Source: a virus. From it: a stretch of DNA of 36,703 nucleotides. Each line of letters opens with the position of its first letter. The first letter of the stretch is position 1. This document shows, piece by piece, positions 1-36,703 of this stretch. A program made the translations under genes and the position numbers. The stretch covers positions 1 to 36,703 of the IMG/VR virus record IMGVR_UViG_3300033273_000670; one strand, 5' to 3'. The notes under the pieces were generated by a model. That model was not told the origin of the DNA and did not search any database. It saw nothing but the letters and a program-made list of their open reading frames with translations.

Positions 1-1973
1 ATACAGTTGCCGATGAATCTGCAACTCAATCAACGACAACAGTTGAAGCTGCAGCCACTGCTGCTGCGGAAGAACAAACTCAACCTCTTGCACAACCATC
101 AGACTGTGAACCCATTCCTATGGGTAAAATTCAACAGGATATTCAAAATGCAATCACTGAAATCCAGAAATTACAAAAGTCTATTACTAGTTATGAGCTG
201 GTAGTTACAATTGCTGGTAGGGAATACGACATATCTGATATAGAAGGGTTAATCCAAAAGAAAATGCAATGGGTTACCAAGAAAGTCTCTGAGGGCATCA
301 AATGGGTGATGAAACAATCTCAGAAATTCGTGACTAGAACAGTCAATGAGATTATGAATAAGACATATTCCCTATTGTTCCCAAGTGACAGACCGGCACT
401 CCATGTTGCAATTCAAACAGTTAATGATCTCATTGCATGTCTGTTCAGAAAATTCATCGGTAGTTTGGTCACTGATGTTGGTGAAATGATGGAGAAGGTT
501 GCATCTAATGTCATTAATGCAGCTTCATGTGTTGTTGAAAATATGATTGCAAATACTCTTGGACAAATCGTTGGTGAAATTTCTGCAGCAGTGAATGGTG
601 TTTTGGGTGGCATCACTGCACTCACAGGTCAGGTCACCGCAATTGCAGGTCAAATTCTTGGAATCATCACAGACCTTCTTTCATTCCTGAGTTGTGAAGA
701 AACTCCAAATTGTTCTGAAGTAAACAACTGGAATATTTTAAGTGGTGGTGCACCAATTTCAAAATCAAACCTGGATTCCTTAGTCAGTAAGGCATCTTCG
801 GTTGCAAGCACTGCGGCTGGTATTGGAGATGCTGCTTCAGGTGCTGGTCAAGGTCTTGATTTCTCAGATGTTCTTGGACTTGATTCTTGTAATCTTGGTC
901 CTATTCTGTGTGGACCACCGTTAATGGAATTATGGGGTAGTGGAGGATCTGGTGCTGCAGCTAATCTCGTGATTGGAAACTTAGGTGAAGTTATTGGTGT
1001 TGATCTGATAAGTTTTGGTGCAGGATATGACAGTGCATATGCCAATGTAAATGATCCATGCGGTAATGGATCTGGTGCAGTTCTTAAACCTGTCATCGGT
1101 AATTATTTCATCGATTCTACTGACGATCAAGGTAATGTCATATTAGATTCACAAGGTAATCCAGTACAAGAAGAAATTGAGAATGGAATTATTGATATAG
1201 TTATTATTGAACCTGGTGCTGGGTACCTTGCAGCTCCTAATGGAAGTAAAGGTGCAGGTGGTTATACATGGGCAGATCCTGAGGATACTACTGTTAAACA
1301 TCCTGATGGTTCATATGATACACCTAAACCACCAGGTATTCCTATCACAGTCAATCCTGGTGATGAGGTTGAAACACCACCAGGAACTATTATAATTACA
1401 GAACCTCAACCAGGTGGAACAGATGATGTAATCACTGGAGTTGATGGTGAGGAAATTCGTGTTGAAGATCAAATCGGTCAAGGTGGTGGTGAGGAAATTC
1501 GTGTTGAAGATCAAATCGGTCAAGGTGGTGGTGAGGAAATTTTGGGTGGTATTCCTACTATCATCAAAAATCCAGGTGTGTTTACATCTCCAAAACCAGA
1601 CTTTGAACGTATTACTGGACAGTATCCTGTTGTTTCGAGTGGTTCTTATCCAGTTATCCTCTATCTTTGTGATGTTGTGATTCTTGAAACTGGATTTAAT
1701 TATTCAGAAGGAGATCAAGTTATAATTGAACCAGACATTGGTGCAAAGGCTGAAGCCAAATTTGATGCTCAAGGTAGAGTCATATCCGTCAAGGTTACCG
1801 AAGGAGCAGAAGGATTTACTGAGTTCCCAAGACTTTACATTAGATCAAATTCAGGTTATAATGCTGTTCTACGTCCCAGACTCTGTATAGATAGAGTTGG
1901 TTCAGATGAACTCAAGGAGCCTATGGTACAAGACAAGATCGTCAGTGTTATTGATTGTGTAGGTAAATTTTAA
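1..1973 (+). CDS. Large virion structural protein, 5' partial
   Basis: The frame is open from base 3 through the first ATG (120), so the gene starts upstream of the window; about 656 residues are visible. The visible N-terminus is a Thr/Ala/Gln/Glu-rich linker. It is followed by a helical, amphipathic stretch with few charged gaps, then Gly/Ala-rich sequence, then beta-type segments with GAGY motifs (GAGYDSAY, EPGAGYLAAP) like those in two other giant proteins of this window. A 14-residue unit (GEEIRVEDQIGQGG) is repeated in tandem. Its stop overlaps the next start as TAATG, and it heads a coupled set of four structural genes. I infer a baseplate or tail protein made late in infection. The exact T4 counterpart is not recognisable, and no lysozyme or other enzyme motif is seen. 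Confidence 0.8.
   Translation, partial: TVADESATQSTTTVEAAATAAAEEQTQPLAQPSDCEPIPMGKIQQDIQNAITEIQKLQKSITSYELVVTIAGREYDISDIEGLIQKKMQWVTKKVSEGIKWVMKQSQKFVTRTVNEIMNKTYSLLFPSDRPALHVAIQTVNDLIACLFRKFIGSLVTDVGEMMEKVASNVINAASCVVENMIANTLGQIVGEISAAVNGVLGGITALTGQVTAIAGQILGIITDLLSFLSCEETPNCSEVNNWNILSGGAPISKSNLDSLVSKASSVASTAAGIGDAASGAGQGLDFSDVLGLDSCNLGPILCGPPLMELWGSGGSGAAANLVIGNLGEVIGVDLISFGAGYDSAYANVNDPCGNGSGAVLKPVIGNYFIDSTDDQGNVILDSQGNPVQEEIENGIIDIVIIEPGAGYLAAPNGSKGAGGYTWADPEDTTVKHPDGSYDTPKPPGIPITVNPGDEVETPPGTIIITEPQPGGTDDVITGVDGEEIRVEDQIGQGGGEEIRVEDQIGQGGGEEILGGIPTIIKNPGVFTSPKPDFERITGQYPVVSSGSYPVILYLCDVVILETGFNYSEGDQVIIEPDIGAKAEAKFDAQGRVISVKVTEGAEGFTEFPRLYIRSNSGYNAVLRPRLCIDRVGSDELKEPMVQDKIVSVIDCVGKF
1446..1541 (+). 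repeat. 42-bp in-frame tandem repeat
   Basis: A 42-bp unit coding for 14 residues begins at 1446 and again at 1488, and a third partial copy begins at 1530. The two full copies are nearly identical at DNA level, which suggests recent slippage or duplication inside a linker of the first structural gene. Confidence 0.85.
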
Positions 1974-2551
1974 TGGCATCTCAACAAAACTATCATACAA
2001 TTAGGTACGGCACTGCTGAGGGTGAGATTAAATTTGGTCACATCACTCAAGATAATCAAACGTCTGCAGTGATGTTGAGAAATGGTCACCATCCAACTCA
2101 CTACATCACTCTCGATCAAACTGGTGCACCACATAGAAAACATGGAACAATCTGTCGTTCTCCTGGATCATTCCAGGTAAGAGCAGGTGATAATACACCC
2201 GATGGTCAACCTGGTGTCTATGTCGAAGCAGTTAGTGGTGATCTTGTTCTCCGTTCCCCAAGTGGTAAAGTGAGAATCGAGGGGGTAGATGTTGACATCA
2301 TTGCTAGTGGTTATGATGGTGCAACAGGAATCATCAATATTGACGCCAATGACAAAATTATCATGAGAGCACAAACTATTGATGCAGCAGCCACAGCTAG
2401 TATGAAACTATTCACAGATAATACTTTGAATATGATTGCTAAAGGAATTTTAAATTGTTATGGTGGTTTAATTGACTTTGGTGACGGTGCATGTAGTCTT
2501 AAAGGATCAAAAGGTGGATCAGTAAACGAAATTACGAATACGATATTATGA
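1973..2551 (+). CDS. Virion protein with beta-helix-like C-terminal half, probable baseplate component
   Basis: This is a 192-residue protein. Residues ~60-140 contain short alternating beta repeats (VYVEAVSGDLVLRSPSGKV, then VDVDIIASG, INIDANDKIIMRAQ) of the kind seen in T4 gp5 C-terminal and VgrG-type triple-stranded helices. It ends in a Gly/Lys-rich tail. The start is fixed by TAATG overlap with the preceding gene, and the ATGA overlap at 2548 couples it to the next. I infer a spike- or hub-associated baseplate protein. The fold resemblance is by eye only, and no catalytic motif is present. It could equally be a tail-fibre accessory protein. Confidence 0.7.
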   Translation: MASQQNYHTIRYGTAEGEIKFGHITQDNQTSAVMLRNGHHPTHYITLDQTGAPHRKHGTICRSPGSFQVRAGDNTPDGQPGVYVEAVSGDLVLRSPSGKVRIEGVDVDIIASGYDGATGIINIDANDKIIMRAQTIDAAATASMKLFTDNTLNMIAKGILNCYGGLIDFGDGACSLKGSKGGSVNEITNTIL

Positions 2552-3417
2552 AGGTACCAGATTTAAAAGTAGGTAAAAGACTCTTTGTTGGAGAAGGACA
2601 ACCCATTTCTCTGGGAATTGGTCCACTTGAAATACGTGGTTCTGCCTATATTGAAGGACCAACAGTCACAGGAGTTCCTCCATTCCCCTTTGTTTATGCA
2701 ACACATATGGTTGGTCCATGTGCCAATTCTGATATGTTATTCCCACCAATTGTTCCTGGTGCTCTTGCAATCTTCCCAGGTGGTGGAGGGGGAAACAGTT
2801 CTCCTTATTCTGTTGCTGTAAGTGGTAGCCAGGCTACATTTGGTAATTTAGATACCAATGGACATGTCGTTGCAGGTATTGACCTTAATGCTCAAGGTGA
2901 TGTCTATTGTTATAATGCATTTAAGGCACCAAGAATTCATGCACTATCGTTGAAGAAGGATCTTCCATTCGATATGCCCCACCCTAACAAAAAGGGTTGG
3001 AGACTTCGCCACGTTTGTATTGAAGGTCCAGAAATTGCTGTCTACTGTAGAGGAAGAGTCCCTGCAGATGGAATTATTAATCTTCCAACTTTCTGGGATG
3101 GACTGGTTAATCCTGAGGACATGACAATCAGTCTCACTCCAATTGGATGTTGGCAAGAATTGTTCGTCAAGGAGAAACGATGGGGTAAACAAATTGTTGT
3201 TGCAAATAATGCTGGTGGTCCTATCAATGCAGACTATTATATTGTTGCACGTAGACTTGATGATGATCTTGTGGTAGAATATGAGGGTGAATCATATGAG
3301 GATTATCCTGGTGGAAACGAAGGATATTCATTCAACTTTGAAGCCAATTATGTCGAAGGGTTAATTCGAGATATGGTGAATGAAAAAGTAGAAAAAATTG
3401 AGGAAGAACAGAAATGA
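2548..3417 (+). CDS. Virion structural protein with EGPE/LTPIG domain (copy 1)
   Basis: This is a 289-residue protein. The N-terminal part (about 1-75) is Pro/Gly-rich. Residues ~75-140 are beta-type. Residues ~143-225 form a domain with the landmarks MPHPNKKGWRLRH, CIEGPE, YCRGRV, LPTFWDGLV and SLTPIG, followed by a strand pair ending ARRLDDDLVVEYEG. The C-terminus is acidic and helical (NEKVEKIEEEQK). The same domain recurs in the next gene. In marine phage virion proteins this domain commonly sits near the C-terminus; whether it is a chaperone, trimerisation or binding module is unknown to me. The gene starts in an ATGA overlap and ends in another, so it is part of one coupled late operon. 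Confidence 0.75.
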   Translation: MKVPDLKVGKRLFVGEGQPISLGIGPLEIRGSAYIEGPTVTGVPPFPFVYATHMVGPCANSDMLFPPIVPGALAIFPGGGGGNSSPYSVAVSGSQATFGNLDTNGHVVAGIDLNAQGDVYCYNAFKAPRIHALSLKKDLPFDMPHPNKKGWRLRHVCIEGPEIAVYCRGRVPADGIINLPTFWDGLVNPEDMTISLTPIGCWQELFVKEKRWGKQIVVANNAGGPINADYYIVARRLDDDLVVEYEGESYEDYPGGNEGYSFNFEANYVEGLIRDMVNEKVEKIEEEQK

Positions 3418-4019
3418 CGGATTTTGTTCCAGCTGGTGAGGGTGCTGCAGGACCAGATTGTACAGATATTGCAGCATGGGGTGAAGCTTCTGTAATCATC
3501 CCACAGTATATTGCAAAAGTAAAAGTCGAACCTGAAGAAGGTTATCCAGAGGGTGCTTGTCCACCATATTATTATTCCAATGCACAAATTGATAATTTGT
3601 TGGTTACAGGGGTATGTGGGACAGAAGAAGTAACTGATTTCGTAGGGAAAACGGTAACTGTCAGTGGTAATATTACTGGTGGATCAAAGACCTTTAATAT
3701 TCCACACCCATCACCAAATAAGAAAAAAATGCGTTTGGTGCATGCATGTCTTGAGGGTCCAGAAAATGGAGTGTATTTCAGAGGTCGAGTCAGAAATGTG
3801 ACAGAGATCGAACTTCCAGATTATTGGAAGGACCTTGTAGATATTGATTCCATTACTGTAAGTCTGACTCCTATCGGAGCACATCAAAACGTGATTGTAA
3901 AACGTTGGGATGATGAAAAAGTTCATCTACAGTCTGATGGTCTTCCGATTGATTGTTTCTATCAAGTCTATGCAACACGGAAGGACATTGAACCGTTGGT
4001 CATTGAGCAGGTAGAATAA
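3414..4019 (+). CDS. Virion structural protein with EGPE/LTPIG domain (copy 2)
   Basis: This is a 201-residue protein. An N-terminal segment of about 95 residues, unlike copy 1, is followed from residue ~98 by the shared domain: HPSPNKKKMRLVHACLEGPE, YFRGRV, LPDYWKDLV, SLTPIG, and a closing ATRKDIEPLVIEQVE. The domain has diverged in sequence from the preceding gene but keeps its landmark order, so tandem duplication is the simplest reading. It starts in an ATGA overlap with the previous stop. It is the last member of the structural operon; a sigma70-like promoter begins 14 bases after its stop. Confidence 0.75.
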   Translation: MTDFVPAGEGAAGPDCTDIAAWGEASVIIPQYIAKVKVEPEEGYPEGACPPYYYSNAQIDNLLVTGVCGTEEVTDFVGKTVTVSGNITGGSKTFNIPHPSPNKKKMRLVHACLEGPENGVYFRGRVRNVTEIELPDYWKDLVDIDSITVSLTPIGAHQNVIVKRWDDEKVHLQSDGLPIDCFYQVYATRKDIEPLVIEQVE

Positions 4020-4033
4020 CTGGCACAACGTAC

Positions 4034-4063
4034 TTGACAGGGGGTAGGGAGATCGTATATATT
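4034..4063 (+). promoter_or_regulatory. Sigma70-like promoter before the small-gene island
   Basis: A perfect -35 TTGACA (4034-4039) is followed by a TATA-rich -10 region, read as TATATT at 4058-4063 (18-bp spacer) or TATATA at 4056-4061 (16-bp). No T4 late octamer is present. It would transcribe the gene at 4087 and those beyond, independently of the structural operon. Confidence 0.65.
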
Positions 4064-4086
4064 AATAAGGTAATCGATATTGATCC

Positions 4087-4317
4087 ATGTCCCGACCCCT
4101 GCCTGATAGTTTCTACGCCAAGAATGACGAAGAAGAGTATCTGACCCGTATCGTCATCGATGAGGCTCTGCTAAAGTTTTATCTGTACTCCAGTTATGGT
4201 GAAAAACAAGTCGTTGATTGCGACAACACTGACGAATATGATACAGTTCTCGACTTGATCAAGTGTGTCGTCGATGAAGACATCGTTGTTTATGCTGAAC
4301 CCCCTGCTGAACTGTGA
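4087..4317 (+). CDS. Small acidic hypothetical protein
   Basis: This 76-residue protein is rich in Asp/Glu, with alternating beta/alpha character (LTRIVIDEALLKFYLYSS, then EYDTVLDLIKCVVDEDIVVY). It has no membrane segment and no recognisable motif. It is the first gene behind the sigma70-like promoter at 4034, with no clear Shine-Dalgarno before ATG. Function unknown. Its coding texture and position make it a real gene rather than a shadow. Confidence 0.7.
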   Translation: MSRPLPDSFYAKNDEEEYLTRIVIDEALLKFYLYSSYGEKQVVDCDNTDEYDTVLDLIKCVVDEDIVVYAEPPAEL

Positions 4318-4365
4318 TCAATCATTCATATAATCTGTATAAAGAAATTGTAGAGTGTTACAACT

Positions 4366-4521
4366 ATGAGACCAGAAACCCGTCAATCTATGGAAATGTT
4401 ATTCGCGGCGAAATGGAATTTACCGACAGCAGCCAGGAATTGCAATCTGACGGACAAGGAGATGAAGATCACGTTCAATGAATATTGTCGTTTAAATCCT
4501 GCTACATATGAATCTGATTGA
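4366..4521 (+). CDS. 51-residue protein, possible helix-turn-helix
   Basis: The ORF starts ATG-AGA-CCA at 4366 and stops with TGA at 4519-4521. The protein begins MRPETRQSMEMLFAAKWNLP. Its central part, from WNLPTAARNCNLT to TDKEMKITFNEY, has the spacing of a helix-turn-helix (helix, short turn, second helix). It overlaps the amidohydrolase start by 14 bases, which implies translational coupling, as that gene lacks its own ribosome binding site. A DNA-binding role is an inference from pattern only. It is short but has consistent codon use and context. Confidence 0.6.
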   Translation: MRPETRQSMEMLFAAKWNLPTAARNCNLTDKEMKITFNEYCRLNPATYESD

Positions 4522-5530
4522 ACGTATTGAAGAACTTTCGAAGACTTTACCAAGACCTGCTCATAGTGAAGCAGATACTAGAGGTAAATCACTTGTAATT
4601 AAGTGGATGTTAGAAGACGGTTTGACCGTCAATAAAGACATCTATGGTAATATAAGAGGTGTTCTTCCTGGTTCTGGTGCGCCTATTGTTACTGGTTCAC
4701 ATACCGATACTGTAGCAACTGCAGGAAAGTATGATGGTGCTTTGGGTGTTTTGGCAGGATTAGAAGCAGCCAGAAAACTGAAAGGTCAATTAAAGCATCC
4801 ACTAGAAATTGTAATCTTCGATGATGAAGAAAATACAATGAGTGGATCAATCGGGTATTGTTCAAAAAAACCTGACATCACTGCATTTATTGAACTCCAC
4901 GTTGAACAGGGACCAGTATTGGATGTTCAACAACTTGATATTGGTGTGGTTCAAGGTATTGTAGGACAGAGGAGATGTTCAGTATCTGTGTTTGGTCAAG
5001 AGAACCACGCAGGAACAACTCCTATGAATATGAGAAATGATGCTCTGGTCAAAACAGCAGAGATCATTACTTATATCAACGAAAAGGCACAAGAGGCAGA
5101 TGGTCTTGTTGCCACTGTGGGTGTGTTGGATGTGTCTCCCAACGCATTCAGTGTGATTCCTGGCAGAGTAGACTTTACTCTACAAGTCAGGGATTTGTAT
5201 GCTGACAAGATGGAAGAGTTTGTGGAGGATGTCTGTAAGAAGTTTGATCTTCGATATGAGATTCAACATCAATCAGAACCCGCATTGTGTGATCCCACTA
5301 TCATGGAACACATTTCAGACTCCTGTGGTGAACTGATGATGAGATATATTGAGATGCCTTCAAGGGCGTCACATGATGCTCAAAACTTCACTTTCTGTCC
5401 TATGGGTATGATCTTTGTTCCGTCTATTGGTGGAATCAGTCATTCTCCAAAAGAAGACACAACAGACGAAATGTGTTATAATGGTGTGGAGGTTCTTATT
5501 GAGACGATAAGACGAATTGATGAATCATAA
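4508..5530 (+). CDS. Compact M20-family amidohydrolase (N-carbamoyl-L-amino acid / allantoate amidohydrolase-like)
   Basis: This 340-residue protein keeps the metal site of the Zn-dependent hydantoinase/carbamoylase branch of M20: H65 and D67 in GSHTDT, D76 in KYDGALG, E107-E108 in FDDEE, H131 in IELHVEQGP and H312 in GGISHSP. Also visible are HAGTTPM (H167), the PNAFSVIPG segment (210-219) and ASHDAQ (H289). Family members hydrolyse N-carbamoyl amino acids, allantoate or ureidoglycolate-type substrates in the cytosol, releasing CO2 and ammonia; the exact substrate cannot be read here. Family proteins are usually near 410 residues. This one has only about 20 residues between DEE and ELHVEQ, where relatives carry a much longer insert. 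It overlaps the 51-aa gene. It is probably an auxiliary metabolic gene for nitrogen or pyrimidine/purine salvage (inference). Confidence 0.85.
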   Translation: MNLIERIEELSKTLPRPAHSEADTRGKSLVIKWMLEDGLTVNKDIYGNIRGVLPGSGAPIVTGSHTDTVATAGKYDGALGVLAGLEAARKLKGQLKHPLEIVIFDDEENTMSGSIGYCSKKPDITAFIELHVEQGPVLDVQQLDIGVVQGIVGQRRCSVSVFGQENHAGTTPMNMRNDALVKTAEIITYINEKAQEADGLVATVGVLDVSPNAFSVIPGRVDFTLQVRDLYADKMEEFVEDVCKKFDLRYEIQHQSEPALCDPTIMEHISDSCGELMMRYIEMPSRASHDAQNFTFCPMGMIFVPSIGGISHSPKEDTTDEMCYNGVEVLIETIRRIDES

Positions 5531-5560
5531 GTGGGCAGTCAACGCTGCAGGGGTGTAATG

Positions 5561-5589
5561 TTGACGTAAGTCCCATTTTATGGTATAAT
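5561..5589 (+). promoter_or_regulatory. Near-consensus sigma70 promoter for the HNH-tRNA unit
   Basis: TTGACG (5561-5566), a 17-bp spacer and TATAAT (5584-5589) form an almost ideal bacterial housekeeping promoter. It lies 33 bp upstream of the HNH start and would also produce the tRNA-Leu transcript. Confidence 0.8.
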
Positions 5590-5591
5590 TT

Positions 5592-5598
5592 CTAAATA
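5592..5598 (+). promoter_or_regulatory. Possible T4-type late promoter
   Basis: CTAAATA lies three bases after the sigma70 -10 box and 24 bp before the HNH start codon, the same distance as in the fibre-region late promoters. It may allow late as well as early expression; it is a single weak match. Confidence 0.35.
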
Positions 5599-5621
5599 GT
5601 GATACCCCTGCTATTAAGAAA

Positions 5622-5966
5622 ATGCCTTACAAAGATAGAGAAAAACAGCGCCAATACCAGCAAGAATGGCATAAAGAACATAGAAGACCAGTAACGCTAC
5701 AGACTTCTCGTCAAAAAAGGAAACAAATGGTCCAAGACGCAAAGGTAAAACCTTGTGCGTGTTGTGGAAAAACATACCATTATAGTGCCATGGATTTACA
5801 TCACATTGACCCTACCAAAAAAGACGGTATGGTGGGACAGTTTGTAAAAAATGGAACTTACAAAACATTACAAGAAGAAATTGATAAGTGTACAGTGTTA
5901 TGTGCTATTTGTCACAGACTTCTACATGCCGGTCAAATTGAACTACCAGGGAGAATGGTGGAATAG
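5622..5966 (+). CDS. HNH endonuclease
   Basis: This 114-residue protein has a basic N-terminal helix (KDREKQRQYQQEW). The HNH fold then shows zinc cysteines C45-x-x-C48 and C94-x-x-C97, the catalytic DLHHIDP (H60/H61) and the closing CHRLLH (H98, H102). The length fits small free-standing phage HNH nucleases. Such genes nick or cut DNA and can act as homing elements. Its last five codons and stop lie inside the 5' end of the tRNA-Leu gene, so ORF and tRNA are physically fused. It sits behind a near-consensus sigma70 promoter. Homing near the tRNA locus is an inference; another HNH role cannot be excluded. Confidence 0.88.
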   Translation: MPYKDREKQRQYQQEWHKEHRRPVTLQTSRQKRKQMVQDAKVKPCACCGKTYHYSAMDLHHIDPTKKDGMVGQFVKNGTYKTLQEEIDKCTVLCAICHRLLHAGQIELPGRMVE

Positions 5967-6034
5967 GTAGACACACCGGCCTTAAAAGCCGTTGGGAGTA
6001 AAATCTCGTGCGGGTTCGACCCCCGCTTCTCCTA
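5949..6034 (+). tRNA. tRNA-Leu (anticodon UAA)
   Basis: The acceptor stem GGGAGAA (5949-5955) pairs with TTCTCCT (6027-6033), with one G-U. The D-arm is of leucine type (GGTAGACA), and the anticodon loop CTTAAAA carries TAA between CGGC and GCCG. A long class II variable arm (GGGA...TCTC) precedes the T-arm GCGGG-TTCGACC-CCCGC. A73 is the discriminator and no CCA is encoded. It reads UUA codons, which are commoner in AT-rich phage genes than in many hosts. Its 5' end overlaps the HNH stop. Confidence 0.95.
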
Positions 6035-6041
6035 TTATGAA

Positions 6042-6070
6042 TTGAGTGTTTTATTATTCGTTGTTAGAAT
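6042..6070 (+). promoter_or_regulatory. Probable sigma70-like promoter
   Basis: TTGAGT (6042-6047), a 17-bp spacer and TAGAAT (6065-6070) lie between the tRNA and the gene starting at 6092. Four to five of six positions match at each box with optimal spacing. Confidence 0.5.
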
Positions 6071-6091
6071 ACTACCTAATACGAAACATAC

Positions 6092-6406
6092 ATGCCACTT
6101 ACACCAACCAAATATGACAAAATATACGTCAAATCAAGAAACCCATACAAGACACCTGAACCTCAGATATATAATGATGAAAAGGAAATTCAACTAAGGT
6201 TGTATTTTCGATGCGAAAGCAGTCACTACACAAAACACATGAAAGTCAACTTCTGGTATTCCAATGACATGGAAGAATGGAGATGGACACTCACCTCCGA
6301 TGAAGATGTATCACTTCAAGAGAGTGGAAATCGTGAAAAACTTCGTGATGCTATGAATGATGTTGCCAATACAGTAGAGTATCTACTTGACAACGATATG
6401 ATCTAA
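6092..6406 (+). CDS. Hypothetical protein, soluble, 104 aa
   Basis: The protein is mixed and charged, with aromatic-rich beta segments (LRLYFRCES, KVNFWYSNDMEEWRW) followed by a C-terminal amphipathic helix (REKLRDAMNDVANTVEYLL). It has no signal peptide, membrane helix or known catalytic motif. It has its own sigma70-like promoter and is followed by a rho-independent terminator at 6460, so it appears to be a single-gene unit. The family is not recognised. Confidence 0.7.
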   Translation: MPLTPTKYDKIYVKSRNPYKTPEPQIYNDEKEIQLRLYFRCESSHYTKHMKVNFWYSNDMEEWRWTLTSDEDVSLQESGNREKLRDAMNDVANTVEYLLDNDMI

Positions 6407-6459
6407 TGTTATAATACTAAAGAACCTTCCGTGTGAATTAGTGCCACTCTGTGGTAATC

Positions 6460-6485
6460 AACCTCCCTACAAGGGAGGTTTTTTT
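6460..6485 (+). terminator. Rho-independent terminator
   Basis: An 8-bp perfect stem AACCTCCC (6460-6467) / GGGAGGTT (6473-6480) with a 5-nt loop is followed by seven T residues (6479-6485). It ends the early-type island just before the late promoter of the giant virion gene. Confidence 0.92.
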
Positions 6486-6489
6486 ATGT

Positions 6490-6497
6490 AATAAATA
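6490..6497 (+). promoter_or_regulatory. T4-type late promoter (AATAAATA)
   Basis: The octamer AATAAATA lies 30 bp before the ATG at 6527 and directly after the terminator, matching the T4 late consensus TATAAATA at seven of eight positions. Confidence 0.7.
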
Positions 6498-6526
6498 TCT
6501 AATAATAGATATCGTGTGCAAGACAG

Positions 6527-9500
6527 ATGCCATTATCTCGCTTAGATAATTTTCTGAAGAATGTAAAAGGCAATATTCTTTATGTCGATCCTAACAACCT
6601 GGATGCGACAGATGGTGTTGAAAACCAAGGAAACTCAATGGCTCGTCCTTTCAAGACGATTCAAAGAGCTCTGATCGAAGCTGCTAGATTTTCATATCAG
6701 AAAGGAAAAGATAACGATAGATTTGAAAAGACAACGATTTATTTAGCACCTGGTCCTCACCACATTGATAATAGACCAGGATGGATTCCTAATGGTGGTG
6801 CTTTTACTCTTAGGAGTGGTGTAACTTCAAGTGATTTTACAGCATATAGTAATACAACTAATTTCGATATCTTCGATACAAATAATGACCTGTATAAGGT
6901 CAATAGTATTCATGGTGGTGTAATCATTCCTAGGGGTGTTTCAATTGTTGGTCAGGATCTGAGAAAGTGTGTCATCAGACCAATCTATGTTCCAAACCCA
7001 GAAAACAATCTGATTGAAAGATCTGCGATTTTTAGAGTCACAGGTGGTTGTTATCTAAACTCCTTCACAATTAAAGACGCAGATACAAATAAGTCTTGTT
7101 ATAAAGATTATACAAATAATCCATTTAAACCCACGTTTTCACACCATAAACTGACTGCATTTGAATATGCTGATGGTAAAAACGATGTCAATATCAATGA
7201 CGACTTCTTGACATATACAACTGATCGTACTGATCTTGACATGTATTATGAGAAGATCGGTATTGTATATGGACCTGGTAGTGGACGTGAGATCACACCA
7301 GATTATCCTAATGCAAATGTGGATATCAATCCTAAGATTGATGAATTTAGAATTGTTGGTCCAGTAGAAGGTTCAGTTGGCATCAACAGTATCAAGGCTG
7401 GAGATGGTGTAACTGCATCTACAGTTATTGATGTTCAACTCACTGAAGGTATTTTTGGTCTTAACACCGATACTAATGTCATCATCAACAATGTAACTGA
7501 TCCAAGATATAATGGTACATTCCTTGTTACTGAGATTGTAAGTACAGATGTAAATGGTACGACAGGATTTAAGTACGAAGTTCCTAATGTTCCTGCTGAT
7601 GCATTACCTAATCCAACAGGATCAAGTATTGAACTTTCTACAGACACTGTAACATCTGCATCTCCTTATATCTTTAACGTATCGTTGAGATCGATCTTCG
7701 GTATGTGTGGTATGCATGCTGATGGTAGTAAGGCTAATGGATTCAAATCCATGGTTGTTGCACAATACACTGGTGTCGGTCTTCAGGTGGATGATAAAGC
7801 GTTTGTAAAATATAATTCAACCAGTGGAACATTTGATGATTTCACAACTGTTCCAAATCTCCATACAGATATTGATGCAGTTTATAGACCAGAATACGCA
7901 AACTTCCACATCAAGGCATCGAATAACTCCTTGATTCAGTTAGTTTCAATCTTTGCTATTGGTTATGCAAATCAATTTGTAGTTGAGTCTGGTGGTGACT
8001 TCTCTGTTACGAACTCAAACTCTAACTTCGGTCAGACTGCTCTGATATCCAGAGGATATAAAAATAATGTATTTGCACAGGACGATGTTGGCTACGTCAC
8101 CCAGATCATTCCTCCAAGAACTCTGAGACCTGAAACTACAACCATCGAATTCTCGTCTATTGATATTTCAAAAACTACTTCAGTAGCTAATACGTCAAGA
8201 CTTTATCTCTATGGGGAGACAAATGTTGATGAACCACCAGTTACTACAATTCAAGGTTATAGACTTGGTGCAAAGAAAGGTGATGAATTGAATGTCATCA
8301 TTCCAGAATCTGGTGTTCCTACGAACTTCCGTGCCAGAATCGTGATGGATGACACGGCTTATGCCACAAAGAAAATCACTGGTTGCAAGAGAGGAAGAGT
8401 TGGTAGGAATGTTTCTACTGGTAATAGCATCACAAATAGTATTTTCACTCTGACCGAAGACCACCAGTTTATTCAAGGTGAATCTGTTCGAATTGTTTCA
8501 AATGATGGAAGATTACCTGATGGTCTTGAACACAATAAGGTTTACTTTGCGATTGTAGATGGACTTGGTAACGATAAGATTCAACTGGCTCAAACATTAA
8601 ATGATTCTCTGACGGGAAATAACATCAGTATTAATAATCTTGGTGATACCCTGGTTATTGAAAGTAGAGTAAGTGATAAAATCGCTGGTGATATTGGTCA
8701 CCCTGTTCAGTATGATACTACCGAAAATCAGTGGTACGTCAATGTATCAGGTGCTTCAACAGAGAACAACATTTATTCTAAAGTAACTGGTGGTGGTTTA
8801 GGTGATGCTTCACCTAGAACATTCTTAGAGAGACAAATTGATACAAGACAGTCCTCTGATAGAATTCACCAGGTTAGATTTGTTATTCCATCAACAACTG
8901 GATCTGACTCTGCAAGACCACCACTCGACAGTTACATTCTTCAAGAATCTGGTGATGTAACTGGTGCAACTAATACTGAGGTAGCACTTGAGTTTAACCC
9001 AGGTTCTGTTACCATGAGCAATGATGCTCAACTAAGAAACTTTAGATTCATTGCTGGTGTTGATTATAGAGGAGGTATTGCATACTTTGATACAGAGAAA
9101 CCTCACGGTCTCTCAATCGGCTCAACCGTAGAAATCAACAATGTCACTAGTACTAACTTCCCAACTGTTGGTGTAGGTAACTCTGGTTATAATGGTGTGT
9201 ATGAAGTCACAGGTATTTCGAGTGCAAAGACATTCTCTGTCAATCAAATCTACACCGACCCTGGCACATTTACTAATAATACATCACAGAGAACAACATC
9301 TCTCCCAACATTTAAGAAGAAAAATCTTCCTGGTAATTACCAATGTTATGATGTTACAACCATCAATGAATACAAAAATGGTGAGCAAGACGGTATTTAC
9401 TATCTGAGTCTTGTTAATTGTGACGTAAAACCCACAGTCTCTCCATTTAATACTAAAGACTTTAGTTTCCAACAACCAGTCAGAAATCTTTATCCACAGT

Positions 9501-11425
9501 TGGATAGAGACAATCCTAGATCTATGGCGGAATCGTCAGTATGTTATGCTGTTCCAGATAATATTGGTACAGTTGAAATAAATGAACCTCAAAGGAGTAT
9601 CACTGGCGAAACTCTTGAGAAACTTTTCGATGAAACTGGTATTGGTGTTGGTGTCACTGGCATCATTTCAAACAACGTTGGTACAGCATATACAATCTTT
9701 ACAGAGCATGATCACGGTTTGAACAGAATCACGAGACCTGTTATCGATAACCCTGGTGCAGGTTATGGTGATGGCTCTACCACCATCCAGTATTATTACA
9801 ATGCAAAACTTGAGAACATTAGTGCTGGTTCGATTGGTAGAAATGCTACTGCACTGGTCACAGTAGATGGTACTTCATCTGGTGAGATCATTGACATCGC
9901 TATCATGGATGGCGGTAGTGCTTATGTTGAAGGTGGTACTTTCAGAGTTGTTGGTATTGCAACGACGACTGGATTTACTGTTGCTACTGGTTCAGTAAAT
10001 AAAATCTTGGATAACAGAAACGATACCATTAATGTAAGTGGTATCAATGACTATGATGGAAGAAGATATAATGGTCAATATAGAATTACATCAATATCTG
10101 GAGTAAAAGAATTTGAAGTTGAGTTTCTTGGTGCAGAATCACCAGGTATTTCAACCACTGGACTTGGACCTGGTATTGTCGTAGGTGGATCATTCTCTGT
10201 CAATGGTCCTTCTTACGATACCGCAAGTTTTGTTTATAACAGGAATGTTGGTCTTGCAACAATCACCACAAATTATGCAAATAGTTTCCGTGTAAACAAT
10301 GGTGTTAGAATCAGTGGTGCAGCATCAACATTTTTCAATGGGGTGTTTGCATGTGTCGATAAGATTGGTTTAACCACTGTTGTGTTGAATGTTGGTATCA
10401 ATACTGTCACTCCATCCACATCTGGTACCATTAGAATTCATCCCGCAGGTATTTACACCAATGATGGTGATCTTGTGATTAGAAATGGTAGACTTCACGG
10501 TAGAGAAACCTCAATCTATGCTGGTATCTCTACGAATATCACAGGAGCAATCACCAGTAAGACCACCGACACGATCAATGTCGAGAACATGGCAAACTAT
10601 GCATTCCAGATCGGTGACTTCCTTCAAGTTGATGATGAGATCATGAGAATCAAGACGACACCAAGTAGAACTGCGACTGACACTGAACTGAAAGTGTTTA
10701 GAGGTGTATTTGGTACGATTGCAGACACACATGTTGCTGGTGCTACTGTCAATAGAGTAAGATTCTACCCAATTGAGTTTAGAAGAAATTCTATCATTCG
10801 TGCATCTGCCCATACATTTGAATATATTGGTTATGGACCTGGTAACTATTCCACCGCATTCCCAAGTAAACAGACAAAACAATTAAGCCTTGAAGAGCAA
10901 ATTAATGTACAGTCACAACCGATTGGTGGTGGTGTTGTAAACTACACTGGTATGAATGATAGAGGTGACTTCTACATTGGTAACAAGAGAATCGCTTCGA
11001 ACACTGGTAGAGAACAGGTCTACGACACTCCAATTCAAACTATGGTCGGAGAGGACCCTTATACAATTGGTTCTAAGAATGAGACATCTGAGTTTAATTA
11101 TGTTGAAGGTTCTGTTCTGAAAGTTGCAAGAAACTTCATTGTTGATGGTGGTGACTCCCGTGATATCCTGTCTCAATTCAATGGTCCTGTACAATTCTCA
11201 CAGAAGGTAACGAATACATCTGAAGAAGGATTTGAAGCAAATAGTATGTTCCTCCAGGGTAATGCATCCGTTTCCAGACAAATCACTGTTGGTATCGCAA
11301 CACCATCAAATGCTGGTAACCCTGGTGACGTTGTTTTCAATGCTAACCCAGCAAATGGTGGTTACGTCGGTTGGGTCTATACGACTAATAATGAATGGAA
11401 GACATTCGGAGATATCAGTAGTTGA
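6527..11425 (+). CDS. Giant virion structural protein with beta-helix-like head, 1632 aa
   Basis: Residues ~17-100 read ILYVDPNNLDATDG, then SMARPFKTIQRALIEAARFS and TIYLAPGPH. This is the opening of DUF1565/pectate-lyase-like right-handed beta-helix proteins. Around 460-520 is a segment (LIQLVSIFAIGY, then DFSVTNSNSNFGQ) that recurs in the 1387-aa protein at 16043. The middle is beta-rich repeats with NPGAGYGDG and GGSAYVEGG motifs. From about residue 1419 (RASAHTFEYIGYGPGN) it shares a C-terminal domain with that same protein. It is probably a long fibre or baseplate-attached adhesin that forms trimers. No polysaccharide-lyase catalytic residues were identified, so enzyme activity is not claimed. 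It has a late promoter at 6490 and weak Shine-Dalgarno. Confidence 0.85.
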   Translation: MPLSRLDNFLKNVKGNILYVDPNNLDATDGVENQGNSMARPFKTIQRALIEAARFSYQKGKDNDRFEKTTIYLAPGPHHIDNRPGWIPNGGAFTLRSGVTSSDFTAYSNTTNFDIFDTNNDLYKVNSIHGGVIIPRGVSIVGQDLRKCVIRPIYVPNPENNLIERSAIFRVTGGCYLNSFTIKDADTNKSCYKDYTNNPFKPTFSHHKLTAFEYADGKNDVNINDDFLTYTTDRTDLDMYYEKIGIVYGPGSGREITPDYPNANVDINPKIDEFRIVGPVEGSVGINSIKAGDGVTASTVIDVQLTEGIFGLNTDTNVIINNVTDPRYNGTFLVTEIVSTDVNGTTGFKYEVPNVPADALPNPTGSSIELSTDTVTSASPYIFNVSLRSIFGMCGMHADGSKANGFKSMVVAQYTGVGLQVDDKAFVKYNSTSGTFDDFTTVPNLHTDIDAVYRPEYANFHIKASNNSLIQLVSIFAIGYANQFVVESGGDFSVTNSNSNFGQTALISRGYKNNVFAQDDVGYVTQIIPPRTLRPETTTIEFSSIDISKTTSVANTSRLYLYGETNVDEPPVTTIQGYRLGAKKGDELNVIIPESGVPTNFRARIVMDDTAYATKKITGCKRGRVGRNVSTGNSITNSIFTLTEDHQFIQGESVRIVSNDGRLPDGLEHNKVYFAIVDGLGNDKIQLAQTLNDSLTGNNISINNLGDTLVIESRVSDKIAGDIGHPVQYDTTENQWYVNVSGASTENNIYSKVTGGGLGDASPRTFLERQIDTRQSSDRIHQVRFVIPSTTGSDSARPPLDSYILQESGDVTGATNTEVALEFNPGSVTMSNDAQLRNFRFIAGVDYRGGIAYFDTEKPHGLSIGSTVEINNVTSTNFPTVGVGNSGYNGVYEVTGISSAKTFSVNQIYTDPGTFTNNTSQRTTSLPTFKKKNLPGNYQCYDVTTINEYKNGEQDGIYYLSLVNCDVKPTVSPFNTKDFSFQQPVRNLYPQLDRDNPRSMAESSVCYAVPDNIGTVEINEPQRSITGETLEKLFDETGIGVGVTGIISNNVGTAYTIFTEHDHGLNRITRPVIDNPGAGYGDGSTTIQYYYNAKLENISAGSIGRNATALVTVDGTSSGEIIDIAIMDGGSAYVEGGTFRVVGIATTTGFTVATGSVNKILDNRNDTINVSGINDYDGRRYNGQYRITSISGVKEFEVEFLGAESPGISTTGLGPGIVVGGSFSVNGPSYDTASFVYNRNVGLATITTNYANSFRVNNGVRISGAASTFFNGVFACVDKIGLTTVVLNVGINTVTPSTSGTIRIHPAGIYTNDGDLVIRNGRLHGRETSIYAGISTNITGAITSKTTDTINVENMANYAFQIGDFLQVDDEIMRIKTTPSRTATDTELKVFRGVFGTIADTHVAGATVNRVRFYPIEFRRNSIIRASAHTFEYIGYGPGNYSTAFPSKQTKQLSLEEQINVQSQPIGGGVVNYTGMNDRGDFYIGNKRIASNTGREQVYDTPIQTMVGEDPYTIGSKNETSEFNYVEGSVLKVARNFIVDGGDSRDILSQFNGPVQFSQKVTNTSEEGFEANSMFLQGNASVSRQITVGIATPSNAGNPGDVVFNANPANGGYVGWVYTTNNEWKTFGDISS

Positions 11426-11450
11426 TTTATTCTGATATTTGATCTATAAT
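11422..11450 (+). promoter_or_regulatory. Near-consensus sigma70 promoter for the oxygenase cluster
   Basis: TTGATT (11422-11427), a 17-bp spacer and TATAAT (11445-11450) are found. The -35 box begins at the stop codon of the giant virion gene. No late octamer precedes the next ATG (11472), so this cluster appears to be under host-type control. Confidence 0.75.
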
Positions 11451-11471
11451 TTGAATATGTGATATCTGAAT

Positions 11472-12101
11472 ATGAGTAACATTGAATACATTCCTTTATT
11501 TCCTCAACTCGTAACCAAGACTGACACTAACCCTGAGTTCCTAGAATTCAGGGATAAGTTTATTGACTATGCGTATGAACTTAAATCAAAATCTCCTGGT
11601 ATTACGAGATCAAATAAAGGGGGATGGCACTCATCCACAAGTATTCTCGATGATGAAGACTTTCAGGATTGTGTAGGTTTTTTAGAAAAATATATCGGAC
11701 AAACTGTCCACACATTATTCAAGGATACCACCAAGGTCAAAGTTGATGGTTGTTGGCTCAATATCAACAATAGGGAAAGTGAGAATGTCATACACACTCA
11801 TCCAGGATGTCACTTATCAGGATGTTTATGGATAAAAAGTACAAATGACAGTGGTAAATTAAAAATCTATAGTGATAACGAATTTAATCATTTTAATTTG
11901 CACCAATCATACACTGAAAATGTGTTTCAAGAATTTTATTGTTCTCCACGTCATTTCTTTAAACCAATTGAGGGACATATGGTTATGTTCCCATCTGACT
12001 TAAAACACTCAGTTTATCAAAATGATGACCCATACGACAGAATTTCATTGGCATTTAACATCACTGTTCAACCACCAATAAATGAAGATGACAAATCTTG
12101 A
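11472..12101 (+). CDS. Putative 2OG-Fe(II) oxygenase (TIGR02466-like), 209 aa
   Basis: The sequence follows the TIGR02466/PF13759 pattern: NKGGWHSS near 49-55, WLNINNRESENVIHTHPG (H108, H110) leading to HLSGCLWIK, then EGHMVMFPSDLKHSV (H179), and RISLAFNI (R190, the expected 2-oxoglutarate salt-bridge Arg). Family members use Fe(II) and 2-oxoglutarate to hydroxylate an unknown substrate. Phage copies are frequent in cyanophages; proposed targets include virion or host proteins. First of three oxygenase genes that overlap head to tail, behind a sigma70-like promoter, with no visible Shine-Dalgarno. The acidic ligand of the usual HxD is not obvious here (HTH instead), which is normal for this subfamily as I recall it. 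Confidence 0.8.
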   Translation: MSNIEYIPLFPQLVTKTDTNPEFLEFRDKFIDYAYELKSKSPGITRSNKGGWHSSTSILDDEDFQDCVGFLEKYIGQTVHTLFKDTTKVKVDGCWLNINNRESENVIHTHPGCHLSGCLWIKSTNDSGKLKIYSDNEFNHFNLHQSYTENVFQEFYCSPRHFFKPIEGHMVMFPSDLKHSVYQNDDPYDRISLAFNITVQPPINEDDKS

Positions 12102-12696
12102 ATACCCTATAGTCATTGATAATATTCTCCCTCTAAATAAGTTCTTTGCGATAAGGGATGAATTTAGATATATCGGATGGTCACTCACCAACAGATCTTT
12201 AAGTGACGATGATTACATTTCTTGGGGTTGGAGAAAAAATGTCTTTCCAGCTAATTTGTTGTGTATGTACGATAGTGCTGGTATAATTAAACTTAAAATA
12301 CAAAGATATCTAAAAACAGGTTTGACATATATTAGATCACATGTAAATGGTCAAACTAGTGGTCAAGTGTCTAAAATTCATCATGATTATGATTATTCAG
12401 GAACATATACCGTTGTTGTATTCACTGAAAAAAACTGGAATACACAATGGGGTGGAGAGTTTGTATTTTTTGATAAAGATAGAGATGAATACAAATATGT
12501 GACGTATAAACCAAATAGAGGTGTTCTAATTCCAGCAGAACAAGAACATTATGGTATGTCTCCTAATCCAGCAACAAGTAGATTAAGAACTTCAGTCGCA
12601 TTTTCATACGTTACAGATGAAAAATTAGATACTTTTTTACGTACACACAAGGAACCTCGTCAATTTATTGGACCTACACATGGACCTGGATTTTAA
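12082..12696 (+). CDS. Putative 2OG-Fe(II) oxygenase (prolyl hydroxylase-like), 204 aa
   Basis: The core reads KIHHDYD (H100-x-D102 as iron ligands), YTVVVFTEKNWNTQWGGEF, then KPNRGVLIPAEQEHYG (H156, third ligand) and SRLRTSVAF (R169, cosubstrate Arg). This is the order of the P4Hc-type double-stranded beta-helix. The start at 12082 overlaps the preceding gene by 20 bases; ATG 12088 is an alternative start. The substrate is unknown. It is related to, but clearly diverged from, the oxygenase that follows: both have the ANGQT/VNGQT...H...QW-GE layout, so they are likely an old duplication. Confidence 0.82.
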   Translation: MKMTNLEYPIVIDNILPLNKFFAIRDEFRYIGWSLTNRSLSDDDYISWGWRKNVFPANLLCMYDSAGIIKLKIQRYLKTGLTYIRSHVNGQTSGQVSKIHHDYDYSGTYTVVVFTEKNWNTQWGGEFVFFDKDRDEYKYVTYKPNRGVLIPAEQEHYGMSPNPATSRLRTSVAFSYVTDEKLDTFLRTHKEPRQFIGPTHGPGF

Positions 12697-13252
12697 AAAA
12701 ATAAAAGTTATTGATGATTTTTTCTCAGAAGAAATTCGTAAACAGATCTGGGAATATCTTCACCCTACAAGACCATTATGGGCACTCACTGGTGGTGATG
12801 ACTCTCCAAATTGTTATAAGTTTTGGCATATAGATCATCTAGAGAAAGATGAATATTTTTCTAATTTTTTGTTTAGAAAAATTATCAAAAAACTTGGTGA
12901 TGAATTTAAAGATTATGGTGTTAATAGAATATATGCAAACGGTCAAACTGCTGGACAACATGGAAATGTTCATCCCGATGACGGCGATGTGACCTTTTTA
13001 TATTATCCAACACCAAAATGGATATATCAATGGGCGGGTGAATTAATTTTTTGTGAGTGTCCAGAACCAAAAGGTTTATGGGAAGGTCTTGATGAAAATA
13101 CCGTTGAATCACAAAAAATAGTAAGAGTCAGACCAAATAGAGCAGTATTATTTCCTGCAAAAATTTTACATCATGCAAATGCACCGTCTAGATACTTTGG
13201 TGATTTAAGAGTGTCATTAGCATACAAGTTGAAAAAACCGTGTAATAAATAA
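12668..13252 (+). CDS. Putative 2OG-Fe(II) oxygenase, 194 aa
   Basis: IYANGQTAGQHGNVHPDDGD gives H102-x-D104. It is followed by the WIYQWAGELIF strand, then RPNRAVLFPAKILHHANAP (H168 or H169) and RVSLAYKL (R181). It is the same fold as the previous gene. The start at 12668 gives a 29-base overlap; an in-frame ATG at 12680 (MDLDFKK) is equally plausible. The stop TAA at 13250-13252 overlaps a late promoter octamer for the next fibre gene. Last of the three-oxygenase unit; substrate unknown, possibly virion or host protein residues (inference). Confidence 0.82.
   Translation: MDLHMDLDFKKIKVIDDFFSEEIRKQIWEYLHPTRPLWALTGGDDSPNCYKFWHIDHLEKDEYFSNFLFRKIIKKLGDEFKDYGVNRIYANGQTAGQHGNVHPDDGDVTFLYYPTPKWIYQWAGELIFCECPEPKGLWEGLDENTVESQKIVRVRPNRAVLFPAKILHHANAPSRYFGDLRVSLAYKLKKPCNK
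13244..13251 (+). promoter_or_regulatory. T4-type late promoter overlapping a stop codon
   Basis: AATAAATA is embedded in the last codons of the third oxygenase, 35 bp before the fibre ATG at 13286. A GGGGAGAG ribosome-binding stretch sits between. Confidence 0.7.
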
Positions 13253-13285
13253 TAATAAAAATTACATGGGGGAGAGTGAACCCAA

Positions 13286-15643
13286 ATGGCAATCGATAAG
13301 GATTTTGTCGTAAAGAATGGTTTAGAGGTAAACGAAAACCTTCTGTATGCGGACGATAGTACGGAAAAAGTTGGTATCGGTACAACACAGGCTGACAAGA
13401 AACTTGTCGTTATTGGTGATGCCGAAATAAGTTCAAACCTTTCTGTAGGTACAACAATCACTGCACAACGTGGTGTGTTTTCTGGTGTCGTGACTGTCAC
13501 CGATGGTATTGACATTGGTATTGGTGGCACTTTTGTATCTTTTGACAAGCACGATAAAAAGATTGGTGTCAATTCAATCTCCCCACAATATACACTCGAT
13601 GTTATTGGACCAGTATCGATTGGTCAAACTGCGGAGTATATTTACGGTGACCTCACAGTTACAGGTAATATCAAAGGTACAAATCTAGAGGGTCAGATTA
13701 GTGCTGGTGGTACTGTTACATATCAAGATGTAAATATAACCGAGACTCTTAATGCTAATGGTGCAGAAATATTCACAAAATTTCGTGTTGAAGAGGTAAA
13801 TTCGAATACCTTCAGATATCTGGTAGCAGGTGATCCTGATCCAACTGGTATTGGTTTCACCCAAAATACCGATAACCCTGCAATTTATCTTAATAGAGCT
13901 CAGAAGTATGAGTTCCATGTAAGTTCTGCTGGTTTCCCCTTCTATATTAAATCCACACCTAACGCTGACCTGAACAACATCTATAACGATGGTGTTGAAC
14001 AGAATGGATCTGAGGTTGGTATTGTGACATTCAAGGTGCCGATGAATGCACCTAACATTCTGTATTACCAGGCATCCAATACTGCTGGTATGGGTGGTAC
14101 GATCTATATCGATAATGATTATCAGACATATCAAGTCGGTGTTTTAACAGTTACTGAATTACTTGACGCTCCTGGTCAGAGTGATTTTGAGAATATCTAC
14201 GTCTCTGGTATCGGCACAATCAACAATCTGAAGGGTCCTCAGGACTTCAGTGTCAGTGCTGGTATTCTGACTGTCAGACAAGATCAGACTGCTTTGATCG
14301 GTGTATCTACTGGTGCAGATGCAGTTTCAATTCAAGAGAGATCTAATAGTTTTAATTATCAACTCACATTTACTGAACCTTTTGGTGGTGGTTCAAATTA
14401 TCAGAGTTTGTATGTTGATAGTGAGACAAGTCAGCTCACATATAATCCAAGTACAAACACTCTAGTACTTGACACTGTGGTTGCCAGCTTGACTGGTATC
14501 GCAACTGGTGCCCAACGTGTTAATATCGATAGAAAGAGTGATAATAATACTTATCAGGTAGCATTCACCGAACCTGGTACTGATGAGTATCAAGCGTTAT
14601 ATCTTGATACCCAAATTAATCAGTTTACTTACAATCCAAGTACTAATACATTAACTGCTGCAAATTTTGTTGGTGATCTGACTGGAGATGTAAATGGTAC
14701 AACAACTAATGCAAACTTTATTAATGTAGATGAGAAGGGTGATAATAATACTTATCAGGTATTATTCAGTGTCAATCAAGGAGCTGGTTATCAAAGACCT
14801 TATATTGACTCTGCATCAGGTCAATTCACATATAATCCAAATACTAATACACTGACTGCTGGTAATATAGCTGGTAAGGGTGCTAATATTACTAACATCC
14901 ATGGACCTAATATTGCCACAGGTGTCATTAATGTAAATAGACTTCCTGATGCATCAACCTCTGGTCAGGGTGTCGTTCAATTAAATAATACCTTCCCACC
15001 TACAAGTACATCAACTACCACAACCATAACGACAAACGTTGCAAGACAACTTTATAATGCATCTGTTGGTGTTATTCCATCTGGTACTCGAATGTTGTTC
15101 TATCAGTCAAATGCACCGACTGGATGGACTCAGATTACCAGTAATGTTAATAACCGTGCATTGAGAGTTGTAAACAGTGAGGGTGCCAATAGTGGTGGTA
15201 ACTTGAACTTTACCTCTGCATTTACTGTCAGGACAGTCCCACTACCACAACACAGCCATAATGCAAGTGCTGGTAACCAGAGTGCCAATCACGTACATAG
15301 TGTTGAACTTTCTAGTAATGGTGCTCATGATCATGAAATAAATGACCCAGGTCATGGTCACCAATACGAGGATACAAGAGGTGATAAGAGTGATCTTAAA
15401 TATGGTGCTGAGGGTGAACCTTTATTCAATAAAAATGAAGAAGTTGAAGTAAACACAGAAGGTTCTACCACGGGTATCACCATAGAGGGTGTCGGTGGTC
15501 ACGAACATGAAGCCTCCGTTGGTAGTAATAGTGCAAATCACAAACACACTATCACCGTTGCAAATGCGGGAACTTCTGGTGCTTCAATGAACTTTGCAGT
15601 TCGATATCTTGATGTGATTATTTGTAGTAAGAACTCTTATTGA
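13286..15643 (+). CDS. Tail fibre protein with HxH-rich tip, 785 aa
   Basis: The N-terminus MAIDKDFVVKNGLEVNEN and the following GIGTTQ, SSNLSVGTTITAQ repeats are of the cyanophage fibre type. Three repeats of about 65 residues are each marked by TYQV-F...YQ-LY-D...YNPSTNTL, near residues 384, 447 and 514. From ~602 MLFYQSNAPTGWTQ begins a tip like that of collar/short-fibre proteins. Residues ~655-755 hold six HxH motifs (HSH, HVH, HDH, HGH, HEH, HKH). T4 gp12 binds zinc and the gp37 tip binds iron through HxH motifs, so a metal-threaded trimeric needle is a reasonable inference. Late promoter at 13244. It converges with the minus-strand gene by a 7-base overlap. Probably receptor-binding. 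Confidence 0.85.
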   Translation: MAIDKDFVVKNGLEVNENLLYADDSTEKVGIGTTQADKKLVVIGDAEISSNLSVGTTITAQRGVFSGVVTVTDGIDIGIGGTFVSFDKHDKKIGVNSISPQYTLDVIGPVSIGQTAEYIYGDLTVTGNIKGTNLEGQISAGGTVTYQDVNITETLNANGAEIFTKFRVEEVNSNTFRYLVAGDPDPTGIGFTQNTDNPAIYLNRAQKYEFHVSSAGFPFYIKSTPNADLNNIYNDGVEQNGSEVGIVTFKVPMNAPNILYYQASNTAGMGGTIYIDNDYQTYQVGVLTVTELLDAPGQSDFENIYVSGIGTINNLKGPQDFSVSAGILTVRQDQTALIGVSTGADAVSIQERSNSFNYQLTFTEPFGGGSNYQSLYVDSETSQLTYNPSTNTLVLDTVVASLTGIATGAQRVNIDRKSDNNTYQVAFTEPGTDEYQALYLDTQINQFTYNPSTNTLTAANFVGDLTGDVNGTTTNANFINVDEKGDNNTYQVLFSVNQGAGYQRPYIDSASGQFTYNPNTNTLTAGNIAGKGANITNIHGPNIATGVINVNRLPDASTSGQGVVQLNNTFPPTSTSTTTTITTNVARQLYNASVGVIPSGTRMLFYQSNAPTGWTQITSNVNNRALRVVNSEGANSGGNLNFTSAFTVRTVPLPQHSHNASAGNQSANHVHSVELSSNGAHDHEINDPGHGHQYEDTRGDKSDLKYGAEGEPLFNKNEEVEVNTEGSTTGITIEGVGGHEHEASVGSNSANHKHTITVANAGTSGASMNFAVRYLDVIICSKNSY

Positions 15644-15963
15644 TTAGGTGGCAACGTATTAATTGGGGGATGAGGTGTAATTTGTGCCTGAACAATCCCC
15701 TGATTTATTGCATGTGCATATAATTGATTATTTCTATCATTCGCTGCTACCGTTTCGTTTCTAAAACTTTCTACTGCAGCAGTTGTTTGTCGTGACATTT
15801 GAGAGTTTTCGACAGCCATCATTGGCATCCAAGCCACAGCACATTTATAATTGTTTACCTCTTGTCCAGTTTGTGGATTATACCCCTGTACTTGTGTATA
15901 CCATGCACACTTATGTTCAACACACTTCTTCTTAATTAACGGACAAAATTCACCATCTTTCAT
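15637..15963 (-). CDS. Cys-cluster protein on the opposite strand, 108 aa
   Basis: This is the only convincing minus-strand gene. The N-terminus is MKDGEFCPLIKKKCVEHKCA, with C7, C14 and C19, then WYTQVQGYNPQTG and C41 in KCAVAWMPMM. The spacing suggests a four-cysteine metal (Zn or Fe-S) site. The second half (RQTTAAVESFRNETVAAN) is helical, and the tail is Pro/Gln-rich. I have the impression that similar CPLI...C...HKCAWY proteins occur in other cyanophages, but their role is unknown to me. It has its own divergent late promoter at 15991-15998, 28 bp upstream of its start. Its 3' end overlaps the fibre gene end by 7 bases. Confidence 0.8.
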   Translation of the reverse strand: MKDGEFCPLIKKKCVEHKCAWYTQVQGYNPQTGQEVNNYKCAVAWMPMMAVENSQMSRQTTAAVESFRNETVAANDRNNQLYAHAINQGIVQAQITPHPPINTLPPNQ

Positions 15964-15990
15964 CTTGTTAAATACTGAATGATCTGAAAA

Positions 15991-15998
15991 TATTTATC
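15991..15998 (-). promoter_or_regulatory. T4-type late promoter, minus strand (GATAAATA)
   Basis: On the plus strand TATTTATC reads GATAAATA in reverse. It is 28 bp from the start codon of the Cys-cluster gene, the same geometry as plus-strand late promoters here. Confidence 0.65.
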
Positions 15999-16007
15999 TG
16001 GTTATAT

Positions 16008-16015
16008 TATAAATA
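16008..16015 (+). promoter_or_regulatory. T4-type late promoter, perfect TATAAATA
   Basis: An exact consensus octamer, 28 bp before the ATG at 16043 and only 9 bases from the divergent minus-strand promoter. A GGAAGGA ribosome binding stretch follows. Confidence 0.85.
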
Positions 16016-16042
16016 CAACTAACGGAAGGAAAATCATAGGTA

Positions 16043-19000
16043 ATGTCATTACTTAGGGCCGACAAGATTGCCAATAGGTTTAATAATACGGGTCCTATTA
16101 TTGTAGGTCCATCGACTGTTAGTGGCAGTTTTAGTATTACTGGGATCACGACAGTCCTCGGTCTTGGTGTTACACAAAGTATTTTAGTTGGTCAGGCAGT
16201 TACCTCAAACTATCTGACTGTCAATAATGGTGCTGATATATTCAATGCAAACCTGACAGGTATTACTACCGCAGGTATCGTCACTGGTGCAACATATTAC
16301 GGTAACGGTGTAAATCTGACTGGTGTTGTCACATCAGTAACTCCTGGTCCTGGTGTTCAAATCAGTCCTGTCTCTGGACAAGGAAGAGTCACAATTTCTG
16401 CAACTGGTGTAGCGGTTGCAGGATATGCAACTAACGCTGGTCTTGCGACTGATGTCAAAGGTGGTGTAGCTGGTGCAGTTCTGTATCAGGCTGGTGCTAA
16501 CGATACTGCATTTACAGCAGCTGGAAGTGCTGGAGAAATTCTTCAGTCAAACGGTACTGGAACACCCACATGGGTCAGTCTTACCGCAATCAATGTATCA
16601 TATGCAGATTCTGCAGGTATTTCTACCAACCTGAAGGGTGGTTCTGCTGGTAGAATTCCTGTTCAAAGTGGTGTTGATCAGACATCATTCATACCCGTAG
16701 GTGTATCTGGTAACATTCTTCTTGCTCAAGGTACATCTACCCCGATCTTTATTGATCCTAAGGCACAACTTGATGTAAGAAGAGCACAATTTGCTGGTAT
16801 TGCAACTAACTTACAGAGTGGTTACATCTCATCCGCAACTTCATTGGAAGTTATTGGTGTCACCACACTTGGTGTTGCTACTGCAAGAACCTTAGATGTC
16901 ACTGGTATCACAACTACCGATCTTCTAAATGTCGGCACTGCAGGAACTATTCCTAACCTTACATTATCTAATTCAGGTATTGCAGTCACAGCGATTCTTG
17001 ACGAAGATGATATGGTGTCAAACAGAGCTGATGCTCTGGCGACACAACAATCTATTCGTGCATATGTAGACGCAACCAGAACTGGTATCGGACTGACGTT
17101 TGATGCTGATACTGGTACAGGTACAATTGATCTTGACGAAGAGACCTTCACCATCGAAGGTACAGCGAACGAGATCTACACCATTGGTCTTGGTAATACA
17201 GTCACCGTTGGTCTGGATACTAACGTCACTGTTCCAAACAACCTGGTAGTTTCTGGTTTCTCCTCACTATCTGGTCTGACCACAATTACGGGGTCACTTG
17301 GTGTTACTGGTATCACCACCACACAGTTCTTAGATGTCACTGGTGTTTCTACATTCCAGGGTGATGTAACTCTGGGTGCTGGTGTTACAGTATTTAATGG
17401 TACATTTGACAATACAAACCTAACTGGTGTCACTACATCCCAGTTCCTGCAAGTCACTGGTGTTTCTACATTCCAAGGTGACGTAACTCTGGGTGCTGGT
17501 GTTACAGTATTTAATGGTACATTTGACAATACAAACCTAACTGGTGTCACTACAGTACAAAATCTCGGTATCACTGGTATCACCACAACTCATGCATTAG
17601 AAGTTACTGGTGTCTCAACATTCACTGGTTATGTAACTGCTGGAACTGGACTGACGGTTGCTGGTACTGGTATTACTGCAACGACACTGAATGTCACTGG
17701 AGTTGCAACCGCACAGTTCCTTGAGGTAACTGGTGTATCAACGATCGCAACACTGGGTGTCAGTGGTGTCACTACATCCCAGTTCCTAGAAGTTACTGGG
17801 GTTTCTACATTCCAGGGTGATGTAACTCTTGGTGCTGGTGTCACCGTATTCAATGGTACGTTTGACAATACAAATCTGACTGGTGTTACCACTGCTCAGA
17901 CACTCGGTGTTTCTGGTGTTACCACAACTCAGTTCTTAGAAGTCACTGGTGTTTCGACACTCACTGGTTATGTAACTGCTGGAACTGGACTGACAGTTGC
18001 AGGTACTGGCATTACTGCAACGACACTGAATGTCACTGGATTCTCTACACAGACAGGATTTGCAACATTTGGAAGTTCGATCAACGTAGCTAATCAATTC
18101 TATGCAGGTGGTATTTCATCTGTTGGTGCAGCAATCACGATGTTCCCATCTTCGGGTATCGTCAGTGCTACAGCATTCTATGGTGATGGTTCAAACCTGA
18201 CTGGTGTTGTTGGTCTGGTATCCGTCACCAACATCCTGTTTGTCACACCTGATGGAAACGATGAAAATGATGGTTATCTTGTATCAACCGCAAAGAGAAC
18301 TGTTGGTTCTGCTTTGACTGTTGCAGAAGCATCCACAGTTATCAAGATTTCTGCTGGTAATTATACAGAAAATAATCCAATTGTTCTCCCAGAACAAGTC
18401 ACACTGCTCGGTGATAGTTTAAGAGAGGTATCACTCATCCCTCAAAACGCAGATCAGGATATGATCTACGTTGCGAATGGTAGTTATGTAGAAAATATAT
18501 CCTTCACTGGATCACTGAATGAGGGTAAAGCAATTATTGCATTTAATCCTGATAAACCATCTTACGTTACTCAAGGTCCTTACATCCGTAACTGTACCAA
18601 CTTCATCTCAAATAGTATTGGTATGAAAATTGATGGTGCTCATGTGATTGGTGACACCAGAGCAATGAACGTTGACTCTTATACTCAACTCAATCAGGGT
18701 GGTATTGGTGTTTCAATCTCTAATGAAGGTTATGCGCAGTTAGTCTCGATCTTCACAATCTACAATGATCAAAGTATTGTCTGCACTAAGGGTGGTCAGT
18801 GTGACCTGACTAACTCCAACTCTTCTTTTGGTAGATTAGGTCTGGTTGCAGATGGTATTGGACCACAACAATTCATTGGTACGGTCACAGAAGCAAAATC
18901 CGCAGATACGAGTGTATTCCCAATTGATATTGGTGTTGATACACTTACAATTACTAATGCTGAATATGATAATGTTACTGGTCTGACAACTGTAACGACA

Positions 19001-20206
19001 TCAACCAACCACGGTTTTAATGTTGGTATGTCGGTTACAATGAAGGACATGACATTCACCTGTGATTCTCAACTTCCAATCACATCATTTGGTATCTCAA
19101 CAGCCAATTACAGTAATGTAACTGGTATCATGACTGTTCAGACTGCAGTCGATAATAACTTCTACGTTGGTGCAAGTGTCACCTTTGCACAACTGGTATT
19201 CAGTTGTGATTCTGGTGGTGGTGTTTCTACTGCATACTTCCCACCTGCACCTGGTGATAATAATGGTGCTCCAAATCATGTATTTGATGTTATCACAGTC
19301 GGAACTTCCACAGAGTTCACAGTCAACGTTGGTCCATCGACTATTACACATAATTATCAGGAAGGTGGAAACGTAAGTATAAGTACATTTGCTCCATTCC
19401 CAAGTGGTGCATTTGGAAATATCTTTACAGTAGATTCGATTGTAGGACCAACTACATTTACAGCATATGTTGGTGTCTCAACTCTTGCACACACATATGT
19501 CAGTGGTGGTGAGGCAGAGACCTTTGTCACCAGACCTTATGATGGTCAGGTTGTATATCTGGATGAATTATACAACTCTATCGAAAGTGTCACCATCACT
19601 AATGGTGGTTCAGGTTATACTACACCACCAGTAGTTACATTCTCCTCACCATCTGAAAGCTGGGGTATTACAGCAACAGGTACAGCTGTTCTTACCGATG
19701 GTGTTGTAACTTCTGTTCAAATGATTTCTAATGGTAGAGGTTACACAGGAACTCCAACAGTTACCATTGATGGTGCTGCTACTGGCACCTGTAATATCTT
19801 ACCTACATACTATGTGGTTAGTAGTAGTACTCCTATTGTCGGGGGTATATCTACAGTCACCTTTACTGAAAGAGTACCTTACGCGGTTGGTGTAGGATCG
19901 ACAGTTCCATTCTTCAAACAGAGTAGAGTACTTGCTTCAAGCCACGCTTTTGAATATATTGGTTCTGGTAATACAGCTCTCTCCGCACTCCCACAAAGAG
20001 GTGGTGTAGCTATTGCAGAAAATGAAGTTATAAGTCAGAATGGTGGTCTGGTCATTTACACATCTACAGACCAGGCAGGTAACTTCAAGATTGGTGATGG
20101 TGTCATCATTAATCAATTGGAGGGTTCTATAACAGGTGACGCATATCAAAGATCCCTGTTTGCAAACATAACACCTTATATTCTCGCATTAGGAGGAGAC
20201 AGTTAA
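16043..20206 (+). CDS. Giant fibre/virion protein: GVTT repeats plus beta-helix domain, 1387 aa
   Basis: Residues ~1-720 are built from beta repeats (GITTTQFLDVTGVSTFQGDV type), including 39-residue units that are nearly identical in DNA. From ~731 ILFVTPDGNDENDG and STVIKISAGNYTENNP open a DUF1565/pectate-lyase-like beta-helix. AQLVSIFTIYNDQ and DLTNSNSSFGR match the 1632-aa protein. Two GYTTPPVVTF/GYTGTPTVTI modules follow. The C-terminal domain (LASSHAFEYIGSGN...AGNFKIGDG) is also shared with that protein, then SLFANITPYILALGG. It is probably a long tail fibre or baseplate adhesin. Perfect late promoter upstream; an AGGAGG near its end serves the next gene. Confidence 0.85.
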   Translation: MSLLRADKIANRFNNTGPIIVGPSTVSGSFSITGITTVLGLGVTQSILVGQAVTSNYLTVNNGADIFNANLTGITTAGIVTGATYYGNGVNLTGVVTSVTPGPGVQISPVSGQGRVTISATGVAVAGYATNAGLATDVKGGVAGAVLYQAGANDTAFTAAGSAGEILQSNGTGTPTWVSLTAINVSYADSAGISTNLKGGSAGRIPVQSGVDQTSFIPVGVSGNILLAQGTSTPIFIDPKAQLDVRRAQFAGIATNLQSGYISSATSLEVIGVTTLGVATARTLDVTGITTTDLLNVGTAGTIPNLTLSNSGIAVTAILDEDDMVSNRADALATQQSIRAYVDATRTGIGLTFDADTGTGTIDLDEETFTIEGTANEIYTIGLGNTVTVGLDTNVTVPNNLVVSGFSSLSGLTTITGSLGVTGITTTQFLDVTGVSTFQGDVTLGAGVTVFNGTFDNTNLTGVTTSQFLQVTGVSTFQGDVTLGAGVTVFNGTFDNTNLTGVTTVQNLGITGITTTHALEVTGVSTFTGYVTAGTGLTVAGTGITATTLNVTGVATAQFLEVTGVSTIATLGVSGVTTSQFLEVTGVSTFQGDVTLGAGVTVFNGTFDNTNLTGVTTAQTLGVSGVTTTQFLEVTGVSTLTGYVTAGTGLTVAGTGITATTLNVTGFSTQTGFATFGSSINVANQFYAGGISSVGAAITMFPSSGIVSATAFYGDGSNLTGVVGLVSVTNILFVTPDGNDENDGYLVSTAKRTVGSALTVAEASTVIKISAGNYTENNPIVLPEQVTLLGDSLREVSLIPQNADQDMIYVANGSYVENISFTGSLNEGKAIIAFNPDKPSYVTQGPYIRNCTNFISNSIGMKIDGAHVIGDTRAMNVDSYTQLNQGGIGVSISNEGYAQLVSIFTIYNDQSIVCTKGGQCDLTNSNSSFGRLGLVADGIGPQQFIGTVTEAKSADTSVFPIDIGVDTLTITNAEYDNVTGLTTVTTSTNHGFNVGMSVTMKDMTFTCDSQLPITSFGISTANYSNVTGIMTVQTAVDNNFYVGASVTFAQLVFSCDSGGGVSTAYFPPAPGDNNGAPNHVFDVITVGTSTEFTVNVGPSTITHNYQEGGNVSISTFAPFPSGAFGNIFTVDSIVGPTTFTAYVGVSTLAHTYVSGGEAETFVTRPYDGQVVYLDELYNSIESVTITNGGSGYTTPPVVTFSSPSESWGITATGTAVLTDGVVTSVQMISNGRGYTGTPTVTIDGAATGTCNILPTYYVVSSSTPIVGGISTVTFTERVPYAVGVGSTVPFFKQSRVLASSHAFEYIGSGNTALSALPQRGGVAIAENEVISQNGGLVIYTSTDQAGNFKIGDGVIINQLEGSITGDAYQRSLFANITPYILALGGDS
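17341..17900 (+). repeat. 117-bp coding repeats, three copies
   Basis: A 117-bp unit (39 residues, TGVSTFQGDVTLGAGVTVFN core) starts at 17341 and 17458 in tandem, and a third copy starts at 17797. A related copy lies in the next fibre (21778-21870). A second type of repeat (AGTGLTVAGTGITATTLNVT) occurs at about 17638 and 17978. High DNA identity makes them likely recombination sites. Confidence 0.85.
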
Positions 20207-20207
20207 A

Positions 20208-20552
20208 ATGGCATTAGCCCTTAATAATTATCAGACAATCACTGGTGTGGTTGGACTCAATACAGTAGGTATCTACACTGCACCTACTGGTTATAGTGCT
20301 ATTGTCCTTTTAGCACAAGCAACCAATATTGGTAGTGACACACAAACTATCAATTTCTCCCATGAAAGGACTACTTCAGGCATTGCAGTCACTACTGAAA
20401 TGTTGAAAGGATTCCCAGTTCCTTCAAATGATGCCGCCAATCTTTTGGCTGGTAAACTTGTTTTGGAAGCTGGTGATTCTATGGTTATATCATCCAGTAG
20501 TGCTACTGACGTGAAGTTTATCTCATCTGTACTAGAGACACTTAATCAGTAA
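20208..20552 (+). CDS. Small virion protein, beta-sandwich-like, 114 aa
   Basis: It starts two bases after the stop of the giant fibre gene, with an AGGAGG 11 bases upstream of ATG. The sequence (YTAPTGYSAIVLLAQATNIG, then KGFPVPSNDAANLLAGKLVL and GDSMVISSS) looks like a compact beta-sandwich. The NIPVPSGSSFVIS portion of the protein at 22167 is similar, so the two may be paralogues. It probably attaches to a fibre or tail structure; no enzymatic motif. It is coupled to the genes on both sides. Confidence 0.72.
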   Translation: MALALNNYQTITGVVGLNTVGIYTAPTGYSAIVLLAQATNIGSDTQTINFSHERTTSGIAVTTEMLKGFPVPSNDAANLLAGKLVLEAGDSMVISSSSATDVKFISSVLETLNQ

Positions 20553-20557
20553 TAACA

Positions 20558-22141
20558 ATGGCAAGATACGGAAGTAACGACCGTCTTAATTTAAAAGTTG
20601 GTGTCGGTTCTTTTAGTGAGGAGAAGACTTCACTAGAAGTAGTCGGACGTATCGGCTTGAACACAGATGCTGCGACGCAGGATCTGGACGTAAGAGGGAA
20701 TGTATATATTTCAGGAAATATCGGCATTGGTACTTCAACACCGACCGATGCGGTAGATGTTAATAATACAACAGTAGTAAACGTTGGTGTCGTAACCGCT
20801 AACGAATACTATGGATCTGGTCTGGGACTGACTGGAATTACAAGTGCCACTAATGCAACAAATATCTACGGTGGTGCTACAGGACAGATATTATATCAAG
20901 CACAACCTGGTGTCACTTCTGCATTTGAAAGTGGTGCCACAGGTCAAGGTTTATTCTCAAGAGGTGCAGGTCAACCACCACAATGGTTAGCAGCTGCTCC
21001 CGCAGGTGCTATTGAAGGTATCTTACTATTTGACGAAGGTGGTGCTGTCGGTCTTGGTACTACCTTTAGTGGATTAGACTTTAGAGGACTGGATGTAGTC
21101 GCCACTGGTGGTAATAATGGTGGTATTGCTACAATCACAGTATCACAACAGACTTTTGTAACACAAGCAGGTGTATCCACAAGTGTTGTTGGTGGTGCAG
21201 CTTCTGTCACTCAAATCAATGTAGATGTAGGTATATCTTCATTCGCAGACTTTAAGATTACATCATCTGGTGTTGGTGCAACAGTTGGTGGTTCAGCTGG
21301 TGTTGTTACGTATTATGGTTCTGGTACTGAACTCTCAGGTATTGTCACCTCTCTAGTTGCTGGAGAGAGAATAAGTCTCTCTGCATCTACTGGACAGGTC
21401 ACAATTACAGGTATTGCTGATACTGCAACAATAGATGCTGACTCTCTGGTGGTATCTGGTGTATCAACATTAGGTATCGTTACTGGTCTTGAATCAATCG
21501 GTGTTGTTACTGCATATGTCGCCAATATTGTTGGTACATCTGCTACATTTACAGGTAACGTCACCATTGGTGGAACCCTGATTTACGAAGATGTAGAGAA
21601 TATTGACTCTCTCGGTTTCATTACCGCCAGAACTGGTATTCATGTTGGTTTTGACTATGAGGGTGGTACTGGTATTGGTGCAACACTCCTTCCATCAGGT
21701 AATGCAGTCTTTGCTGGTATCGTCACCGCACCGACAATTGTCGCAACAACGCTTAGTGCTAACACAGTATTAGTATCTGGTGTTTCTACATTCCAAGATG
21801 ATATAACCCTTGGTACTGGTGTTACTGTATTCAATGGTACATTTCACAATACAAATCTGACTGGTGTCACCACGGTTCAGACACTTGGTGTCACTGGTAT
21901 CACCACAACAAATCGATTAGGAGTCAATACAGACAACCCACTGAATGCAGTTCAGGTCGGAACAGCAGCATCTGCGTTTACTGTTGTATCAACAGCAACT
22001 TCAGCACAGGTCGGTATTGGAACCACGGCACCTGATTACACCTTAGATGTCAGAGGTGATACTAATATCGATGGTAGACTGACCATTCGAGAGAACACTG
22101 TTCCATCATTGGCAGTCGTTCTTGCTCTTGGTGGACTTTGA
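20558..22141 (+). CDS. Tail fibre protein, GIGT/GVTT repeat type, 527 aa
   Basis: The N-terminus MARYGSNDRLNLKVGVGSF is followed by repeat elements (LEVVGRIGLNTDAATQDLDV, GNVYISGNIGIGTSTPTDAV). Gly/Val/Thr-rich beta repeats continue, including one copy of the 39-residue unit of the preceding giant. The C-terminus ends DTNIDGRLTIRENTVPSLAVVLALGGL, resembling the ILALGG end of the 1387-aa protein. No distal tip domain is seen, so it may be a shaft or connector. The stop TGA overlaps the late promoter of the next gene. Confidence 0.82.
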   Translation: MARYGSNDRLNLKVGVGSFSEEKTSLEVVGRIGLNTDAATQDLDVRGNVYISGNIGIGTSTPTDAVDVNNTTVVNVGVVTANEYYGSGLGLTGITSATNATNIYGGATGQILYQAQPGVTSAFESGATGQGLFSRGAGQPPQWLAAAPAGAIEGILLFDEGGAVGLGTTFSGLDFRGLDVVATGGNNGGIATITVSQQTFVTQAGVSTSVVGGAASVTQINVDVGISSFADFKITSSGVGATVGGSAGVVTYYGSGTELSGIVTSLVAGERISLSASTGQVTITGIADTATIDADSLVVSGVSTLGIVTGLESIGVVTAYVANIVGTSATFTGNVTIGGTLIYEDVENIDSLGFITARTGIHVGFDYEGGTGIGATLLPSGNAVFAGIVTAPTIVATTLSANTVLVSGVSTFQDDITLGTGVTVFNGTFHNTNLTGVTTVQTLGVTGITTTNRLGVNTDNPLNAVQVGTAASAFTVVSTATSAQVGIGTTAPDYTLDVRGDTNIDGRLTIRENTVPSLAVVLALGGL

Positions 22142-22147
22142 TAAATA
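22140..22147 (+). promoter_or_regulatory. Late promoter cassette (GATAAATA-ACTAAAAAG)
   Basis: The stop TGA runs into GATAAATA, followed by ACTAAAAAG and a short A/T leader to ATG 22167. First occurrence of the punctuation block reused through the fibre region. Confidence 0.75.
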
Positions 22148-22166
22148 ACTAAAAAGTATTAATACA

Positions 22167-22694
22167 ATGGCGGAGTCATTTACAAATTCACTGACAAGAG
22201 CTGCTGGTATTGTGACCACTAGTTCAACTGCAAGTATTGGAGCTGGTGTCACCATTATCACTGGTATCTCTACTGATGGTGTTGCTGTTGGTGACATGGT
22301 TCGAACCACTCACTTCAGAGGGGGTGCAAAGGTTGCTCATATTGATGCTGGTCAAGTCAGACTTGATAAGACATCTACTAATTCAACTGCCGCAACTTCA
22401 CAATCGGTAAGTTTCTTAGGTGTAACGACTGCATACACTGCAGCATCTAAATCTATCTTGGTCGGTGGAACATTTGCAAACTTATCCGACACCACTATCA
22501 ACATATTTGTTGAAGTTGGTGTTGGTAATACTTTAACTCTACTTGCAAATAACATTCCTGTCCCATCGGGAAGTTCCTTCGTCATCAGTGACGCTGGTAA
22601 GACAATTCTTCAGAACGCTGAACAGGTTAGAGTATATTGTAACACCGCTGATGCTGTTGATGTTAATCTGAGTGTACTTGCAGGAGTTGCCTAA
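22167..22694 (+). CDS. Virion/fibre-associated protein, 175 aa
   Basis: The N-terminal half (SLTRAAGIVTTSSTASIGAG, DGVAVGDMVRTTHFRGGAKV) is beta-rich. The C-terminal half (SILVGGTFANLSDTTINIFV, NNIPVPSGSSFVIS, AEQVRVYCNTADAVDVNLSV) resembles the 114-aa protein at 20208. Its stop overlaps the next start (TAATG at 22692-22696), so it is translationally coupled. It probably acts as a fibre-attachment or adaptor protein (inference). Confidence 0.72.
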   Translation: MAESFTNSLTRAAGIVTTSSTASIGAGVTIITGISTDGVAVGDMVRTTHFRGGAKVAHIDAGQVRLDKTSTNSTAATSQSVSFLGVTTAYTAASKSILVGGTFANLSDTTINIFVEVGVGNTLTLLANNIPVPSGSSFVISDAGKTILQNAEQVRVYCNTADAVDVNLSVLAGVA

Positions 22695-23329
22695 TGATTG
22701 GAAATAACGGTTACATCGGAAGAAATCCTGACAACTCATCAGTAACTGTTGCACGTCAGGTTTTTCAACCCGCAGGAATTCAGACTACATTCAATTTTGC
22801 ATCAACTTATGATGCAGGATACTTTGAAGTCTACATCAATGGTATCAAACAGATTAAAGGTATTGATTACACATTAGCAGGTAATAATCAAGATTTTTCT
22901 CTGACAACACCTTGTTCACCTGGTGATGTCATTGAAGGTGTGAGTTATAAATCATTTAGAGCCGCATCAGCCACCATTGGTATTCACTCTAATGGTGCCC
23001 CAATTGGTGATACATCAACACTTAACTTTGTTGGTACAGCAACAACATTCTCTCAGACGGGAAGTCAAATTAATGTTGAAGTAAGTGGTGCTGGTGGTGG
23101 TGTCGGTACTGCTATCAGATATCCAGACAATACCGATAGTCCATTCAGTTATATTAACGCATCAGTCTATGTTGATCGGAATATTAATCTGAATACAACA
23201 AATGCTGGTGAACATAATACATATGTTGTAGTCCAAGAACCAAGAATTATTGTTGCAACAGGTTCTTCAATTACTGTCGGTCTTGGCAAAACACTCGTGA
23301 CTGATTTGTATCAGTTGGGTGACCTCTGA
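22694..23329 (+). CDS. Fibre/adaptor protein, 211 aa (paralogue of the 25466 gene)
   Basis: Residues ~15-90 (VFQPAGIQTTFNFASTYDAG, YFEVYINGIKQIKGIDYTLA, PCSPGDVIEGVSYKSF) form the beta-sandwich unit seen at the head of many phage fibres. GIHSNGAPIGDTSTLNFVG and ATTFSQTGSQINVEVSG follow, and these landmarks recur in the gene at 25466 in the same order. The last ~80 residues (YVDRNINLNTTNAGEHNTYV) differ from it less in pattern than in sequence. It is coupled to the previous gene by TAATG, and its stop overlaps a late promoter. Confidence 0.75.
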   Translation: MIGNNGYIGRNPDNSSVTVARQVFQPAGIQTTFNFASTYDAGYFEVYINGIKQIKGIDYTLAGNNQDFSLTTPCSPGDVIEGVSYKSFRAASATIGIHSNGAPIGDTSTLNFVGTATTFSQTGSQINVEVSGAGGGVGTAIRYPDNTDSPFSYINASVYVDRNINLNTTNAGEHNTYVVVQEPRIIVATGSSITVGLGKTLVTDLYQLGDL

Positions 23330-23335
23330 TAAATA
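23328..23335 (+). promoter_or_regulatory. Late promoter cassette (GATAAATA)
   Basis: The stop TGA (23327-23329) overlaps GATAAATA; a CCTTTAAAAG variant of the usual downstream block precedes ATG 23355. Confidence 0.7.
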
Positions 23336-23354
23336 CCTTTAAAAGATATAAGCA

Positions 23355-24188
23355 ATGTCAGCAATTAATGTAAATTCAATTACAGGTAGGACTGGTGGTC
23401 ACGGACCAGTGCTGACGGGTGTGACTACGGTCAGTGATGGTAATCTTGTTGTAATCGGTACTGGTAGAGTTGGTATCGGAACTAGTATTCCATCGTCAAC
23501 TCTACATCTCAATTCAAATACCGTTGCTGAGGTAAAATTAACATTACAAAACACCAACGGAACAACAGCAATTTATGGTAATAATGATGATATTATTATG
23601 GATGCTGACAAATATAGAATCCGTGATGTAAATGGAAGCGCGGAATATATTAGAATAGTATCTGGTGGTGGTGTAGGTATCAATACTAATCAAGTTGCTT
23701 CTGGTGTCAATGTTGCAGTTGGTGGTACAATCAGAGTACAAGACTCTACTGATACGACACAATATCTGACTATCAATCATCAAGGTATTGACTTCCAGAA
23801 CACTGGTGCTGGTTCATCAACTACTGCTTCTTCACACCTTTTAGACGATTACGAGGAAGGAACTTGGACTCCGACACTTTCTAGTGAAACGGTCTCAAAC
23901 GTTGACTCCAGATATAGAAAAATTGGTTCGGCGGTAACACTATATACTAAATTTGATGTTACTAGCCTATCAAATATTGCATCAGGTGATCGATTAAATG
24001 GCTTTGGCGGTTATCCATTTTCAGTAGCGTCTGGATCAAATCTGGCTGGACATGGCGGCACGCCTGGCGGTAGCGAAGGCGGTCAACGATGGTATTTGCT
24101 AACGACTAATAATACAATCAAGTGTGTCAGCACAAACGGTGGAAGTATGGTCAGGGTTTCTCTCATTATTTCTTACACTACTGTTTAA
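23355..24188 (+). CDS. Tail fibre tip protein, 277 aa (hinge + variable tip)
   Basis: The N-terminus MSAINVNSITGRTGGHGPVL and GRVGIGTSIPSSTLHLNSNT are standard fibre repeats. A middle segment follows (IYGNNDDIIMDADKYRIRDV). At ~143-173 comes the hinge GIDFQNTGAGSSTTASSHLL-DDYEEGTWTPTL, shared almost identically with the gene at 24597. After it the C-terminal ~100 residues (a Tyr-rich beta domain, RKIGSAVTLYTKFDVTSL) diverge. The 3' part is richer in GGC/GCG codons than its surroundings. Probably a receptor-binding tip. Confidence 0.8.
   Translation: MSAINVNSITGRTGGHGPVLTGVTTVSDGNLVVIGTGRVGIGTSIPSSTLHLNSNTVAEVKLTLQNTNGTTAIYGNNDDIIMDADKYRIRDVNGSAEYIRIVSGGGVGINTNQVASGVNVAVGGTIRVQDSTDTTQYLTINHQGIDFQNTGAGSSTTASSHLLDDYEEGTWTPTLSSETVSNVDSRYRKIGSAVTLYTKFDVTSLSNIASGDRLNGFGGYPFSVASGSNLAGHGGTPGGSEGGQRWYLLTTNNTIKCVSTNGGSMVRVSLIISYTTV
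23783..23872 (+). repeat. 90-bp hinge repeat, copy A
   Basis: About 90 bp coding for GIDFQNTGAGSSTT...DDYEEGTWTP is nearly identical to 24960-25049. It marks the junction between conserved shaft and divergent tip in two fibre genes. Confidence 0.85.
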
Positions 24189-24239
24189 TAAACAACAGTG
24201 CTAATTTCAGAGCAACTTTTTCTTATTTTACTTAAGTTG

Positions 24240-24277
24240 AATAAATAATTACGCCTAAATCCGTTTAGTCTGGAGGA
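24240..24277 (+). promoter_or_regulatory. Late promoter and strong RBS for the 95-aa gene
   Basis: AATAAATA at 24240-24247 is followed by TGGAGGA (24271-24277), 9 bases before ATG 24286. This leader is longer than the standard cassette, and its Shine-Dalgarno is one of the strongest in the fibre region. Confidence 0.6.
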
Positions 24278-24285
24278 CTTTCCTA

Positions 24286-24573
24286 ATGGCACTTTCTGAA
24301 AGAAGCGAAAACGACAAAATTGAAGTTGTCGGTACATTTAAAGCAGTACAAGTACGTAGAGCTGACATCATTGAAAAAGATGGTGTAGAAGTTGCACGTT
24401 CCTTCCATCGTCATGTATTAGTACCTGGTTCAGTTGATGCAGACGACAATTGGACTGATACTGACATCAGTGGCGAAGATGCGGATGTACAAGCAATTTG
24501 TAATGCTGCATGGACACAATCAGTCAAGGATGCATACAAAGCACATCTGATTGCTACCAGAGACGCAGACTGA
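24286..24573 (+). CDS. Fibre-region small protein, 95 aa, HRHV motif
   Basis: The sequence SENDKIEVVGTFKAVQVRRA, KDGVEVARSFHRHVLVPGSV, then DADVQAICNAAWTQSVKDAY is compact and charged, unlike the Gly/Thr repeats around it. It lacks the low-complexity look of fibres and reads as a soluble alpha/beta protein, with a beta-hairpin and a C-terminal helix. I recall this pattern next to fibre genes in marine phages, with no assigned function. A strong RBS implies high expression. A fibre assembly chaperone is one possibility (inference). Confidence 0.72.
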   Translation: MALSERSENDKIEVVGTFKAVQVRRADIIEKDGVEVARSFHRHVLVPGSVDADDNWTDTDISGEDADVQAICNAAWTQSVKDAYKAHLIATRDAD

Positions 24574-24579
24574 TAAATA
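24572..24579 (+). promoter_or_regulatory. Late promoter cassette (GATAAATA)
   Basis: It overlaps the stop TGA of the 95-aa gene and is followed by CCTAAAAAG and ATG at 24597. Confidence 0.72.
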
Positions 24580-24596
24580 CCTAAAAAGATATTGAG

Positions 24597-25433
24597 ATGA
24601 GTACTCTAAAGACTAATAACTTTGAGCATTTAGATGCTTCCTCCCCCAATATCACTCTGGGGATAGGGGGAGGTGTCAATATCTCTGGTATTGCAACAGC
24701 AGAAACTGGACTTCGTGTCACTGCTGGTTTGGTTGGAATAGGAACTAATATTCCTTCAACCGCATTAGATGTGGCAGGATCTAATGTTCCTGTTGTCATA
24801 AATTCATCAAACAGTAATACATATAAAATTCAATTAGAAAATGCTTACACTCCAGTTGCATATATTGGTGCTGCAACTAGTGAAATTTATTTTGCAGATG
24901 CGGATGCAGCAGAAATAGCAAGATTTAATAATGATGGACTAAGACTTGCATCAGGAAAAGGTATTGATTTCCAGAACACTGGTGCAGGTTCTTCAACTAC
25001 TTCTTCTTCACACCTCTTAGACGATTACGAGGAAGGCACTTGGACGCCAGGATATGCTGGCGCTACCTCAGCTGGAAGTTACACTTTCACCACCCAAGCG
25101 GGAGCTTACACTAAAATTGGCAATCGGGTTACTGTTGATTTTAAGCTCCTAAACATTGTGACAGGTTCAGTTGGTTCTGGCAACGTGCAAATTACAGGGC
25201 TTCCATTTACAGTTCAAAATACGGTCGATCTGAATGTTCAAGGCTCTGTCCGTTTCAGCCAATACAATGTAAATGATTCTACAATAGGTATATCTCTTCA
25301 ACCTTCTGGTAATGATGCTCATTGTTCGATCATATTGACCAGGGACAACACTTCTAACATATCCCTGAATGTTTCGGAAAAACAAACAGACGGTGCGGAT
25401 ATTTATGGAAGTGTCACCTATTTTATTGACTGA
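24597..25433 (+). CDS. Tail fibre tip protein, 278 aa (hinge + variable tip)
   Basis: Architecture matches the gene at 23355: fibre repeats (GLRVTAGLVGIGTNIPSTAL), a middle beta segment, LASGKGIDFQNTGAGSSTTS and SSHLLDDYEEGTWTPGYAG at ~119-155, then an unrelated C-terminal beta domain (YTFTTQAGAYTKIGNRVTVD, ending DGADIYGSVTYFID). It is an alternative tip on a common stalk. No enzyme signature. It is followed by CTAAATA and the standard downstream block. Confidence 0.8.
   Translation: MSTLKTNNFEHLDASSPNITLGIGGGVNISGIATAETGLRVTAGLVGIGTNIPSTALDVAGSNVPVVINSSNSNTYKIQLENAYTPVAYIGAATSEIYFADADAAEIARFNNDGLRLASGKGIDFQNTGAGSSTTSSSHLLDDYEEGTWTPGYAGATSAGSYTFTTQAGAYTKIGNRVTVDFKLLNIVTGSVGSGNVQITGLPFTVQNTVDLNVQGSVRFSQYNVNDSTIGISLQPSGNDAHCSIILTRDNTSNISLNVSEKQTDGADIYGSVTYFID
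24960..25049 (+). repeat. 90-bp hinge repeat, copy B
   Basis: Second copy of the hinge at 23783-23872, differing at a few mostly synonymous positions. It lies 1177 bp downstream in direct orientation. Confidence 0.85.
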
Positions 25434-25441
25434 TCGGCATC

Positions 25442-25448
25442 CTAAATA
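25442..25448 (+). promoter_or_regulatory. Late promoter cassette (CTAAATA)
   Basis: CTAAATA-ACTAAAAAGG lies between the stop at 25433 and ATG 25466. It has the same downstream block as the other cassettes with a C at the first position. Confidence 0.65.
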
Positions 25449-25465
25449 ACTAAAAAGGTTTTACA

Positions 25466-26014
25466 ATGGCGATTGGAAATCCTATATCAAGTCAGAATAA
25501 TTATAGGGTAATAAGGTTCTCTGCAACAGCAGGACAAACCTTATTTACGATTACTGACGGATATACATTAGGAAAAATTTCTGTATATAGAAATGGTGTT
25601 CGTCTGAACGAAAACCTTGACTTTGCTGCTGCTGATGCAAGTACAGTCACATTGGTTGATCCATGTCAAGTAAGTGATGAAGTTGTATTTGAACTCCTTG
25701 ATACATTCAGTGTTGGAGACATTGATGACCGTATCGGTATTTCATCTGCTGGTACATTAATTGGTAGATCATCTAATCTTAACTTCATTGGTGCTGGTAA
25801 TACATTTATTGCAAGACCAGGTGGTATTGATATTGATATTTCTGGTGGTGCAAGAGGTAATGGAGGAGATAAGGTCTTCCAAGAAAATCAAAGAACAGTA
25901 ACTCAAAGTTATACATTATCATCTGGTTATAGTGCAGTCAGTGTTGGACCAGTTACCGTTTCCACAGGAGCCACGGTGACTATCCCTGGTTCACAAAGAT
26001 GGGTCGTTCTCTAA
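25466..26014 (+). CDS. Fibre/adaptor protein, 182 aa (paralogue of the 22694 gene)
   Basis: Residues ~10-80 (YRVIRFSATAGQTLFTITDG, LGKISVYRNGVRLNENLDFA, PCQVSDEVVFELLDTF) and ~88-125 (GISSAGTLIGRSSNLNFIGA, FIARPGGIDIDISGG) match the landmarks of the 211-aa protein at 22694. The C-terminus (VSVGPVTVSTGATVTIPGSQ, RWVVL) is typical of fibre proteins whose last strand ends in Trp-Val. AAGGAG at its stop serves the next gene, 26026. It is probably an adaptor or short-fibre head domain. Confidence 0.78.
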   Translation: MAIGNPISSQNNYRVIRFSATAGQTLFTITDGYTLGKISVYRNGVRLNENLDFAAADASTVTLVDPCQVSDEVVFELLDTFSVGDIDDRIGISSAGTLIGRSSNLNFIGAGNTFIARPGGIDIDISGGARGNGGDKVFQENQRTVTQSYTLSSGYSAVSVGPVTVSTGATVTIPGSQRWVVL

Positions 26015-26025
26015 GGAGTAATTAA

Positions 26026-27564
26026 ATGTCAGTTACAATTTCAGGTACTGGTGCAATCACTGGTGTATCAACAAATTATTCCTTCGACAAGAAAGTATCT
26101 ATCGGTGGTTCGGTTGGTTTTGGATCAACTGCACTTGATGTAGGTGGTGATATAAATATCACAGATCCAAATGGAACTGGAACTGGGGGATTATACATTG
26201 GAGATGGGACAACTGATAGTAGAGGTTTAATAGTTTCTAATCATAATCGTCCAGAAACAGATGTAAACCTTTTAGGTCTTATATCAAGATGGGCTAATAA
26301 TCAAGTTGCATCCATCTTATTTCAAACTGGATCGGATACTGTCAATAAAAAAGAAGGTTATATAATATTCAGAACAAGAAATGGGGGAGGGGGTGGAATT
26401 CCCACTAGGATGACTCTTACTAAAGAGGGATATCTTGGTATCGGAAATAGTGGTCCATCAACAAAGCTAACAATTGATCATACAACTCCCATCAAGACCT
26501 CCAATTCCGCCGCTGCAGGTGAACTTGGAAATGTATATTTAGAAATGTCCAGTGGGGGGACACAAGCCATTGGAAACTTAGGGCCTTCTATTAACTTTAC
26601 TGGAATCAATCAAAGCGGCATTAACGGTAGAAAAGCTGCTATTATAGCCCAACAAACAGGATCTAACTCATCTCAAGTCGGTTTATCTTTCTGGACAAAT
26701 AACACAAGTGACTCAGGCGGGGTCATCCAACAAAGGAGTATTATTACCTCCAGCGGCAACTTTGGCATTGGTACGAGTAGTCCTTCAACTAAATTAGAAG
26801 TTGCCGACAGCAGCCCTGCGACAATTACGCTTAAAAGCACGAACAGTATTGTTACTCCTGAAGCGGAACTGCAAGCAATCAACTTTTATCAAAGTGATAC
26901 TACGGGCGGTGCTGGTATTTCAGCTCGAATTGTTGGCGTAGGCAACAACTTATCTGGCGCTCAGAACTTGACGTTTCATACGGGTCAGGCTGGGTTATCT
27001 AATGTTGTTGAAAGAATGCGCATCACTTCTAGCGGCGATGTTCGATTGTCCAACCCAACTGCCAGTCCATCTCTTGGAAGTAATACAGAAGGCATTCAAG
27101 TTACTGGTGGAACTCTTGTTGTTAATAGTGCTGGATCAGGTAACGTTTTTGGCCGAAATAACAACGGCGCTGTATTATTCTTTCAACGTAATGGAACTAG
27201 TGTTGGCACTATTACCGTTTCTACAACCAACACTGCTTACAATACCTCTTCTGACTACCGATTAAAAGAAAACGTTGTTGATCTTGACGGCGCTATTGAT
27301 CGAGTCAAGCAACTTGCACCCAAGCGATTCAACTTTATTGCTGATGCTGATACAACTGTCGACGGTTTTCTTGCGCACGAAGCTCAAACAGTTGTCCCTG
27401 AGGCAGTCACTGGAACGCACAACGAAGTTGATGATGATGGCAATGCCGTGATGCAAGGTATCGATCAATCTAAGCTTGTGCCCTTGCTGACTGCTGCATT
27501 GCAAGAAGCAATCGCCAAGATCGAAACTCTTGAAACTAAAGTTGCGGCTCTTGAAGGTAACTGA
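26026..27564 (+). CDS. Tail fibre with S74 intramolecular chaperone, 512 aa
   Basis: N-terminal fibre repeats (VSIGGSVGFGSTALDVGGDI) are followed by beta-rich modules with RMTLTKEGYLGIGNSGPSTK, SSGNFGIGTSSPSTKLEV and VVERMRITSSGDVRLSNP. At the C-terminus S409 of SSDYRLKENV starts a peptidase S74 chaperone of ~104 residues, which includes K414 and GFLAHEAQTVVPEAVTGTHN and ends in a coiled coil (KIETLETKVAALEGN). Family chaperones trimerise the fibre and then self-cleave at this Ser. The second half uses GGC/GCG codons more than its neighbours. The stop overlaps the next late promoter. Confidence 0.9.
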   Translation: MSVTISGTGAITGVSTNYSFDKKVSIGGSVGFGSTALDVGGDINITDPNGTGTGGLYIGDGTTDSRGLIVSNHNRPETDVNLLGLISRWANNQVASILFQTGSDTVNKKEGYIIFRTRNGGGGGIPTRMTLTKEGYLGIGNSGPSTKLTIDHTTPIKTSNSAAAGELGNVYLEMSSGGTQAIGNLGPSINFTGINQSGINGRKAAIIAQQTGSNSSQVGLSFWTNNTSDSGGVIQQRSIITSSGNFGIGTSSPSTKLEVADSSPATITLKSTNSIVTPEAELQAINFYQSDTTGGAGISARIVGVGNNLSGAQNLTFHTGQAGLSNVVERMRITSSGDVRLSNPTASPSLGSNTEGIQVTGGTLVVNSAGSGNVFGRNNNGAVLFFQRNGTSVGTITVSTTNTAYNTSSDYRLKENVVDLDGAIDRVKQLAPKRFNFIADADTTVDGFLAHEAQTVVPEAVTGTHNEVDDDGNAVMQGIDQSKLVPLLTAALQEAIAKIETLETKVAALEGN

Positions 27565-27580
27565 TAAATAACTAAAAAGT
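27523..27580 (+). repeat. 58-bp perfect direct repeat, copy A
   Basis: Identical at every base to 30873-30930. It covers the last codons of the S74 coiled coil, the stop codon, the late promoter and the ACTAAAAAGT block. Confidence 0.95.
27563..27570 (+). promoter_or_regulatory. Late promoter cassette (GATAAATA)
   Basis: It overlaps the S74 fibre stop codon TGA (27562-27564); the ACTAAAAAG block follows, with ATG at 27590. Confidence 0.75.
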
Positions 27581-27589
27581 TTATGTGAT

Positions 27590-28933
27590 ATGTCCAAGAT
27601 CCAAGTAAATGAAATTGTAAATCATTTTGACACTGGTGCACCAGATTGCCCAAAGGGTCTGACTGTCACTGGTGTCACTACTTCTGTCAATATAAGTGCA
27701 ACTAACATCAGTGTAATTGGTGTATCAACCTTAGGCAATGTTGTCGTTGGTGGTGCAACGACTGACTTGGTTGTTAACGGTAACGCAAGAGTCACTGGTA
27801 TTTTAACCGTTGGTACTGCATCAGTCACATTGAATGGTAATAATGGAGTAGTGTCTGGTATCAATACCATCAATAGTGTTTCTTTTCCATCTACTGGTCC
27901 ATTAAGTAATCGTAATTTGATTATTAATGGTGCGATGCAGGTGGCGCAGAGAGGAACTTCAGCGACAAGTGTAACTGGTTATATTCGTCGATGTGATCGA
28001 TTTTTATTTGCTCCCTCCAATCTAGGGACTTGGACTGTTGAACAATCTGGGGATGCTCCAGTTGGATTTAGTAGTAGTTTAAAAATAACCTGTACTACAG
28101 CAGATGCGTCTCCTGCTGCTAGTGATTATTGTGTTATTCAATATTACTGTGAGGCACAAGACTTTCAACTGTTAAATTATGGAACAAGTAATGCAGAACA
28201 AGTGGTTATAAGTTTTTATGTAAAGTCTAATAAAACTGGAAGTGCAAGTTTTGGTATGTGGCAGCACGACAACTCTTCCCGACAATTTACTACATCATTT
28301 ACAATCAACACTGCAGATACCTGGGAGTACAAAACTATAGTAATCCCTGGTGATACCTCTGGTCAGATCGACAATGATAATGGAATAGGACTTGTTTTAG
28401 ATTGGTGGTTAAACTCAGGTTCGACGTTTACAGGTGGAACTCATGCGGCGGCCTGGGAGGCATCAACCCAATCAAATCGTAATGCAACCAATCTCGGTGT
28501 TGGAGGTGCTACCAGTGATTACTTCCAACTTACAGGTGTTCAATTAGAATTGGGCAATCAAGCCACGCCTTTTGAACATAGAAGTTTTGGCGATGAACTA
28601 AAAAGGTGCGAAAGGTATTACGAAAAGAGTTATACCTATGCTTCACCTCCTGGAACAGCTACTTCTACTGGCGCCCTTGAACATAGAAAAAGTGCTGTTA
28701 ATAGTGGTTACACTAATTTTAATATACGTTTTGGAACTCGTAAAAGGGCAACTCCTACCATAGGTCTTTACAATACAAACAACTCAACCGAAGGACAAAT
28801 TCGTTCTGATGGTGCAAATGTTACTGCAGATGATGCTAATACAAATGAGATGGGGTTTAGAGTCAATACAACCCCAGCTCAAGGGGCTAGTGTCATACAA
28901 AAAATGCACTATACAGCCGACGCGGAGCTTTAA
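27590..28933 (+). CDS. Tail fibre with NRNLIING jelly-roll-like domain, 447 aa
   Basis: A ~105-residue repeat stalk (VSTLGNVVVGGATTDLVVNG, ARVTGILTVGTASVTLNGNN) leads into NRNLIINGAMQVAQRGTS (~107). A domain of about 230 residues follows, with CDRFLF, LGTWTVEQS, VVISFYVKSNKTGSASF, TADTWEYKTIVIPGDTSGQI, and YFQLTGVQLELGNQATPFEH. This resembles carbohydrate-binding jelly-roll modules of phage and bacterial surface proteins. From RCERYYEKSY onward the last ~100 residues form a divergent tip ending MHYTADAEL. Genes at 30938 and 32516 share this layout. Receptor binding is inferred. It is followed two bases later by a 52-aa gene. Confidence 0.85.
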   Translation: MSKIQVNEIVNHFDTGAPDCPKGLTVTGVTTSVNISATNISVIGVSTLGNVVVGGATTDLVVNGNARVTGILTVGTASVTLNGNNGVVSGINTINSVSFPSTGPLSNRNLIINGAMQVAQRGTSATSVTGYIRRCDRFLFAPSNLGTWTVEQSGDAPVGFSSSLKITCTTADASPAASDYCVIQYYCEAQDFQLLNYGTSNAEQVVISFYVKSNKTGSASFGMWQHDNSSRQFTTSFTINTADTWEYKTIVIPGDTSGQIDNDNGIGLVLDWWLNSGSTFTGGTHAAAWEASTQSNRNATNLGVGGATSDYFQLTGVQLELGNQATPFEHRSFGDELKRCERYYEKSYTYASPPGTATSTGALEHRKSAVNSGYTNFNIRFGTRKRATPTIGLYNTNNSTEGQIRSDGANVTADDANTNEMGFRVNTTPAQGASVIQKMHYTADAEL

Positions 28934-28935
28934 AA

Positions 28936-29094
28936 ATGGAAATTCAAACAGTTAAACTCAGATATGATGGATCTTATCGTGTCAATGATAAGTGGGGAGT
29001 ACCCAATGATCCAATGAATACAGATTATCAATTAGTGCAAGAATGGATTGCTGAAGGCAATACTCCCGAAGAGGCAGATCCTGCTCCCGAATAA
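28936..29094 (+). CDS. Fibre-linked small protein, 52 aa, WIAEGNTPEEAD tail
   Basis: The ATG at 28936 lies two bases after the fibre stop; TAA ends at 29094. The protein is MEIQTVKLRYDGSYRVND followed by NTDYQLVQEWIAEGNTPEEA. It is a paralogue of the 52-aa protein at 32333, which also directly follows a fibre of the same type: both share the pattern N-x-DYQ--x-EW-AEGNTPE-AD and have identical length. Small proteins placed right after a fibre gene are often assembly chaperones or adaptors (T4 gp38 is the classical position), so this role is inferred. Its stop overlaps the next late promoter. Confidence 0.78.
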   Translation: MEIQTVKLRYDGSYRVNDKWGVPNDPMNTDYQLVQEWIAEGNTPEEADPAPE

Positions 29095-29097
29095 ATA
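29090..29097 (+). promoter_or_regulatory. Late promoter cassette (AATAAATA)
   Basis: It overlaps the stop of the 52-aa gene and is followed by the ACTAAAAAG block and ATG 29115. Confidence 0.72.
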
Positions 29098-29114
29098 ACT
29101 AAAAAGTAGATAAA

Positions 29115-30914
29115 ATGACAAGAGCACGTGGTCTTGCTGGATTTGCTTCTGCTATTTCTGGTCCCGTAAATTCAACCGATGTTTTCGTTGGAGTCCTGAC
29201 TGCAACGTCAATGACGGTTAGTGGTTCTGCCAGTATTGGTGGTACGGTCACTTATGAGGACGTTAGTAACGTTGACTCTGTTGGTATTATAACTGCACAA
29301 GCAGGTATTCGTATTAGTGGTGGCAATCTTGGTATTGGCACGAATGATCCAACTGGAAAACTGGAAATCGCTGGCAACAACTCCTCTCAAGTACTTCAAT
29401 TCGGCAACGGCACTAAGACTGGATACTTTGTATCAAGAACAGACGTTAATCGAAGTAATGCTGAAGCAGCGATCCACATCCACGATTTCCGCTGGAACGG
29501 CACTGCAGTTGCAAGAATTAAGGGGCTGACGGGTGACGATACTACCAACAAAGACAATGGTCATTTAACATTTGAGACCAGCGGCGGCTCAGGCGTAAGT
29601 GAACGAATGCGCATAGCCGCCGACGGCAACGTTGGCATCGGAACTATTAGTCCAAGTGAAGATCTTCATTTAAACAGGTCAGATAGCGCCGACGTATCTA
29701 TTAAGTTTACCAACACCACTGCAACTTCAGGTTTATTTGTTGGAATCAACGCTAGCGAAGAGGCGCAGATTTGGCACACAGAAAACAAGCCTTTAAAGTT
29801 CGCAACTAATAACACCGAACGCATGCGCATAGCCGCCGACGGCAACGTTGGCATCGGAACTGACAGTCCACAACAAAAACTTTGTATTGCTGGTCCTGGT
29901 GCATCAGCTATCATTGATATTAAGAGAACAAACACAACTGCAACTGGTTCTCTTGGTGCAATTAACTTTACATCAATCACTGGCAATTCCTGTGCTAGTA
30001 TGGCTGCTCTTGCAGATGGAGATGATTCAGGCGCACACATAAGATTCAAAACTACATCAGCTGCAGGTGAAAATGATCCATATGGTAGTAGTACCACGGA
30101 GGCTCTTCGTATCACCTCTGCTCAGGGTGTCTACATGGGGAATTATTTTGACCCCGTCAATAATTTAAGAGATGCCCAAACTACAACTGATCGTCAATCT
30201 AAAGTACAAATTGTCGGAAATAGTGGTCCAGCTGCTGGTTTAGCATTGGTCTCTTACGCCAATGGAGCTTCTGGATATTATTCTCCACATATATGGCTTG
30301 CAAAATCAGATACTAATACAACTGGCAATAATAACAGAGTTGAGGACGGTGAAGATTTAGGATCTATTTGTTTTGCAGGTAATGATGGAACACGTTTTTT
30401 AAATGCTGCAGCTATCATCACCGAGGTTGATGGAGGAGCTGGCGCAAATGACATGCCTGGACGTTTAGAATTCCATGTTTGTGCTAATGGTGCTAGTAGT
30501 TTGACCGAGAGATTTAGAATTCAAAATAATGGAAATTTATTGGCTAGTGATACAACGATTGGAGCACTATCTGACAGTAGGTTAAAAACAAATATTTCTG
30601 ATTTTACTTACGATCTTGAACTGTTCAAACAATTCCAACCTAGAACTTTTGATTGGATTAATCCAGAATTACACGACAATGCAGTTGGTCAAAGAGGATT
30701 TATTGCTCAAGAAATAGAGAGTGTTGATGCCACATATGTGTTTGAGAGTAAAATTAAAGAAAGTAGTGATGATTCACAACTTGTTGGTGATGATAATGTA
30801 GCTAAGTCAGCTAAACTTGGTAAAAATGATGCAATGTATATTTCAGTGATTCAGCAACTGATCAGCAAGATTGAAACTCTTGAAACTAAAGTTGCGGCTC
30901 TTGAAGGTAACTGA
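29115..30914 (+). CDS. Tail fibre with S74 intramolecular chaperone, 599 aa
   Basis: The stalk begins MTRARGLAGFASAISGPVNS. Beta modules follow, with two copies of ERMRIAADGNVGIGT encoded by a 39-bp exact repeat, and a middle domain (IRFKTTSAAGENDPYGSS, HIWLAKSDTNTTGNNN). S486 of LSDSRLKTNISDF starts a peptidase S74 chaperone of ~114 residues, with K491 and RGFIAQEIESVDATYVFE and the terminal coiled coil KIETLETKVAALEGN identical to the 26026 protein. Autocleavage after trimer formation is expected from the family. The 5' half, ~29300-29870, is rich in GGC/CGC codons unlike the 3' half. The stop overlaps the next late promoter. Confidence 0.9.
   Translation: MTRARGLAGFASAISGPVNSTDVFVGVLTATSMTVSGSASIGGTVTYEDVSNVDSVGIITAQAGIRISGGNLGIGTNDPTGKLEIAGNNSSQVLQFGNGTKTGYFVSRTDVNRSNAEAAIHIHDFRWNGTAVARIKGLTGDDTTNKDNGHLTFETSGGSGVSERMRIAADGNVGIGTISPSEDLHLNRSDSADVSIKFTNTTATSGLFVGINASEEAQIWHTENKPLKFATNNTERMRIAADGNVGIGTDSPQQKLCIAGPGASAIIDIKRTNTTATGSLGAINFTSITGNSCASMAALADGDDSGAHIRFKTTSAAGENDPYGSSTTEALRITSAQGVYMGNYFDPVNNLRDAQTTTDRQSKVQIVGNSGPAAGLALVSYANGASGYYSPHIWLAKSDTNTTGNNNRVEDGEDLGSICFAGNDGTRFLNAAAIITEVDGGAGANDMPGRLEFHVCANGASSLTERFRIQNNGNLLASDTTIGALSDSRLKTNISDFTYDLELFKQFQPRTFDWINPELHDNAVGQRGFIAQEIESVDATYVFESKIKESSDDSQLVGDDNVAKSAKLGKNDAMYISVIQQLISKIETLETKVAALEGN
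29607..29645 (+). repeat. 39-bp direct repeat, copy A
   Basis: Exact match to 29823-29861 within the same fibre gene. It encodes MRIAADGNVGIGT, with GC-rich codons. Confidence 0.92.
29823..29861 (+). repeat. 39-bp direct repeat, copy B
   Basis: Second exact copy, 216 bp downstream and in frame, so that recombination between them would delete 72 residues without a frameshift. Confidence 0.92.
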
Positions 30915-30930
30915 TAAATAACTAAAAAGT
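30873..30930 (+). repeat. 58-bp perfect direct repeat, copy B
   Basis: Identical to 27523-27580. The 3350 bp between the two copies hold the 27590 fibre, the 28936 small gene and the 29115 fibre, so recombination would exchange or delete that whole block cleanly. Confidence 0.95.
30913..30920 (+). promoter_or_regulatory. Late promoter cassette (GATAAATA)
   Basis: It overlaps the TGA of the second S74 fibre (30912-30914); the ACTAAAAAG block follows, with ATG at 30938. Confidence 0.75.
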
Positions 30931-30937
30931 ATAACTC

Positions 30938-32329
30938 ATGGCAGGACTTAATCTTAGAGGAGATACATCTGGATCAGTTGAGATTGTATCACCCGCTGTA
31001 GCTGGTGATAATACTATTACTCTGCCTAATGATAATGGTAGTGCTAATCAGTTCTTTAAGAATAGTACGACTGCTGGTATCGTAACTCATTCCTCAATGG
31101 TTGAGGATGCAAGTGGTAAAATTGGCATTGGAACTACCACACCGACTGAAACATTGCATGTAGTTGGTGATGCTAGAGTGACTGGCATCCTGACTGTTGG
31201 TACTGCATCAGTCACATTGAACGGTGATACTGGTGTAGTATCTGGTATCAACACCGTCAATGGTGTCAGTTTCCCATCTGCTGGTGCATTAAGTAATCGT
31301 AATATAATTATCAACGGCGCGATGCGAGTGGCGCAAAGAAAAACTTCTGCGACTAGTGTTACAACTGAGGGTTATATTACTTGCGATAGATTTTATTTTA
31401 ATGTTAACGCTTTAGGAACATGGACTGTTACTCAGGAAAGTGACGGTCCTGATGGATTTTCAAAAAGTTTTAAGTTAGATTGCACAACTACAGACACATC
31501 ACCTGTAACTTCTGATGCTTGTCTGATCATTTATAGAGTTGAGGGTCAAGATGTTCAACATCTGAAATATGGTACTTCGGCCGCAGAGCAATCAGTATTA
31601 TCTTTTTACGTTAAATCTAACAAAACAGGTAATGCAACGGTGGCCATAAAACAACCAGACAATAGTAATAGATTGTATTCTGTGCAATACACAATTAACG
31701 CAGCAAACACCTGGGAACGTAAAACTATTATTATACCTGCTGACACATCAGGTTTAATTAACGATGACACTGGTAATGGATTGCAAATTGAATGGCCTCT
31801 TAATAGCGGATCAGACTACACAGGTGGATCACATGGTGGCTGGAAGGCCGCGGACAATCCATCTCGTAACGCCAGTAACCTTGGTCTTGGTGGTTCAACT
31901 GATGACTATTATCAAATTACAGGTGTTCAATTAGAGGTTGGCAATCAAGCCACGCCTTTTGAACATATAAGTTTTGGTGATGATCTTGCTAGGTGTATGC
32001 GGTATTATCAGAAATCTTATGATTACGACACAGAACCTGGTACAAGTAATCACGAAGAAAACTCAATGATGGCCATAGCAACTGGATCGACCAGACTAAC
32101 TGCTTTTGTTCAGTATAGAGTTGAAATGCGAAACGATCCTACAGAAACAATATACAGTCCTAGTGGAAACTCTGGTAAATATTCAAGCAGCAACTCTTAT
32201 ACTGACGTTGGTGATGCAAGCGTGCCAAACAATCATGCTGCTAGCACAGGTTTCCACCAAATAGATGTAACTAATGCAACTTCTGGCAACCATTACCAAT
32301 TTCACTACACTGCAGATGCGGAGATCTAA
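30938..32329 (+). CDS. Tail fibre with NRNIIING jelly-roll-like domain, 463 aa
   Basis: The N-terminus MAGLNLRGDTSGSVEIVSPA, then TITLPNDNGSANQFFKNSTT, is a head different from its two paralogues. The shared ARVTGILTVGTASVTLNGDT segment, NRNIIINGAMRVAQRKTS (~121) and the jelly-roll-like domain (VLSFYVKSNKTGNATV, WERKTIIIPADTSGLI, YYQITGVQLEVGNQATPFEH) follow. The last ~100 residues after RCMRYYQKSYDYD are unrelated to the other tips and end FHYTADAEI. It looks like a head-and-tip swapped version of the 27590 fibre. It is followed three bases later by the 52-aa paralogue at 32333. Confidence 0.85.
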   Translation: MAGLNLRGDTSGSVEIVSPAVAGDNTITLPNDNGSANQFFKNSTTAGIVTHSSMVEDASGKIGIGTTTPTETLHVVGDARVTGILTVGTASVTLNGDTGVVSGINTVNGVSFPSAGALSNRNIIINGAMRVAQRKTSATSVTTEGYITCDRFYFNVNALGTWTVTQESDGPDGFSKSFKLDCTTTDTSPVTSDACLIIYRVEGQDVQHLKYGTSAAEQSVLSFYVKSNKTGNATVAIKQPDNSNRLYSVQYTINAANTWERKTIIIPADTSGLINDDTGNGLQIEWPLNSGSDYTGGSHGGWKAADNPSRNASNLGLGGSTDDYYQITGVQLEVGNQATPFEHISFGDDLARCMRYYQKSYDYDTEPGTSNHEENSMMAIATGSTRLTAFVQYRVEMRNDPTETIYSPSGNSGKYSSSNSYTDVGDASVPNNHAASTGFHQIDVTNATSGNHYQFHYTADAEI

Positions 32330-32332
32330 TCG

Positions 32333-32491
32333 ATGGAACAACTCAATTACAAACTTTGCCCTGAACAAAACAAGACGGTAATTCGTCTAAATGATTATGC
32401 TTCTATCCCCACGAATGAGCTGAATAGGGATTACCAAGAATATCTAGAGTGGGTTGCTGAAGGTAACACACCTGAACCTGCTGACTCATAA
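32333..32491 (+). CDS. Fibre-linked small protein, 52 aa, [12 protein letters not shown] tail
   Basis: ATG at 32333, TAA at 32489-32491. The sequence begins [20 protein letters not shown] and ends [20 protein letters not shown] plus Ser. It has the same length and C-terminal pattern as the 28936 protein but a largely different first half, so the conserved part is the acidic tail helix. It is located immediately after a jelly-roll fibre, again suggesting a dedicated partner, perhaps a chaperone or adaptor. The stop overlaps the next late promoter. No other family is recognised. Confidence 0.78.
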
Positions 32492-32497
32492 TAAATA
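32490..32497 (+). promoter_or_regulatory. Late promoter cassette (AATAAATA)
   Basis: It overlaps the stop of the 52-aa gene; ACTTAAAAG follows, with ATG at 32516. Confidence 0.72.
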
Positions 32498-32515
32498 ACT
32501 TAAAAGTATATCAAC

Positions 32516-33853
32516 ATGTCTAGAGCAAGTAGATTATCAGGTTTTACAACCGCTATAAGTGGAGATACTGACCTGAATGTTGGTATCGTTACAGCAAAAC
32601 AACTGAATGTCAATCAATCCTTCACGTTTACTGACATTAACGTAACTGGAGTTGCTACCGCAAATAATCTCAATGTAACTGGGGTATCAACATTAGGTAA
32701 TGTTGTTGTTGGTGGCGCAACGACCGATTTAGTAGTTAATGGTAACGCAAGGGTTACTGGTATCCTGACTGTAGGAACCAGTTCATTGACATTGAATGGT
32801 GATAGTTCAACCATTTCTGGTATCACTACCATCAATAGTGTCACTATACCTGCTGCTGGTGGTTTAACTAATCGCAACATTGTGATTAATGGTGCGATGC
32901 AAGTGGCGCAGAGAGGCACGAGTGTAACGTCAATTAACAATACTGCTACCACCTATGCAACAATTGATCGAATGTATCATGCATTCAATTCATATGGTGC
33001 TTGGACATCTACACAAGAAAGTGACGGTCCTGATGGATTTACAAAAAGTTGGAAGATGAATTGTACGACAGCCAACTCTTCCTTATCAGCAGGTGATTAT
33101 GCACTTTTGGTATATCGGGTAGAAGCTCAAGATTGTCAACATCTTAAATATGGTACTTCGAGTGCTGAAGATACAGTATTCTCTTTTTGGGTGAAGTCAA
33201 ATAAAACTGGAGCTGCATCTTTTGAGATAGCCCAACTTGACAATTCCAGTAAACAATTTTGTACATCATATACAATAAATACCGCAGATACCTGGGAATA
33301 TAAAACTATCACAATTCCTGGTGATACGGCTGGTGTTATAGATGATAACAATGGACCAGGAATACAGATTGGTTGGTGGCTAGGTTCAGGTTCTCAATAT
33401 AGTGGAGGAACTCATGCTACTACATGGGAGGCAAGTACTGATGTTAATCGTAATGCTTCTGATTTAGCATGTGGTATGACTCTCGGTGATTACTTCCAGA
33501 TCACTGGTATTCAATGGGAACTTGGCACTCAAGCTACATCTTTTGAACATAGATCTTATGGTGATGAGCTTCAAAGATGTCGAAGATATTTTCAACATTT
33601 TACATGTGGTGGTTCTGGAACAGCAACAGGTTCAAATCAAACACAATCCGCCCAATGTACTGTCAATTTCACTCCAGAAATGAGAGCCCAGCCAACTATT
33701 ACTTTTGGTGCTATTGGTGGATCAACTAATACCACTGGTAGTCCATCTTCATTTGTATTACAAAAACAAGGATTTGTTGCTGGTGCAGCATCAGCCGCTT
33801 CTGGAAGACAATTCTGGGTGGTTGGATTATCTACAGCCAGTGCTGAATTATAA
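32516..33853 (+). CDS. Tail fibre with NRNIVING jelly-roll-like domain, 445 aa
   Basis: The head MSRASRLSGFTTAISGDTDL resembles that of the S74 fibre at 29115. Next come VSTLGNVVVGGATTDLVVNG and ARVTGILTVGTSSLTLNGDS, close to the 27590 fibre, then NRNIVINGAMQVAQRGTS (~119) and the jelly-roll-like domain (TVFSFWVKSNKTGAASFEI, TWEYKTITIPGDTAGVI, YFQITGIQWELGTQATSFEH). After RCRRYFQHF the tip differs (CTVNFTPEMRAQPTITFG, ending WVVGLSTASAEL). It is a mosaic of parts seen in three other fibres. A strong AGGAGG for the next small gene lies two bases after its stop. Confidence 0.85.
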   Translation: MSRASRLSGFTTAISGDTDLNVGIVTAKQLNVNQSFTFTDINVTGVATANNLNVTGVSTLGNVVVGGATTDLVVNGNARVTGILTVGTSSLTLNGDSSTISGITTINSVTIPAAGGLTNRNIVINGAMQVAQRGTSVTSINNTATTYATIDRMYHAFNSYGAWTSTQESDGPDGFTKSWKMNCTTANSSLSAGDYALLVYRVEAQDCQHLKYGTSSAEDTVFSFWVKSNKTGAASFEIAQLDNSSKQFCTSYTINTADTWEYKTITIPGDTAGVIDDNNGPGIQIGWWLGSGSQYSGGTHATTWEASTDVNRNASDLACGMTLGDYFQITGIQWELGTQATSFEHRSYGDELQRCRRYFQHFTCGGSGTATGSNQTQSAQCTVNFTPEMRAQPTITFGAIGGSTNTTGSPSSFVLQKQGFVAGAASAASGRQFWVVGLSTASAEL

Positions 33854-33868
33854 TAGGAGGAAACTAAA

Positions 33869-34066
33869 ATGGAAGAAATGAACGTATCAAGCGCAAAGTA
33901 TTACAAAATGGAAGGTGCATCAGAAAATGAAGGTATCATTGCAACAGTTGATGGTACTGAAATGTATGTTCCTATTGCTGAAGGAAATACAACATACAAA
34001 GAAATTATGCGTCAAGTTGATGCAGGAACATTAACATTTGAGGAGACTGTAGTGTTTACACCGTGA
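33869..34066 (+). CDS. Fibre-linked small protein, 65 aa
   Basis: AGGAGG at 33855-33860 sits 8 bases before ATG, the best ribosome binding site in the window. The sequence (MEEMNVSSAKYYKMEGASEN, DGTEMYVPIAEGNTTYKEIM, RQVDAGTLTFEETVVFTP) is short, acidic and soluble. Its VP-x-AEGN-TYKEIM-VDAGTL segment recalls the VP...N-DYQ...EW-AEGNTPE pattern of the two 52-aa proteins. It also follows a fibre gene, so it may be a third, longer member of that group; this is a tentative alignment by eye. The terminator at 34090 closes the late region after it. Confidence 0.75.
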   Translation: MEEMNVSSAKYYKMEGASENEGIIATVDGTEMYVPIAEGNTTYKEIMRQVDAGTLTFEETVVFTP

Positions 34067-34089
34067 CACTTGACAGACTGTCCACCATT

Positions 34090-34115
34090 GCCCCCGCGAG
34101 ACCCGTGGGGGCTTT
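34090..34115 (+). terminator. Rho-independent terminator, short T tract
   Basis: The stem GCCCCCGC (34090-34097) / GTGGGGGC (34105-34112) has one G-U pair, a 7-nt loop and TTTAT after it. The GC-strong stem with a weak U-tract separates the fibre region from the small genes. Confidence 0.8.
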
Positions 34116-34141
34116 ATAGTGTCTGGAGACACACAAAGGAG

Positions 34142-34243
34142 ATGACCACCACCCATAAGTTAATCTTCATCGCATCCTTTATGTGGATGATGCAATGGGG
34201 TACCAGAGTTGTGTATCAAGGACTGACACATGCATTCTATTGA
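34142..34243 (+). CDS. 33-residue hydrophobic peptide
   Basis: The reading frame MTTTHKLIFIASFMWMMQWG, TRVVYQGLTHAFY has one hydrophobic segment long enough to span a membrane (LIFIASFMWMM). It ends in a 14-base overlap with the metallopeptidase-like gene. GGAG abuts the ATG directly, which is too close for a normal Shine-Dalgarno, so either the start is elsewhere or translation is weak. Coding status is uncertain, but the overlap with the next start is the style of real neighbours here. Confidence 0.45.
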   Translation: MTTTHKLIFIASFMWMMQWGTRVVYQGLTHAFY

Positions 34244-34568
34244 AGTTGTCCCGTCATTCACTCCTGTTCCTTCCTGTAAACCCCTTCTACATTGGTTTAT
34301 GGGTGAATATCTACCTGACTATGGTATTGACCTAACTGTGGTCTATATGGACCTGTCTGATGAGGGTGTGACAGGGTGGTGTATGAGAGAAGATGACAAT
34401 GAATTTGTCATTCAAATCGATGAAAATCTCAGAGGTGATGAACACACCAAGACATTACTTCACGAGTGTTATCACATGTACCAACATTTGATGGGTATCC
34501 CACGATGTGAGATGTGTGCTAATCTATCAGAAAACTTGTTACTTGACAAGTACAACAATCAGGACTAG
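34230..34568 (+). CDS. Minimal HExxH metallopeptidase-like protein, 112 aa
   Basis: The core LLHECYHMYQHLMGI carries H78-E79-x-x-H82, the zincin signature, and the following ANLSENLL (E101; E94 is the alternative) offers a possible third ligand. The upstream beta strands (GIDLTVVYMD, NEFVIQIDENL) and the EHTKTLLHECYH helix match the minimal SprT/ImmA-like topology. These enzymes cleave proteins at a zinc site; the target here is unknown. It overlaps the hydrophobic 33-aa ORF at its start. Family assignment is by motif only; metal-binding without proteolysis is possible. Confidence 0.7.
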   Translation: MHSIEVVPSFTPVPSCKPLLHWFMGEYLPDYGIDLTVVYMDLSDEGVTGWCMREDDNEFVIQIDENLRGDEHTKTLLHECYHMYQHLMGIPRCEMCANLSENLLLDKYNNQD

Positions 34569-34614
34569 AATAGGCTTGTCCTGGAAGATGAGGATCCTTA
34601 AAGTTATTAAGACC

Positions 34615-34809
34615 ATGAAAACCAAGTTTGTTTGTGTACAGCCCAAGACCAACAAGGCAGTCAATCGTTTCCACAATATGATGGACGAACTTCATAGTTG
34701 TCGTGTGGAACAAGAGACTGAAGATAAAATGTTTCTTGCATCTATTTCAGGTCGGTACCACTTCTGGATGAATAAGATGAATGACAATGATTGGGAAGTC
34801 ATTAAGTAA
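34615..34809 (+). CDS. Hypothetical protein, 64 aa
   Basis: I chose ATG 34615 (MKTKFVCVQPKTNKAVNRFH) over upstream ATGs at 34588 and 34507, because residues before it look like unrelated basic sequence from the overlapping gene's 3' end. The protein continues NMMDELHSCRVEQETEDKMF, LASISGRYHFWMNKM and ends NDWEVIK. A small alpha/beta protein with no catalytic motif. Single gene between the peptidase-like ORF and the 34871 gene. Function unknown. Confidence 0.6.
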   Translation: MKTKFVCVQPKTNKAVNRFHNMMDELHSCRVEQETEDKMFLASISGRYHFWMNKMNDNDWEVIK

Positions 34810-34834
34810 TCTTAACATTAATTGACTGCCTGTG

Positions 34835-34842
34835 TTTAAATA
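34835..34842 (+). promoter_or_regulatory. Possible late promoter (TTTAAATA)
   Basis: TTTAAATA is 29 bp before ATG 34871. A weak overlapping sigma70-like pair, TTGACT (34822) and TAACAT (34844), is also present; either could be used. Confidence 0.35.
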
Positions 34843-34870
34843 CTAACATGGTGAAAAATTCGGAGGTTCT

Positions 34871-35143
34871 ATGACCCACAGTCCAAAAGAAAAGAAACTT
34901 TCGAGTCAAGAGATCGAATCAATTGAACTGGCAGTCGAACAAGCTGACATCCGTGCCATTCATCCAGATAAGATGGAAGCATTTGCAGACTACCTAGTTC
35001 AAAAACTACAGAATGAAGAAAATTCAGGACCAGCAGTTCATTCTTGCAACTGCACTTGTGCAAGTGGACAATCTATTTGCTCTACTGGAGGGAAACAAGT
35101 ACGAAACACATCTTCAAGTCAGTCTATGGAAGATCAAAGCTGA
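34871..35143 (+). CDS. Small acidic protein with overprinted C-terminus, 90 aa
   Basis: GGAGG is 4-5 bases before the ATG. Residues 1-50 (MTHSPKEKKLSSQEIESIEL, AVEQADIRAIHPDKMEAFAD, YLVQKLQNEE) look like a normal helical domain. The last 40 residues are Ser/Cys/Gln-rich (SCNCTCASGQSICSTGG) and lie wholly in the region where another gene (35013-35195) is read in a different frame. The tail may be a read-through extension rather than selected sequence, for example if the ancestral stop near 35020 was lost. Function unknown. Confidence 0.6.
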   Translation: MTHSPKEKKLSSQEIESIELAVEQADIRAIHPDKMEAFADYLVQKLQNEENSGPAVHSCNCTCASGQSICSTGGKQVRNTSSSQSMEDQS

Positions 35144-35195
35144 ACTTGAAAGACAGATAAAACAGTGTCCATCGTCACTTGACAAATCATCTTAA
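35013..35195 (+). CDS. Hypothetical protein, 60 aa, overlapping frame
   Basis: MKKIQDQQFILATALVQVDN, LFALLEGNKYETHLQVSLWK, IKAELERQIKQC reads as two amphipathic helices with a natural codon pattern. It therefore appears to be the true protein of this stretch, overlapped for 131 bases by the 34871 ORF. Helical leucine/isoleucine periodicity (LVQVDNLFALLEG) could support dimerisation. No motif identifies a function. Confidence 0.6.
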   Translation: MKKIQDQQFILATALVQVDNLFALLEGNKYETHLQVSLWKIKAELERQIKQCPSSLDKSS

Positions 35196-35207
35196 TTCTT
35201 ATATACT
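35179..35207 (+). promoter_or_regulatory. Near-consensus sigma70 promoter
   Basis: TTGACA (35179-35184), a 17-bp spacer and TATACT (35202-35207) are placed before the chain of overlapping small genes that starts at 35230. AGGAG follows at 35222. Confidence 0.8.
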
Positions 35208-35229
35208 TAAATTGTAATTTCAGGAGTCA

Positions 35230-35460
35230 ATGAAGTATCTCTATGTTGTCCAACATTATGTACCATTTCCTCAGTCAGAGTATGGTGGTATCTGGGTCGT
35301 CAGAGCAGAATCTGATGAAGAGTGTTTTGATTTGATTTCAACACACGATGATCTATACCCACAATTTTATGGTAAATTGAGAGAGAACATCATGAATTCA
35401 AATAAATACGAATTGACTGATGATTCAGCTTCTGAAGTTATCGAGAGTTTTCTAACATGA
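35230..35460 (+). CDS. Hypothetical protein, 76 aa, first of a coupled chain
   Basis: CAGGAG lies just upstream. MKYLYVVQHYVPFPQSEYGG, IWVVRAESDEECFDLISTHD then DDLYPQFYGKLRENIMNSNK: an alpha/beta small protein with acidic patches. It starts behind the near-consensus sigma70 promoter and overlaps the next gene by ATGA (35457-35460). No family recognised; an early-expressed host-interaction protein is plausible only from position. Confidence 0.72.
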   Translation: MKYLYVVQHYVPFPQSEYGGIWVVRAESDEECFDLISTHDDLYPQFYGKLRENIMNSNKYELTDDSASEVIESFLT

Positions 35461-35666
35461 CTCAAAAACCAGAAAAAGATCCTAACGACAAGTATTCCAA
35501 GTATAATTTTGGAATCAGATGTAACGAACATCACGATGAGGATGAATTTGATCCAGAAAAAGATGCCAAACTCGATGATTGGCACAATCGTCACAGAGAT
35601 AAACTCCTAGACGAATTTTGTGATACACACCCAGGTGCTCCACAATGTAAAGTTTTCGATGAATGA
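35457..35666 (+). CDS. Highly charged hypothetical protein, 69 aa
   Basis: The Asp/Glu/Lys/His-rich sequence (PEKDPNDKYSKYNFGIRCNE, HHDEDEFDPEKDAKLDDWHN) is likely soluble and partly disordered. It begins in an ATGA overlap and ends in an 8-base overlap with the next gene. The His/Asp clusters could bind metal, but no known motif fits. Function unknown. Confidence 0.7.
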   Translation: MTQKPEKDPNDKYSKYNFGIRCNEHHDEDEFDPEKDAKLDDWHNRHRDKLLDEFCDTHPGAPQCKVFDE

Positions 35667-35850
35667 ATCCGAAAAACGTGCTCTTGGTCTTATGATCGAG
35701 AGTGTCCTCAAACCAGACAGTAAACTCCGCGAATGTGCTCACAATCAAGGATGTTTCGATGAATTGATGGAATGGCGTCAGGTGATGCTTGACCTACTTT
35801 ATGACTACAACCGACATGGAATTTCCCCACAAACCGCCGACAGGGTATGA
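35659..35850 (+). CDS. Hypothetical helical protein, 63 aa
   Basis: Start 35659 (MNESEKRALGLMIESVLKPD) is preferred over 35620, because the 13 upstream residues are overprinted on the preceding gene while this start gives an 8-base overlap. It continues SKLRECAHNQGCFDELMEWR, QVMLDLLYDYNRHGIS. Mostly alpha-helical with two Cys. Function unknown; overlaps the next gene by about 35 bases. Confidence 0.65.
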   Translation: MNESEKRALGLMIESVLKPDSKLRECAHNQGCFDELMEWRQVMLDLLYDYNRHGISPQTADRV

Positions 35851-36094
35851 GTATTGGACTGACCAATTCTCTAAAACTGTTATTCGTATCTGGATTCGTA
35901 ACGTAGGGACAACATTTGTCTACACAGATACTCCTCCAAGTTCAGTCTGGGGGTTTTTCTGTCAAAAGACTAAACAATTCAAGGCTCCTATCAATCACAA
36001 GAAACCAGGTAAAGTTGTCAGACCAGAAGATACGACTCCATATTCTGCGATGCAGCTTAATTTAAATCCACTAATGTCTGCATTTTACCAATGA
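35816..36094 (+). CDS. Hypothetical protein, 92 aa
   Basis: The start at 35816 (MEFPHKPPTGYEYWTDQFSK) is chosen because the nine preceding codons from 35789 are low in information and overprint the previous gene. The body TVIRIWIRNVGTTFVYTDTP, PSSVWGFFCQKTKQF, VRPEDTTPYSAMQLNLNPL is beta-rich with a conserved-looking C-terminus. I have the impression of similar small proteins in other cyanophages, without known function. ATGA overlap with the following gene. Confidence 0.68.
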   Translation: MEFPHKPPTGYEYWTDQFSKTVIRIWIRNVGTTFVYTDTPPSSVWGFFCQKTKQFKAPINHKKPGKVVRPEDTTPYSAMQLNLNPLMSAFYQ

Positions 36095-36294
36095 AAGATC
36101 TAGATCCTTCTTCAATTACATTATCATCACCATCTAAGTCATTTGCGTATGAGAAGATGTCTCGTGATATTGACGAATGTGATGACATTGTGGTTTTGAA
36201 GGAGGCTCTACGTTGTTATGTCAAGTTGTATTTTAAGCAACAAGAAACTATTTCACTGATTGGAGTTCCGAACATTAAAGATGAAAACCTTTGA
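36091..36294 (+). CDS. Hypothetical helical protein, 67 aa
   Basis: It starts in the ATGA at 36091-36094. SKSFAYEKMSRDIDECDDIV then VLKEALRCYVKLYFKQQETI: two amphipathic helices. No motif recognised. It overlaps the next start by 14 bases, so it belongs to the same translational chain. Confidence 0.68.
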   Translation: MKDLDPSSITLSSPSKSFAYEKMSRDIDECDDIVVLKEALRCYVKLYFKQQETISLIGVPNIKDENL

Positions 36295-36580
36295 CGTTCA
36301 ACTTAATGATTATGTCAAATGGCATCATCATCAGTGGATAGATGAAGGATGGGTATATTTCAAATGTGATGATTATATCACCATTGAAGTTGGTGTGAAA
36401 CCAAAACCCTATTGTAATCTTGTCAGAAATAGGTTACACTGCAATGAACACATTCTAGTTGTCTGTCATAAACAATTTTGGGACGAACTAGAGTATATTA
36501 AAACAAGGGAAACGAATGATGAAAATTCGCAATGTTTTGTTAGGACTATCTCTATTGATCGTCCCTCCAGCAATGGCTGA
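36281..36580 (+). CDS. Hypothetical protein, 99 aa
   Basis: Start 36281 (MKTFDVQLNDYVKWHHHQWI) is preferred over 36260 as it limits the overlap to 14 bases. DEGWVYFKCDDYITIEVGVK, then RNRLHCNEHILVVCHKQFWD follow. Aromatic, His/Cys-containing, probably a compact beta protein. The 3' end overlaps the secreted-protein ORF by 65 bases, which is long for this chain; one of the two starts or ends may be different. Confidence 0.65.
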   Translation: MKTFDVQLNDYVKWHHHQWIDEGWVYFKCDDYITIEVGVKPKPYCNLVRNRLHCNEHILVVCHKQFWDELEYIKTRETNDENSQCFVRTISIDRPSSNG

Positions 36581-36703
36581 TCCAATTAACGAAGATGAGT
36601 ACTTCACCCCTCATGCTCAAGGGTGTATGTTGCTCCAAGAGTGTACTGACCATGTTCAAGAACTTAAGACAGTTTCTGACCTCAACAAGCACGAGGAACT
36701 GGC
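36516..36703 (+). CDS. Secreted protein with signal peptide, 3' partial
   Basis: ATGATG at 36516 opens MMKIRNVLLGLSLLIVPPAM-ADP, a textbook Sec signal peptide with an Ala-x-Ala-type cleavage site (AMA). The mature part begins DPINEDEYFTPHAQGCMLLQ, ECTDHVQELKTVSDLNKHEE and runs off the window edge. Export across the cyanobacterial inner membrane is inferred. I associate a similar CMLL-EC opening with putative metallopeptidases of marine phages, but the diagnostic part is not in the window. Confidence 0.7.
   Translation, partial: MMKIRNVLLGLSLLIVPPAMADPINEDEYFTPHAQGCMLLQECTDHVQELKTVSDLNKHEEL

Follow-up and report, generated by a model that had tools for sequence, protein, structure and literature searches.

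A compact amidohydrolase of the M20 hydantoinase/carbamoylase family encoded by T4-like cyanophages

Introduction

Among characterised enzymes, those closest to the protein described here are the allantoate amidohydrolase (AAH) AllC from Escherichia coli (PDB 1Z2L, 2IMO, 4PXD), the ureidoglycolate amidohydrolase (UAH) from Arabidopsis (PDB 4PXB, 4PXE) and the L-N-carbamoylase from Geobacillus (PDB 3N5F). In addition, the roles of Glu131, Gln196, Arg291 and His385 have been described for the R. radiobacter enzyme (PMC10952681). Here, we analyse a 36,703-nucleotide stretch of viral DNA (IMG/VR record IMGVR_UViG_3300033273_000670, positions 1 to 36,703; hereafter the window), which carries a gene for a compact homologue of these enzymes. 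The features on which the comparison turns are as follows.

4508..5530, + strand: compact M20 hydantoinase/carbamoylase gene (allantoate/ureidoglycolate amidohydrolase-like), 340 aa, from profiles, model and structure matches
4832..4891, + strand: short spacer, formed by residues 109-128, that separates the DEE metal/general-base motif from ELHVEQGP (20 versus ~54-62 residues)
5150..5152, + strand: codon of Ser215 (Asn of the NVIP motif in nearly all relatives; 13 residues before the carboxylate-binding Arg), from the alignment
5363..5365, + strand: codon of Arg286 (PSRASHDA versus SGAGHDA), from the alignment

AllC has the same fold and catalytic residues as the phage protein (Z 40-42, 35% identity), but it is ~411 aa long, with a 61-residue spacer and the SGAGHDA sequence. 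The Arabidopsis UAH (Z ~40, 36% identity) shares the SRA motif with the phage protein, but it has a long spacer, keeps the Asn and exhibits a Tyr (SRAYHD) where the phage protein has Ser288 (PSRASHD). As for the Geobacillus L-N-carbamoylase, it is the top sequence match (Z 42.2, 37% identity), but differs by its long spacer, the Asn in NVIP and the Gly in SGAAHD.

In phages, a homologous gene is on record in Synechococcus phage S-B68 (QBP06029.1; MK016664.1, 38989-40050), where it is already annotated in GenBank as an N-carbamoyl-L-amino acid hydrolase. Its product, which is 53% identical to the window protein, is likewise compact, with a spacer of 20 residues, Ser215 and Arg286, but the gene is located in the replication region rather than between baseplate-hub and tail-fibre genes. 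Our literature search on the phage gene found no paper discussing it, and two cyanophage papers comparing the content in auxiliary metabolic genes (AMG), S-B68 included, do not mention it; homologous phage genes have so far been named from best matches alone. PHROGs has no family for the window protein, while BFVD has no viral member of the carbamoylase branch, only distant M20/M28 folds with 8-14% identity. The enzyme family itself is thus known, and what is new here is a compact clade of viral members, not described before, in which residues of the pocket are altered.

Results and Discussion

The gene is an uninterrupted open reading frame (ORF) of 340 codons, from ATG to TAA. The DNA around it matches that of Kyanoviridae of Synechococcus, which are T4-like phages of marine cyanobacteria: upstream genes match a tail-lysozyme/baseplate-hub PHROG, and a large downstream ORF corresponds to a tail fibre. 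The protein belongs to the hydantoinase/carbamoylase family, scoring 282.6 bits against TIGR01879 (cut-off 204), and it matches the Pfam models Peptidase_M20 (1.2e-25) and M20_dimer (3.4e-6). Its second-best profile model is NF058540, the N-carbamyl-L-glutamate hydrolase ErtE, and it falls below the curated cut-offs of all AAH equivalogs (NF006771, 323.9 versus 399; TIGR03176 (AllC), 212.8 versus 597.75). The AlphaFold2 model has a mean pLDDT of 96.1, and its best Foldseek match is the same Geobacillus entry that tops the PDB sequence search (E 5.6e-56). When the model was compared with 21 carbamoylase, AAH and beta-alanine-synthase entries, we obtained Z scores of ~39-44 with 333-340 residues aligned, versus Z <=29.6 for all other M20 enzymes. 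The predicted fold is a two-domain M20 fold, nearer to carbamoylase/AAH structures than to M20 peptidases. The initial annotation, made from the letters of the DNA, had proposed a phage-encoded member of this branch, which would have been contradicted by a place among M20 peptidases of a different substrate class. Both the assignment to the carbamoylase branch, by profile and structure comparison, and the phage origin hold.

The most conspicuous feature of the protein is its compactness. The spacer between the DEE and ELHVEQGP motifs is 20 residues long in every cyanophage homologue measured, versus ~54-62 in nearly all ordinary homologues, stray values (46, 79) corresponding to one genuinely shorter row or to motif picking. 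The length of most ordinary homologues is 390-425 aa. The spacer accounts for ~36-41 residues of the deficit, and the remainder is made up by trimmed termini and two gaps, one of 9 residues in the lid region and one of 3 residues ahead of the second strand. This agrees well with the original estimates of an insert of about 20 residues and a protein about 70 residues shorter than the family norm. Although the usual ~55-60-residue helical spacer is absent from the window protein, it is no defining requirement of the family, and compact bacterial members also exceed the TIGR01879 cut-off.

The compact form is indeed not unique to phages, since an actinobacterial clade has the same truncation. Within a single actinobacterial class, to which the genome carrying locus L059 belongs, 73 of the 299 genomes sampled encode a homologue (E <= 1e-30), and 28 of 30 examined actinobacterial loci were taken as compact (318-354 aa, with spacers of 17-25 residues where the motif search could measure them). 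These compact proteins share the short spacer with the phage protein (~36-43% identity) and are encoded in a purine-catabolism neighbourhood, but they form a separate clade and keep the Asn and SGAGHDA. Around 20 compact bacterial loci, raw counts gave DUF3830 in 18/20, urate oxidase and an 8-oxoguanine deaminase-type amidohydrolase in 17/20 each, and adenine deaminase in 15/20. This gene context suggests that the compact bacterial enzymes act in purine catabolism. The initial view of a streamlined auxiliary enzyme stands in part: an AMG is plausible, in keeping with the dN/dS of ~0.08-0.16 reported below, but compactness as a product of phage streamlining is not supported in that form, because it is also found in the actinobacterial clade, although it arose there separately according to the trees below. 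Separately, we observed that a purine-catabolism cluster around the compact M20 hydrolase recurs in Actinobacteria (L153, L158, L160, L161 and related loci), the other members of which are DUF3830, urate oxidase (PF06181), 8-oxoguanine deaminase, adenine deaminase, aldehyde dehydrogenase and a PnrA-like transporter.

In maximum-likelihood trees, the phage proteins form a clade with support of 100/99, and the compact bacterial proteins form another one elsewhere (100/100). The sister of the phage clade is an ordinary-length enzyme encoded on a Pseudanabaena plasmid (100/95; 99/94 with a changed taxon set), which is the one cyanobacterial long homologue in these trees, where branches are long. 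Trees in which phage and compact bacterial proteins are made to group are worse by 29.9 and 24.1 log-likelihood units (AU p 0.017 and 0.027, respectively), by which a single origin of the compact form was rejected, with the same long branches and single cyanobacterial sequence. Since the phage clade groups with the long Pseudanabaena enzyme and the joined clade is rejected, the spacer was probably lost twice, the loss in phages being probably independent of that in the bacterial clade. Two independent losses of one spacer would offer a natural experiment on the role of this segment in a large amidohydrolase family. If the phages had instead taken the compact gene directly from the actinobacterial clade, the truncation would have a single origin, which would fit the identical truncation site, the similar length and the purine-catabolism context. 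We consider this highly unlikely, both because of the tree topology and AU tests and because the compact bacterial clade retains Asn215 and Gly286.

The Pseudanabaena protein, a Zn-dependent hydrolase from strain ABRG5-3 (WP_126391068.1), shares with the phage proteins the SRA motif (Arg286), a shortened DEE-adjacent loop and ELHVEQG. It differs by its length (413 aa), a 56-residue spacer, an Asn at the position of Ser215 and its location in a urate-degradation cluster. Its gene adjoins that of an 8-oxoguanine deaminase, with hpxO, uraD, puuE (allantoinase) and uraH within ~12 kb. This setting, together with a score above the NF006771 AAH cut-off (437.9 versus 399), makes it a natural candidate for the allantoate step of the cluster. 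The phage gene was probably captured from a purine-breakdown lineage of a cyanobacterium-like bacterium, like the one found on cyanobacterial plasmids. A pattern search of IMG/VR from that one protein found no long-form viral relatives of the Pseudanabaena enzyme, and a genome-contig scan for homologues returned no cyanobacterium among the best 80 matches.

As for the active site, His65, Asp76, Glu107, Glu108, His131, Gln134, His167, Arg228 and His312 are all found in the window protein, and are invariant in the 144 homologues that we aligned (27/27 alignable phage, 28/28 compact bacterial and 89/89 long homologues). The catalytic landmarks are therefore all present, as the initial annotation had stated for the metal site. 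Residue roles were carried over by homology from the R. radiobacter enzyme (PMC10952681), with positions matched by motif. On this basis, two metal ions would be bound by His65, Asp76, Glu108, His131 and His312, while Glu107 would activate a water molecule, the lid residue His167 would stabilise the oxyanion and Arg228 would bind the carboxylate of the substrate. The terminal carbamoyl group would then be hydrolysed to NH3 and CO2, leaving the amine.

In contrast to these invariant residues, two positions in the binding site set the phage clade apart. Position 215 is a Ser in 27/27 phage proteins, whereas it is an Asn in 87/89 long and 28/28 compact bacterial homologues (Asn in 115, Thr in one and Ser in one of 117). 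The conserved NVIP Asn of allantoate amidohydrolases is thus absent from all phage copies. Position 286 is an Arg in 27/27 phage proteins and a Gly in 113/117 bacterial homologues, among which only the Pseudanabaena protein (L103) has an Arg. Plant UAH also has an Arg at this position, inside SRAYHD, in the PDB sequence alignment. We take it that, in enzymes of this family, the carboxylate of the substrate is contacted by the Asn at position 215 as well as by the Arg 13 residues later, and that UAH/AAH specificity depends in part on the Tyr of SRAYHD. Because of the Asn-to-Ser and Gly-to-Arg changes in the phage clade, transferring an exact substrate from relatives would be unsafe, and the two altered residues may confer a different substrate. 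The sole Ser at position 215 among the bacterial homologues is found in a long actinobacterial protein, that of Nonomuraea terrae (L053).

Two scans of IMG/VR identified 28 loci with the phage gene, in addition to S-B68, in three genomic neighbourhoods. In the window and some other loci, the gene lies between baseplate-hub genes and the tail fibre; in other loci, it is flanked by sliding-clamp/pyrimidine-dimer-glycosylase-like genes on one side and the clamp loader on the other; in S-B68, it is flanked by mazG and a LOG-family gene. Apart from the latter, every identified neighbour falls among structural, replication, repair, HNH or 2OG-oxygenase genes, and no companion ureide-pathway gene was seen beside the enzyme gene among identifiable neighbours in the other loci. 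Since no other annotated ureide/purine catabolism gene was seen in 150/164 kb of S-B68 either, the phage appears to bring no pathway. Records of Listeria, Enterococcus, Salmonella and faecal "phages" also match the protein (27-36% identity, unannotated), but these are probably bacterial or contaminant DNA. Among the neighbours, the LOG-family gene in S-B68 (L021, 8289-8921; TIGR00730, nucleotide phosphoribohydrolase-like) follows the amidohydrolase with one small ORF between them. Elsewhere in the window (11472-13252), there are three consecutive 2OG-Fe(II)-oxygenase-like genes, two of which also match a PHROG labelled "DNA endonuclease V," probably because of inconsistent naming.

When the window gene was compared with other phage copies, NG86 dN/dS was ~0.08-0.16, the more divergent pairs being close to saturation in dS, and the gene is uninterrupted in every complete copy. 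The phage gene is apparently under purifying selection. As a host-type metabolic gene found among conserved phage genes and showing this mark of selection, it has the genomic attributes of a cyanophage AMG. A decaying passenger gene without function would fit the fact that a minority of cyanophages carry it and that no phenotype has been demonstrated. This is barely credible, however, considering the low dN/dS, the intact state of all complete copies, the invariant catalytic residues and the occurrence in three genomic contexts; the first and third of these are the grounds on which decay was rejected.

With moderate confidence, we favour the interpretation that the gene was captured and encodes an active ureide amidohydrolase, allantoate/ureidoglycolate-type, and that it would serve as an auxiliary nitrogen-release gene with an early-type promoter. 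T4-like cyanophages would have taken the gene from a purine/ureide-degradation lineage, after which the helical segment separating the DEE motif from HxEQG would have disappeared from the captured gene. During infection, hydrolysis of a ureide by the enzyme would release ammonia or an amino compound. The substrate would most likely be of the allantoate/ureidoglycolate type. This choice over N-carbamoyl amino acids comes from ancestry, not from direct evidence: because the closest relatives are found in a purine-catabolic setting, ureides are somewhat likelier than generic N-carbamoyl amino acids. Release of nitrogen from ureides is ecologically reasonable in view of the purine cross-feeding that has been proposed for marine microbes, in which allantoin and urea are intermediates (PMC11698098). 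If the enzyme is active, hydrolysis of ureides or carbamoyl-amino acids would join the functions carried by cyanophages, and it could be tested directly whether viruses in surface waters draw on nitrogen derived from purines.

It is doubtful, but deserves serious consideration, that the enzyme is instead an N-carbamoyl-amino-acid or beta-ureidopropionate hydrolase of pyrimidine/hydantoin breakdown, which would recycle N-carbamoyl-beta-alanine or N-carbamoyl-L-amino acids into amino acids, CO2 and NH3. The Geobacillus L-N-carbamoylase heading both the PDB sequence and Foldseek lists, the S-B68 annotation, the retained carboxylate-binding Arg and the rank of ErtE among profile models all agree with such an activity, but best-match names weigh little because the family is functionally promiscuous. 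Moreover, the nearest phylogenetic relative sits in a urate-degradation cluster, and Arg286 is common to plant UAH but not to the sampled carbamoylases. Ser215, Arg286 and the lost spacer could also have reshaped the pocket for a substrate of no characterised member, for example a carbamoylated metabolite accumulating in infected cyanobacteria. The near exclusivity of Ser215 (27/27 phage versus 1/117 bacterial homologues), the fixed Arg286, the low dN/dS and the lack of companion ureide genes in the S-B68 sequence surveyed are consistent with this. We nevertheless find it unlikely: it comes with no candidate substrate, the remaining catalytic and carboxylate-binding residues are unchanged, and Ser215 also occurs in the actinobacterial long homologue. 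That a re-specialised phage clade mines a carbamoylated nitrogen pool closed to the cyanobacterial host itself seems, likewise, rather unlikely. We thus retain a captured ureide amidohydrolase as the preferred reading, and turn to how its gene is inserted and expressed in the window. The flanking features are as follows.

4034..4063, + strand: putative sigma70-like promoter, TTGACA-18-TATATT, ahead of the small-ORF cassette leading into the enzyme gene, from its motif
4366..4521, + strand: small conserved phage ORF of 51 aa, which overlaps the 5' end of the enzyme gene by 14 nt, from sequence and homology to Bellamy and S-SM2
5622..5966, + strand: HNH endonuclease ORF, directly 3' of the enzyme gene and running into the tRNA-Leu gene, from PHROG 3106/2255
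5949..6034, + strand: tRNA-Leu(TAA), the right border, where homology to gene-less cyanophages resumes, from tRNA call and genome comparison

Homology of the window to Bellamy and S-SM2, two cyanophages without the gene, stops at ~4487-4517 and resumes at the tRNA (5949). In these gene-less phages, the small ORF and tRNA-Leu are separated by a few hundred bases or less. This proximity of the flanks indicates that the enzyme gene and HNH ORF form a cassette at a variable site, and the HNH ORF might help mobilise it. The 51-aa ORF is likely the left border of the inserted cassette, its overlap with the enzyme gene likely providing translational coupling. As for the promoter, a canonical TTGACA-17-TATAAT is found at the corresponding upstream place in several relatives, as well as in gene-less S-SM2 and Bellamy. 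There is no T4-type late site (ATAAATA) upstream of the enzyme gene, although such sites are present before structural genes. These motifs suggest early expression from a host-type promoter. Farther downstream (6387-6480), a sigma70 promoter that fits the consensus perfectly (TTGACA-17-TATAAT with TG) is located ~45 nt 5' of a strong intrinsic terminator and a late promoter, the tail fibre coming next. Promoter and terminator are conserved in L163, L164, L167 and L169, with variable intervening bases, and this element could possibly specify a short non-coding RNA.
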